Assembly (NCBI GenBank): GCA_027596075.1
Contig: JADGJC010000212.1
Location: 1 to 64,000 of the forward strand
Length of the DNA stretch: 64,000 nucleotides
From: Rhizophlyctis rosea
Taxonomy: Eukaryota; Chytridiomycota; Chytridiomycetes; Rhizophlyctidales; Rhizophlyctidaceae
Direction of reading: 5' to 3'
This document shows, one piece after another, positions 1 to 64,000 of this stretch. Each line of letters opens with the position of its first letter. Position 1 is the stretch's first letter. A program made the position numbers and the translations under genes. Below the pieces are notes generated by a model that was given only the letters and a program-made list of their open reading frames with translations, was not told the DNA's origin and ran no database searches.

Positions 1-6
1 CCTGCT

Positions 7-38
7 CCCCCCCCCAACCCCCCCCCCCCCCCCCCCCC
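7..38. repeat. Poly-C tract at left edge
   Basis: The first 38 bases are almost pure cytosine, broken only by one AA. It is low-complexity sequence and may reflect a contig edge; nothing functional can be read from it. Confidence 0.8.
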
Positions 39-87
39 GACCCGCCATTGGTTCTTTCGTTGTCAAATGACGTTGTAATAACCATCT

Positions 88-567
88 ATGATCATTTTTC
101 GACTACTTACTCTCATTACAGGGTCACGATACATCACACCGACCTCCACAGAGGCCTCCACCCTCCTCCCTCACTGCCTCTACCACGTTCCTGACCGCCA
201 TAGGGGCGTCCATTCTGAAAGCATTGTCCCGTCCCTGCCCTCCATCTACCTTGCAACCCTCGACACTCTCATCACCGTTTACAACGCAACCGTCCCGCCC
301 AATACCTACCATGACTTCTATAAAGCATACGAAGACATGGGATCTGGGGACGAGTGGGACAATGATACTGGTGAACCTGGGAAGAATCTGAATTGGCAGG
401 AGGCGTTTTCGATTGAGGAGTGGAGGCGGTTGGTGAGGTTGGAGGTATTGGCGGGGGTGAGGTTTAGGAAGGGGGATATTGTTGTTGTGAAGGGGTTGGA
501 TGAGAGGATTGGGAGGGCTGTTGAGAGAGAGCTGCAGGAGGTGGGGTATGAGTTTGATGATGAGTGA
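88..567 (+). CDS. 3' exon of an unrecognised protein, truncated at the left edge
   Basis: An open frame runs to a TGA at 565-567. A pyrimidine-rich stretch ending in ACAG at 117-120 looks like a 3' splice site, so the real exon probably starts at 121 and the 5' part of the gene lies outside the window. The C-terminal half (from about residue 60) is acidic and has helical character, with a segment rich in glutamate and tryptophan around residues 100-117 and an acidic tail. No family was recognised. The codon pattern changes from C-rich to G-rich along the exon, as in confirmed genes of this window, which supports it being coding. The opposite-strand frames here are low-complexity shadows. Confidence 0.5.
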   Translation: MIIFRLLTLITGSRYITPTSTEASTLLPHCLYHVPDRHRGVHSESIVPSLPSIYLATLDTLITVYNATVPPNTYHDFYKAYEDMGSGDEWDNDTGEPGKNLNWQEAFSIEEWRRLVRLEVLAGVRFRKGDIVVVKGLDERIGRAVERELQEVGYEFDDE

Positions 568-1241
568 TGCTTGTATGTAGCGATCGATGTAGAGTTCGAT
601 GATGTAGAAAAAACCTTTTTGAATGGAAAATGATGGTGGAGATTACACCTGCTAGTTGAGTGTTTGCATTTATCAATGCTCCTGACAGCGGATTGAGTCA
701 TATTCTGCTGACTCGGTTTGAGGGTGAGGATTTTGGGATTTTGGAAAGGCGACTCAGGATTCCGAAGAAATGCGTAACAGAGAGGGGAAGGAGCAAATGG
801 AAAGGTTGAAAGGTGCGCGCTATTCAAATTCATGGAATGGACGTCAATGGTAATTAGGTAGCATGGTTGTTGACATGAAAGAACACCATTTTGCTTACAG
901 CAGTGGTGATGTTCGCATTGCAGGTTGCTCATCCGCCGAATAGAATCGGCCCCAATAAAGCTTCATAGGGACCACATGCTCCTATCTGCTGTGTTGCTGT
1001 TATGCGTGTTCTGTAGGCACTATCACCCCCACGACGTCAGCTCTGGTGAGTTTGAATCGCTCATCCACAGAAACACATTCAACCATTTCACAATCAAACA
1101 TCTTCTGCTACCATTCCTGGGAGGTGATTCTGATATACACATCGATCGCAAATAGGCCACCTTTCCCTACTTATCCATAATGGACTACTTGCTTGTCGTA
1201 GTCCACCAGCTCACTTTGCCACTACGTTTCATCCGCACATG
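568..1241. other. Intergenic, no gene seen
   Basis: The stretch lies between the 3' ends of two convergent genes. Open frames are present on both strands but are composition-driven and show no domain or splice support. Nothing further is seen. Confidence 0.5.
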
Positions 1242-2169
1242 CTACTTCCCAGCAATGCGAACGGTCAATCCGGCATGTAGGTCATGTTCAATCCTACCCT
1301 CGTCCCACCGGTGCCCGCCCCCTTCATCATAGTCCGCAAACGTAGATTGTCCACTCTTATGTTTCCGCGGCTGGGGCACGAATGAAGCGAGGAAGGCGTG
1401 CGTTTCGGGGGATGTGTATTGGAGAGTTGTTGAATTCTTTTTGTACAATGTATTTTTGGATAGTAAAGATGTCAGTAGTGGTATAGATGAAGGAATGAAA
1501 ACACCTGATTGGAAATACGTACCTTAGGAATAGGCCTCCCCGCCGGCTTTGTCATCATCTCATGTTTTGACTTGCGGTCAGCGAGGTCAGGATCGAAGCC
1601 CGGGATGGTGAAATCTCGGCGCTGAGTGGACTGCGTTCTCGATCTGCATGACCCAAAGTCTCGTTAGTGGACTCCTTCATGGGCCAACCCCGTCTGATCA
1701 CACCAGCTACATCATCCAATGACGAAACCTCCTAGGACACAGTAACGCAATCCCCTTCCGAGCAAGAGCTTACATGAAATCATCCCCACCCACAACACCA
1801 AACCCCGTACCACCACTCCCCTCCCTAATCCTTTCCAACGCCTCCCCAAACTCCGGCGCAGCAGCATATCTCAATTTCGGACCACTGTTTTCTCCTCCAC
1901 TAGAGCCGCGAGATGCATTGGCTCGTCTCGATTCGGCAGTCTTATCTGTGTAATCTGCGCGGGAGGTGGATTGTGGGGGTGCCTAAGGGGAGAGTTAGTG
2001 ATGGATGAGACTGATGAGTGGCAGTGGGGAGTTATAGACGTACATCATACGGGGCGGAGGATTGGTCGAATATGGTGTCTTTGGTGTTTTTGGAGTGCGG
2101 TGGCGGGATCGTTCGACGGTGTTGAGGGTGGGTTTGTTGTGTTTGAGGGCGTTGGGAGAAGTAAGACAT
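1242..2169 (-). CDS. Unrecognised four-exon protein, 216 aa
   Basis: A four-exon model reads cleanly on the minus strand: 2169-2044, 1982-1774, 1643-1523 and 1436-1242, with GT donors (GTACGT, GTAAGC, GTACGT) and AG acceptors; the summed length is a multiple of three. The start is the ATG at 2169, opening with MSYFSQRPQ. The N-terminal 45 residues are Gln/Pro/His-rich. A charged centre contains the motif APEFGEALERIREG. A third segment reads RRDFTIPGFDPDLADRK, and the C-terminal 64 residues contain a compact motif ending HRWDEGRIEHDLHAGLTVR. No membrane segment or signal peptide is seen. The gene is divergent from the membrane-protein gene, with only about 190 bases between the two start codons, so they probably share a promoter. 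Function unknown; because the organism appears flagellated, a zoospore-specific role is possible but unsupported. Confidence 0.6.
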
Positions 2170-2360
2170 GGCGGGGATGAGTGGGTGGGGCTCGGACCTG
2201 TCCTGAGGTCCGTGATGGTGAGAAGATGGTTGCAGCCGGCCAGTGGGGGACGCGGACAAGGTGATGACTGACAGGGAAATCAAAACCGGAGTTGGGGAAA
2301 AAGAAATTTTGTGATAGATCTTGGGAAGGACGGGAGGTCGTGGTAATTGAATCACAATGA

Positions 2361-4067
2361 ATGGATGGGTAAGTAAACAAGACCCGTGGCGTCGTCTGTC
2401 CGAACCCCCTCATTCATGACGCTCATTCTCCCATCATGATGCTTACCCTACAACACTTAGAAACGACCAACGATTCTTGGAGATCGGAGACCTCCATTCA
2501 CAAAAACCAACAACAGGATCCGTCGGAACATTTGGCACCATCTCCCTTCTTGCCTCCCACATCTCGCTCTTTTTCGCCCTCAAGGTCGCCAAAAACATGC
2601 CAATAGCACCTCTAACCATCGCCTCCTGCATAACAAGCACACTCATCATCATCCTCTCCACACGTAAAGCCATCCTTCTAACCACCTGCATACCCTCCAC
2701 GCACTCCAATGTCTCCTCACCGGCAACCTCAGCAGGTTCCCCAAGTCACAATGCTATCGGGAGCGCGAGTACCGGTACGCCCCTGATGCTGGAAAGAAAA
2801 AAGGGAACAATGCCACCTATGCAAAAACAGTTGATGTGTGTTATGTGGTGTTATGTGGCCGGGATGGTGGGGTATTTTAGTTATTGCACGTTTTTGGCGG
2901 TTTGTGCGAGGGATAAGTTGTGTGCGATTGAGAATGTGGGGAAGGGGGCGAGTGTTGTTTGGTTTATTTTTTCGGATTTTATATACTTTACCTCTGGTGA
3001 GGGTTTACGTGCGATGATGTTTGATTGCACTTTGCGTAATTCCCATTGCTGACCATTCTGCATGCTGCTGTGTGTTTCATATCCCTTTCGTCACTCCGTC
3101 CGTCACCGTCTTTCTATACGCTGCCAACCCTTGCCACACACCCATTCTTGAACTTTATCCTAACACAGCCCTCCTCTACTTCTTCGCCCTCCTAACCCGC
3201 TTTGAATTGTTCCGCCTAATCCTCCGCTTCAGCCCCCGCCTGATCCCCGCTCTCCGAATCATAGCCGGTATCCTCTTCATCGGGTGCATGATAGCTGATT
3301 TCCGTCTTACCTACCCGTATTGGGAAGGCCTACCTGGTGACATAGGCATCATTCTGATTGTAAGTATGGCGGATGGGCACCACTTATTTTCGATGCATGT
3401 GTCTGTAGTTGATGGCTTGGCGATGGGAATATTTTGAAACTGAGATCTGAAGCTGCTGCCATTTGTGCGTTGTAGGCAATATGGTGGCTGTGGATCATCT
3501 TTGTCGATCTTTTCCTCTCCTTCCGAATGGTCCGCACGTTTCGAAAAATACGGAAAGGTCTCGATAACATCGGTGCTCCCGTCGCGTTTCCCATACATTC
3601 AGATAAGGAGGGTGCTGGAGGTGCAGATGGTACGCTCGGCCGTCCCAAAGTGGATTCAAAAGCAGATCCAATCGATGCGAAGCCTGGCGGACGGAAAAGC
3701 TGGGGAAGCCAGTTACGGCATTGGCAACAACAAACGGGGTTGAAGACCTCGGAAGGGTTTGGGTTGGAATGGATGTTGGGTGGTATTGTTACGTCAGACT
3801 TGGTTTCATTGGCGGCTTTTGGGGTACCGGGGTTTGTGAACTCGGTGAGTTCAATTTTTTGCTTCAACTGAATGGTTATGGTAAATGCCCATGCTGAACA
3901 AAGGGGTCTAGGGGGGAGGAATAGAGGAATATGCTCTCTTCGCCGCATTCGGCTATGGTATACACCTTCTGTTGGGTGTCGAGTTCTTGTCCAGATTTAA
4001 GGCATCGGTGTTGCACGTCACTGATCCGCAGATGAAGCGTTCTGTGGGAGGTGAAGGGGATGTATGA
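2361..4067 (+). CDS. Unrecognised multi-pass membrane protein
   Basis: A short first exon at 2361-2368 (ATGGATGG) joins across a 92-base intron, with donor GTAAGT at 2369 and acceptor TTAG at 2457-2460, to a long exon starting with codons NDQRFLEIG. At least two further introns are needed, near 2995-3070 and 3361-3475, and a last one near 3845-3910. The frame ends at TGA 4065-4067. About seven to eight hydrophobic segments are visible: TISLLASHISLFFALKVA, a second ending SCITSTLIIIL, one around CVMWCYVAGMVGYFSYCTFL, then segments near 2960, 3170-3230, 3250-3300, 3480-3530 and 3910-3990. A basic, glycine-rich loop of about 80 residues (3545-3760) separates the last pairs. The topology resembles a 7-8 TM receptor or transporter, but no family motif was recognised. 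Confidence 0.6.
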
Positions 4068-4153
4068 TGGACAGCAGCTGGTATATAGCAGGGCACTTCA
4101 GGACTCAACAACGAGATTTTCCACAGAAACGTAGCAACCATGATATTATTACA

Positions 4154-5700
4154 TTACAACAAAGACATTTGCTGATAGTCCTCTTTGTTGGACCGGGTTA
4201 TCCTACATGGCCTCGGCGCGTGGTTAGGGTGAGGCTCGCAGCATTCATCAACTTCCATGGCAGCAACACTACCCCCTGCGTTGTCAGCATCAACTATTAC
4301 TACCTTCGCATCCCCACGAACGACCTTAGCAGCACGAGTCTTCTTAGCACGCTTGACATCCTTCTTCGCCCTCCCACTACCGTCGATAGGGATCCCGTCC
4401 CAAGTAACCTTGATAGGCTTTTGATCCCAGTTCCTGGGCGTAAGATGATCCTCAATCCCCAACTTCCTCCCCAGCGTATTAACCGCCCAATCATCCAACA
4501 CCTGCCCACACGCAAAAAGCACAATACTATTCCTAGTCCACTCCCCCTTCGTGACGTCCCCCTTCCCCTGATGACGTCGAATAAACTTCTTGTTTGAGTG
4601 CGTAAGCATAGCAGAACGGACCACGATGATAGAACCGGAAGGAAACTCGAAAATCGACTCGACCTCCTCCAGGACGAGTTCGCCTTGGTCGAATTCGCCG
4701 TAGCAGACCACGACGCAGATTCCATAGGGGGAGTCGGTGCAGTCTTTGTGGCGGGTTGTTTGGCAGTTGAGGTTTACGGCGAGGCCGGGGAAGAGGCCGC
4801 AGAGGAAGTTTTTCTTGTATTTTTGTTTTACGTAGCGGCGAGCGGAGGAGAGGATGGCGTAGTCGGCGGGGAAGTGGTTTTTGATGAGGTTTTCGATGAG
4901 GGTCCAGAGGCGTTTGTTGCGGTCGAGGAAGTGTTGGATGGAGGGGTGGATTTCGTTTGCGACTTTGCCGCCGCAGGCGTCGGTGTTGTAGAAGGGGGTG
5001 TCGTATTGGCAGGCCTGGATGGAATTTTTTTTTTGACAAGGTTAGATTCCGATACCCTGGCAAAATCAAACCACTACCGTCATTGCATAAGGGGAGGATT
5101 ACTTACCCGCTTCCACAAGCAAATATGTACAGCTCCAAAAACCCCACGTTGGTGTTCCCACTCAAACTTCAACCACTTCAAATCCGCCAATGCCCTCACG
5201 CTCTCATCCAGGTCTTTCAACACATCCTCCGGGATCACGCGCAGGTCCAACCGATGTGCGAGGACAATCCTTCCGTGTTTGTAGTCCGCGTATAGTTTGG
5301 CATGTTCCACTGCCTCGCCTGACTCAACTTCGAAAGTCCGGAAGTCATCAAGCTTCTCCCCGAGGTATTCCTCTGGACTGAAGCCCCTGCCTTCTGGTTG
5401 ACGACGGTTGGTTTTGGCAGCGATATCGTTGACGACGGTGGATGTTTTTTCGCTGACATCACTGATGTCGGGGTCGGATGCGGTAGCGCGGTGGTATTGC
5501 ATTAGGTTGTCGTTATGTTTGGCGTCGTTGGCGAGGTCGGAGGCAGTTTTGTTGCGGGCCTTATTCTGTTGAGGTTCGAGGTTTTCGATGCCGTCGGGAT
5601 TGACGACGTTGGTGAAGAGTTGGACGGCACTGGTCTGATCGCGGGAAGCCAAGTTGCTTGGGATGTGTTCTCTGGTGTAGTTCAGTTGTTTTCGTGCCAT
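4154..5700 (-). CDS. 2-oxoglutarate/Fe(II)-dependent dioxygenase, fungal TET/JBP-like
   Basis: Two exons, 5700-5107 and 5014-4154, join in phase 0 (donor GTAAGT, acceptor TCCAG) to give 484 residues. The second exon holds a recognisable double-stranded beta-helix dioxygenase core. An HxD iron motif (HKD, residues 287-289) is followed by DSPYG and a strand with GEFDQGELVL, then PSGSIIVVRSAMLTHSN with the distal histidine at 337. A basic residue in WTRNSIVLF (about Arg359) is placed for 2-oxoglutarate binding. This order (HxD, small-Gly strand, GxFxxGEL, proline-glycine turn, RSxxLxH) is that of the fungal TET/JBP-related and transposon-associated dioxygenases. The N-terminal 198 residues are acidic and polar without a recognised domain; the C-terminal 100 are lysine-rich and could bind nucleic acid. 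Candidate activity is oxidation of 5-methylcytosine or another modified base, but a protein or RNA substrate cannot be excluded. No transposase is seen beside it. Confidence 0.75.
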
Positions 5701-5895
5701 GTTGCAGTGTGTTGACAAGATCGAATTGGAACATACTCTTTGGCGCACTGTTGAACTCTGGCCCTGAAGTCCGCCGGTATATGGTCATGTAAAGGAATTT
5801 CGCCACCCGGTTCACCCTAATATTCGAAAGCTGCCTCTCCCGCCATTGTATAAAGATGGGCCACGTGTTCCTTGATCTTCACTTGTTTCTCAGCC

Positions 5896-6201
5896 TTATA
5901 CATATCGCTCTTTTTTGAACTTGAGGAATGGATCAGCCGAAGTCAACAAAACCACAGATATCAGCGTGCTCAAACCCACCTCTGCAACAAACTGCTTAAC
6001 CTCGTCACGATCTGCCTGGTCGATTCCATTGTACGAAATCTTCCTCTCCTTCGCAGTGTGAACATCGAGGTAATCCCAGCAAAGAGATTCGGCTTTGGTT
6101 TGCAAGTGTAGTCGGCGGATCTTTTCTTCCTCTAACTTTTGCTTTTTCTGCTTCTTCTCTCTCCCCTGCCGTTTAGTTTCAGGTAAGTTTTTCTTGCCCA
6201 T
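5896..6201 (-). CDS. Small lysine-rich protein, unrecognised
   Basis: A single open frame of 101 residues starts at ATG 6201 and stops at TAA 5896. It opens with a strongly basic, coiled-coil-like stretch (residues 1-32, Lys/Glu/Gln-rich) followed by a neutral domain containing CWDYLDVHTAKERKISYNG. A donor-like GTGGGT and an acceptor-like CTCAAG lie inside the frame, so a shorter spliced form ending FKKERYV is also possible. No family is recognised. Confidence 0.4.
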   Translation of the reverse strand: MGKKNLPETKRQGREKKQKKQKLEEEKIRRLHLQTKAESLCWDYLDVHTAKERKISYNGIDQADRDEVKQFVAEVGLSTLISVVLLTSADPFLKFKKERYV

Positions 6202-7080
6202 GGCGAGTATGTGTTGAGAAGGAAGTGAAAGGAGAAAGAGATTGCTGGAAGTCTGGGGTATGGTTGTAAGGGGCCGCTTCAGTAACAATATATACAGCGT
6301 ATGACCTGGCTCGATGTTTGGGACTAAGTGTGCAAGTAGGAAGGCTTCCTATTGACCAACATGAACTTGAATATTTTGTGGATTTGCTTTGTGTTTGGGA
6401 TGGGCCACAAGCATACTGGTCCGAGCCGGGCGGACGCGAAAAATTCAAGCCAACAATGTCCGATTGATGTGGCTTGGCACTCGGAACCCCCCAATACCTG
6501 CAGCATCGCAACTCTGGGTCAGTTGAGAGAGTGCGTGAGTTGCGTGCTTCAGAGTGGACTGAGTAGACCCAGCGTCTAGGAATAAGAAAGCCTGCATCCC
6601 TTGTTGTTATCCATATGCGCCCAATCAAACGAAAAGGGCAAGATTGACTATGAAGCATGGATCCCACCAATATATGGATGCATTGCAAATGACTCAACCG
6701 CCGTCTCCACACCGGTCCCACCCGCCCCACGACGAAAACTTTCATCTTTTCATCTTTTTCATCTTTTCCGACCCTCCGCTTCGGGATCCCCACTTGGCAC
6801 CTCCAAACCTCGACCATACTTTTGTTCAGAATTGGAATTCTCCTGAGCAAAAGTGTATGTTGTGTGCTGCATGGAGGATGAATTGAGTGAGGCACTCGCG
6901 GGTCAACGGAGTGGGGACCTCGTGGATAACGTATCCAGTGCCCAACTATGCCTGGAGATTCGGATGGAAACGCAGGGAAGAGCGTATGAAAGCGTTGCAC
7001 TCAATCGACCACTGACAGCAAGTAACAGGGACGACACAACACAACGAACACATAAAGCTGGTCCTCGAACGCCTCCCCTT
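6202..7080. other. Intergenic, no gene seen
   Basis: Frames occur on both strands but none has splice support or a recognisable domain. This precedes the region of duplicated exon/intron-like modules. Confidence 0.45.
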
Positions 7081-7405
7081 GTCGTCCCCAAGTCTTCCCT
7101 CCTTCTCGATCTTCGGTAAATATCATCTAACTTTGTAAGCCTTATTATTGATCTTTACTGACGTTGCATTTTCTTGACAGAACTCGAAACTATGACACTC
7201 ACATTCAATCAATCCTGTTCATTTCGATATAATGCCAATATATTGTCAACCGCAAGTCCCCCTTCTTCTTTATCTTCGGTGAGTACCCTCTGACTTGCAA
7301 GTCTTAATATTGAGCATTACTGACGTTACCATCCTTCATAACAGGACTCAAAACTATCACCGTCATCGATTGAGTCGTTCTCACTTCAAACATAAGTCCG
7401 CATTT

Positions 7406-7447
7406 CGGTTCCATTGGGGAACCGATCCAGTCCGTCAACAGTGACGG
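7406..7447 (+). repeat. Two-hairpin element, copy 1
   Basis: Two perfect inverted repeats lie seven bases apart: CGGTTCC/GGAACCG with a five-base loop (7406-7424) and CCGTCA/TGACGG with loop ACAG (7432-7447). The same arrangement recurs at 7591-7631. The stems are conserved while the loops differ, which suggests RNA-level structure. A donor-like GGTGAGC follows immediately. Confidence 0.6.
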
Positions 7448-7590
7448 GAAGGTGAGCTTGATACACATCATTTCTACCACGGAAGGAGTAGAACACTCAC
7501 AAATTTCTCTGTTTCATACACAGTCCTCATAAGACTTCGTACTATGACCGTTACAATCAATCATGCTCAGTTAAACACAACTCCGCCTCT

Positions 7591-7631
7591 CGGTTCATAG
7601 GGGAACCGTTCCAGTCCGTCAGCACTGACGG
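7591..7631 (+). repeat. Two-hairpin element, copy 2
   Basis: This is a second copy of the element at 7406-7447: CGGTTC/GAACCG (7591-7608) and CCGTCA/TGACGG with loop GCAC (7616-7631), separated by TTCCAGT. It is also followed directly by a donor-like GGTAAGC. The two copies are about 185 bases apart. Confidence 0.6.
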
Positions 7632-8242
7632 GAAGGTAAGCTTCTCCACCCACCGCACCCCTCCCACGCATGGAACGTAACACTTACAATCCTTCTCTAC
7701 CTCGCACACGGTCATGTATGTTGGTCACCGAAGCACTCGCTTGGTCATCGTCTTTTTTCCATGTCCCAGCTGCACTCCTCTTAGCCAAAATGACCTCCCA
7801 CCTATGGCCAATTCCAACTTTCACTGCGGCTGCCGTTCCTGCACGCTGTACCACTTTGGATGTAAGTGTCAATCTTCAGTACGGTGCTTCGTGATTGGTA
7901 AATCACCTTACTTATCTTCAACATCTAGGCTGCCAACCTTCACCCACAGGCTCTACTCTTCCACCAATGCGTTCATGTCGTGATACCATGTCGTGATGCC
8001 AATGGGAGGGACTTTGATTGAGGTAAGCGTCTCATCCTTGAATTATGATGTAGAAACCTCTTAACTCATCTTCCTCGCCAATGCAGTACCCTATCCATCA
8101 CCCGGAAATCACTCGTCGTCTACCTCTTCGAGACTGGCTGCGCAACTCGAGACTTTCGGCTTCGTACTACCCTAGACCTCATCACCGGCCCACCGCACCA
8201 AGACAATGCTGGCTTCCAGTCACTAGCTACCACCCGGCCACG

Positions 8243-8535
8243 ACGGTTCTACCCTTCTACCTCGGTCCCACGACGGTGCTACCTTACACTCTGGTCCCCA
8301 AGACGGTTCTACCCTCCTACTCCGGCTCTAAGACGGTTCTACCCTCCTACTCCGGCTCCAAGACGGTGCTACCTTCCACTCTGGTCCCCAAGACTAACCC
8401 TTCGCTCTGGTCACCAAGACGGTGCTACCCTTTGCTCTGGTCCCCAAGCTGGTTCTACCTTCCACTCCGGTTCCAAGGCGGTGCTCTAACCACTCCGGTT
8501 CCAAGATGGTGCTGCCCTTCCACCTCGCTTCTACG
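8243..8535 (+). repeat. 30-bp minisatellite, about ten units
   Basis: Units follow the pattern ACGGTTCTACC...CCAAG, about 30 bases each, with some 26-27-base variants near the 3' end. In one frame the best units encode the decapeptide TVLPSTLVPK or TVLPSYSGSK; a second frame is also open through several units (RRFYPPTPAP). Units diverge and the frame slips after about 8390. It may be the terminal exon of the modular locus upstream, but no complete protein can be defended. Confidence 0.75.
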
Positions 8536-8639
8536 CCTCTACTTTGGTCTCACGGCTTCCTTCTTCGTCACTCGCAAGTCCTACAACACGGACATATCGA
8601 TATCGTCAACAAATACGGCAACAGTCAAGGCTGTTGATT

Positions 8640-9293
8640 TCATTGATTGTTTGCTTTTTCACCCCTTGTTCTTTTTGATATTCATTTCTTTTCGGTAACC
8701 TTTTTTACTTTCTGGATTTCATTTTGTTTCGTTCACTTTCTTTCATACCTTCTATTGTTTTTTTGTTTTCGTTTCATGTTCCGTTTCCTTGAGGTTTCTT
8801 TTTTCCATTCTTTGACGTTGTTTTTTCTTTGAGTTCTTTTTTGAGTTGCTTTCTTTGAGTATTTTTCTTTGAGATTCGTTTTCTTTTGTTGTCTGTTTCA
8901 TTTAAGGTTTCCCGTTCCTACTCATTGCTCTTCTTTCGTTCGACTTCATTCCGTTGATTGTTTTGTGTGTTCGAGTGATATAAGTCGGGATGTAGAACAG
9001 TGTATAGATGAGTAAACTAGACTTATAAATTGTACGCTTGTATGTGGACAGCGAATGTATCATAAACTTCTATATACATTTTTATAATTTTGCCGCCAGT
9101 GGCTTGTGAAGTCTCCGCACTTTCCTTCGAAATTTGAATGGCGCGTTGTCGATGTCAGGGTCTATCCGAATCGCAGAACTTTGAAGCCCTCAAAGGACCA
9201 CAAAATTCAAAAATATGTTGAAGTCTTCCCTATCGCATCTCTTCTTCTATTTGCCAAATCAACAAAGTTTTGTTTCTATCCATTATTCCCAAG
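8640..9293. other. T-rich intergenic tract and GND upstream region
   Basis: The stretch 8640-8960 is strongly T-rich on the plus strand (runs of TTTTT, CTTTC, GTTTC) and could be a 3' UTR of the locus upstream. The remainder is the upstream region of the 6-phosphogluconate dehydrogenase gene. No gene is seen. Confidence 0.45.
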
Positions 9294-11118
9294 ATGCCCA
9301 CAGCAACTAATAATCCGGTGAAGGAATGGAAGAAGGTATGTGTAGCGGAGTTCTTAACGCCGGGATCCGTCACGTTCCGCTCACATACAATTCTTCAACA
9401 AATCCAATTTCAATCTTTCAAAATCAACTAGATCGGCATCATAGGCGCCGGAAGCATGGGCAGCAACATGCCCATGCTCTTCGCCGAAGCCGGTCTCCTC
9501 GTCTCCATATTCGACATCTCCCCCTCAAACATTGACACACTCCTCCAAAACACCGCCCGCATCCCAGCCATAAAGGACAATATCTCCGGTTACAAAGACT
9601 ACCAGTCCTTCCTATCCAGTTTAACTGACGACTCCCAGCACTCAAAACTCATCGTCCTCTCCATCTCGCACGGTAAACCCACGGACGAAGTCCTGAAAGC
9701 TATCGGCGGGTCGTTGAAGGAGGGAGATATTATCTTAGATGGGGGAAACGAATTCTACGAAGCTACAGAACGAAGACAAAAAGATCTCAAGCAGAAGGGA
9801 GTGGATTTCTTAGCCGTCGGTGTTTCGGGGGGCTATCAGTCTGCACGGCACGGGCCTTCGTTTAGTCCTAGTGGGGATAGTTTGGCACTCAAACGTGTCA
9901 TGCCGCTTTTGGAGAAGGTCGCGGCTAAGGCACCTGACGGCACACCGTGTGTTAGGAATATTGGAAAGGGACCCGCCGGTCATTTTGTGAAGATGGTGCA
10001 TAATGGGATTGAGCAGGGGATGATGGCGGTGTTGTGTGAGGTTTGGGGGATTATGGAGCGGAGTTTGGGGATGGGGTTGGAGGAGATCGGTGGAATTTTT
10101 AGGGAGTGGAATGAGGAGGGGCCGTTGGTATGTTTTTTGTTTACTTCTTTATCACATCCTTCTGTCTATCAACACTGCAACACTGCAACACTCTCCACGC
10201 AGCACAACTGCTTCCTAATCTCCATCGCAATCACAAACGTCACACTCAAACCAAACTCCCACTCCCCACCCCTCCTCACAAACATCCAAGACAAAGTCGT
10301 CCAAGACGCCGACTCCTCCGAAGGAACGGGATACTGGACCGTCCGCGAAGCCGCTATGAGACATGTCAGTGCGCCTACCATAGCTGCAGCTCATTTTCTT
10401 CGTATTGCGTCTGCGGATCGGGCGGAGAGGGAGGAGAGTGCGAGGTTGTTGGGTTCGATTGGTAAACCGGAAAGGCGAACCCTCACAACGGAAGAGAAAT
10501 CGAACTTTATCCATACCCTCCGCCAAGCAACATACCACGCCTTCCTCTCCTCTTTCGTCCAAGGCTTGAACCTCATCGCGCGAGCGAACGTGCAGAATCA
10601 GTGGGGCGTCGACTTGGTGGATTGTATCCAGATTTGGAGGGGAGGATGTATCATCGAATGTCAAGGCATATTGGATTTGTTTACAAAGGTCGTAAAGGCA
10701 CATCCGGACATGACGAATCTTCTCCTGGATGAAACCGTTGCGCGGGAGTTACGGGAAACGGTTGGGGATTTGAAAAACGTTGTTGGGAAGGCGGTGGAGT
10801 GGGATGCGAATGTGTAGGTGTTGGTTTGTTTACCGCTATAACCCGTTCGCGTTTCCTGTTCCGCTGACACATTGGTACAGTCCCGCACTATCCGCCTCGC
10901 TCGAATACATCAAATACTGCGCGAGCGTCGACCTCCCTACCCAGTTCATGGAAGCTCAATTGGATTATTTTGGTGCGCATAACTTTGATTTGAAGAGTGA
11001 GGGGGCTGGGGAGGTCAAGAAAGGTGGGTTGATTAGAAATTCGCATCGAGGTGTGCGCGTGTTGATTGTTTTTTTGCACCTGATAGGGAAATATCATCAT
11101 GAATGGCAACCAGCGTGA
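9294..11118 (+). CDS. GND1: 6-phosphogluconate dehydrogenase, decarboxylating
   Basis: This oxidises 6-phosphogluconate to ribulose 5-phosphate with release of CO2 and NADPH in the cytosolic oxidative pentose phosphate pathway. Five exons (9294-9335, 9432-10127, 10203-10813, 10881-11023, 11087-11118) give 507 residues, near the family's 470-500. The N-terminal Rossmann fold carries GIIGAGSMGSN (after residue 14). The signature ILDGGNEFY, then GVSGGYQSARHGPSFSPSG and HFVKMVHNGIEQGMM (substrate-binding His/Lys/Asn), lie in order. The C-terminal helical domain has GTGYWT and IWRGGCIIE. The tail EAQLDYFGAHNFD...EVKKG-KYHHEWQP matches the conserved family end. The intron at 10128-10202 is 75 bases and has no in-frame stop, so retention would keep the frame; the family alignment shows it is spliced. 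Variants from the usual GYW-type and SGGE segments (here GVSGGYQSA) suggest a somewhat diverged copy. Confidence 0.93.
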
Positions 11119-11280
11119 GGTATCATATAAATGTGACAGCAATTGATAATATACGGAATAGGAACCACACACATGTACCAGAGTAGATCCACAGATTCAC
11201 TTCACCAAACAGCTATGACTGTATTAAAACGAGAAACAGCAAGCAATGCAAAACACACATAACCCTAAATTTGCAAATTA

Positions 11281-13653
11281 CTACTCCTCCTCCTCCTCCT
11301 CCCCTCCCTCTCCCTCTTCCTCATCCTCCGCCACCCCTTCCTCTCCTTCTTCCTCTTCATCCTCCTCCACCTTCTTCTTCTTCTTCCCCTCAATCCGATC
11401 CCTCAATGCTTTCTCCACAACCCTATATACGTACTGAACACGCTCTTCAATGCGCTTTTGCCGCGCTTCGGGATCATCTGAATGTGTGAAACAATGGTGG
11501 TGGCGGGCTACAAACCCGCGACACACCCCAAGGACCCTATCACCCACATCGACATCGACGAAGTATTCGTTGGCATCGGGGAGGAGGAGTTTCACGCTAT
11601 CCATTTGTTGTGCAATGTATGAGGGCTCCTCACCTCCTAAAGAAAGGTATAAGAGACATCAGTACGTCATGAGGGGTAACTCGCGCCTTGAATATTCAAC
11701 ATACCAGCGATTTTGACACCTCCCGCCCCGCCCTTCGCCTTTGTCACCATCTGCTTTGACTTCTCTAAAACTTGCTTATATCCCTCTGAATCATCCTCAT
11801 CCAAATAGTCGCCGTAGCTAACCCCACTCCCTCCCGTGAACAACCACCCTGTCCCGCCCCCAAACCCACTCTCGATACCAGATCCCCCGGCAAAGCCCCC
11901 ACCACCACCACCACCACTCGCAAAAGCCCCACTCCCTCCAATGCCAACCTGAGAACTGGTCCCACGCCCACGCACAAACCCACTACTGCTGTCAAACCCA
12001 AACCCACCCCCCGTCATGAGCGTGCCTTTGCTGCCAAACGTTGGAGTGGGGAGCGCGGGCGGCGGACCGGTGCGGCTATAACCTGGCCCACGCACGAAAT
12101 TGTGGGCGGTGAGGAGGCGGGGCGACGAAGCGGGAGGTGGAGGGGCCGGCGGAGGGTGTAGGTGTTTTGAGAGGAGGTGAGGATGGTGTAGAGGATTTCG
12201 AGGATGATGAAGGCGATGCGGGCGGGGACGGTTTTGGGGGGGAGATTGTGGTGGCCAAGTCTGCAGAGGAGGTGGTGGAGGATGAGGGGGATGTGGCCGA
12301 GGATGGTTTTGGTGACGGTTTTGGGGGCGAAATTGTCGCAGCCGAATCTGCGGAGGACTTGGCGGGGGATGGAGTTGATGTGCGTGGGATGATTGGCGCC
12401 GGAGAATCGGGAGAGCTTCCTCCGCTCCCTTGGTCGGACCCATGAGTGGTGGCCATCGAGTCCAAGGCAGCTGATTGAGATGTAGTGGGCTGCAGAATAT
12501 GCGCAGAAGGTTGAGAAGTGGCGGGCAGAGGAGAGGTGGGTTTGGTGTATGATGCAGGCTGCGGAGTGTGAGCACCAGCACCCGCGTCAACAACATCACT
12601 CCTCCCAACAACCCCACCACCACCCAACCCGCGATCAACCCCAGCCCCCTCACCTCCCACAACATTCATACTACTCCCTGCGTCACTCCTCTCAGCCTTC
12701 TCCCCACCATCACTCTCCCTAACAATACTCCCAGCCTTCGTCGTCCCAACAACGGCAACAGTACTCCCCTGTTCCTTCTTCCCGCCTTCCCCAGTCTTAT
12801 CAACACTCCCCACCTTCGACTCCCCATCAGCAGCACTACTAGTCCTACCCCCATCACCACTGGAAGCAATCTCCTCAGCCCCACTACTCTCACCAACTGC
12901 CTCATCCTCATCCATCTCCCGATCTGCGTGGTAATTCCATGCAGCAGTCAAGAAATCCACGACCCATTTGCAAACTTCGAGATCCGCAGTCCCGACGCCG
13001 CATTTATCCCTCCTCCGCTCCCACGCTTCCAACTCCACCACACACATTTCGGAGTCCCAACTATTGATGGTCGTAATGATGCGGAAATGCCAGTCGGGGA
13101 AGCGTGACTTCAGCTGGTGTGGGGCAGACTGGACCCATTTATTGTACAGCCCGTGTGCGGTTGCTTCGTCCTTCCCAAACACAAACCCATCCTTCTCATC
13201 CTTCTTCTCCCCGACTGTCAGCTGACTCAACGACTTTTCAACTTCTGCAACCTTCTTCTCCTCTGCCGTCATAACACCCAACGTCCTAAAAGCACCAACA
13301 AGCTTTTCTTCTTCCTCCTCCACCAACTTCCCCTCAATCCCGACACCCAACCCCTTCATCGCATCAATCAAATCCTGTCCACCAGAGCTAGATCCATGTG
13401 GTGGCGAGGGAGTTGGAGAGGCACTGGGAGAGGTAGGCGGGGGAGTGCGGGGTGTTGTAAGTGGAGGGGTTGCAGACGTTTGAGGCTGTGGAGGGAGATT
13501 GGGTAGGGGAGGCTGTGTAGCGGGTTGTGAGGGGATGGAGGGTTGTTGGGGTTGTCGAGGTCGTGGGTTGGGTGCGGGGGTGGGTTGTGGGGCAGGACGA
13601 GGTGGTTGAGGAAGCTTTGGAGGTGATGGTGCGGTAGATGGGTCTCGTTTTAT
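11281..13653 (-). CDS. C-terminal low-complexity region fused to the EF-1alpha-like core
   Basis: The frame that encodes the EF-1alpha C-terminus does not stop after ...GVVKSV but runs on for more than 500 codons to a TAG at 12076-12078. Visible in order: a Pro/Gln-rich linker (13645-13400); an acidic helical segment around [14 protein letters not shown] (13360-13230); a compact region with [22 protein letters not shown] and a [17 protein letters not shown] helix (13150-12960); then Ser/Thr/Pro/Ala-rich sequence. Minus-strand frames further down (about 12120-11710, glycine-rich with SGGGG and FGGGTGWLF, then 11604-11281, containing [22 protein letters not shown] and a Lys/Glu-rich tail) look coding and may be later exons of the same transcript or a separate gene. 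The linking splice could not be found. Function unknown. Confidence 0.5.
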
Positions 13654-15264
13654 GACCGACTTTACCACCCCTATGGCGACAGTTTGACGAAAGTCACGGA
13701 CGGCGAAACGACCAAGAGCGGGGTAGTCAGTGTAGGCCTCAACGCACATGGCCTTGATTGGGATCATCTTGACGATGGCGGCGTCACCAGACTTTGATGA
13801 ACTCGGGGGAATCCTCGAGCCTCACCCCGGAACGACGGTCAATCTTCGCGATGAGCTCGGAGAACTTGCAGGCGACGTGGGCGGTGTGGCAGTCAAGGAC
13901 TGGACTGTAGCCAGCGGCGATTTGACCGGGGTGGGCGAGGACGATGACCTGGGCGTTGAAGGAGGCGGCTTCCTTGGCGGGGTCGTTCTTGGAGTCAGAG
14001 GCGACCATGCCACGACGGATTTCCTTGACGGAGGCGTCCTTCACGTTGAAGCCGACAAGGTCGCCGGCTTTCCCTCCACCCGGGAGGTCTTCGTGGTGCA
14101 TTTCGACGGACTTGACTTCAGTGGTGACGTTGGCGGGGGCGAAGGTGACGACCATACCGGGCTTAATGACACCGCTGTGCACTTTTCCAACCACCACATC
14201 TCCAATGTTCCCAATCCTGTAGACATCGTGGATGGGAAGACGCAGGGGTTTACCGGTGAGGCGTTTGGATATTTTGATGGCATCGATGGCTTCGAGCAGG
14301 GTCATGCCGTTAACAGTGCCAGCCTTGGTCTCCTTGTTCCATCCCTTGAACCACGGCATGCTCTCGGAGGCCTCCAGCATGTTGTCACCCTGCCAGCTGG
14401 AAATGGGAATGAAGGGAACGGACTTTGGTTCGTAGCCGACCTTCTTGATGAAGCCGGACAACTCCTTGACGATTTCGTTGAAACGGTCCTCGGACCACTT
14501 GTTGGTGTCCATCTTGTTGACGGCGACGATCAATTGGCGCACACCGAGGGTGAAGGCGAGGAGGACGTGCTCGCGAGTCTGACCATTCTCGGATATACCG
14601 GCTTCGAATTTGCCGAAACCACTGTCCACGACAAGTATAGCGCAGTCAGCCTGGTTTTTGGAAAGGAAGGATTGTCAGAAGGCGTTTGCGGGAGTGACAA
14701 AATGCAACGAAATGCGAGAGAACATGGAAAAGCGCAACAAAGCAGACAGCAACCAAAAAATGCGCGAAAGAAAAGAGAATGAGAAACGCACCTGAGAGGT
14801 ACCAGTAATCATGTTCTTGATGAAATCTCGGTGACCGGGAGCGTTGATGACGCTCACAACGTGGTGGGCGGTTTCGATCCTACTTAAGGCAATGTCGATG
14901 GTGATGCCGCGCATGCGCTCAGCCTTGAGCTTGTCCAAAACCCAGGCGTACTTGAAGGAACCCTTGCCAATGTCAGCAGATTCCTTCTCGAACTTCTCAA
15001 TGGTACGCTTGTCAATACCACCGCACTTGTGTATCAAGTGACCACCAAGAGTGGATTTTCCTATGGAGATTGATTTGAGTTTCTTCACTTTGAAATGACA
15101 GAAGGCAACGACTTGTGACATACCAGATCCGGTGTTACCAACAAGAACAATGCTCACATAGTCTTTCTCAATCTCCTCGACCACTTCGATATTTTCCGCC
15201 GGCCCCGTAGAGAAGTCGATACCTCTTAGACGTATCATGCTGTTACTTTTGGGAGTGATTTTGA
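13654..15264 (-). CDS. EF-1alpha-like translational GTPase core (divergent, frameshifted)
   Basis: Exons 15264-15124, 15060-14792 and 14650-13654 encode the EF-1alpha fold. Seen: P-loop GNTGSGKST, split by the first intron; [32 protein letters not shown]; switch region [10 protein letters not shown]3 motif NAPGHRDF, where EF-1alpha has DAPGH; NKMD (G4); ISSWQGDNM; domain 2 with [21 protein letters not shown]; and domain 3 ending [20 protein letters not shown]. Two things are odd. An extra base in the TTT at 13793-13795 (AAAG where the family has AAG-like sequence before SGDA) shifts the frame, so ...EFIKVW is followed by TGA unless corrected. Also, the N-terminus is not MGKEK but a spliced-in extension. 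It is either a neofunctionalised or decaying EF-1alpha paralogue, or a real gene carrying one sequencing error; a housekeeping role is unlikely with the altered G3. Confidence 0.7.
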
Positions 15265-15485
15265 CTAACAAATGAAAAAAAGATTGATCAGCATTCTGAA
15301 AATCCCACGAAAAACACAGGGGAGAACAGCAAAAGCAACTCCGCTATGTGCAGAAATCATTCAGACATGACCGCTCATCATAGTGTCGCAAAATGTAACA
15401 GGACATGAAGCCTGCGCAATCCGCCCGCCCTCCAAACCCGCACCGCTTTGCAAAAATGGAAGGGAAAATCAAGGGAAATACTCAC

Positions 15486-18111
15486 AACGTGGCTGCAATG
15501 CGGGTTTGGTTGGACGCAAGGGAGGACTCATGGGTAGGAGAGGGGATGGTGGACGCAGAATTGGATAGAGCGTTGGAGGCGGAGTTGGCGGGCGTTCTCG
15601 GCGACGTCTTTGAAGGTCGTCCCAAATCGACATATTGACGATGTCGATGCGCCGTTGGACTTCCGCTTCTTCTTCCCTCCTTTCTCGCCATTCAACAATT
15701 TCCTGGTACCGTCTCCGCTTCGCCGCAGCAAGAGCTGCGTCACGCTGCATTGCGCACAATACAAAAGTGAGGGAAAAGCAAATTAGACGTGGCCAGATTG
15801 GAAGTGAAAGTTGCTCGACGAAGGAATGTTCGTTGTGGTTCCCAAATCTTTGCGCATGCCCATTCGACTCCATTGGACTATCAGTGCATGTTACTCACTT
15901 GGCGAAACTCCTCGGCAATATTATGAGCAATTCGACGTGGTGGTGATGTTTTAGGCGCGGATTTGCGTTTTGGTGGGGTTGTACGGCGAGGGCCAAACAG
16001 GAATCGGGGCAGGGGCGGGGTGTCGTTTTGCTTCTGTTTTTTGTGGGGAGGTGGTGAGGTGCGGGTGGGTTGTGACGGTTGGTGTGGCGAGAGGGTTGTA
16101 AGGTTTGGTGGAGGTGTTGAAGGTGTCACGGTTGCTGGTGTAGTTGGGAATGGGAATGTCACAACACCAGGAGGATGTGGCGGGGACTGAGCGGAGAACA
16201 ACTCCCCAAGCTTTCGCTTGATAACATTTGTGGCACTATTGAGCAAGCTCAAAACACCCGCGTGCCCATTCTGAATGGACTTCCAGAACTGTGAAATGTG
16301 GTATATCAGACAGCTGACTTGGTGCTTTTGACTAGTCACAATATTTCTTACCACCGCATTAGCGCTCTCCTCCTCCCCCTTCTCAGGCTTCTCCACCCCC
16401 TCCTTAGGCTCCTCCTCCTCCTTCTCAGGCTTCTCATCCTCCTTCTGCTCGGACTTAAGAATACACATGGTTCAACTGACTGCACATATCTTTTTCAAAT
16501 TGTGCTCAAGCATTCTTACCTCTTCCACAACCCCTTCTCCTTCAACGTCAACAGCACCAGGCGTGTCGGCGACCGCGAGATCAGCAACACTCTCCTTGGG
16601 AATGCACATACTTCAACGGAACGTGTATTGTCAAACAGTTTTCAAAAACTCGTACCTTCTGCATAACACTACTCTCATCCTGCCCAATAGCCTTGGCGGA
16701 ACCGCCTTCCTCAACGCTCTGCTTCTTGTCCGCGCTGTGTTGTTTGACTGGTGGAGGTGTTGGGGATTGCGGTAGGGTGGTCGGACGGCGCACCCGGGGC
16801 TGCGGGCTAGCGAGGAGAGAGGCGAATGGTGACGGACGTGCGGATCGGCCGGTATGTGCGCTAAAGGGAAATCTTCGATGGGGAGGTTGTCTCGGGGTCA
16901 GGAACCGAGGATTTCCATTCTAGAGAAGCAACACCAGCGATTAACCCAAAGTCATGTACCAATCCCCTTCTATTGAACCATCAGCCAGCCAACATACCGT
17001 AATCGCGGAAGGTGCGGCAGCAGGCGTAGCAGTTTCCGCAGGTGCGGCACTTGTCCCACCATTCGTCGCCACCTTCGCCTGCGTCTCCGCCGCCTTCTCC
17101 GTGATTTCTGTAACTGGCACCTCGGTCGCCGGCTTCCCTTCCTCCTCCTTCTTCGTTTCCGCGTCCTGGAATTGCTCGGTGGGGCCAGCTGCTTGCACGA
17201 CTTCCTCAACGGCAGCCGGAGGCTGGTCCGCTTCCTGGGGAGGAGGACCTTCCAAGGTCGTCGCGGCGGTGGGTGCGGGAGTAGGTTCCGCGAGGGTGGC
17301 GGGAGTTGGTAAAGTAGTGGGTTCGGTGGGGACTTGCGCAGGAGCGGCGGGAGTTGGTGCAGGGGTAGGTTCGGCGGGGACTTCCGCAGGAGCAGCGGGA
17401 GTTGATGGAGTAGCGGGTTCCGTGGGGACTTCTGCAGGAGCGGCGGGAGACGGCGCAGGGGTGGGTTCGGCGGGGAGTTTTGGGCGGAGGATGGGAGTAG
17501 GTTGGATGGGAGTGGGTGCTGTGGCGCCTTCGGGTGTGGTGACGGATGTTGAGGAGGAGGAGAGGGCGTGAGATGCAGAAGATGCAGAAGATGACGATGC
17601 GGATGATGTGCTATTGTCTGTACTTTGAAAGTCAGCAAAAGGATGTTGAAGCACATCACGAATCGCCCCGCAGCAAACTTGCCTGTTGTTGTTGCTGAAC
17701 TTGAACGACTTTGAGTTTTAAACCATACATCGAAATCCTGCCCTGAACAGAGAGGGATTAGGAGGCTTGCACAGGCAGACAAGCTCCAGGAAATATACTG
17801 CACATACTCGTCAAAACGCCGGCAAACAAAACAGCAATGAGCTCGTCCAATCGCCCTAGACGTTGCCGAACTTTTCCAGGTGCGTTCGTCCACAACATAA
17901 CTAGCACTCCCCTTCTGGCTGGCACCATAATAACTGGCGCTCCGTCCACCAAACAATTCGCCCAACGTGTCCCTGACCGTGCCTTCATCATATGCATTCT
18001 CGGATATCGCTAAAGTCAATACCTGTTGTTGGACTTGCGACTTCAGCAAATTGGTTCTGAGACTGCGAATTGAATACACATGCTCTCACCTCGCTCCCTC
18101 CACCATGGTCT
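15486..18111 (-). CDS. N-terminal exons spliced in frame into the EF-1alpha-like core
   Basis: A chain of minus-strand exons reads without stops. First comes a helical region around LRTNLLKSQVQQQ and TVRDTLGELFGGRSASYYGAS (about 18080-17810). It is followed by FDVWFKTQSRSSS and a Ser then Pro/Ala/Glu repeat region (17690-16990, many APAEVP/TPAP units). After that come a basic Pro-rich exon (16919-16657) and small acidic exons (16600-16350). The next exon begins FWKSIQNGHAGVLSLLN (16289-15917), and an Arg/Glu-rich helix follows (RDAALAAAKRRRYQEIV). That last exon ends ALQPR and joins through GTGAGT/TTAG to the exon carrying the EF-1alpha P-loop. The phases agree at each junction checked from 16600 onward. 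The start codon is uncertain; ATG at about 18111 requires a 27-base intron, unusually short. No domain is recognised in this part. Confidence 0.5.
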
Positions 18112-19154
18112 GGACCCCAAGGCAACGCTCTAACTTCGCTTTCCGTTAACATCAACTTTTTTTTTGTTTTTTTATGTCAGGGTGTTTGAAATAGGTAAGT
18201 ATACGCCGGAGGCGACGAGGCACCTGGATGATGATGCAGGTTAATGATATACGAGTCTGCGCGCATGAGAGATGTCTGAATATACCTCGCAGTGTTTTCT
18301 GCACTCCAGAAAGTGCTTGGCTACTGTATGTTAAACTCGTCAAGAAGGTGCATTCGCAACTATTCGCAACACAATATGGGTGAGCATGGGAAAGGGGCGG
18401 GTATCTGGGCACTGGGGGAGTGGGTCAGGGGTCCCGACAAATGTTTCCCCGCTGCGGGAGAGGCACAGTCATCAAAGCATTCGGATACATGTAGCCTGGT
18501 TCCAATTTGATTGGATTGAACCTTCTGAGTGTGGCTTAGCTGATTGCCCTGACGTACCCTCATGCAGAGGTCGACAAAACTGACCCCCCTTTCATTCCTG
18601 GTTGCTTCTCCATCCTTTCCCTTCCAAATTCTTTTTCCGCAAGCAATCCGAGCTCCTGATGAAGTTGAAGCGGGTTTCCGGCGATGTTGTGTTGGTGGTT
18701 GAAGTTTCTAGAGCTCAGTCTGAGGAAGACCTTTTTGCGTCTTCATGCCTTGCGGCCCTCCTCGGAGCCCCGCAATAGTATGCACGTACATATGCGGCCA
18801 GATTGCCCCTTTATGAAATGGACTCGCTTTATACACCACTGGAAACTCTCTTCCTCTTCGTGACGGAGCACAACGAGACCTGCAACCACCACTCTGTATT
18901 AGCTTCGAGGTTCAGGTCAACCCTACATGTAAGTGCCTTGGGACTGGGGAAGGAACCGGGGGCTCTGGGGTATCCAACGAAACGATAACTGGGGACATGG
19001 CAACTTCAACAACAACAACTCAAGACCACTCGGTACCTTTTTGGACCGAACGAGCTGTATCCTCCGCTTTCACGACCGCTGCATTCCCCCGTTGGGGTTT
19101 GCATCGCTCGTGTCTGCAACATAGGTGCAGTCGAAACCCACGCTTCGGCAACTC
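18112..19154. other. Intergenic, no gene seen
   Basis: There is a poly-T tract on the plus strand at 18151-18172. No frame shows a recognisable domain or splice support. Confidence 0.45.
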
Positions 19155-19276
19155 GCTTCGGGCTCCTTGTGGGCACTCGTCTTTCACTTCGGGCTCCTTG
19201 CTGGGCATCCATCCATCCTGCTTCGGGCTCCTTAGTGGGCAACCAACTACTCCGCTTCGGGCTGCTTTGCGGCATA
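19155..19276 (+). repeat. Short minisatellite, four units of about 31-34 bp
   Basis: Each unit begins CTTCGGGCTCCTTG or a close variant, followed by TGGGCA and a variable spacer of 8-15 bases. The fourth unit is degenerate (CTTCGGGCTGCTTTGCGGCA). Nearby, AAACCGACGGCG is repeated (about 19278 and 19352) and GAGTTCCTTCAGTGGGAT is repeated in tandem at 19737-19775. Confidence 0.65.
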
Positions 19277-20977
19277 CCAAACCGACGGCGTGAGTAGGGG
19301 GTTAAAAACCGCACGGTGGGATGATGGTAAACCGTTGTGGAGACGTGTATCAAACCGACGGCGAGGGGTTTGTAATCTCATGTTATTGGGGTAGTTGGAT
19401 GCGTACAACCCGGTTCTGGACTCATTTGTTAGGTGTGTCGAGGGTGCGGCATTGGTTCTCTGGTGGGCGTTTCAAAATATTCCAAACGGAAGCATCAAGG
19501 GAGTTGACGGCTAGATGCCTGACTCCCGCGGTGTCCACGCCCACCTTAGAAACTTGTCGTGATTCTCGGCGCATCCATCTCTCTGTAATAAACACCTTGC
19601 TTTTCTAGGCGCTCGTGTCGTGAGCGAGAGCACACTACCAACCACAACTATCAGCAAAAGAAAAGTGCTCCATCGGCAGCAAGATTAAGAGCTCAACATC
19701 AACTCGCACTATCAACAACAACATAAGCTCTATCGCGAGTTCCTTCAGTGGGATCGAGTTCCTTCAGTGGGATACAGCAGAGCCAGCAACAACTTCAACT
19801 CAAGTCGCAGCAACCTCGAGCTCTAATGTCGCCCATCTCTCCGTTTTGGAGGATGGAGGGTCCCCAGCCCCTATAAAGACAGAGGGGAGCAATATCGGAA
19901 TCAAGAATCAAGATCGCTTCTGTGTTTTGGCTATGTTTTGTAATTGTATATTCATGGTTACTCCGCAATACAGTTTTTTGATATCATGAACTACTCCGTG
20001 ACTCGTGCCATATCCAATCATGTCCACCATTGCTTTCTTTTGAAGACCAGACACATTCGCTATTGCTGTATTCGTTGCTGTAGATACATACATACAAAGT
20101 TTCCACAGTCCATATCCACTGTCCCGCTCAAATGGTATGCGAATCTACAGAAAACAGACTTCCCGGCAGGGAATTCGAACTGAATCCTTGTTGCTACTTA
20201 TGCATCTGAAAGATGATGCGGTTCGCGTCGGGATGGAAGTGGGCCGATGGGCTTGGGGGATAGGATGAAGCGCTTCCACCACCTACCTGTCGCTTGTTTA
20301 CATTCCCGCGAAGCAGGAATGCAGACGACGCTACTAACACTTACTGTACGAAAACACCTAAACGAGATGCCAAGCACACTCATCGGCGCTGCAGACCCCT
20401 CAAAACGCAGGAAAAGATCGAAAAAGAAACGCACCAAAGAAAAAAGATGTATAGTTTCCCCCTGTAAATGTCGAGGTAAAAATCATTCTGTGACGAATCT
20501 TTCCGGGAAGTATTCGATGTCCTTCTTTAGTTGTTAGGGGTTGATTTTATTCCGTTTCCCCAGGTGTAGCTTGCTGTTTCGTTGAGATATGACAGTTTTG
20601 GTGATGCGGTGGTGTCGAGGTGTAACTGTCAAGTTTTCTTGGATTGCTTCTTGTTGGTGGTGTAGCCCGTATGGTATCTCCGCCCCGTTTCTGGACGGTT
20701 TGCAGACGGACCTCGGAGGGTGGTGCTGGTGAGTGGTGAGAGTGGAAGGTGATGTGCGAGACGAATTTATGGAGATGAGTGTGTGGGGGAAGATGGGGAT
20801 GAGTTTCTCGTTTGATTCTATTTTGGCCCCTGGTCTCGGTGACTTGTCCACGGCAAGCCACAACTCTATTCTCCAAGGCCGGAGGGAAGCGTGGGGTCCT
20901 AAAAATACATATTCCCCTTGCCGCGAACAACTTCCCGGTCCCAAGATCAGCAAACTCATCACCGCCCCCGCACCACA
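19277..20977. other. Intergenic with a TATA-like site; possible LTR or non-coding transcript
   Basis: A GCCCCTATAAAGACAG sequence with TATAAAG at 19872-19878 sits in otherwise gene-free DNA, with AATAAA at 19588-19593. A similar GCCCCTATAAAG occurs at 48723-48736, also without a gene. A 96-codon frame at 20247-20537 has a very basic centre (KRRKRSKKKRTKEKR) but no other support. No target-site duplications or internal retroelement genes are seen, so an element is not claimed. Confidence 0.35.
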
Positions 20978-22117
20978 ATGTCTTCTCTCAACTTGACGAC
21001 CGAAGAAGGAATCGCTGCTTGGCTTACAGCCAACACTCCCACATATGCACCCACCTCCACAGATGCCGTCCAAAAACTCTCCGGCGGAAACGCCAATTTC
21101 ACCTTCCGCGTCAATCTCGCCACCCCCATAAACCTCCCAGACAACTCCCCACGCACCTCCATTGTCATAAAACACGCCGAAGAGTTCGCCGCTTATTCGG
21201 CTGATGTTGTTATACCCGCTGAACGCGCAGCGTTCGAAGCTGCTATCTTGAGTTATATTCAACACCACAAGACGGAGCTCCAACCCCCTACCAACCCCTC
21301 CCCACTCCCCGTTGACGTCCCATACCTCTACCACTATGCTCCGGAAAGTCATTCCCTGATATTGGAAGACATTCAATCCTCTACAACACTCAAAGCCGCT
21401 CTATCCTCACACACTATCTCCCCCTCGGATGCTGAGAAGATTGGTACGTCCCTAGGGACTTGGTTGCGGCACCTTCATTCACTCCCGTATGAGTCTCTCC
21501 TCCCCGCCCTTCCTTCCAAAACCCATCCATTGGCGTGGATAGCGCCTGTTAGGGAGTATGCACAGCTCTCCCAAATTGTGTCGAAGTTTCCGCTTGATGA
21601 TGAAAGGAAGGCGCATGTGATGAAGGTGCTTGGGGAGGTTGTGCCGTTTCAGCAGGAACAGATTGGAAAGGAAGGGGCGTTGTGTATGGGTGATTTTTGG
21701 AGTGGGAATACGTTGATTTCGCAACCGGAGTCGGAGTCATCAACACCTGAAACGACACCCGTAAACCACATCCACATAATAGATTGGGAAATGTCCCGTC
21801 CCGCAAACCCCCTCTTCGACATCGCTCAATTCCTTTCTGAGCTCTTCCTCGCTTTCCACTTCCGCTCTTCCACCGCCTCCACCATCCTTGCAAAAAGCTT
21901 CCTCAAATCCTACGGTGTCATAAGCGAAGAGGATTGGAGGGTTATTGTGATGCATGTTGGAGTGCATGTTACGTGTTGGCCGGCAGTTATACCGGGGTGG
22001 GGGATGGAGGAGGAGGTTAGGAGGTGTGGGGAGGTGGGAGTGGAGTGGGTCGTTGGGGCTTGGGAGAGGGGGGTTGGGTGGGAGGGGAGGGGGTGGTTGG
22101 GGGAGGTCAAGGGGTAG
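20978..22117 (+). CDS. APH/choline-kinase-like phosphotransferase
   Basis: A single-exon protein of 379 residues starting at MSSLNLTTEEG. It has the protein-kinase-like fold of aminoglycoside/choline/methylthioribose kinases. The glycine-rich loop GGNANFTFRV sits at about residue 32, the ATP-binding lysine at VIKHAEE (about 57), the catalytic loop at CMGDFWSGNTLI (about 231), and the metal-binding segment at IIDWEMSRPANPLFDIAQFL (about 260). The catalytic loop has Met where many family members have His (HGDxxxxN), but the Asp and Asn are retained, so activity is plausible. The upstream in-frame ATG at 20918 would add 20 residues without family support. The substrate is unknown: small-molecule hydroxyl phosphorylation such as methylthioribose or choline is the usual family role. 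The second half is strongly G-rich. Confidence 0.8.
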   Translation: MSSLNLTTEEGIAAWLTANTPTYAPTSTDAVQKLSGGNANFTFRVNLATPINLPDNSPRTSIVIKHAEEFAAYSADVVIPAERAAFEAAILSYIQHHKTELQPPTNPSPLPVDVPYLYHYAPESHSLILEDIQSSTTLKAALSSHTISPSDAEKIGTSLGTWLRHLHSLPYESLLPALPSKTHPLAWIAPVREYAQLSQIVSKFPLDDERKAHVMKVLGEVVPFQQEQIGKEGALCMGDFWSGNTLISQPESESSTPETTPVNHIHIIDWEMSRPANPLFDIAQFLSELFLAFHFRSSTASTILAKSFLKSYGVISEEDWRVIVMHVGVHVTCWPAVIPGWGMEEEVRRCGEVGVEWVVGAWERGVGWEGRGWLGEVKG

Positions 22118-22539
22118 CAGTAGAATGGTTAATGATGAATACATGGGAGTCTCCACAGGCTTAGGTACTGTATATGAAATCCTTCATCCATGTTTCTGTG
22201 GTCATTGACTATGGAGTGAGTTTCAAATATGTTCCGACTGTCATGTACCGCAAAAATCGGAAAATGTTCTGGTTGTGAGTGTGCCTCCACTCTTGATCAC
22301 TGTCCCACTACTTCCATCGCTGTGCTGGCAAGCGGCGGCGGGTGTGACTGTGCCTTGGAATTTTTTCCGATTTTTCGCGGGACTTTCAAGTTTTGGTGTG
22401 AGTAGATATACTCAAATGCTGTTGCAACAAAGACTTGATATTGGATACCAGCTCCAATTCTACAATCTACTTAGCAACTACATCATGACCTACATACATA
22501 TTTACATTTTCGATCCAGCCAACAAACCCTCCATCCCTC
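22118..22539. other. Convergent intergenic region
   Basis: This lies between the 3' ends of the kinase and expansin genes. No gene is seen; it presumably holds both 3' UTRs. Confidence 0.5.
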
Positions 22540-23169
22540 TTATGTATTCTTCCCAGGCGTCAACCCCTTCAAAACAGTCTGCGTCCCCTTCACATCCGTA
22601 ACCCTAACCGTAACACCACTCCCCGCCCCATCCCCAGTGAAGAAGTTATAATCCTGCCTCGTCAACCCAACATACGAGCTCCCCTTCAACACCTCGATAT
22701 TCTGAATCGCGTACGGGGAGTTCCGAGCTTGGATCCCAAACCACCATTGTGTTGACCCGTCTTTCCACGCAATTTTCAGACCGCCGGAGGAAACTGGGCA
22801 CGCGACGAATTTCCACGACACGTTATGCACACGACCCGCTGACAGTGGTGCGATTTTAGAAAATGCGGTGGTGGAGAGGTCGAGTGACCCTGGAGCGCAT
22901 TCGGGGCATTTATTGATGAGTTTGACGGTTACGCTTCCGTTTGGGCCGGTTACTGTTGCGCAGGCGCCGCATTGGAGGCCATTGGACCAGGATGCGCCGC
23001 TGTAGGCTGCGAAGAGGTTGTCGGGGACTGTGGGGAGGAGGCAGGCGTTGCCGGAGGAGGAGTCGCCGTAGTAGGTTATGTCGCCTGTGCCGCCTGATGA
23101 GGGGTTGTAGGTGAAGGTTTGGGCGGTTGTGAGGGGGAGGAGGAGGGGGAGGAGGTGGTAGGGGCGCAT
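22540..23169 (-). CDS. Expansin-like secreted protein (DPBB plus C-terminal CBM63-type domain)
   Basis: A single exon of 209 residues. The start is MRPYHLLPLLLPL, giving a signal peptide with cleavage likely after TTAQ; an in-frame ATG 17 codons upstream would bury it. The mature protein begins with a six-stranded double-psi barrel: GDITYYGDSSSGNACLLP, then SWSNGLQCGACATVTGPNGS and LINKCPECAPGSLDLS, the Asp being the conserved acidic residue of expansins. The second domain, from about residue 125, has GGLKIAWKDGSTQWWFGIQ and EVLKGSSYVGLTRQDYNFF, the aromatic cellulose-binding surface of CBM63. Expansins loosen cellulose networks without hydrolysis. Architecture and length match microbial EXLX1-type proteins. 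In a zoosporic fungus it probably helps rhizoids penetrate plant or algal walls. Confidence 0.88.
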   Translation of the reverse strand: MRPYHLLPLLLPLTTAQTFTYNPSSGGTGDITYYGDSSSGNACLLPTVPDNLFAAYSGASWSNGLQCGACATVTGPNGSVTVKLINKCPECAPGSLDLSTTAFSKIAPLSAGRVHNVSWKFVACPVSSGGLKIAWKDGSTQWWFGIQARNSPYAIQNIEVLKGSSYVGLTRQDYNFFTGDGAGSGVTVRVTDVKGTQTVLKGLTPGKNT

Positions 23170-23257
23170 TGTTGGAGGTTGGGCGGGTGTTGGTGGTGGT
23201 CGGGCGGTGGTGAAGGTCAAAGGTCTGAGAGCGTGCAGGGGAGAGCAGACATGGAGT

Positions 23258-23267
23258 CTTTATATCC
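23258..23267 (-). promoter_or_regulatory. TATA box of the expansin gene
   Basis: On the minus strand the sequence reads GGATATAAAG, about 90 bases upstream of the expansin start codon. Position and sequence suit a TATA-driven, inducible gene. Prediction by sequence only. Confidence 0.5.
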
Positions 23268-24212
23268 ATTCCCCTCAAGGTCTCAGGGTGGGTATCCCAA
23301 CATGCTCCATCTTCTGTAAACACCATCCACGCCACTCCCCAAAAACCATCACCCAAAAAGAATCCAACACACCAAAAATGTTGACACCGATCCCAACCGT
23401 TCTGCGCTCCTTCCAACGCCACCATCCGACTGAGCTTCCGTTTCTTGATACGTTCAGGGGCTCAGACAAGGCCGCACCCAAACGCGTTCATTCCCTTATT
23501 GATACGGAGGGACCGGACTCGGGCCAGTCGGCGGCCGTTCAAAGCCACCGGCGGACTTTGCGATCAACTGCGCCTGGTGTAACGTTCTGCCGAAGGTAAT
23601 ATATCGGATCGACCATCCGAAGTGTGGGCTTTGGCGAGTGCAGCAGTATTCGCCATAGAGAGTGACCGGAAATCTGAAAATGAGTGAACGGTGTTGATTA
23701 TCGGATATGTATGTGTTTTGGGCGTCGTGTCAATGTCGTTCAGCGGAATTGGAATATTGGAGCTGGTTTCCGGTAAAAGTTAAGACTCTTCAACGAATTT
23801 CTTTTTTTTTGGTCGTGCATTCAATTCTGAGAAGGGATGATACCTATGAGGAGTCTTTACCTCCTGATGTGGAGCCAGGTGGACTTGTTATATTGTGCTT
23901 GCTCAATTTTCGAACTGAAACGCATGGAAAGCTGTGGCGTGGGCAGTGCCACCAAAGACGAATGCTTCGCCTCCAATGCGGGATCCCATCGGCTGACTCC
24001 GGCAGGTGGTACACCAGACATAAATGTATGATGAAAAATTCATATCCATGTCGGATGTTGATCTGGTATATTGTTGCAATTTTTTGGGCACCGCTGGGCA
24101 AGTTTTGGGGCCAGTGGGCGAGACTTTACATGACTTGCAAAAGATGGCGAATATGCATATTTGATGCAGGCACACAGCGAATGCGCAGATCTCAGCACCC
24201 ACAGATATGGCA
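23268..24212. other. Intergenic, no gene seen
   Basis: The expansin upstream region and further non-coding DNA. Short frames on both strands lack support. Confidence 0.5.
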
Positions 24213-24980
24213 TCACGGATCATAATTTACATCAAGTTCCAACTTCCTACAATTCCACAACACAATCCCCACAACCTTATACGCATGATGCCACCACACC
24301 TCCTCCACAACCCGCTTCCAATACCTCGCCACACGCTCACAAACCATCTCGTTACAATCCAACCCGCTCCATGTGATGAAACTTTCTACTCTCGTCAACG
24401 CCAAATCGGGCGGTATGGCATGACTTTCGGAGTGCAGGATGATCGATGTGTCGTGTTTATCGCCCAACCCGTAGAAAGTTGGACTGTACATGCTCCCGAA
24501 CGCGAACGCGAATATGTCTTTGGAGAGGAGGATGCTTAGGACGGATGTTATGCAGATGTGGGGGTGAGGGAGGAGGGTGTTGGGGTCTATGGGATCTGGA
24601 CCCAATTGCCCGGACAGGAACACGACGTCGAAGGTTATGTCGGGTATTGAGGACGGATCTATGTTTTCCACGTTTATCTTGCGGGACAAAATATCCTCTT
24701 GGTCCAGTATGAGGACATCTTTGGTCGTGTAGTTATTGATTGTGTATACTCCGCACTCTACGATTGGGACGTGACCGTCCCAGGATTCTCCTCGGAGGAA
24801 GAGGCTGAAGAGTACATCTGGATCGTAATTTGAGTTTGTTATGAGGGAGTGTATGTGGGGGGTTAGAACGTAGTAGGAGACTAGGGATGATGCTCGGGTG
24901 GGGCGTGAGGCGACTCGGAACCAGATAATATGGAGGATGTGGGTTGCGTCTTTGGGCAGTGTTGGAGTGTTGGGAAGCAT
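24213..24980 (-). CDS. Unrecognised protein, 255 aa
   Basis: A clean single open frame starts at ATG 24980. The composition is that of a folded soluble protein: regular hydrophobic spacing, segments such as HILHIIWFRVASRPTRASSL near the N-terminus, DITFDVVFLSGQLGPDPIDP in the middle, and YWKRVVEEVWWHHAYKVVG near the C-terminus. No signal peptide, membrane segment or family signature was recognised. An intron at either end cannot be excluded. The FDVVFLSGQLGPDPID segment has the look of a nucleotide- or sugar-binding beta-strand/turn, but this is only an impression. Confidence 0.6.
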   Translation of the reverse strand: MLPNTPTLPKDATHILHIIWFRVASRPTRASSLVSYYVLTPHIHSLITNSNYDPDVLFSLFLRGESWDGHVPIVECGVYTINNYTTKDVLILDQEDILSRKINVENIDPSSIPDITFDVVFLSGQLGPDPIDPNTLLPHPHICITSVLSILLSKDIFAFAFGSMYSPTFYGLGDKHDTSIILHSESHAIPPDLALTRVESFITWSGLDCNEMVCERVARYWKRVVEEVWWHHAYKVVGIVLWNCRKLELDVNYDP

Positions 24981-25849
24981 TTTGGAAAGTTTTCGGGCTT
25001 TTGACAGTTCTGCTCGAGGCTGTGGTGACTTGTAGTTGGCGGATGCAGCATACAGGCGGACAAGCAGGGTTGTTGGAGTTCAGGGAGCCGCATTCAGTTG
25101 CATGGACACCTTGGTAAAAGAGATGTTGCGTCTTTGCAAGTGTGAATGCATTTGTGTTCAATCATGCTGTGGATGCCTGTGGCTAGTGGGTCCTCATTAT
25201 TCGCTAATAGAGTGTTATTTTTAGCTACCATGCATAATTGACAGTCAGTCACTGAACATGACAGGTGGACACAAACCCGTCCCCAATAGGCCAAATTGGA
25301 CCCAAGGATTGCCACAAACACGCTGATCAGGTCACGGTCCCTGAGCTGGAGCGTGCTGCTGGCCACCTCAATCGGATTGCTGCGGAGTCCTGTCAACTTT
25401 CCCACGCTCTTCCCTCCCACACATAGCACGGAGGTGACTGCCCATCTTGGTTGGGTAACTTGGCACGCTCATCTTCGCCATCTGTCACGCAACGTGTCAC
25501 CTACCACGTCCAACAATATATCCCTCTGCCAAAGTTGGTCAATACACACCCTTCATAACCGAGTCGTTGCACCCCTTAAGGCTAGATCCCCATCGCCACG
25601 CGTTGGCAAACCCTTTGAACGACCGACAGTCATTCGCGTCTCAAAGCCGGGGTTTGTTGGAAGTGGGCTATGCGTGAAAGCTCTGTAAGGTGGGCTGCTT
25701 GAACGGCGTTTGTATAGTTTACGTGATGACGGTGAACCAACACTCAACTCCGTGTTTCTACAGGCTGGCACTTACATCGCTGTTTCCATCTGTTTCCAAC
25801 CGCTTCCAACTGCTCCTAAACACACACCCTCGCGTAACTTCTTGCAAAT
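24981..25849. other. Divergent intergenic region
   Basis: This separates the minus-strand unknown gene from the PARP gene. No gene is seen; promoters for both are expected here. Confidence 0.5.
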
Positions 25850-28800
25850 ATGGGTCGGAAAGACTTTCGTGCGGACGTTGAGGAGCTCAATGATTTGTAT
25901 AAGGCGAAACTCAAAGGTCGCACTCCTGTCAAAGGTAGGCTTTTGTTTACATTCCCTGTCCGTTGGGGGGAATATAGGCGTGAAATTTCCGCTCTCCAAT
26001 ATTGGTTACTAGCTAACGCCGACGTGCGAATTTGTAGGATTGAGCGAGGGAGATGAGGATGGCATGGTGAAATTCCAATTCAGTTTTGATGAAAACTCGT
26101 GGATCAGTGTTTCCATTTGCCTTGACGGTGAGTAATGACTTTTAGGTGAACGAATAGACGGACCACATCCACGTCCGCCATCAGCCATCATTTCTCGGTA
26201 ACTGATCATGCATTCCGAACCATCAGATCTCCATGCTTACCCCACAGGCTCAACCGGGTGGCTTTTTGTGGACGACTGTACCGAAGATGAGAAAGCATCG
26301 CGAGGTTCGTTGTTGAAAAAGATGAAAGACGAACCGGTGTTTGCCATTCTTGATGCAAAAATTGTACTGATATGCTGCAACAGGATCGAAAATCCTCTCA
26401 GAGATATCTGTTTCCGCTCAACCAATTCGGGAAATCGTCTTCAAATGCCTGGCGGCATTGTGTCATCAACTCACTCTCCACGATGGTTTTTTGGCCGTCT
26501 TTCGTGACTCATCAGACATGGATACTGATCCGACGGCACGTTCTCCTCGCGACGACCGCGAAACGGGCATCAAGCGGACCCGCCATGACACCTCAGATGC
26601 GGAAGCAAGCGATGACAATTCCGAAAGTGTTGACGACGACGACGAAGACGAGGGAGAGGGCGTCGACGTATCAGATGAAGAACCCATGGACGAGGACGCC
26701 TTGGACGAGCTGATGTATTCGCATCATACCGGAGTCAGTCCCAACAAGAAGGGATTGATTCTCAGGGATGCGGCGCAGATGCGAGATGCGGGATACGTCT
26801 ACGTCGGGTATTTGACGCATGCTGCGGAGGATGGGTGAGTCGCATTCTCAAATGTCCTATCTTCATGCGAAACTGACGTTGCTTGCGGATAGTTTCATAC
26901 TCTACAACTCGATGCCCGTCTCATCCCTTTTGCAGTCCGGAGTGCTGACGGCAGATCAATGTGATGCATGGTCCGTAATATTGTTCCCGTCAAATATGCC
27001 TGATACCCCTCTGTTTGAGACTCATTCAAACGCCCAACAGGAATCTCTCCCACACTGCCTACATCGTCACGTTGATGAAATTCGAACCGGACTATGTCGA
27101 CGTGGTGGACAAGAAGGGCAACTGTTACATCGTGGGGTAAAGTTTGTTCTTTTCAATTGATCTTTGGCAACGACGGTGACTTATGTACATCTTAGGCTGC
27201 GGCTTGACGTCAACAATCCAGAAACAGCACTTGAGAAACAGCCTCACATCCAGTTCCGAGTGCTGGCATCGGACAAGGCGCAAGTTGCTACAAGGGATGC
27301 CCAGGCAGCATTCCAAGCTATCACTGCTAATACGAATGCTGATACCGGCGTCAGGAAAGAGGATCAGACGACTAGCGTGACGCAATTCATGCTGTCTTGG
27401 ACTTTGTCGGACCTGCTCAACACAAGGTTCCTGCAGCTTCTGGCTTATCGGCTGCATTACCAGTTGGGATGGTGGGTTTGAATGGAGAACCTGACAATAT
27501 ACACATAACTGAAGATGATGTTGTTTAGGGCTGGTGCAGAGCTCGTCTTCAGAGAGCGTCACGCCATCGCCGGAGAAGTAGGCAACAGCGCCTTCCTGTC
27601 GCCAACAAGCCGCGATGCAACTGCGGACTGGAACGAAGCGAATGCGGCTGACCAAGAAGAAGCGACCAAGGCAAACAAGGCTGGCTTCCGGGACGACCTG
27701 TACTCTTTGAGGAGCGAAGGCGGGTCGGATGACTACCAGGACCATTTGAACTTCCCTATCTTGGTCATGCGATACGTATTGCGAAGGATCACGCTGGCCT
27801 CACGCTTCTGTCTGGTATGCCATCGGAGGACTGCGGAAGGTAAGATTGGTACGGAAGTGGAGTTTTGATAGGAAGCCTCACCCACCACCCAGATTTGGAG
27901 GCAATTCGCCCCTTCGTCTGCGAGTCACCGCTGTGCACGTACCAGTACTTGCAGATTGGTCTGGGCCCATCAATCGAACTGGAGGTGAGCAGTTGAAATA
28001 CCGTATCTGGAGGTTTCACGCAACTGATTAGCAAAAACAGCTTCTACACAACCGCACGGTTGTTGATATGCTAATCTCCTTTGCATACATCGGGGCGGCA
28101 AATTACGGCGGTGTGGCAAGCACCACGAACCAGCGGTACTACGGCGGCGTTGCAACCCCGCTCGAGCCATTCCCTTATGGTGTGGGGTACTCGGACGTCA
28201 AGGAGATCACGAGCCCAGCCGCCAACATCAAAAGGTGGGCGGGGGTGGATATATACTGCGAATGGGACAATGAAGATCCGGAAGCTGCCCCCCGTGTGGG
28301 AGATGTACTTGAGGTGAAGACCGCAATTTCACTTTGCAAAATTCTGCGCAAGCAAAATGCTAACCTTGAGTTGCAGTTCAATCACTATGGCCGTACGTTC
28401 AAGCCCAAAGTGGCCAGCGTTGGGCAGGGTAGCCACATGATCCTGGAGGCGCCTGTTGCCTTCGAATCTCCTCGGGTGAACTCCGGTACCAAGATTCCGT
28501 TCACAATCTTACGCAAACAATACGTCGGGTGGCCTGTCGACAAGCCCACCGACCCGGCGAGCTTGATGGAGGATCACAAGCTTTTCACGGAAACTCTGGA
28601 CAAAATGCCATGTGTGGACGTGATGGTCAAGGTCCTCGAACGGATCCGGCGCGGGAGCGTCTCAATGGAGGATAAGCCGGCCCAGCAGTTGGACACACCA
28701 CCGCCGGAACCGCCCACGCAGGATCAGATGAACGTCGAGGAGGAACCGGACCCATACGCGGATCCGTTTGAGAACCTTGACCCGAAGATGTTCCTCGTAC

Positions 28801-30925
28801 AGACGACGACGTTGAACCTGAGGCCGTTCCTTGACAGGGTGGATAAGTTGCTGTACCCGCTGCTCAGGTGGATCATTTGCTCGAACCGGAGCTATTTCAG
28901 GGAACTGGTGGACCCGAGGGAGCAGATTGTGGGCGTGGAGGCGAAGTATGTGCAGTTCAAGATGGTTATGGGCAGTCCGGACAAGGAGACGAGGTTCATG
29001 AGGGAGAGGGAGAAGGAGTGTCCGGCAAGTCAGGGGAAGGTTCAGAGTTTGTGGGCTTTTCATGGTTAGTTGCGTAGTTGTTTGGTGTTAATCCATCAGT
29101 TTATTGATTTCGCCTTGGGATGCAGGAAGTCCACTGCCGAACTGGCACTCGATCTTGCGTGTCGGATTGCATTTCAACAAGATTTCGCATGGTCGAGCGT
29201 ACGGCAACGGAATATGCAAGTTTGTGATTTTGCTCAACATCTCTTGTCTACATACTCATGGTGTTTGTAGACCACGGGTTGGACCAAGCAACATCCACCG
29301 GCTACGCCATGGCAAGCTACAACGGCGGATACAACGGCAAGCAATGGTTGCCCTCGAAACTTCGTATCAAGCACTGCATGAGCCTGAACGAGATTGTGAA
29401 CGCGCCGAGCAAGTTCCAGTCGACCAATCCGCATCTTGTCGTTCAGCACAGTAAGAACTTTGCTGTCTGAACTTTCTGTAGTTGTCTTTGAAGCTGATAA
29501 TATCTCGCCTTCATTTACAGTCGACTGGGTGCAAACGCGGTTCCTCCTCGTCTACCCGGCAGAAGATGACCTGGCCCAACAACAACACGCCTACCCGTAC
29601 CAACCAAGCACCGCGGCCGGCCAAACCCCCACGGGCATTACCGAAGCCCGGCAAGGCGTCATCTACCTCAACATGGACAGCACGATCCGCGTCAGGGGCA
29701 ACCGAGGCGAGATCAAGGTCCCCGCGGCACTCGTGGCCTCGGCGCACAGCAACGCGGCGACGCTGACGATGACGAAGTCGGAGGTGGCCGAACGCACCAT
29801 GGAGAGCTGGGACTTTGACAACGGGTTCTGGGCCCTGAACACCGCTGCTGGGCGGGAACATGGTGACGGGGACGAAGAAGAGGAAGGGGATTTCCTTGAC
29901 GAGGCGTTTGACTTTTCTGGTGGTGCTGGTGGTTCAGGGAGGAGTGGAGCGTCGTCTGCGGAGGGTGAGGCGAGGAGTGGGAAGGGCAAAGGTGCTGAGC
30001 GGAAGGCGGATGCTGCGATGGAGGATTTGGATATGCTTCCGCCGCCGGAGTATGCTACGCCTAGTGCTACGAAGGCGTTGCATAAGGAGTTGAGGGTTTT
30101 GTTGAAGGTCCAGCAGATGGTTGAGGAGAGGGAGAGGGGGTGGGTTTTGGATGTTGAGGGGGTGACGAATTTGTATCAGTGAGTGTTGTTGTTGGTTGGA
30201 TTTGTGTGTTTGGGTTTGTTGTACTGATTTGTTTGGCTGTGCAGGTGGACGGTGCGGTTGACGCATTTCGAGGAGGGGTTGCCGTTGCAGGAGGATTTGA
30301 AGGTGTGTGGTTGGAGGGGATAGTTTATTTTGATCATGATCCTGAATGTGGGTTCATTGTTTTTGCAGAAACGAGGCGCTGACGCCGTCAAGGAGGGGAT
30401 TACGCTGGAAGTGCGCTTTGGGCCGGAGTATCCCATGACGCCGTAAGTATCTTCTGTAGATTTCCGAGTATTAAGTTGCGCGTTGGTGTCATATGTAACT
30501 AAGCTGTTCATTTCACCAACCCAGACCCTACGTCCGCGTCGTCAAGCCCCGCTTCCTCCCCTTCGCCCAAGGCGGTGGAGGCCACGTCACGGCCGGCGGG
30601 TCCATCTGCATGGTACGCCGCTTCCTCCCCCTCCCCACTACTGCCCCCTCCACCCACTAACCAACCACCCCAACAGGACCTCCTAACCATGGGCGGCTGG
30701 TCCCCCGCCTACACGATGGAAGCAACCCTCCTCCAGATCCGGATGGCGTTGACGAGCACGGAGCCGAGGCCTGCTAGGTTGGATGGCACGAGGGGGAATG
30801 TTGTGTATTCTCCGGGGGAGGCCATTCAGGCTTTTGTGAGGGTTGCGCAGCAGCATGGGTGGACGGTGCCGAAGGGGTGGAATGAGTTGTTTAGTGGGAG
30901 TGGTAATGGGGGGGATGGGTTTTGA
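25850..30925 (+). CDS. PARP6/8-type ADP-ribosyltransferase fused to a UBE2Q-type E2-like domain
   Basis: A large multi-exon gene (a dozen or more exons; first 25850-25934, 26038-26127, then from 26227). The N-terminal part resembles UBE2Q/PARP6 N-terminal regions, with a long acidic linker near residues 140-190. A CxxC...C segment (FCLVCHRR...RPFVCESPLC) and CTYQYLQIGLGPSIE match the conserved region before fungal PARP domains. The catalytic domain has FHGSPLPNWHSILRVGL (NAD-binding His) and SHGRAYGNGIY-HGLDQATSTGYA. That tyrosine codon is split by a GC-AG intron at 29216-29270. SLNEIV occupies the third triad position. The C-terminal domain is E2-like: TLEVRFGPEYPMTPPYVRVVKPRF, then HVTAGGSICM with the candidate active cysteine, and GWSPAYTMEATLLQIR. 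The PARP-UBC combination is known from fungi. It likely mono-ADP-ribosylates proteins and may couple this to ubiquitin transfer. Confidence 0.85.
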
Positions 30926-31277
30926 TGGAGGGGTTGGGTGGTGGGAGGGGTTGTTTGTGGGGTGCGTGGATGGGCGAAGGGGTGGGGAGGGGCTTGGGTT
31001 TTCTCTTTCTTTTGCACATACTTGCTGTTTTTTTTTTTTTTTTTCATTTGCTTGTTTGTTTGATTTGCATTTGCGAAGCCCTTTGCTTGATACCTTTTGC
31101 GTTTTCCCTTTCCATCTGTGTACCATTTCCTTTTGTATAAATGAAGTAAAATGCTGTTTGAATGTACTTGTGTGTTATGGTTTGTTGTTTCATAGGTTGA
31201 GATTCGAAGGGGTGGAAGACATGGAACTGTTCGGTGGGCCAGTTCTTTTTGGTGATGTTCAACTGTATTCAACACAA
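30926..31277. other. Convergent intergenic region with poly-T
   Basis: A run of 16 T lies at 31029-31044, with G-rich sequence before it. It probably holds the 3' ends of the two flanking convergent genes. Confidence 0.5.
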
Positions 31278-33563
31278 TCATGGACCGACGGCCACACCTT
31301 CACCACCTCCCTCCTCAGTTAAAACACCCGTCAGAAACGCCCCGGCGCTTGCTTTTGCCTTCTCGGCTTCTTCTCGTTCCCGTTCAATCCGTTCCCTCTC
31401 TTCCACCTCCCTCCTTTCAATCTCTTCCCGTTCCCTCTTCTCAGTCTCCTCCCGCTCCCTCTCGACACGTTCCCGCTCCTCCTTCTCGATTCTTTCCTTC
31501 TCCTCCTTTTCGAGTCGTTCCCTCTCACGCCGATCTTCCCGTTCTTTTCGTCTCGCCTCCCGCTGCTCTCTAAGCGTCATTTCGTCAACCTTCATTTCGT
31601 CTCCGATTGTAGGGGTGTGGCCGAACCAGGATCCGGAGCCCGCGATACGGGTTTTGGTTAGGTATCGGCGGGACATTATTGTTTCTGCGTCTATTAACTT
31701 TGCGGTTTTCCGCGTGTCAGCACTCGTTACTGGCGTTTTAGGCTTTTTGCCATCTGATTCGGGGGTGGGGATGGTTGTTGGTGTGTTTTTCAGTGCGAAG
31801 GGTGCGCGACGGGATGCGGGTGTGAAGGGTTTGTAGGGGCGGGAGGTTAGGGTTGGGTGGAGGGGTGTTTCTGTTTTGAGGCCGGAGCCTGTGAGGGAGA
31901 ATGGGGATGTTGTTGGGAGGGAGAGGAGGGTTGTGTCGCGGGTGTGGCGGGTGTGGGTTTGGTGGGCTGGGAGGGTGGGGTGAGGAGAGGGTCAGTAGGG
32001 AGATGTAGAATATTTGTACTTGTTGCACTTTTTTGTTCGCGAATTTATGTCCTCGCCATTCTTATGGGGAAAAATATCTTGATGAGAGGTACTTACGTTT
32101 ATTGTTGATGTCGAGGCCTTCGAGTAATTTCTCGACGCCCAACCGGTCCCTTGATATCACTTTCGATGCCACGAGTTCTGGTAACCGCTTTGCGGGGTGT
32201 CCTAACGTCGGCGTTCTCCAACTTTGCACTTGTGAGCGGAAATCCTCCCTCGTCGGCGGGCGGGTGGGAGGTAACGACAACGGCAGCGTATGCGTTAGGG
32301 AGTGGTGTTCGAAGCGGTATGTGAGGGTTGTTGGAGAGGTTTGGGGGCGGGGCTGGTGGAGGGTTAGGTAATTTTTTTAGGCGGGGTTGAGGGGATGTTG
32401 GGTGTGACTTTACCTGAGTTCCGGTCTCCCTCCCCTTCCGATACGCGAACCACACCCCAGCAGTAGCTTTTGGTACTGGAGCCTTATCACCTGGTCTACT
32501 CCATGTAGATACAAATAATACCTCATCATCCGTTTCGTCCTCTGTTTCCTCTCCTCCTCCCTTCCCTGTTCGGGACGGTGATCCACTCCCACGAGCTGAG
32601 GCAGGAACTTCCCTCGTTCCCCGATGCCTGGTATAGAATTTCCAGTCGGGGTCTGGGTCGGGTTCGGGGTCTTTTCCGGAGAGGGTTAGTGTTGATGCGG
32701 CTGTTGATGTGGCGAGGGGGGTGTGGGCTGATGTGGAGGGGTGGGCGGATGTGGGGCGGGTTGAGGGGAGGGAAGGAGGTCTGCTTTGAAGGTTTGTTTG
32801 ACTGGTTTTTGTGCTTTGCGGAAGTGATTTTGGTGAGTCGGGGTCTGGGGGTGTTGACGTGTCTTCTGGTGGTGGTGGTGGTGTGGTTGATTCGACTTCT
32901 ATGGTGGTGGGGTCGGTGACCTCTGTCACAGCCTCTGCGTCCTCCTCTGTATCGGGTTCTGGAGGTGACGGTGGTGGTGGTTCTTCAGCTTCACCTTCAC
33001 CTTTATCTGCCTCTGCATCCTTTTGTGACTCTTCCTCCGTATCAGGCTCCGGCTCAAGTTTCTCCCCCTCCTCAACTTCATCATCATCTAAATCCGGTTC
33101 CGGGGGTACGTACTCTTCCTCCTCCACCCCATCATCCCGTCCTGGTTCCTCAATCTTCTCCCCACCCTCTTCGATCTTCTCCTCAACCTCCTCACCTACA
33201 TCCCCTTCCAAAGGTTTTGCAGCATCCTCTTCGGGGTGTTGCTCCTCAACCACGGGTGTCTGCTCCACAACAGCATTGGTGTCAGCGATGTTAACATCTT
33301 GTAGGCTGGTGTGGACAGATGGTGGAACGGAAGGTGGTGCAGAAGGGACAGGGCGTTTTGTGAAGTATGTGTCGTCCCAGTATTTTAGGAGGGTCCGGAC
33401 GGCTAGGTAGGCTTCTTGTTCTAGTTGGGAGGGAGTGTACTAGGATTTCATATCAACGGCCAGGGGGTTTATGTTCCGTGGAGGGGAGGTGGGTGTTAGA
33501 CGTGGTTGGCATGTTCTTTTAGGCAATGGGGAAGATGCTTTCACTTACGCCGCCCTTGCCCAT
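31278..33563 (-). CDS. Acidic, coiled-coil protein of unknown function
   Basis: A five-codon first exon (33563-33549, MGKGG) splices through GTAAGT/CCTAG to an exon starting YTPSQLEQEAYLAVRTLLKY at 33439, a compact helical segment continuing WDDTYFTKRP. Then follow about 150 residues of Glu/Asp/Pro-rich sequence, a Ser/Thr/Pro region, and an ordered-looking stretch DPDWKFYTRHRGTREVP with VLFVSTWSRPG and TAGVWFAYRKGRE. At least two more introns follow (near 32413 and 32098). The last exon has SRRYLTKTRIAGSGSWFG and an Arg/Glu coiled coil of about 80 residues, ending ...GVAVGP at 31278. The gene is divergent from the vasohibin gene, with about 350 bases between starts. This makes co-expression and a cytoskeletal or flagellar role possible; that is inference. 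Confidence 0.65.
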
Positions 33564-33912
33564 TTTCAAAAAAAATTCTATTTCGCCGGTGGTTTACCAA
33601 TGATCTTTGTCCTCAGTAGACAATAGTGAGAGAGTATACGCTTCTTAGATGTCGTTTTTTTCTGCGTTTCTGTTTTCTTTGACGTGTTTAGTAGAGCCGG
33701 ATAGTGCTATTTTTGGATTTTGTGACCGGAGGAGATGAGAAACGCGTATGTGATGTCGCAGCGTTTGGGGCTTTTCTTCTGGTATTGGGCCACGTTCGGA
33801 CATTACCGGTTGACTATGTCTATGTATTGGTAGCATCTTGTTCAGATGAATGTTTATGGTGAATGGCCAGGCATGAGACCCTTCAATCTGTGATCGATCG
33901 CTCTCAGTGGTC

Positions 33913-35440
33913 ATGGACCCTGGTGTTGATGATGTAATCAACGGTAAGGACCCTGTTCCTCTCTTCCCCAAATACCAAACCTCAAACCCTATTTTCAAAC
34001 ACATCCATCACGCACCACAACCACAACCTCTAAACCGTCCTCCTCGTAAACGCAACTTCCACCAAAACGAACTGAAAAAACCAATGACATCAAACCCACC
34101 CGGCTCAATTTCCTCGGATCTTTGGGAAAGCGTTTGGGAACTTGCACATGCCCGTTTACGAACTATACCTCCGTCTCACTTGCCGGCTGCTATAGTTAGC
34201 TTGTTGGCGGGGGAGAGCATACAGCCATCTGACCTGGTGGAGAAAATCAAGGGGAATGTGATGTTGGTGGGAGTTTATCCGTTTCCGAAGGTTCCGAATT
34301 TGGTTGGGGGAGGAGTTAAGGAGAGGATTGATGCAGTTCGTACGTATCCCTCCCTTCCCCCTCCCCCCCTTTGCTTTTCTCCTACCTCTCACCCCCACCC
34401 TCTCTTTTTGGTATAGAATCCTACCTCTCCCGCCTCACCTACAACCACATCGGCACACCCTTCTACACCGTGAAAAAAACGTCATCGGTCCGAAGGTTGA
34501 TGCGCACCGCGCGGGATATCGTCCATACCGGCTTACCGATAAAGTGCTTGGAAGCTGCTGTTGTTGGAGCGTATTTGACGTGTGGGTTGGGGGAGGTTGA
34601 GAGGATTAGTTGAGTGTTTGTGTTTTTATGTTGTTTTTGGGCGGTGGTGCATGGAAGGGGGGAGTGAGGGTTTTCTAACGTTGAGTGGTTTTTTTTTTAC
34701 AGCGATGAGTTTTAAGAGTGAGAGTGAGGGACAGGTTTATCGGCATATGGTGCTTTTGATTAAGTTTCAGGATCGGTGGGGGACGGTGGGGCTTTCGAGG
34801 AGGGTGGATCTTATGGATAAGCCGTTGATGTTTTCGGTAGGTGTGTGACATGATGGAGGGGATACGTTGCGGGGAATGGAGGCAGCTGATTTGTGACGCC
34901 TTTTCTTTGGATGAGTGAGTAGTGTTTACAGGATTTGATTCAGGAGTTTAAGAAGGCGTATGCGAATAGTAAGTTCTTCGTGGGGAGTTTTTTCGGGGTT
35001 GGTTGATGAGACTGTCACAGATGAGATGTCAAAAGCTGATGTTTGATCTTCGATGTTTATGACTTTTGCCCTTCGGAAACAATAAAGATCATCACCGCCT
35101 GCTTAAAATCAAACTAGGTAATTCCCCATCGGCTCCCCCTGCTGCTCCCACACCCCTTTTCACATACGAAACAACAAAAGGCCTCCCGATGACGCACGAT
35201 GCAGCGAGTAATGAGCGGATTGTATGGAAGGTGCGGTATCTTTACTTTTTTTGGTCTGCCCTTCCCCATCCCACTTTTTTCGTAACACTGACGTGTCCAT
35301 GTCAAAACTGACATCCTAACCATACGCCATATCAGCACGTCTCATTGAATGTCTCCAACGACCTCAACTGGCCGGAGGTGTCGAAAACCGTAGATAATTA
35401 TGTGAGGGGGTTGAGAGGGGGATATGTGCCGGCTCGATAG
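33913..35440 (+). CDS. Vasohibin-family tubulin tyrosine carboxypeptidase
   Basis: Six exons (33913-34339, 34417-34608, 34703-34836, 34932-34968, 35088-35230, 35336-35440) join in frame to 345 residues. The N-terminal 55 residues are polar and basic. The transglutaminase-like cysteine peptidase core follows: YNHIGTPFYTVKK, GLPIKCLEAAVVGAYLT with the catalytic Cys, VYRHMVLLIKF with the catalytic His, and GLSRRVDLMDKPLMF with the catalytic Ser of the Cys-His-Ser triad. The end matches the family (LLKIKLG, IVWKHVSLNV). Vasohibins remove the C-terminal tyrosine from alpha-tubulin with a small partner (SVBP); no SVBP was noticed here. The vasohibin exon that carries NSPSAPPAAPTPLF... is read through a possible weak donor (GTAATT), consistent with the family spacing. 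Expected substrate: axonemal and cytoplasmic microtubules of zoospores. Confidence 0.93.
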
Positions 35441-35605
35441 CACGGTCCAACCCCAACCTTGACCCCGATTCCAATTCCAAACCCAAACCCACCCCCAAAC
35501 CCCCCCAAAACCCCACCCCCCCACACAAAAAACCAACCCCAGACCCACAAACACACCTTCCAACAACACAAACCCCCTAAATCCCTTTGGCTCCAACGAT
35601 AACAG

Positions 35606-37805
35606 CTACGCACCGCTGCTCCTACCCTTCCCTGCCCTCCGCTTTCCATCAACGGGAATGATAGACTCCCAAACCACCTGCCGACCCTTCTTGCCACTCC
35701 TCCGCTCCCGCCCCAAAACAATACTGTCAAAAATCACATCTCCCATGTCGATGCTACTAATAGTGCTAAGCGCACGTTCCCTCCTGTCACACTTGGTATT
35801 GTCGGAGATCTCAGTACGACTGTTACGCCTGCCACCGTGATGGCGATCATCTTCACCTGGTTCATACGCGTTACCTGTTGCCTTACCAATTTCTGCCGTC
35901 GTCGTTGTCGTCTCCGATGGATGTAATGTCAAGCCCACTAAGCCTTCAGATGACCCGGCATTCGTCGTATCCACGTCTGGGATTGTGTGCTCCGATACAA
36001 CCTCCACACCCACCCCAACTTCCGTCTTCACATCCCCAACCCCATCATCCCACCACCCCACATCCTCATCCGGCGACACAAACCCCTCCTCCCCCTCTTC
36101 CTCCCCCTCCTTTCCATCTGCCACCTCACCCCCTCCGCCAACCCCATACGCAACCCCAACAAACCCAACCCACTTCTCAATAACCCTCCTCATTTCCTCC
36201 CACCCCCCCTTCTCCCCACCATCACCACCACCCCCACAACAAAACAACTCATAATGCGCCTCCCGACACCCCTTCCAACATACAACAGGTCCAGCTCCAT
36301 ACCGTTCCCCCAATTCTATATGTATCAACCGTTCCGCGCGGTGAGTGTACGGACATCGTTTCGGTGGTGGTGGAGTATGGGCGAAGGGGTAAGGTGAGGT
36401 AGGGGGAGGGGAAGGTGTTGGGAAGAGGTCTAGGAGGTGGGGTGTGTAATTGCATTGGGTGGACCATTGGGTTAGGCGGCGGTAGACTGGGGGGTGTTTT
36501 GTGGGTTGGAGTGTGGAAGATGTGAGTGGATGGATCAAGAGGAGGACAAAGGAAGGAGAATGATGGTGCATATCTTACCATTTGTCGCGCGTCCGATTTT
36601 GTAGAATTTTGTTGGCGGAGTGTGGTTAGATGTGGGTGGTAGATGCGAGAAGTCTTTTGCTGTCATTGAAAATCAAGGAGAAACAATGGCGTAAGGTTGT
36701 AAATGACGAACAATCAACTGTCTATGTCAACTTCACTATCAAATACTTCCTTCAATTAAATCCATACCCTGCAACTCATACGCATAGATGAATCCAGCCT
36801 CCTCGGACGCGCTCAAAGGTTTCGCTATTTCGGTTCTGAGGCGATGTTGGGTTGTGAAGGAGAGGGTTTTGTCGATGTAGCCTGCGAAATGTGTCAGTGT
36901 CGCACTCACATGGCATTCAACCTCAAAGACGGAGCAGTTGCAATGAACACTGTACTTTCGAGATCAAGATGCATGCTAAGTTGCGCGGGTGTTGATAGGG
37001 AGTCTTTTAGATGTTGGTGGCAGAGACGTTTTGCAGTCGGGGAGATGTGGTGTTTTCGTTTTAGGCGTCGGGTGCAGCGTTCGCCCGTTTGTTGGTTGAT
37101 CCCTTCGCATATGAGGATGGGGGTGTCGGGATGTTTCGGTTGTGTGGGCATCATCAGGGATGGTGTACAACCCCTTTCAATAGCTTTCTTCTGGTCCGCT
37201 CTAGTATCCCCATTCCTATGCGCCGTCCACTCCATTTTCCGTTCCACGCATCGCAACTCCATCTCATTAGCCATTTGCGCGCGTTGCCCAGTATCGGGGT
37301 CACTGGTTGCCGCCCACTCCATCCCACCATCACCTTCCACCTCATCAACATCACCGTCGCCATCCATAACCCCCTCATCAACGTCCCTACCGCCGCCCAA
37401 GTCCCTCGCCCCACCACCAGTACAACCACTATAACCACCACCACCTTTAACAAGACCACCACCACTAACAAGATCATCACCATCACAACTAACACGGCCA
37501 AAATCCCCAAGATCACTCCAATCCTCCCTACAATCCTCCCAAATCTCCGAAGAAGAGTCAGTACTGCCACTGCTAGGACTGCCGACAGTCTCAGCCCGAC
37601 TGAGAATACTACTTAGGGAAGAACTCCTCCTCCTATTCCAAGCCCAGCGCATATTGAATTTAGCGCGTTCACGGTGTTGGTAGCAGTAGGTTGAGTGTTT
37701 CTTTATGGGAGAAGGAGGCACTACGCGGCGACAGGGGAGACCGGTGTGGAGGGAGAGGCCGCGGCATATCGTGTGGGGTTTTGAGGGGGAGGAGGGTGGT
37801 GTCAT
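35606..37805 (-). CDS. GIY-YIG (T5orf172/MUG113-like) protein with paired Cys/His motifs
   Basis: The start is ATG 37805. Two zinc-finger-like motifs are visible: CRGLSLHTGLPCRR...YCYQH near residue 15 and CEGINQQTGERCTRR...LCHQH near residue 240, separated by an acidic Gly/Ser-rich linker. A donor at about 36951 (GTACAG) joins phase 1 to the exon with YIDKTLSFTT and the GIY motif equivalent GFIYAYEL. A further exon carries KFYKIGRATN (YIG equivalent), joined to VYRRLTQWSTQC and LLDLFP. HRAERLIHIEL holds the catalytic-type Glu of the domain. The C-terminal part is acidic and disordered, then basic. In fungi this family (S. pombe Mug113) is expressed in meiosis; the domain is related to homing nucleases, and nuclease activity is plausible but unproven. 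It is divergent from the checkpoint-mediator gene. Confidence 0.8.
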
Positions 37806-38297
37806 GTTCTATGGGGTTTTTTGAGGGTGTTTCGTGAGTTAAGATTTTTGATAGGTGTGGGAGGGACGCGGGCAAGTCTGTGATGAGGGCTGGCTGGCTG
37901 ACTTCCGGGTAGCTCTGCAAAGGGCGACGGAAGGAACGGAAACTGGCGGAGGGTGAAGAAGTTTTGAGCGGGTGAGGAAGTGCGTGAGAGGAGTCCAATG
38001 CAAGGCCACTATATGAACTCTATGTATGTGAATACTTTCTGTATTGTGGTGTCTACTATGATATTTAATAGTCGTCAGGATAGTTATGAACTTGAAGGGA
38101 GCAAGTAACTGACTGTGGGCGGTAGGGCGGTATTGCAGCAAGGAACGCGAAGTAAAATGGGGTTGGGCGATGGGGATGGGATGAGCACGCACTGCATCTG
38201 TCCAGCCCCCTCGGACATGATGCCAAGCCACACACCAGATTTCCGCAGTCATCTTTCGGGTCTGAGTCTCGACCCTCTCGTTATTCTCACTCCACAG

Positions 38298-38341
38298 TCG
38301 CAGTTGTCTCAGTTGTCTCGGTTGTCTCAGTTGTCTCAACA
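38298..38341 (+). repeat. 9-bp microsatellite (CAGTTGTCT)n
   Basis: Four to five imperfect CAGTTGTCT units. In the plus frame open from 38115 they encode LSQLSRLSQLSQQ, an SQ cluster. This frame ends at 38378, just before the chosen start of the downstream gene, so it may be an upstream exon of the checkpoint gene. Confidence 0.6.
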
Positions 38342-38394
38342 ACCGGATATCATAACCTCAGTCGACCTAGTCACTTAATCCCCTTTTCTCAGTA

Positions 38395-41300
38395 ATGAAA
38401 TATCATATAGAAGCCCATCTTCATTCCACTTCACCATCTCATCTCACTACCACGGCACCCACGCTCGTAAAGAAGTGGGCGATATCCCCTCCTTCACTCA
38501 ATACCCTTCTTCAACCACTTCACGGGAACCCCACTTTCGAAATGCTTACAGACAGCCAGATATATGTACCGCCCTCCCCGCTGGACGAAGTTGATGCTGG
38601 AAAGAAGAAGAAAATTGGGGCCGACCATGATGAAAACATCGATGCGTATCCAATCGTTCTATCCTCTTTTGACACTGATGGGAACCCCGTGTCCAGTTCA
38701 AAAAGAGCGGTGCTTCCTGAGGTGTGTTTCTATATTTGGTAATCTTATCACCGTGCTCAAGCCAACGATTGATGGGATTTCGATTGTGCATGTGGGGTTG
38801 TCAGCTTCCATGGAGAGCGGGCTTGCTCCTGCCGCTGATTCCAGTCAGTTTTTAGGCGCCCACGGAAGTCATGGCGTCTTGGTAGTGTTAGTGTGGAACA
38901 TAGAGTCAAGTAGCTATATCAATGCGGAAACAAATATTTTGGTATGAATAGCACATGTCAACTCATACATTTCCCCGTACAGCAACGACGCCCTCACGAG
39001 GACGCAAATGAAGATGACGAACTATCTCGCAATCCTCTACTCAGCACACCCTGCCCACCACGTTCAACCGCATCCAACTCCACCCACCCTCCATCCACCA
39101 CCATCCCCTTCCTAGGTGCGACCCCATCCCCAAACCCCTCCTCCACATCCTCCCAACAACTCCTCGACTTCACCGTCGACAACCCTCCTTCCAACCCACG
39201 CCCCACAACAACACCCGCAAACCTCACAACATCCCTAAAATCTCTCTCCATTTCCCCACAACGCAACCACCACCACCACCACCACCACCACCACCACCAC
39301 CACCCTCCACAAATCCAAAAAACAACCACAAACACAACATCCCCAACCAGCGACCGTACGGAAATAGTCGGAATGGACGTACCCCTCACGTTGTCACTAC
39401 CAGAGTTCTGTAGTTGGACGCAGCAAGGGAATGGTGGTGGTGGTGTAGAGGGTGGAGGGCAACAACCTATGGAGGGTGTTGAGGAACAACCTGGTTATGA
39501 TCCTTTTCCGAGTTTTGATTCACAGGTTACGGAGGAAACTGTCGGCGGTAGTAGAAGTCCAATTCGAACTCCCCCACTCGCTCCCCGCGCTTCATCATCA
39601 TCACAGATTGCCACGACGACACGAACGCGATCCTCGACACCACCGTTGACGAAAAACGTTACGCACCGGTCGCCAGGCAGGAAAATTGGTGGGAGGGATC
39701 GCAGTCGGTTGTCGTTGACGCCGGTTTTGGATGGTGGGGAGCGGGGGGTTGAGAGGAGGGGTGGGGAGTTTTTTGCGGCTTTTTGGGAGGGGGATGGTGA
39801 GAGTGGTGGTGCGGGTGCGGGTGCGGCTTTGGGAGGGAAGAGTGTAGAGGATGCGGTGGGTGTTCCGAAAGTTGATTTGTGTTATGAGCAGAGTCAGGAG
39901 GAGGAGGATGGTGTGGTTGTGGAGGATGAGGAGGCTGCTGGTGATATTGCGGGAAATGGGGATGGGGTTGGTGGGGAGGAGGTGGAGGTACGGGTTGGGA
40001 GTGGGAGTGGGAAGAAGGGAGCGGCAGAGGTGGTGCCGGAAGTTGTGCAGGGGTTGAGGAGGATGGGTAAGCGGTCCCATAATGAGGTACGTTGCAAACA
40101 GGGGATAGTGAGATGGATGTCCGTTCTCAAGACCTCTAACCTCTCGTAATCACATCAATAATATACACCATCAATAACACACAGGAACCAACACCCCTCC
40201 TCCCCCTCCACCACTCCAAGCGCGCCAACATCCACATCAATAACGATCCCTCACCCACCACACAAAAAACATCTCCACGACCTTCCACCACGCTACACGC
40301 TTCGTCCCCATCATCGCGTGCGAAAAAACCGCCCGCGTTATCTTCATCACCATCACGGAGAGCAGCCAAGTCGTCGTCGTCATCGTCATCGTCGACGACT
40401 TCGGGTATCTTGTCTAGTTCGGGCGTCCGAGTAGGTCCTGTTGAAGAGCGGTATGCGAAGGCGAGGAAGGGAATGGGGTTGGGGCCTTTACGGTTGGTTA
40501 CTGGTATGGTATCTTCTTTCCTCCTGGTTTCCTTGCAAGACTTTTTCTCCCGCCTTTCGTTCTCGTTAACGAAAGTTCACGTTTTCTTACCTCTCCGTTA
40601 TGATCATTTAGTTGGACGTACCGCACCTGCCCCGACGACTGATTTTGGAGACGTGCCTGATACGCAGCCGACGAGGGAGGTTTGGACTGGGTTGGGGGAG
40701 GATGATGAGGATGTTAGGAGGTTGATTGAGGGGGTTAGGGGTGATCATCGGGTGCGGGATGGTGGGGTTGGGTGGAGTGCGGCGGGTGGGCTTGTTGGGA
40801 GGGAGGATATTGAAGGTGAGGGGATGGATGTTGATGGGGAGGGTGAGGTGGGTGATGTGAGGGATGAGGGTGCTGTTGGGAGCGAGGGAGATTGTGGGAC
40901 GGCGGAGGACGAAGATGGGCAGGGGAAGGAGATGGGAGCGGTAGAAATGGGGAGTAGTGTGACGGTTGCTGGTGTTTCTTTGGAGGGGGAAGTGCAAAGT
41001 CCTGTGGTTGTGGAGGGTGGAGGGACGGGTGGAGTTGGTACAACCAGCGCACAGAACGTCAATGAAGACACAGCGATGACGACACTTCCAGAGGGAAACA
41101 TCAACGTTGTCATGACGGAAAGCAACCCTGCTACAAAACAACCACCTCGGCTCTCTCCGAACAAGCATGCAACTTCAGCGTCACACCCGCCAACCGTATC
41201 CGAAACAAGAATGGACATCTCAGAGTCGGAATCAGATTCCGATCTCCCGCCACCTTCACCAGACGTAGTACAAGATTCGATGGACGAGGAAGAACGGGAT

Positions 41301-44300
41301 GTACTCGAAGATGAAGAACTAGATCCGCATTCACGGTCCCAGTCTCCCGTTCATGAATCGCCATTGAAACGGAAACGTCCGACTCCCGTTATATCTACTC
41401 ACCATCATCAGAACAGCGCACGTACCTCCCCGCCTACGAATAACCCCGACACAAGTCCCCTCGCCAAAAAACGACGCCGGAACGAGGGTCCGACTACTAC
41501 GGCGGTTCGGTCGCCGAGGGGTGGAGGTGGGTCGTCCGCGAGGACGTATAAGACGTTTCGGAGGCGGATGGGTGGTGGGGGAGGAGCTTTGGAGCTTAGT
41601 TCGGAGGTTAGTCCTGGTAGGGGACGGGGCGGTGGGGGAATAGTGGAACCTTCGTCGCCTTTGAGGAATGGTGAGGATGTGGTGGTGCAGCCGTCGCCTC
41701 CGGTTGGGAAGGGGAAGGGAGGGGGAGGGGGGAAGCGGAAGCNNNNNNNNNNGTTTTGTGTGTTTGTGGTGTGGCCTCGGTGGCGGGGGGGTGGGTCGGG
41801 GTCGGGGGGGGGTGGGGGGCAGGGGTACGGGGGTGGGGGGGGGGGGGACGAAGGGACGGACGAAGATGGTTGTGGATGGTGATGATGATATTATTTGTTT
41901 GGATGATGATGATGATAACGGTGCGAATGCACCTGCTGTGGTAAGATCGGCAGAAGCTACGCAGACGTTTACGCAGATGAGGGCGCCGGTTGTTCGGAAG
42001 GCTTGTGTTGGGTGTGGGACGACTGTTACGACTGGGTGGAGGAGGGGGCCGAGTGGGGGGAAGGAGTTGTGTGTTGGGTGTGGGAGGGTGTGGAGGTTGA
42101 CGGGGGTTTTGAAGAGGGTGGGTGGTGGTGCTGGTGGTGTAGGGGGGTTGGAGGATGTTGGGGAGGAGGAGGGTGAGAGTGGGAGGGGTGGGGAAGGGGA
42201 TGGGGAGGTTTGGAGAACGGTCACCCTTACGCCGCAAGAGAGTGTCTACAACCACAACACACACATCTTCAGCTCCGGGACCTACGTCCTCAGCAGCAGC
42301 ACCGACATCTTCCGCCGCAGCACCACAGCGCGGTACGTCCTCTTCTCCCGCCGGACCCTCAAACCCACCACCACCGGACTTCGAGTTCCACTCTCCCGAT
42401 GAGACGAGTACGAGTACGCATGGTGGTGTCGCGCGACGGTCGGGGCGGTATGCGGGGAGGGGGAAGCCTAGTCCTAAGTATCGGAATGAGAGTTCGAGTA
42501 GTGAGGAAGATGATGTTGAGAAGGATGGGGAGTATGTTGAGGGGAGGGGGAGGGGACGGGGCGGTGGGGTTGTTACGCCTGGGAGGCGGGGTGGGGATGG
42601 GGAGGAGGAGAGGGGGACGCCTGTGCGGAGGGGAGGGGAGGAGAGGGGAGGGAGTGTGGAGGGTGGGATTGGTGGGAGGGGAGGGGGAGGTGTTACGCCT
42701 GTTGGACGGAAGAGAAGTGGTGGTGGGAAGGGTGTTAAATTGGAGGGGAGGAGGAGTGGTGGAGGGAGTGTGGGGTTTGTGGTTGGGAGTCAGGTGTGGG
42801 CCAAGTGGGAGGAAGATGGGTTGTATTATATGGCTACTATCAATGCGCGGTTTGGCAATGGGAACAAGTATTCGGTTGAGTTTGAGTTTGATGGTAAGTT
42901 TTGGGGAAGGTGTTTCGGCTTGCAACTTTCGGGAATTTTGGGCACATCACTTTTGAGTGCGATCGAGCAAATCACTGTGTGCCCATCCCCAACTAACATC
43001 CATCTCAACATCCGCCAAATCAGGCAAATCCCTCCTTATGTCCTCCACATCCCTCCGCCCCTTCTCTCTTGAAACCGGCCACCGGTGCCTAGTTGCGACC
43101 GGCGCGGGACGGACATTGTTTCCTGCTATTGTTGTCGAGGTTGTTGAGAGGGGGCAGACGTATTTGATGAGGATGGAGGGAAAGAGGGAGGATGGTGGCG
43201 GTGGTGGGGGGGGGGGTTGTGGTGGATTTCTTCGTGGTATGGGGGGTGGTTTTTTTTTGGTTTGTTTGGTTTTTTTGGGGTTTTTTGTGGGTTGGGGTTG
43301 GGGGGGGGGGGGGTGGGGGGCGAGATAGGGGGAGGTGGGGGTGGTGGAGGGGGTGGTTGGGGTTGATCCTGGTGGGTTTCTATTTTATGCTTCCCGTGGG
43401 TTCCTGACCGGCGTTACTTGGCAGTTCCTCGATATTGATATATTCATGCCCGTCATTCTCTGTAACAGTTGAACTCATGGGACCCATGCCGATGAACAAG
43501 AGGTTGTTCCGCGGATTTGGGATCGTGCTTACGATGCGGTCGCGGGGGGATGCGAGTGGTGGTGGTGATGAAGATGACGATGGTAAGGTGTTCTGCACCC
43601 TCGCGTTTCGTTACTCCTCAACCCTTTCCGCTCATTCCTCACGGCCCCCAACCTTTTTCAACATCGTCCATAAAAAGACGGCCCTCATCACACCTACCAC
43701 TCCAACATTGACAAATCCTACGTGCGGCGCCAGATTGAGGAAGGTGGTGGGACGGTGATCAGAGATTGGAGCGAGGTGGTTGATTTCCGGGAAAGGAGGA
43801 TGAAGAGTGATGCGCCGGCTACGGTGTTGGTGGTTAGTTCGCGGCCGGCGAGGACGAAGAAGTATTTGGTGGGCGTTGGGATGGGGGTTAGGACTGTTAG
43901 TTGTGCTTGGTGGGTGTTTTCTTTTTCGGTGTTTTCGGGGGTTAATTTGGTTTGCGACTTCTTGGGGTGTTGGTTTGCGGCATGGTTTTAGCAGGTATTG
44001 ATACATATTTCCCCTTGTGTTTCATTGGTTGATCGGTGCGCAGGATTAGGGACTGCTGTACGAATGTATGTCATTTTGATGATGTTATGAGGCTTGTGTG
44101 CGTGACGTTCTCTCATTTTATCATCCATTCTTGGACATTGCAGAATATGTTGGAAGACTTTGAGAATTATCCGCTGTCGAATGGTAGGTTTTGGAGCATG
44201 AGGATCTCATGATGCGCGCGTGTAAGATTCTTTTCGGCCCGGCGATTTCTTACTTATTGACGATGTTGTCATATTTGTTGACTTGCGCACACATAGGACG

Positions 44301-44931
44301 GTCAAAGGAATTCCATTGCGTGAGTGTTTTTTGGGTTGATTTATGTCATGTGTCTGGGATCATCCGTGGCTGTGCGGATTTTGGCTATGCTGGTTGCCAG
44401 CGACTCAACATACGCCGTTCTTCTGAACTTCTGAATATGTTTAGTGGATTGGAGCGGTGAAGTTCAAGCCCAATGGAGTGTTTGCGGATAAGAAGCTGTT
44501 TGTGTTCAGTCAGACAAGTGGATTCAAGGTGAGGATCCTATGACTTTGTTTGAACGTGAAATGCGAAGTTGAAACGGTAACATACGCTCAAATATACCGT
44601 TATATTTTCTCCAGCGCGACTGGGAAGAAATCATCCAAGCTGCTGGGGGGAAGGTGTTGTCGAAGAAGAGTTTGGGAGTCAAGAGCGGGGTGGAGTGTGA
44701 TTATGTTCTTTGTGAGAATGTGGCGACGGGAGAGGAAAGGCGGTTTTTTGAGGGGAGGACGAAGGCGGAGTTTGTTTGTACTGAGGTTGGTTGGAGTTTT
44801 TGCTGCTTTTGGAATGCGTTGATGGTTTGTGCTATCGGATACTGATGGAATTGTCTTCATTTTTGTTATAGTGGATTTTGCAGAGTGTTATACATCAGAG
44901 GTTGTTGAGGACGGACGGCCGGGGGTGGTGA
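38395..44931 (+). CDS. DNA-damage checkpoint mediator, 53BP1/Crb2/Rad9-like, with GATA-type finger
   Basis: A long multi-exon gene; boundaries are approximate, especially 38700-39000 and 42200-42300. Order: an N-terminal Ser/Thr/Pro-rich region with S/TQ motifs and a run of 12 His near 39270-39303; a long acidic region with SPLKRKRP and PLAKKRRRN basic motifs; a 10-N gap at 41743-41752; a GATA-type finger (CVGCG...GKELCVGCGR, 42004-42090); a Tudor domain (VVGSQVWAKWEEDGLYYMAT, 42780-42900) with a second Tudor-like segment (GHRCLVATGAGRTLFPAIVVE); a first BRCT (KRLFRGFGIVLT ... RQIEEGGGTVIRDWSEVVDF); and a last BRCT with LFVFSQTSGFKRDWEEIIQ, GGKVLSK and EFVCTEWILQSVIHQ. Tandem Tudor plus tandem BRCT defines mediators that read methylated histone H4 and phosphorylated H2A at breaks. 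The finger is an unusual addition. The gap and a frame change near 42240-42290 leave the exact protein uncertain. Confidence 0.8.
41743..41752. other. Assembly gap (10 N)
   Basis: Ten N within the checkpoint-mediator gene, flanked by G-rich low-complexity sequence (runs of GGGG from 41711 and 41806-41850). The true length is unknown, so the reading frame cannot be followed across it. Confidence 0.95.
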
Positions 44932-45384
44932 ATGCGCTTGGGTAGCGTTTTTGGTTTTGGAAGGGCAGAAAGTGGTGGAGTGTTCCCGGTCGGTTTAAGG
45001 ATTTGGAATGGGTTTATGCTACTATTGGGAACGTGATGCGTCAATAAGTCAAATGTCTGCTGCCTTGCAAGTTGCTGCCGTGCTGGGTGGAGGAGTCCGG
45101 ACCATCGTGGGGGGTGTCTTTGACCTCCGTTGGATCTCCGAGGACCGCCATTTCCTCGAGGAATGAGCGCGTCGCCAAAATTCACCAAAGCCCTGGATCC
45201 CGCAATTTGTCCTGACGGAGTTGACAATAATAAGAGTGGACGTGCATGGAAGTTGTCAGTACAAAGTAGAAACCAGAAAACATTATAAAAAAGGGAAGCA
45301 TTTATCTTCTCATAGCACTTTCCTCGTCTTTCAAACCTGCCACTGTCAGCTACTTCCACTTGCAGCTAATCGCCATACATCAAG

Positions 45385-46362
45385 CTGCACATCACAAACC
45401 ATGCACTGATTGGCGATGCCGCTAAGATTCCCACCTCCCAGCCAACACCAATCATCTCCTTCAAACCTGTCGTCCTTCCTTCTCCTGAACGCGAAGTCGA
45501 CTTACAGCTTCGCGTCACGGCACCAGCCGGCGGCACAGATCTCCCAATCATCCTCCTATCCCACGGTCATGGGCCAAGCAACCATCTCTCATCGTTGGAG
45601 GGGTATGCTCCCCTAGCAGACTTCTACGCCGGACACGGCTTCGTTGTCATCCAACCAACTCACCTCAATTCCAAATCCCTCAACCTACCATCCACGCCCG
45701 AAAAGACTCGAGAGTACTTGTTGGATTCACGTGCTAAGGACATGACTTTCATCCTGGACCATCTCGACGAAATCGAAGCTGCGGTTCCTTTCCTCCAAAA
45801 TCGCCTGGACCGAACCCGTATCGCTGTTGCAGGACATTCACTGGGCGCCTGCACCGCCAGCATCCTCCTGGGCGCCATCAACACCGACCCTCGTAACGGT
45901 TTCATAACCTCCCTCGCCGATGCCCGCATCAAAGCCGGCATCCTCATCGGAGGCCCCGGCAACGGCGGAGACGACATGGCCGATGAGGGTCGCATCCACT
46001 TCCCATCCTACGGACCGGACTTCAGCACTTTGAACACCCCTACGCTTGTTGTGTGGGGCGAGGAAGACGTCAGCCCATACCTGACTGTCCGTGGGGCGGA
46101 TTGGCATGCTGATGCCTACAAGTATGGGCCGGGTGCGGATGCTTCGTTTATGGTGAAGGGCGGCAAGCATGGGTTTGGTGGCATCAGTGGGTGGGACGCG
46201 AAGGAATGTCAAGATGAAAGTCCGGAGCGGTTGGCGGCTGTGCAGAGGGTGACGTGGGCGTATCTTAGGAGTAAGCTCTTTGAAGGGGATGATGCATGGC
46301 AACGGGCTTGCGAGGCGCTTGTGGGATTGGAATCGATTGGGAGAATCGAGAGTAAGGAGTAG
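45385..46362 (+). CDS. Alpha/beta hydrolase (chlorophyllase/PAF-acetylhydrolase-like)
   Basis: The coding frame is clear from about 45430 to TAG 46360-46362, but has no ATG before the conserved region. A short 5' exon or an ATG upstream of an intron is therefore needed; one option is ATG 45246 spliced to 45385. The core shows strand and oxyanion segment IILLSHGHGPSNHLSSLEGY, the nucleophile elbow AVAGHSLGACTASILLG (GHSLG, catalytic Ser), an acid-bearing strand LVVWGEEDVSPY, and the catalytic His in KGGKHGFGGISGWD. The order Ser-Asp-His and the GHGPSN loop are typical of fungal and bacterial dienelactone-hydrolase-like lipases of this group. It probably acts on a small ester; the substrate is unknown. 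No signal peptide is seen. Confidence 0.8.
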   Translation: MHITNHALIGDAAKIPTSQPTPIISFKPVVLPSPEREVDLQLRVTAPAGGTDLPIILLSHGHGPSNHLSSLEGYAPLADFYAGHGFVVIQPTHLNSKSLNLPSTPEKTREYLLDSRAKDMTFILDHLDEIEAAVPFLQNRLDRTRIAVAGHSLGACTASILLGAINTDPRNGFITSLADARIKAGILIGGPGNGGDDMADEGRIHFPSYGPDFSTLNTPTLVVWGEEDVSPYLTVRGADWHADAYKYGPGADASFMVKGGKHGFGGISGWDAKECQDESPERLAAVQRVTWAYLRSKLFEGDDAWQRACEALVGLESIGRIESKE

Positions 46363-46615
46363 CAGATAGATTCACACAAAGGGTGCTAGTTTGGTCATCT
46401 TTTGTAGCTGCATATAGGTGAAGGTTATAACGGACTATGTAATCAAACAAAATGGCAGTAAGTAATGAAGTATCGAAAATAGGTTTACATAAAGGACAGC
46501 GTGGGATCTATATTGCTTTCTGATACAGATGGATAACGGGAGCCCTGGGAGTTTCTACGGCCAACCATCCCATCCTCCACTTCCTCTCCTTCAAATGTAT
46601 GACCGCGTCAGATCA

Positions 46616-47008
46616 CTAAAGCTGGTTAGTGCAGCACTTGTAATTCGAGCCACCCATCGGGCAGTATCCTAGTTCACATAAAAGCACAATTAGCTCAGTC
46701 TCGTTGCTATCCAACTCCCTTCTCGTAATGGTCCACAAACCTGACACGAATTTCCCCCCCGGGCACCCATCGCTAGTGAACTTGCAGATACCATCACCCT
46801 TGGGTCCGCAGAAGTTGCGCAAGCAGCATTTGATGTTGTTGCCATCGTAGGGGCAGGCGTCGTTGACGTACCAGGTGTAGGTTCCTGTGCACTTGGATTT
46901 GTCGGCGCAAACACCGTCGGTTACATCCACACAACGGCCGCCAACACTGGCGGATGCGGAAGCGGTGAAGAGGAGGAGAGTGGCGACGATGGTGTTGATT
47001 GGGGCCAT
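46616..47008 (-). CDS. Small secreted cysteine-rich protein with two tandem CC-motif repeats
   Basis: Exons 47008-46741 and 46668-46616 join in phase 1 (GTTTGTGG/AACTAG) to give 106 residues. The signal peptide is MAPINTIVATLLLFTASASA. The mature part has about twelve Cys in two repeats: CVDVTDGVCADKSKC...ACPYDGNNIKCC and FC...ICKFTSDGCPGGKFVSG-YCPMGGSNYKCC. Each repeat ends G(N/S)N(I/Y)KCC after CP. This C-x-GG-x-FVSG-x-CP-x-KCC pattern accompanies secreted peptidoglycan- or wall-active enzymes in many fungi, but here it stands alone. Likely an extracellular defence or wall-binding peptide; function unproven. Confidence 0.8.
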   Translation of the reverse strand: MAPINTIVATLLLFTASASASVGGRCVDVTDGVCADKSKCTGTYTWYVNDACPYDGNNIKCCLRNFCGPKGDGICKFTSDGCPGGKFVSGLWTITRRELDSNETELIVLLCELGYCPMGGSNYKCCTNQL

Positions 47009-47999
47009 TTTTTGGTGGATGTTGTGATGGTCAGTAACTGAATGAAAGGACTGGATGCAATTTAATGAGACGAAAACGGTGCGCTCAAATGCGCGCACGA
47101 TCCTGAACCCTGTCCCTCCTCCATCATTCCATGTGGAGATTCTGCTCAAGAAGGAGGAACGCTGTTGGAGACCGGCTTTCAGGAGTCCACTCACTCACAA
47201 TGGGTGGAACCTCACCAAATGACTTCCTGCAGACTGAGCAGTCGGCGACGCCAGGGTCTTGTCACCTCGCTGTGTTCAACGCGTCGCTTTCGCCACACAT
47301 AATAGGTTGGGTAAATGTCGGGAAAAGGGTGCAGGCGTTTCACATTTCTCAACAACTTCCCTTCCACGGTTTGAGCCGCCACCGATACGGACTATATAAC
47401 CGAGGCAAACATGGAATCATGGTCAAAAGGATGGATTCATGCTAGAAATTGTTTGAATTGCCTCTTGGCAGTCATTCTGAGGCGCCGAGCAGAGCCTTGC
47501 CCGCTGTGGGTATTGTACGTCAAAATGTTCAGTTGGAGGCCATTGCTACACGTCCTTCCTTCCCCGAACGAGATTGCATAATCTAATGAGAGCATCATGC
47601 ACAGACGTTCAGATAATCATCTCGGAAAAACTAACGCGCTGAAGCCAGAATGTCCCTTTCCCCCATTCCTAACTGCCTTGTTGTGCTAAGTGTGCTACGA
47701 ATTGAAGATTTTGCCTTGACTGACCCTCGTTCATGTATTCTGGGCTATTGATTTCCCTTGCAGCCGACGAGAAGCATTGAGACCTCATCCAGTATACTCA
47801 GCATCCTCCCGACTATGAAGCGACTTCATCAACATAATGACACTTTTAATCCCGTTGAAATGCTGGTCATTTTGGATTCATCTTCCCCTGGCAAGATCAA
47901 TCTATTTCAAAGTCGCCTGAAGGCGGAGTTGATTGTGACATGCTTTCAATGGAAGTCGAACGTCTGAAATGGGTGCATGAACATGAATTTTTGGAGTGG
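47009..47999. other. Intergenic, no gene seen
   Basis: The upstream region of the cysteine-rich protein. A TATATAA sequence at 47394-47400 is too far from any recognised start to be assigned. Confidence 0.45.
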
Positions 48000-48715
48000 A
48001 AAATTCGCGAGATTGACAAAATGGGCAATCCGGGATTGACAAGATCAATGAGGTTACCTAGAGTGACAAAAGATACAAGAGATTGACGAGATTGACAAGA
48101 TTGACAGTGTGCAATTAAAAGAGCAATGAGAATATCAAGGGATTCACCAGGATGACGAGATTAACAAAAAATGACATTGTGCAATTGACAAGAGTAGTGA
48201 GGTTGCCAGGAGATCTACAAGATTGACGAGATGACAAGATTGTCAATTCTGGATGGGCAAAGTAACGAGATTGCCAAGGCTGATAAGAGATTTCCAGGAT
48301 TGACGGGATTGACAAATTGACAATCCCAGATTGGCAAGAATGAATGAGATTAATCAGAGGGATGGCGAGAATCGACAAGCGGACGATCCAGGGATTAGCA
48401 AGATTTACAAGAGTAGCATGGGATTGCCAATACATTTACGGGACTGTCTATAGTGCTGGACTCAGCAGGCCAAGATTGACAAAGTAACAAGGTTGACAAG
48501 ATTAACAAGATTGACACGATTGACGGGATTGACATACACGACAATGTCAACAGTGTTAATGAGACTGACGAGATGGACAGAAGTAACGAGATTGACAGCT
48601 TCCCGAGGCACAGATTGGCAGTTTTGACCAAGATTAACAAGGTTGCGGAGATCAATAGAATTCACATATGAGGCTGATTGACCGGATTTACGACATTCAC
48701 GAGATCGATAGTATC
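48000..48715. repeat. TTGAC-rich degenerate tandem repeat field
   Basis: Over about 700 bases the sequence is a quasi-tandem of units built on GATTGACAAGATTGACGAGATTGAC, with variants (GATTGACGGGATTGACA, GGTTGACAAGATTAACAAG). The reverse strand reads LVNLVNLVNLVTL-type repeats with many stops, so it is not a gene. The local periodicity is about 8-9 bases. It ends just before a GCCCCTATAAAG site. Confidence 0.75.
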
Positions 48716-49143
48716 TTTACTAGCCCCTATAAAGGGGGCAGGACGATTCCGACAGAGCGCAAAATCTCCAAAACTCTGTCTTTAAACTAGTGTCTCTATG
48801 CGGGCAGCCTTCGGTACTTTGTCATGACATTCAAAGTGGCTTATGACCCCGCTTTGGGGTATGGTTGCAATTTGCACTTTGACACCTGTTCGAGCTGCTT
48901 CCCAAATGGCGCTTACTTCACGAGTATATGAAAGCCGGTACAGCCACCAATGAGCATCCAAACAAGGACCCTGAGATCTTATCGACTATCGAGTCACTAA
49001 GCCACAGAAGGCGCAAAGGCTTCCAACGCGTCATGATTGCGCCAAGATCGTTTCCAACAAGTTCCACAGTTTCTCACATTGGCTTCACCTTCTTCGTAGC
49101 TGCCCTCTTCCAACCGCACCTCCCTCCACTTTGCAAAAGAAGA
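48716..49143. other. Upstream region of the carrier gene
   Basis: GCCCCTATAAAGGGGG is a TATA-like site inside a GC palindrome at 48723-48739. An in-frame open stretch from 48928 precedes the carrier start but is not conserved in the family. Confidence 0.4.
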
Positions 49144-50315
49144 ATGTCCAACCCAGACTTACCGCCGCAGCTGTTCACACTTTCTACCGCACAAATCAAT
49201 GTGATTGCCACTGTAGCGTCTGGATTGGCCACATTTGTAGCTTTCTACCCTCTTGAGGTGATAGAGCTACGACTGCAAACACAAGGTGCTTCTAGCGCTG
49301 CTGGATCAACAAAAAGTGGGCGGATTTATAACGGCATGGTGGACGCTTTGCGTCGTCTACCACGGGAAGAAGGGGTTAGGTAAGATTTTGTAAAAGTCGA
49401 TGTGCGTTTGACAAGCTGATCCAAAAGATTTCATGTTCATACATCAGAGCGTTATACCGCGGTTTTGCACCTGCATTCTTGCAAGCCACTGTTGGATGGG
49501 CCTTCTACTACTGTCTTTTTGACTTATCCCGCCACATCATCAATGCACAACTTCTCTCAGGACCCGTCACACACGAGCACGAAACACACCAAGGCCCCGC
49601 TTTACACGACCATCACCTTCCACACACTCCTAAAGACGCAGTGAACCTCGTCAAAGACGTCACCGCCGAGTCTGTCCCACCCAAATGCGAACCAACGGAG
49701 ATCCCTCCACTAGCAAATCTGGGTGGGGCTGCAGTTGCTGGTGCTTTGGCAACACTAGCGTTCAATCCCCTACAAGTCGTCAAATTGCGCATGGTAACCG
49801 CCCCTAGAGGGTCGGCAGGGTTCTTCTCAACCATCAACCGTATCCTACGTGAGCCAGCATCGAAAGTAGCGCAAGCCTCAATGTCGCGAAACCCAATCCT
49901 ATCACGCTACCCCGGCTTTCCCACCCTATACCGCGGCCTTCTCCCAGCTCTCTTTGGTGTCTCAGAAGGATGTGTGCAATTCACCGCCTACGAACGTCTG
50001 AAACCAGTTCTCATCACATCAGGCCCCATGGTGGCTGGTCTGATGCTAGCATCATGCTCGGCACGGCTGATGGCTGGACTGGCTACATATCCCTATCAGT
50101 ATGTACGATCACGCTTGCAGAATGATACCGGGCGGTATAGTGGGGTGGCAGATGTAGTAAAGGAGACGGTGCGATCGCAGGGAGGAGTTAGGGCTTTGTG
50201 GACTGGGTTGGCACCGAATTTGATTAGGACGGTACCTCCGGCGGGGATATTGCTTACCTTGAATGATTCACTGCGGGAGTTTTTGCACCGGAAGTTTGGG
50301 CATAAGAAAATTTAG
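49144..50315 (+). CDS. Mitochondrial carrier, FAD/folate type (FLX1/SLC25A32-like)
   Basis: Two exons (49144-49379, 49448-50315) give 367 residues, with three carrier repeats of two helices each. The signature motifs are YPLEVIELRLQ (repeat 1), NPLQVVKLRM (repeat 2, Gln in place of the usual acidic residue) and YPYQYVRSRLQ (repeat 3). The PYQ(V/Y)VRxR form of the third motif is characteristic of the FLX1/SLC25A32 group, which moves FAD or folate across the inner mitochondrial membrane. A loop of about 60 His/Pro-rich residues separates repeats 1 and 2, longer than usual. The start MSNPDL is chosen because it lies just before the first helix; upstream in-frame codons would add a non-conserved extension. 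Other pyrimidine-nucleotide or peroxisomal carriers share part of this pattern. Confidence 0.83.
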
Positions 50316-51167
50316 GAGAAATTAGATTTAGAGTGTTGGGTGGACTGGGAGTATTGTTATGGTTTGAGCTGGATCATCATCAATCTCGATTCAAGTAGAT
50401 GATGGATCTGGCTGTTGTAAACGGAAGTAGTGTTCCTCTTGTAGTGAGCTATTGAAGGCCGAGATTATTCTCTCAGGTATATCAGGATATATTCATGGAT
50501 GAAATGGTTGCTTGTAGGGTCTTAGAATTAGTAGGGTACATATCCTATTTATATAGATGGGTTGGGAAGTTAGGGAGTAGTAGGGGAGCAGAGGAAGCTA
50601 GTGGAGAAGATTTGTACGTACGTTTATGTAACTTATAAACAGATTGGAAATCTGGATTTTACCAACAATATCTTTCGGCCCGTCCTGAAGACTGTTTTCG
50701 TCCATGGATGGGAAACGGACACACGACCGAAAATCCGCCGCAATCGTGGGCAAAACATGAGGTCCGGGGGGAATGTGGACTGTGGAAGGTAATGCGGACG
50801 GTCCCCGCCTACGGTGAGAATAAGCTCACTTTGTGTGACTGATGGTTCAAATGGGTCGCACAAACGCACCCAAAACGCTCCTCTTGCAACCCAAAAGGTG
50901 TCAACCGCGATCGAAATTCCCGTCCACATCCTTAGGCCCGATGATTTGTTTACAAACACGCGTTTCAAACTTTCAAACCTTCCAACCGCCATAACTTTCA
51001 TCACCATCTGCGTCATCTTGTGGGAACCGCACCGTGAAGAGTAGGAGGGCACGCAACAGCAGCCATTTTCAATGATCCTTGGAAGATTGACTGACTTGCT
51101 CCACTCCAGGCGGAACCCACTAACGCGATTTTTTTCATCCTGATCCCCATCCCCATCATCGAGCACG
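50316..51167. other. Intergenic, no gene seen
   Basis: The carrier 3' region and the upstream region of the HET-like pseudogene. The opposite-strand frame at 50633-51292 overlaps the pseudogene start and has no recognisable domain. Confidence 0.45.
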
Positions 51168-52823
51168 ATGTTGACCGCAACCCACACACTCTTCCGCCTC
51201 CTCGACACCCACACCCTCTCCATCATCCCCTTCCCCTTCCCCTCCCGCTCCCTCCACCCATACTGCGCATGGTCCCACGTCTGGGACACCAAATCCTACA
51301 CCCACTCGCAACTCGGTCTCATCCGCGGTATGACTTCTGCCGAGTTTGACAATGCCATCGTTACCACAAAGCAATTTTGAATACGCTACGTCTGGCTAGA
51401 TTTGCTGTGCGTCCCACAGACGGAGGAGGACGAAGGGATGTGGGATGTTACAAAGCAGGAAGTTATCTCCATCATGCATAGGATATTCATCGATGCGGCC
51501 GTGGTGTTGATCACTTGTATGGGACAGCGAGCATGTACGGTGGACATGTCGAAAGCGCTGGACACTCGCGCCGTCGAGGATCAGCAGGCTCGGAGGACAG
51601 ATTTTATCTTCTGCGACATCGACTCTGGGACGGTGTGCTTGCCCTGCCTGAACAGACAAGTCATCCACGCTCGACATGTCGATAACATCAAGTGGCGGAA
51701 CGCGGATTTGTCGTTCGTGTCATGTGATCAGGCAAGGAAGGAATTTGCATCCGAGTGCCCGTGCCGTGCATGGGGCGGACGACTCTGGACTTGGCAGGAA
51801 GCTCTGAACCCAAAACTCGTCACAAGGACTCCGGATGGGAACATAACGCGCTTATGACCACTCACATGTCTACACGACAACTTAGTAGTTATGCAAGTCT
51901 CGGATAGTTCGGAAGTCTTGTGGGGTTCATGTACGATTGCTGTAGGGTTAAACAGGATACTGGAGGACCATTGTGACCCGTTGAATCTTTCAGCTAGCGT
52001 GGAGCTTGTCAATACGACGACCCGTCCTAGGATTGGGGATTTGACGTTTCAGCAGTGGGTGGGGATCGTGGCAACACGAAAAGCTAGTGAGTGAGTGGAT
52101 GTTATTTTAGCATTCCAGAGTCTCTGTCCGCCTCTCCGTCAAGTAGGATGCACGTATGCGACCTCTCCGAAAGAAGCGATGCGACAACTGGCGAAACTCA
52201 ACAACGGAATTGACCATACACTCGTCAAGAAGCTTTTTGCGTTACCCGCTATGATACCCTCCGAACCATCCGCAACCCCTCCCAACGACAGCGATCTTCC
52301 ATCCTGGGCAATCACCCAAGGACTCCTCCACTCCTCCTACCGCTCCGTCTTCCCACCTCAACACCTCGTTACCTGCGAGGAACACCATTCTTGCGAAGCT
52401 TTACAAGGTCAGATGCAGTGTAATGAAGTCCGTCATCCGAAGCATTGTGTTCACCTCGGCGGAGTTACATACAATAACGTACCCTGCAACATCACCACCA
52501 CCACCACCACCGACCCTTCTTCCATACCTGACGTAGCACACAACACAACTGCATGGAATCCGTCCGTCACGAGCCCAGTGGATGACGACGAAAAGTACAC
52601 CCACGTCCTCAAATTTGACTGTGGATGCACCTACCACGCATCTTTCGGCACCACCCCCTCCGCTGCACTGGAACGCGACTTGGCGAAGAGAACCGTTGTA
52701 GATTGGATAGGAGGTGTCATGGACCTCATTGGGGACGTTGTTGAAGCTTCTGGTCATGAGGCGTATCTTCAGTGCAGTAGAACCCTTCTCTTCGGTCAAC
52801 CTTGTGCTGTGCAAGACGCATAA
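51168..52823 (+). pseudogene. HET-like (heterokaryon-incompatibility-type) gene with three in-frame TGA codons
   Basis: One continuous reading frame of 552 codons is interrupted only by TGA at 51378-51380, 51855-51857 and 52092-52094. Before the first TGA, YCAWSHVWDT resembles the YxALSYxWG start of HET domains. Directly after it, IRYVWLDLLCVPQ matches the IRYLWIDxLCIxQ motif, and the TGA falls where the family usually has Gly. MHRIFIDAAVVLI and GRLWTWQEALNP (RxWTxQE) follow. The C-terminal part, from about residue 310, has several Cys and His residues and no recognised domain. No splice sites remove the stops. Neighbouring genes use TGA as a normal stop, so reassignment is unlikely. It is most simply a recently inactivated self-recognition gene; readthrough or assembly error are alternatives. 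Confidence 0.65.
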
Positions 52824-53464
52824 TGTAGAGCGTGTCCATGTTGCTTGATGGGGGTTATCGTAAATTTGTGTGCTGGGAGATTTTGGATATATTCGCGATA
52901 AGAAGGGATGATACGCATGGCTTACCGTGACCTGTTTCATAGTATTCATAGAGAGAAGGGACAATACTAAGGCATTTCCTAAGTTGCTTTTTATCGGATG
53001 TATCAACTAATATTTTGATACCGTGACAGCCCTTTCAGCCCCTTCGTGCAGTCATGAGACTCGTGCCAGCATAATAGGATCCCAGTATACTCCCGACCGG
53101 GACCGTTCCTGACTTATGACAGGACGACTGCCGCCCCACCTGTCAAGAATGTGCATAGTGAGCGGGAATCTTGTAGCATGCGGATTTGGCAGGGCGAATT
53201 CGGCGTAGGCGGGATCATGTCTGCCTTCTATTTATTTACATTTCAGGGTACCCGACACTCAGTGTTGATCATAAAGGCAGGATCTGCAAGTCAAGTTTGC
53301 CACCGACATCGCCTTTCCTAATATCCTACTCACCTTTCCTGGCTCGCTCTCCACGGCTTTTTCTCACATTCGGACGCCGCATCATTATACTCTATTTTCA
53401 ACACCGTCCTACAGTTGATTCGTACAGCATATTCGCGACCACGCAAAGTGTCCTTCCACTCCTG
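52824..53464. other. Intergenic / upstream region of the synapsin-like gene
   Basis: No gene is seen. An open frame continuous with the synapsin-like protein extends upstream to about 53186 but lacks an ATG before 53465. Confidence 0.5.
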
Positions 53465-54502
53465 ATGAAGCCCGGAAAGTTCGTTTCCAGAATGATCTCA
53501 TCCAGATCACCAAAGCCCCCGCCTTCTGGCGTAGCTAAGGATCAAAGCCGAACCGTGCAGTTGGTTGTCATCGACGGCGACCCTTCGCTCGAGCACAACT
53601 GGGCCGCCTACTTTGAAGGGTGCGCCCTCGTCGACGGAACTGCCGTCCGCGTTGCCCAATGCAGCTGGCTCGAAATGGAATGTTCCGTATTCGACGACAA
53701 CGACTGTCTCCTGACCATCACACCACACGCTCGTCCAGGGCTGCCAAATCCATCCCCCGCATATACCATCCATCCAGACTTCCTCCTCATCCGCAACCAA
53801 GTCCGCGGCACACGTCCCGAATCGGACAAACGCAACGTTCTCTACGGCCTGATGCATGCCAACATCCCCTCCATCAACTCTCTGGAATCAGTCTACATGC
53901 ATCTGGAAAGACCCCTCATGTTCGATGCCTTAAAAGACATCCAAAACCGTCTGGGCTCCCAAAAGTTCCCACTGATCCCGCAATCCTACTACTCCTCCGA
54001 CCTCCTAATGGTAACGGCAGACTGCCCCACAGTCATCAAAATCTCCCACGCGCATCGCGGAATGGGGAAGATCCTCGCAACCACCTACGACGCCTTCCGC
54101 GACATCACCACCGCGCTTGCACTCCATAACGACTATGCCACGACGGAGAATTACGTAGATTCAGAGTATGGGCTTCGAGTGCAGAAACTGGGGTCAAAGT
54201 ACCGGGTGTATAAGAAGATGTTCACGGGCTCCGGGTGGAAATCCCATTTCGGGGGTGCGGATTTGGAGGAGATACCTGTTATTGATGAGTATAGGCTGTG
54301 GGTAGATGAATGTGCGAAATGCTTTGGGGGGATGGATTTGTTGTCGGTTGATGCGTTGCGTGGAAAGGATGGGAAGGATTATATTATTGAGATGAATGGG
54401 ACTGCGACGGGGTTGCATCCTTCGTGTGTTAGGGAGGATTCGCTGGTTATTCGGGATCTTGTGTTAGAGAGGATGAACAGGCTCTTTGTCTGTCAAGACT
54501 AG
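53465..54502 (+). CDS. Synapsin-like ATP-grasp protein
   Basis: A single exon of 345 residues. From residue 27 it matches the synapsin C domain throughout. LVVIDGDPSLEHNWAAYFEG corresponds to the synapsin VIDDPHTDWAKYF region. FLLIRNQVRG, GLMHANIPSINSLESVY and KFPLIPQSYY come next. IKISHAHRGMGKIL is the ATP-binding glycine loop, GHAHAGMGK in animals. YATTENYVDSEYGLRVQKLG and YRLWVDECAKCFGGMDLLSV lead to KDGKDYIIEMNGTATGL, with acidic residues for metal binding. The start MKPGKF is the first in-frame ATG; the N-terminal 25 residues are basic and serine-rich. The phospho-regulated A domain and the proline-rich D/E tails of animal synapsins are absent. In animals synapsin tethers synaptic vesicles; here a vesicle-clustering or ATP-dependent ligase role is inference. 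Confidence 0.92.
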   Translation: MKPGKFVSRMISSRSPKPPPSGVAKDQSRTVQLVVIDGDPSLEHNWAAYFEGCALVDGTAVRVAQCSWLEMECSVFDDNDCLLTITPHARPGLPNPSPAYTIHPDFLLIRNQVRGTRPESDKRNVLYGLMHANIPSINSLESVYMHLERPLMFDALKDIQNRLGSQKFPLIPQSYYSSDLLMVTADCPTVIKISHAHRGMGKILATTYDAFRDITTALALHNDYATTENYVDSEYGLRVQKLGSKYRVYKKMFTGSGWKSHFGGADLEEIPVIDEYRLWVDECAKCFGGMDLLSVDALRGKDGKDYIIEMNGTATGLHPSCVREDSLVIRDLVLERMNRLFVCQD

Positions 54503-54979
54503 GAGTAGGTGCTCTATGTACAGTTTATACTGATGTTGTGAACATCATCTGCGATATCTCGAGCGGACGCACAGTTGTATGGTGTGGGCAAAACTTGGGC
54601 TGTGAATCTTCTGCGATCTACTGAGGAAGTGTCGCACGGAATCGGCAGGTCCTGCGACGAAACCGCTCGGCAGCTGCGCAGAGCTGCATTTGGATGCGAA
54701 GCTCCAAATGGCGCGGCGGTGCATTCCTCCCATCCGCTTCTGGACAGCATTCCAGATTCTGGCACCCACAGAGCCCTCCTCCACATCTCCAATTGACGCC
54801 GAACAAGGGTGTTCCTACTCGATGCGCAGTTAGTCACAGTAGTTAGGGCAACCGACTTGTCTCAACTGTGACTCTCAGCATGCACGGTCCCTTGCGGTCA
54901 ACCGATTCAGGTGTCTTTACGTCCATATCACGTACAGTTACAACACTATCTACAAGGAGTGATTGGATGAAAAAACGTA
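54503..54979. other. Convergent intergenic region
   Basis: This lies between the 3' ends of the synapsin-like and DUF1992 genes. Frames on both strands lack support. Confidence 0.5.
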
Positions 54980-55685
54980 CTATCCGTCAGGGTTCTGAAA
55001 GTGCTTGACTGAAAGGTCTCCCATCCTCAACATGGCATTAGGAGCCATGATATTGTAATTCTGAATCTTGCCATTGATCTTCTTTATCATATGTTCCAAG
55101 TCGTCCGGACTCATATTCGCGGAGGTCTCACGCAGTTTCCTGACATCCTCCTCTATATCTCGTCGCAGTTCAGCCCAAGGTGGTGCGTAACCTTCAAAAT
55201 GCATGAGATGAGAACGGAATCAACCTTCCGTATATGAATGGCTGAGATGATCAGCTTCACTGACCTTGTGCCGCCAGCACCTTTGTCACCTGGAAATCCA
55301 AATTGTCGACGCCGATAGGAGGCAATGTTGGCGGGGGAAGAGGTTTGCCTTTGCCCGATAAGTTATCAAAGACTCCACGCTTCTGAGCAAGACGTATTTG
55401 CCGCTCTATGAGTGCTTCCCAACCGGTAAGGTTGGTTGCAGGGGGCATTAGGAGGTTGGGGTTGTGGGAAGAGTGCTCTGCACTGGAGTCTGCGGTATGG
55501 GCGGTCGGTTCCTCAGCAGCGGGCTTGTCTTTCAGCAGTTTGGAGGAAAGGTGCCGGGAAGGCAACACGGGATGACTTGTCCGCAGGCTACGGACGGGCC
55601 CTCCCATGTAACGCATGGCCGTCACTGTACGTGAAGTAATCGTCTTCCTCTTCGAGCAATGAAAAGCTATTGTCCACCTGTACAT
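54980..55685 (-). CDS. DUF1992 (DNAJC28-type) mitochondrial protein
   Basis: Exons 55685-55265 and 55191-54980 join in phase 1 (GTCAGT/TGAAG) to give 210 residues. The N-terminus is basic and Ser/Thr-rich with few acidic residues (about residues 1-50), consistent with a mitochondrial presequence. The DUF1992 domain follows: NLTGWEALIERQIRLAQKRG, FDNLSGKGKPLPPP, then AAQGYAPPWAELRRDIEEDV and MIKKINGKIQNYNIMAP. In animals and plants this domain forms the conserved region of DNAJC28; no J domain is present here, as in bacterial relatives. Its role is uncertain. Confidence 0.85.
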
Positions 55686-56313
55686 ATAGTTTTCCTTTTA
55701 AGTATGTCAACGTGCTGGTGTCCGGTATTGCTGAAGCGGACTTTCCAGGACGCTTTGGCGTTTATGGCTCTAAGTAGTGACTAAACGATGTCGGACGGTC
55801 CCCAAGGTTTGAGTACTGACTTCTACCTCATACCTATTCGCATTGTTGTCGGCAGATGTTGGGGTGAGAAAGTGCCCACTCTCCTCTTGGTGAGCCATAC
55901 TTATACCAGCCACTAGGTGCCGAGGTGACTGCATGGGCAAATGAAGTGGGCACCACCAAGAAGGCAGGAACGTGCATCTGCAAGTCACGGTCCACGGACC
56001 AGGCTACGAGGGCCAAACAACAAAGTTCACTGCCCTGAGGCGCTGCACCTGTGTTACAACGCCGTAACACATTCCCCCATATGCAGCCGCTCAATAACAT
56101 CATCCATTCACAACGTTTCTGGCCCTTTCCACTTTCCCACAATCGTATTACACAGCAATTCTCCAATCTGCCGAGACGCACTCCCAACCCACCACTAACT
56201 TGTGATATCAGGTACGTCCTGCGCCTGAAGATCACCAACAATTACTTGTTTACTCTTTTTGTTGTTTGCTGATCTACAATCGACTTTCGTGTTTCCATTC
56301 CCACAGCTGCAAA
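55686..56313. other. Divergent intergenic region
   Basis: Shared upstream region of the DUF1992 and GDP-mannose pyrophosphorylase genes. A possible 5' UTR intron acceptor (CCCACAG, 56301-56306) lies just before the start of the latter. Confidence 0.5.
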
Positions 56314-57717
56314 ATGCCGCACCTCAAAGGTGTTATTCTCGTCGGAGGACCGTCTGTCGGCACGCGATTCCGTCCGCTGTCCATGGATGTACCGAAACCC
56401 CTCTTCCCTATCGCCGGCGTTCCCATGGTCCACCACCACGTCTCCGCTCTCGCCAAAATCAAGGATATGAAGGAAATCATCATTCTCGGGTTCTTCGAGC
56501 AAGGAGTGTTGGACAGGTTCTTGTTGGAGGTTCAAATTGAGTTTTCTCACATCAACATCAGGTATGGGGGCCGTGGGAAATGATCTACTGCTGGCTTCGT
56601 TGCAGTGTGGGAACATGTGGTACACAAAGGTCTGGTGGAACCCGTGGGCTGACGCCCTTCCCCTTACAGATACTTGCGTGAATACCAGGCTTTGGGCACA
56701 GGTGGTGGATTGTACCACTTCCGTGATGAAATCTTGAGGGGCAACCCAGACCAGGTCTTCGTACTCAACGCCGATATCGCATCGTCCTTCCCACTCGAAG
56801 CTATGCTTGCTTTCCACCGCCAGAAGAAAGCCGTCGGTACCTTGCTCAGCATCCGCATCGACCGCGCGCAAGTACAAAAGTACGGTTGCGTCGTTGCCAA
56901 CCCTGACACGCAAGAAGTGTTGCACTTCGTTGAAAAGCCTGAAACTTTCATTTCTGACCTGATCTCCTGCGGAGTTTACCTCTTCAACCCCAAAATCTTC
57001 ACTGTTTTCATGAAGGATGCCATTGCCAAGCGCCATGCAAAGGCTGTCGAAGCTGGAGAGGAAGAGGAGGCTTCCCGCACCAACAACTCTGAGAAGGTCG
57101 CCTTGGAATCGGACGTTCTCAGCTTGCTCACTGCCGACAAGAAGCTCTACGCATACGTCTGCCGCCCCGACAGGGACTTCTGGATGCAGATGAAAACCGG
57201 AAGCTCCGCCATCCCCGCCAACCGTCTCTACCTCCAATGGTTCATCAAGAACGCTCCCCGCCGTCTTTCCACCGCTCCCCGCGCATCCGACATTGTTGAA
57301 AGCCCAACCGACGAAGGTACCGCCGAAGTCATCCAACCCGCCTACATCCATCCCACCGCCGTCATCCACCCCTCCGCGAAGCTCGGTCCCAACGTCTCCA
57401 TTGGCCCCCGTGTCGTCATCGGCCGCGGCGTCCGTGTCCGCGACTCCATCATCCTCGACAATGTGGAGATCAAGAACGACTCTTGTATCTTGAATGCAGT
57501 GGTTGGGTGGGATTCCAAGATTGGGTGCTGGTCGCGTGTTGAGGGTGCACCTGGGGAGTCAAGTCATCACAATGCGACTGTGAAGGGGCAGAAGATTCCT
57601 AGTGCGGCTATTTTGGGCAAGGCGGTGACTGTGGCGGATGAGATTGCGGTTCGTAACTGCATTGTTTTGCCGCACAAGGAGCTTAAGAGCAGTCAGCATA
57701 ATGAAATCGTAATGTAA
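56314..57717 (+). CDS. Mannose-1-phosphate guanylyltransferase alpha subunit (GMPPA-like)
   Basis: Exons 56314-56561 and 56670-57717 join as AG|A (Arg) to give 431 residues, the family's usual length. The nucleotidyltransferase domain opens with GVILVGGPSVGTRFRPLSMDVPKPLFPIAG, with GTRFRPL and the PKPL lysine. It continues with EYQALGTGGGLYHFRDEI, VFVLNADIASSFPL (NADI, metal Asp) and VVANPDTQEVLHFVEKPETF. The C-terminal left-handed beta-helix has hexapeptide-like repeats (IHPTAVIHPSAKLGPNVSIGP, GRGVRVRDSIILDNVEIK). The closing segment AVRNCIVLPHKELKSSQHNEIVM matches the GMPPA end. GMPPA proteins are the regulatory, GDP-mannose-sensing partner of the catalytic GMPPB in protein mannosylation and wall synthesis; the G-x-S-x-GTRFRPL form supports the alpha type. 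Confidence 0.92.
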
Positions 57718-57983
57718 ATGGTGGGAGCTTATGGTTATAGTGGTGTAGAAACTAGTTGTAGGATAGATAGCTTTGTATTTCGTCTCGTAATCTAACGGTT
57801 CTGCGGTCTTTTTCCATTATTTCAAGACATGTTTGTGAAGTGCGACTCTTCCAAGGTATATTTAATGAAGAATAAACAGCTCTGTACAAAGAAGGTGCAT
57901 CGTGCATATCGGCAATATGCAAGCCGGCCCTTCAAATTTCCCATTACAAAATGGACCCTTCCCTCCCACTCCCCAACCCCACC

Positions 57984-58414
57984 TTACAACTTCTTCGCCG
58001 CATCCGACGCAACAACCTTCTCCTCCCCAAACTTCTGCAATCCCCCACAAAACGCCGCCTTGCCCGCCAAAGACTCCGCCTCGCCCTCCGCCTTGACCAA
58101 ACCCGGGTGATTCACGGCGCGCGCGGCGACGTCCTCGCGACGCTGTTGGGCGCCCTGGGAGTCGTAGCTGCGGAGTTCGGCTAGTGCTTCTTCCTTCATT
58201 GCGTGGCCTTGTTGTTGGAAGCTGGTCGCGCCTGTGAGGGAGCCTAGTGTTTCCTGTGAGGGGTTGGTGTAGAGTTAGAGTTGGTGGGTTTGTTGGTGGG
58301 GTGTAGGGGTTGGCTTGTGGGTTTTACCTCTGCGACACCGGCGACGTAGTTGACGTGGCCGTGGATGAGGGAGGGGTTTTGGGTGGTGGTGGTGTTTTGA
58401 GTGGGGGTTGACAT
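57984..58414 (-). CDS. Hmp1/CsbD-like small protein
   Basis: Exons 58414-58328 and 58253-57984 join in phase 0 (GTAAAA/CACAG) to give 118 residues. The protein begins with a Thr/Gln/Asn-rich 12 residues, then SLIHGHVNYVAGVAEETLGSL, resembling the start of the fungal mismatch- and cruciform-DNA-recognition protein Hmp1 (A-x-G-x-x-NYxxGxxxETxG). An Ala/Glu-rich helical region follows, with YDSQGAQQRREDVAARAVN and KAEGEAESLAGKAAF. The proposed DNA-structure-binding role is known only for Ustilago Hmp1; CsbD-like proteins are general stress proteins. The gene is divergent from the transporter gene and has a TATA box, fitting stress-inducible expression. Confidence 0.75.
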
Positions 58415-58517
58415 GGTTGTGTTGCTTTGTGAATTAGGTTGTGTTTTTGGATTTCGGATGTGAGTGCGTTTTTTCATGTAGATGATGTGAAGGGATGGTG
58501 ACGCGCCCTTGTGGGGG

Positions 58518-58528
58518 CATTTTATAAG
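58518..58528 (-). promoter_or_regulatory. TATA box of the Hmp1-like gene
   Basis: The minus strand reads CTTATAAAATG, with TATAAAA at 58526-58520, about 106 bases upstream of the start codon. It is the best TATA match close to a start in the window. Confidence 0.55.
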
Positions 58529-58893
58529 AGGATATGCGGAAGAATCGCCTTAGGGTCTTAGGTAGCAGAGAATGAGGCTGAGAGTGCGTGGGTAGGGCCC
58601 TGACGTCAGTCCGCGTAAACAGACGTGGTTGCCGTTGATCGCGTAAGCAGCTGCGCGATGAATCAGCATGACAGAAGGTTCGGACAATGAGAGCCCAGAA
58701 TTTTCATTTGATTTTTGGCCACATGTGGTGGTGCACCTGACGCGGGTGGCGGTGTGCACATTTTTGCGCAGAAATGCCCATTTCATTTCCTTTTCCACAA
58801 GCGCTTCTATTCTCCCTTTCCACACCACCAGACATCTCCATTTCGCCTCCTTGGTCCGAACCCCTCCCGTCTCCACCTCTCCAAGTTACCAGC

Positions 58894-60742
58894 ATGACTG
58901 GCAAAGGTTCACCTCCAACAGAACAAGGCCTAAGCCGAGCGTCTTCCTCCACCTCCACAACATTCATCCTCCACGTCTCCCCTCTCCGCTTCCTAGCCCT
59001 CTTCCTCTTCTGCTGCTTCTCCTTCACAAGTGCACTCCAATGGATCACATTTGCTCCCATCACGACACAACTCACTGCATACTACGGCTTCCCCTCAGCA
59101 GCAACAGGCGCCTCATACCTGAACGGACTGTCAATTGTATATATGGCGTGCTACCCGATAACGCTAATACCTGCATTGAAGGTCATTGGTGAGAAGGATG
59201 GGTTGAGAAATGGGATGGTGGTTGGATCTGGGTTGAATGCTCTTGGAGCCCTGTTGCGGTGGGTGGGAACTTTGAATTGGGTTGTGGCGAAAGGGTGGGG
59301 AGTGAGCATCGGTATAGTCATGGCGGGGCAGACTTTAGCTGCCATTGCGCAGGTTTTCATGCTTGGTATGTGCCTGTTTCCACGCATTCCGTTCATGAAG
59401 GGCGCTCTTCAGCAGCAAGGCGTCCTGTGATTTTGATCTGATTCCCTTGCCCAGCATTACCGCCCCGGCTAGCTTCCGTATGGTTCCCCGCAGCGGAGCG
59501 AAATACCGCGTCATCCGTCGGTATAGGAGCCAATACATTTGGTATATCTGCTGGGTACGAAGAGAGAGGTTTGAAGGATTATTGCATCTCCTCCAAAAAT
59601 TGACCATTCCGCGGCGCCTGCAGCTTCCTCCTATCAGCCATTCTTGTAACAGATTCCAACATCAGTCATGTGTTTCCTCCCTACATGTTAGGACAGTTCA
59701 TATTCACGTCTCTGATTGTCATTGGCATTTGGTTCGCATTCCGTGGCGCACCTGAAGAGGCACCGAGGTATGTTCACTGAAGTTTCACTTGATTGTCTAC
59801 CCCAAATATGCATTGAACTCCGGCATCAGCACATCAGCCGCAGAAGAGGCTTTACCAAACGTTTGGACATCATTGACGGAGCTTGCGAGAATGCCCTCTT
59901 TATGGTTCTTGTGTTTATCTTTTGGTATCAACCAAGGAGGGGTAAGCTTCAGCTGATCGTTTTCCATCGACATAGTCTACAGTCTGACACGATACGACTC
60001 TTCAGTTCTACGCCCTTACAACACTACTGGCGCAAATCATTCTTCCACTCCACCCAACCAAATCAAATGCAATATCGTGGCTCGGTTTCGCCATTGTTGC
60101 CGGGGGTATCGTTTCTGCCTTGGCTACCGGTATGGTTCTTGATAGATCTACCAAGTTCAAAATGATGTTGGTTGGAGTGTATGGCGGAACGGTGGTTGGG
60201 TATCTTGCTTTTGGTGCCGAGGTACAAGTTGAGGGATCGTTTGGTGGACTTTCTGCCGCTTGGTAGGTCACGCAAACATATTTGAGGGAGTTTCAGACGA
60301 GAGTGTCAAAAACTCAAGTAATCCATATTCCGGCCTTTTCAGCACAATCATCGGCCTCCTCTCCTCCTCCCTAATCCCCGCCAGCTTCCAATACGCCTCC
60401 GAACTCTTCTACCCACATTCCGAAACCATCACCGCTTCCATTCTCAATACCTCCGCCCAAGTTTTCGGCATCATCTTCATCGAAGTTATCAACGCTATCA
60501 TGATTGCCAATGAGGAGCCTAATGCAGTGTTGCAAAGTGTGAAGATTGGGACGTGGGTGCTTGTTGGAGTTGTTGTGGGTGGGTGGGGGATGTGTGCTGG
60601 GGTGAAAGGACGGTTGAAGAGGTTGGCGAGGGACGGGAAGGATAAGGAGGTGTTGAAGGATGGGGTGGTGGTTGAGGTTGTGGTTGGGAAGAGTGCGGAT
60701 CTTAGTCCGAGTGAGGAGGGGATGGGTGGTAGTAGTGCATAG
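58894..60742 (+). CDS. Major facilitator transporter, FLVCR/SLC49-like
   Basis: The start is MTGKGSPPTEQG, followed by a 30-residue cytoplasmic tail and then transmembrane segments. Exon 1 (58894 to about 59365) has FLALFLFCCFSFTSALQWITFAPIT, YLNGLSIVYMACYPITLIPAL, the inter-helix DGLRNGM loop, and LNALGALLRWVG with GQTLAAIAQVFML. The next exon, from about 59457, gives ALPPRLASVWFPAAERNTAS and GIGANTFG, the conserved PxRLAxxWFPxxERxTA segment of SLC49 (FLVCR, DIRC2) proteins. Later exons (about 59660-59770, 59850-59945, 60006-60265, 60340-60742) carry the second six-helix half and a cytoplasmic, acidic tail. Exact boundaries of the middle exons are uncertain. FLVCR-group proteins move haem, choline or related cations; the substrate here is unknown. 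Confidence 0.8.
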
Positions 60743-62128
60743 GTGCCAGAGTCTTGAGCAGATTCAGATGACAAGGTCTTTTTTTGGACGAGTTGTACTT
60801 TACATTATCGTGTTTAGTTTGTACATACCCATTTTTGTATTTAGGGTTCGTTTATGTAGCGTGGTGCATGTGTAGTTGTTTTGTTATGTCATGTATTTGG
60901 AGATTATGTATAATGAAAGCGATAGCAGGCTGACTTGTGCGACAATGTCAGCTCGGCGGATCGTGCGGTTGCGCGTCTGAAAAAGTGAACGCAATAGCTC
61001 CCACTGTTGGTTGCAGGAGAGGATGAGAAGGCACGATGCCGACACCATTGATGATTGGCGAGTCGCAAGCCAGAAACTGTTAACATAAGGGCCGTCTTCC
61101 AGCAAACTTATGCGGCAAATTGTCCATGATCCGGCAAATGTGATATCCACCCGCCCTACACACGTGCAAGGCAATGAAAGTTATCCATCTCATTCAGCGA
61201 AACAACCCCCTGTGCACGTAAACCACGCTGACACACAGGTCATGATTGGTGAATCGAGGTATGTTGACTGCAATACTTTCGCTCCAAGCTCATAACCAAA
61301 ACTTTACACGCAATTCCCCTTTCAAAAGCTCTGCTTTAACGATTTCGCATACTGATTAGATGGAGACATTTCGCCCTGCTGACTCTGCTGTGCTACTGCA
61401 TTTTCAAAACCCTAGGATGCCAACCGGGACTCAAGCGAGGGTTGGCAGTTCATTTATCGGCAAGCATCACACAGCACCTCCTCCGAGGACCCCACAACAT
61501 TTGATCTCCCCAAATGAATATTGAAAATGCGTGTTCCCGGAGGGTGAGGACGAAACACCCTCATATAACAACATAAGAAATTCGGAGCGTACATTCGTTC
61601 CTCCACACACCCTATTCTCTTGCACTGGTCCTACCGGTAAATAAGAATTCGGACAACGTGTGGGTACATGTGCATGCCGCTTATTAACCGCCAAGAAATG
61701 CATCAATGTCTCCATGCGCACCACAACATGTGAATGGGGAGCTTACAAAGCGCACTAATGAGAGCACGCATGTCAAATGGAGGCTGACAGGATATGTTCA
61801 TTCGCGCAGGATTATTCTTCTTTTCCCATTGGGATGGTGTATGATTGCAGTTTTCATCACAAAACTGTTTCATCATTCGAGTATCGAATTTTCCTTTTTC
61901 TTCATTGCAGGATGTGCCGATGCGGTCGTATTGACCCATGTTCGACCATTGCGATGACACTCCTGCGTCGTGAGAAAACAAAATGTATAAGAATAGCCTG
62001 GATCCCCACTCATTCCCCAGTCGTTCCCACCATCCAGCGAGACTCCTCATCGCACCTTCCATCCAACTGCTTCTTTCTCACATCCTTCACTTCACGTCTG
62101 TCTGTCACTCCCTCAACCACTCGCTACA
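60743..62128. other. Intergenic, no gene seen
   Basis: About 1.4 kb with only short, unsupported frames on both strands. The last 140 bases are pyrimidine-rich with TATAAGA at 61986-61992 and are probably the promoter and 5' UTR of the HsbA-like gene. Confidence 0.5.
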
Positions 62129-62988
62129 ATGACTCCCACAAAGCTCGTCCTCCTTCTTCTCATTCTGTTCCCGTCCGCCTTTGCCGTCCTGACGCCCGAC
62201 CAAATCGTCACGCGAATCCAAGCCCTGACAGGCCAGGTCACCGCCCTGGTACCTGTTGCCCAGTCCTTCACTGGAACTCTGCTTGGTATCGGTGGAGGCC
62301 TCTCTGTAAGTGTAAATTACGGTACCTCACTCCGTTTCTGTTGGTTGCACACTTCTCAACAACTAATATATTTCTGTTTTGGCTTGCAGCCCCCCATCTC
62401 CCAGCTCAACATCATCGTCACCGAAGTCAACACCCTGGCTACCGACGTGCAAGGAACTGCCACCGTGACAAGCTCAACTGCGGCTAGCAGTATCGTTACC
62501 GCATTCACCGCGGTACGGATCAAATTTTCGGAGTTTGCGCCCTTACGAGTTTCGCGCAGGCTCACGAATCATTCCTTTTTCCCCTTCCTGCCATTAGTTC
62601 ACTCAAGCCGAGACAACTTTGGCCAAAACCATCAGTTCCAGCATTGTCGCCGCCATTCCAGTCGTCGGACAGCCACTTTCGACCGCCCTGTCCCAGGATG
62701 CAACTGCAGTCAATGTGAGTAGCTCGGTTGCAATCAGTATCTCGTCTGAACGCTCGAAGCCTCATCATACCCCTACAGAACCTTGCCTCCGCTCTGATCA
62801 GCATCGTCCAAGGTACGGCTTCAGGTGGCATCATCCAAAACCAGTTGAATGCGCTGAACGCGGTTCTGAGCGCGGTGATCAACACCATCAAGCGTCTCGG
62901 TCTGCGCAAGCGCGTCCTCCCGAGCTTGGTCCGTCGCTCTGCTGGGTCCGTCGCCAAGAGGCTTGTTGGCGATGTTAGGGTTCATTGA
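62129..62988 (+). CDS. HsbA-like secreted hydrophobic-surface-binding protein
   Basis: Four exons (62129-62305, 62390-62512, 62598-62714, 62779-62988), all phase 0, give 208 residues. A signal peptide, MTPTKLVLLLLILFPSAFA, is followed by a helical mature domain rich in Thr, Ser, Val and Ala: DQIVTRIQALTGQVTALVP, QLNIIVTEVNTLATDVQGT, TLAKTISSSIVAAIPVVGQ, and QNQLNALNAVLSAVINTIKR. The pattern of regularly spaced small and hydrophobic residues resembles the HsbA / cell-wall galactomannoprotein family, which coats hydrophobic surfaces and recruits secreted enzymes. A basic C-terminus (RKR near residue 181, then RR and KR) is unlike most HsbA proteins and has dibasic sites that could be processed. 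No cysteine is present in the mature domain. Confidence 0.65.
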
Positions 62989-63838
62989 AGGCAGAGACTT
63001 TTGGAGCAGTAGAGTCAGTAGCTTCTGAATCAACAGTGACGGGTTGCTCTTACATGGAGCTGCGTATTGTAGATAGCGTATTGTGCGCAGGCAATATCTT
63101 TGCAAATAGGAATGTAAAAATTTCGTGCCTCTTATTATGACTTGACTGCCTGAACTTAAGAACAAACCCAAAGTCGGCTTGGGTACTGTTCATTCAGCTC
63201 TCCGGTATTCGATTAAGTTCATACAGCAACCTAGGTGAACACCCGCACTGAAATCAAGCACCCTCTTGGCAACGACTTTCAAGCCGACTATCAGGTTATC
63301 CTGAGATTTGACCATGAACATTGATACCGTCAAGGGCAAAGGCTTGGCTGGGGCAACTGAAGGGCCATCCACTTGGGGCTAAATTACAACTCAGAACTCT
63401 GAAGACCACGCAGAGCAAGACCAAAATCACCTCATCAACATCATAATCTGGCCAGCCCCTATTGAAAATCTGTGGCATATACTTACTTGCAAAGGTAGTG
63501 GAGCAAGGCAATCCTAACATAGAAGCAGAATTTGAAATGAAGTTTGGCGTGAGTTGGAAGCCTTTGGTAGGTTAATTTTAGAAAGGTTCGTCAATAGGAG
63601 GCACGCCCTATGTGGCCTTTATTGAGAGCAACGGTTGGTCTTCTGGACATTGAGTTCATCAAACATGTCATCAATATGATCAAGCTATACCATTATGTGT
63701 GTTGCACATTGCAGCAACCTTTCTGGACGGGTACTGTACATTATGTAAACCACGCCGTTCAGAAGGCAGAACCAACATTTCCCGCGGTTCCTTTTTCGTG
63801 TGGACTGAACACCCGCCCATCGGTCCTTCCCATCTGCT
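62989..63838. other. Intergenic, no gene seen
   Basis: No supported frame, RNA gene or repeat was found here. Confidence 0.5.
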
Positions 63839-64000
63839 TCAATCATCGTATTCTACCCTCAAGCTCAACGGGATGGGTGTCTCCGCGCAGTTAGGGTCCA
63901 AGTACAACCTTCCAGTCGCACCGCCCAAGTCCTCAATAATCCGATCAAGACGGCCAGCTGGTCCGGGAGCGCGACGGAGATTTTTGAGACGGAAGATCTA
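63839..64000 (-). CDS. Possible 3' end of a gene entering from the right edge
   Basis: A minus-strand frame is open from the window edge to TGA 63841-63839, about 53 codons. It contains LKNLRRAPGPAGRLDRII and TGRLYLDPNCAETPIPL before ending LRVEYDD. Composition and the acidic end look protein-like, but the fragment is too short to assign, and a competing plus-strand frame exists at 63610-63894. Confidence 0.35.

What the first reader, a model, noticed from the sequence alone, without database searches (positions are those of the whole stretch)
53465..54502. A synapsin in a fungus
The 345-residue protein matches the synapsin C domain from end to end (VIDGDP..W..YF, AHRGMGK, YATTE.Y.DSEY..R.QK.G, YRLWVD, KDGKDYIIE) but lacks the animal regulatory domains. 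Synapsins are studied almost only in animals. A single-domain version in a zoosporic fungus bears on the ancestral, pre-synaptic function of the family.
Basis: partly seen in the sequence, partly recalled or inferred. Interest (0 to 1): 0.75.

Follow-up and report, generated by a model that had tools for sequence, protein, structure and literature searches.

The report
Synapsin-core protein in a chytrid fungus
A soil chytrid fungus carries one short gene for the core of synapsin, a protein best known from nerve endings; its closest relatives found here are amoeba-like protist proteins rather than animal ones, and it keeps an enzyme-type metal site that animal synapsins have altered, which suggests that the family began as an enzyme before nerves existed.

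Summary

The interpretation needs correcting. Single-C-domain synapsins were reported from Naegleria and Entamoeba in 2010 (PMC2825198). The fungal protein groups with amoebozoan, heteroloboseid and apusomonad-labelled sequences; a fungus + animals clade is rejected. No other named fungus is among the listed hits. Horizontal gain versus retention is unresolved.

Most interesting: 99 of 99 scorable non-animal rows keep the ATP-grasp metal triad Asp-Glu-Asn; 0 of 55 animal or animal-like rows do. Their Asp is Glu or Lys, and nearly all vertebrate rows have also lost the Asn. I propose that non-animal synapsins are working RimK-like ATP-grasp ligases and animal synapsins are modified descendants. 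This is inferred, not shown (about 50%).

The parts
53465..54502 (+). Synapsin C-domain protein ORF, 345 codons plus TAG stop, no intron needed
53465..53548 (+). N-terminal segment, residues 1-28, low model confidence; alternative start at Met10 used by the database prediction P0002
53549..54493 (+). Synapsin C domain, residues 29-343 (ATP-grasp fold)
54038..54070 (+). Lys192 and the HAHRGMGK loop (residues 192-202), conserved ATP-site segment
54350..54352 (+). Asp296, first residue of the metal triad (aligned with rat synapsin I Glu373)
54389..54397 (+). Glu309 and Asn311, second and third residues of the metal triad (aligned with rat synapsin I Glu386 and the Val two residues on)

Best explanation
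The gene encodes a genuine, complete synapsin C domain, without the animal N-terminal domain or any extension after domain C, in the genome of the chytrid Rhizophlyctis rosea (identity about 0.97). It belongs to a protist-type branch of the family with amoebozoan, heteroloboseid and apusomonad-labelled proteins, not to the animal branch (about 0.85). Shown by computation: family, fold, single copy, conserved ATP-site Lys and Glu residues, and an intact Asp-Glu-Asn metal triad. Inferred: it binds Mg-ATP between the ATP-grasp lobes and, because the whole triad is kept in every scorable non-animal row, it is a working ATP-dependent carboxylate-amine ligase of RimK-like kind, forming an acyl-phosphate and joining it to an amine of an unknown cytosolic substrate (about 0.5). 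In animals the Asp became Glu or Lys, and nearly all vertebrate rows have lost the Asn as well, while ATP binding was kept and used for oligomerisation and vesicle clustering (inferred; the animal role is from the literature). Some protist relatives end in a membrane anchor; the fungal protein does not.
For: Family and fold. Host and native context: 94% match of a same-contig gene to R. rosea HDV00_004274, even GC, third-base use like six neighbouring ORFs. Branch: clades A and B separated at 100* in a 94-row tree and 100/99 in a 56-row tree; AU test rejects R. rosea + animals, p 3e-113. Triad: Asp-Glu-Asn in 99 of 99 scorable non-animal rows against 0 of 55 animal or animal-like rows, 5 of 159 rows without data; the same three residues align with Asp, Glu, Asn of a RimK-type ligase. 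Lys192, Lys202 and Glu228 are conserved on both sides. RimK-like ligases are the nearest enzymes by sequence and by fold.
Against: No activity is shown for this protein, and I know of none for any synapsin (recalled). The triad may be kept for Mg-ATP binding alone. Glu at the first triad position is used by some active ATP-grasp enzymes (recalled), so the Asp to Glu change need not mean loss; three animal-branch rows (octocoral, a near-identical unnamed row, bivalve) read Glu-Glu-Asn. Position 149, where animals have Lys (54 of 55), is Arg in 87 of the 89 non-animal rows with data; the usual ATP-grasp residue there is Lys (recalled), which speaks somewhat against canonical ATP handling. AU tests do not reject R. 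rosea lying outside the other clade A rows (p 0.2 and 0.08).
Confidence: 0.5

Rival explanations
1. Non-catalytic ATP-sensing scaffold: as in animal synapsin, the fungal C domain binds divalent metal-ATP only to switch its oligomeric state and cluster membranes or vesicles, for example in zoospores.
Against: The fungal protein has no tail, anchor or disordered C-terminal region; the complete enzyme-type triad in 99 of 99 scorable non-animal rows is more than binding seems to need.
Confidence: 0.35
2. Origin by horizontal transfer: R. rosea acquired the gene from an amoebozoan-like protist.
For: Groups inside the protist clade with P0004 (98/85) and P0012 (95/83); AU rejects grouping with the apusomonad-labelled sequence (p 0.009) or with animals; intronless while neighbours look split; no other named fungus among the listed hits.
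Against: The organisms behind P0004 and P0012 are not named and could be opisthokonts; a position outside the other clade A rows is not rejected (p 0.2 and 0.08); base use matches the neighbours, so any transfer is not recent; the 255 unlisted hits were not seen.
Confidence: 0.5
3. Origin by vertical retention: the gene was in the ancestor of fungi and survives in R. rosea after repeated loss elsewhere; clades A and B could be ancient paralogues.
For: An apusomonad-labelled sequence lies in clade A; the family is present in Discoba, Amoebozoa and animals, hence old; native base use.
Against: Requires many losses in fungi; AU rejects the groupings with the apusomonad-labelled sequence that I tried (p 0.009 and 6e-4).
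Confidence: 0.4
4. Contamination: the contig, or part of it, comes from an animal or an amoeba in the culture.
For: The relatives are mostly protists, and R. rosea is the only named fungus among listed hits.
Against: The same contig carries a 6PGD whose named hits among the 120 listed are fungi except one rotifer, Adineta steineri; GC is 0.49-0.56 along the window in 4 kb steps; the ORF shares GC3 and third-base shifts with neighbours; an animal source is rejected by the tree tests.
Confidence: 0.02

Closest known systems
Animal synapsin I/II/III C domain (PDB 1pk8, 1i7l, 2p0a)
   Different: No PF10581 N-terminal domain and no regions after domain C; metal triad Asp-Glu-Asn instead of Glu-Glu-Val (rat and bovine I) or Lys-Glu-Met (II, III); Arg149 instead of Lys; different branch of the tree
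Protist single-C-domain synapsins (Pelomyxa, Acrasis, Willaertia, Arcella, Balamuthia; Naegleria and Entamoeba as reported in PMC2825198)
   Same: Single synapsin C domain, Asp-Glu-Asn triad, same clade A where placed in the trees (Naegleria and Entamoeba sequences were not in my set)
   Different: Host is a fungus; some protist members have C-terminal extensions, transmembrane ends or CaaX-like ends
RimK-type alpha-L-glutamate ligases (PDB 7qys, 7qyr, 4iwx)
   Different: 14-16% identity in the structural alignments; below the Pfam RimK cut-off and far below the NCBIfam RimK cut-off

Membership tests
Synapsin (C-domain family, PF02750 + PF02078) | Matches both Pfam synapsin models above the curated cut-offs | tested here: met
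   190.3 bits vs 22.5 and 46 bits vs 23
Synapsin (C-domain family, PF02750 + PF02078) | Fold closer to synapsin C domains than to other ATP-grasp proteins | tested here: met
Synapsin (C-domain family, PF02750 + PF02078) | ATP binding and ATP-dependent oligomerisation | not testable with these tools
   Only residue conservation was seen
Animal-type synapsin | N-terminal domain A (PF10581) and regions after domain C | tested here: not met
   PF10581 not found; the protein ends with domain C
Animal-type synapsin | Lies in the animal clade | tested here: not met
   AU test of R. rosea + six animal rows, p 3e-113
Animal-type synapsin | Association with secretory or synaptic vesicles | not testable with these tools
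   Needs localisation in cells
RimK family | Score above the curated family cut-off | tested here: not met
   Pfam RimK 17.4 bits vs 21; NCBIfam 30S ribosomal protein S6--L-glutamate ligase 14.2 vs 331
ATP-grasp enzyme (works like one) | Complete metal triad Asp/Glu, Glu, Asn | tested here: met
   Asp296, Glu309, Asn311 align with the RimK-type ligase 7qys
ATP-grasp enzyme (works like one) | Ligase activity with a defined substrate | not testable with these tools
   Needs an enzyme assay

The most novel reading that the evidence does not exclude
Synapsin is an ancient eukaryotic enzyme. Non-animal members, this fungal one included, are active ATP-grasp ligases, and animal synapsins are descendants whose metal triad was altered stepwise (Asp to Glu or Lys in the animals sampled, then Asn lost in vertebrates) while ATP binding was recruited for vesicle clustering. 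The R. rosea protein would be a compact test case for the pre-neuronal activity.
Probability: 0.4. Interest if true: 0.8.

Novelty: new member of a known kind. Interest (0 to 1): 0.52.

Why it matters
A 2021 survey of 13 species lists synapsin among vesicle proteins found only in animals, with three fungi in its sample (PMC7934909, passages read). This gene shows the core domain in a fungus, and the relatives found here span Amoebozoa, Heterolobosea, an apusomonad-labelled sequence and many unnamed sources. The clean split of the metal triad between non-animal and animal members gives a concrete and testable answer to why a synaptic scaffold protein has the fold of an ATP-using enzyme: it was probably one.

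Tried and rejected
RimK or glutathione synthetase identity: rejected by Pfam, NCBIfam, PDB sequence and fold comparison. Animal contamination: rejected by contig and tree. Viral or prokaryotic source: scans of viral contigs (18 pattern matches, none a relative) and of one genome per prokaryote species (43 pattern matches, none a relative) found nothing; both rest on two short patterns each and can miss. Two weak RimK-family matches elsewhere in the own genome were not followed. A membrane or lipid anchor on the fungal protein: none seen. Naming the organisms behind P0003, P0004 and P0012: only assembler labels or nothing are given. A report of a fungal synapsin in print: not found by synapsin + fungi (267 papers, 30 listed, listing only), + choanoflagellate, + chytrid/Capsaspora/amoebozoa/protist terms (2,840 papers, 10 listed, none of the 10 holding the word synapsin), + ATP-grasp, + Naegleria, + Rhizophlyctis (none), + unicellular + origin of synapses, an enzyme-directed search (29 papers, 10 listed) and + amoebozoa. 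The library is open access only, so absence there is weak evidence. The AU groups holding P0004 and P0012 were named after the first tree was seen.

Rows dropped: P0002 (the window's own protein again) from all counts; 46 rows, all named vertebrates or molluscs apart from none unnamed that I can see, from the 113-row alignment, all put back; 19 of 113 rows with under 80% of the domain from the tree; the 56 rows were chosen by me.

Full report
WHAT IS THERE. Window 53465-54502 (+) is one uninterrupted ORF of 345 codons from ATG to TAG. Pfam gives Synapsin_C (PF02750) 190.3 bits over residues 138-338 and Synapsin N-terminal (PF02078) 46 bits over 28-136, both far over their cut-offs; RimK reaches 17.4 bits, under its cut-off of 21. 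The best solved structures by sequence are synapsin-3, II, IA and I (E 8e-66 to 3e-62), then RimK-type ligases at E 0.005 and worse. The animal N-terminal model PF10581 is not found, and the protein ends with the C domain. Nothing else in the 44.1 Mb, 634-contig genome matches the protein or PF02750.

WHOSE GENOME. Of the 120 listed hits (of 7998), the named ones are fungi except one rotifer, Adineta steineri. NCBI taxonomy places R. rosea in Chytridiomycota, Rhizophlyctidales. A small-subunit rRNA check could not be run: nine requests did not complete. GC is 0.49-0.56 along the window in 4 kb steps. The synapsin ORF has GC3 0.64, inside the 0.52-0.67 of the six neighbouring ORFs compared, and shows the same kind of third-base shift from C/A to G/T. 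So the gene looks at home. It is intronless, while the mitochondrial carrier (48928-49383 and 49479-50315) and the nucleotidyl-transferase gene (56266-56583, read by eye, and 56674-57717) are split into separate ORFs, as introns would cause.

RELATIVES. A search of 5.8 billion proteins gave 78 hits including the window's own protein. A profile search gave 375, of which the best 120 are listed; the 255 unlisted were not seen. Named non-animal hits: Pelomyxa schiedti 54%, Acrasis kona 47%, Arcella intermedia 48%, Willaertia magna 43%, Balamuthia mandrillaris 52% (in a record named as an asparaginyl-tRNA synthetase), a fragment with a Physarum-like label 61% over 39% of the query, an EukProt sequence labelled Amastigsp 40%, and a 3.3 kb contig labelled Thalassiosira exigua 37%. 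The best full-length animal hits are at about 39% over 88% of the query. No listed hit carries the name of another fungus. Scans of viral contigs and of prokaryote species genomes found no relative, so within the limits of those pattern scans the family is eukaryotic. That the Amastigsp label means the apusomonad Amastigomonas, and Phypoly means Physarum, is my reading of the labels.

TREE. A 94-row tree (rows with at least 80% of the domain, of 113 aligned; quick method) and a 56-row tree (rows chosen by me; careful method, bootstrap not settled) both split the family in two. Clade A holds Heterolobosea, Amoebozoa, the apusomonad-labelled sequence and R. rosea; clade B holds the animals and many unnamed rows (100*, 100/99). 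R. rosea joins EukProt P0004 (98/85) and, one step out, JGI P0012 (95/83). AU tests reject R. rosea + animals (p 3e-113), R. rosea + P0004 + P0012 + animals (6e-9), R. rosea + apusomonad-labelled (0.009) and R. rosea + P0004 + P0012 + apusomonad-labelled (6e-4). They do not reject R. rosea lying outside all other clade A rows (p 0.2 and 0.08 from two searches of that same split). So it is not a sister of animal synapsins, but its exact position in or next to clade A, and hence transfer versus retention, is open.

METAL TRIAD. In rat synapsin I, Ca2+ at the ATP site is held by the ATP phosphates, Glu373 and Glu386 (PMC9678998, passages read). In the alignments these columns, and the one two after Glu386, correspond to Asp296, Glu309 and Asn311 of the fungal protein and to Asp, Glu and Asn of the RimK-type ligase 7qys. 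Of all 159 rows examined (P0001, P0003-P0079, P0200-P0280, that is every listed hit except the duplicate of the window's own protein), 5 lack data and 99 read Asp-Glu-Asn. None of the 99 is a named animal, and none lies in the animal clade where placed. The other 55 are named animals, or unnamed rows that fall in that clade (P0051, P0237, P0251): Lys-Glu-Met 39, Lys-Glu-Val 8, Glu-Glu-Asn 3 (octocoral, a near-identical unnamed row, bivalve), and one each of Lys-Glu-Asn, Lys-Glu-Ile, Lys-Glu-Ala, Lys-Asp-Val and Glu-Glu-gap. Single odd cases may be alignment slips, since this alignment was automatic. Rat and bovine synapsin I read Glu-Glu-Val. Lys192, Lys202 and Glu228 are kept on both sides; position 149 differs, Arg in 87 of 89 non-animal rows with data and Lys in 54 of 55 others. 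That Asp/Glu, Glu and Asn are the usual metal ligands of ATP-grasp enzymes, and that Glu works at the first place in some, is recalled knowledge.

HOW IT PROBABLY WORKS. The complete triad in every scorable non-animal row suggests selection for Mg-ATP chemistry rather than binding alone, and RimK-like ligases are the nearest enzymes by sequence and fold. I therefore propose a cytosolic ATP-dependent ligase of unknown substrate (about 50%). The main rival is an ATP-sensing oligomer like animal synapsin (about 35%). The Arg at position 149 and the lack of any measured activity stand against the enzyme reading. Of 99 non-animal rows that reach the domain end, 33 have a tail of 25 residues or more, 9 a C-terminal transmembrane segment and 2 a CaaX-like end, so some relatives are probably membrane-bound; the fungal one has no such tail.

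WHAT WAS KNOWN. Candiani et al. 2010 (PMC2825198, passages read) reported single-C-domain synapsins in Naegleria gruberi and Entamoeba histolytica, none in Amphimedon, Trichoplax or Monosiga, and proposed that the C domain came first. Goehde et al. 2021 (PMC7934909, passages read) found synapsin only in animals among 13 species that included Batrachochytrium, Rhizopus, Saccharomyces and Capsaspora. A sponge study also lists it as absent from Amphimedon (PMC6823388, one passage). My searches (open-access library, listings capped) showed no report of a fungal synapsin or of the triad split in what I saw. This is a new member of a known kind; the triad split is what makes it more than a curiosity.

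Noticed in passing
whole window; also L005 and L006 (own genome): Strong short-range strand asymmetry: the A+C fraction in 100-base blocks has sd 0.132 in the window (0.098 in L005, 0.114 in L006) against about 0.05 in shuffles and 0.057 in 30 kb of E. coli, with lag-1 correlation 0.51 turning negative by lag 3; third codon positions shift between C/A-rich and G/T-rich within all seven ORFs sampled.
   Followed up: partly
P0014, P0020, P0034, P0040, P0056, P0071, P0076, P0211, P0230 (related proteins, not in the window): Nine non-animal synapsins end in a transmembrane segment, like tail-anchored proteins; P0017 and P0039 end in a CaaX-like motif.
   Followed up: partly
clade B protist-like rows such as P0219, P0228, P0212, P0239 (related proteins): Many start with a short hydrophobic or aromatic motif (MFSFLSS, MLKSLF, MQFVRETIGG, MLRSLFSS) at the place where animal synapsins have domain A; a possible pre-animal membrane-binding start.
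   Followed up: no
P0208 (related protein, 3.3 kb contig): A clade B synapsin in a record labelled as the diatom Thalassiosira exigua; could be contamination of that assembly or a real stramenopile gene.
   Followed up: no
window 9456-10817 (+): The 6-phosphogluconate dehydrogenase's best named hits after R. rosea itself are Pezizomycetes and Agaricomycetes at 45-50% identity; no other chytrid is seen among the 120 listed of 7998 hits.
   Followed up: no
window 46616-47194 (-): ORF with a signal-peptide-like stretch followed by two similar Cys-rich units; no Pfam match.
   Followed up: no
window 35606-36571 (-): ORF with a T5orf172 domain (E 8.5e-5).
   Followed up: no
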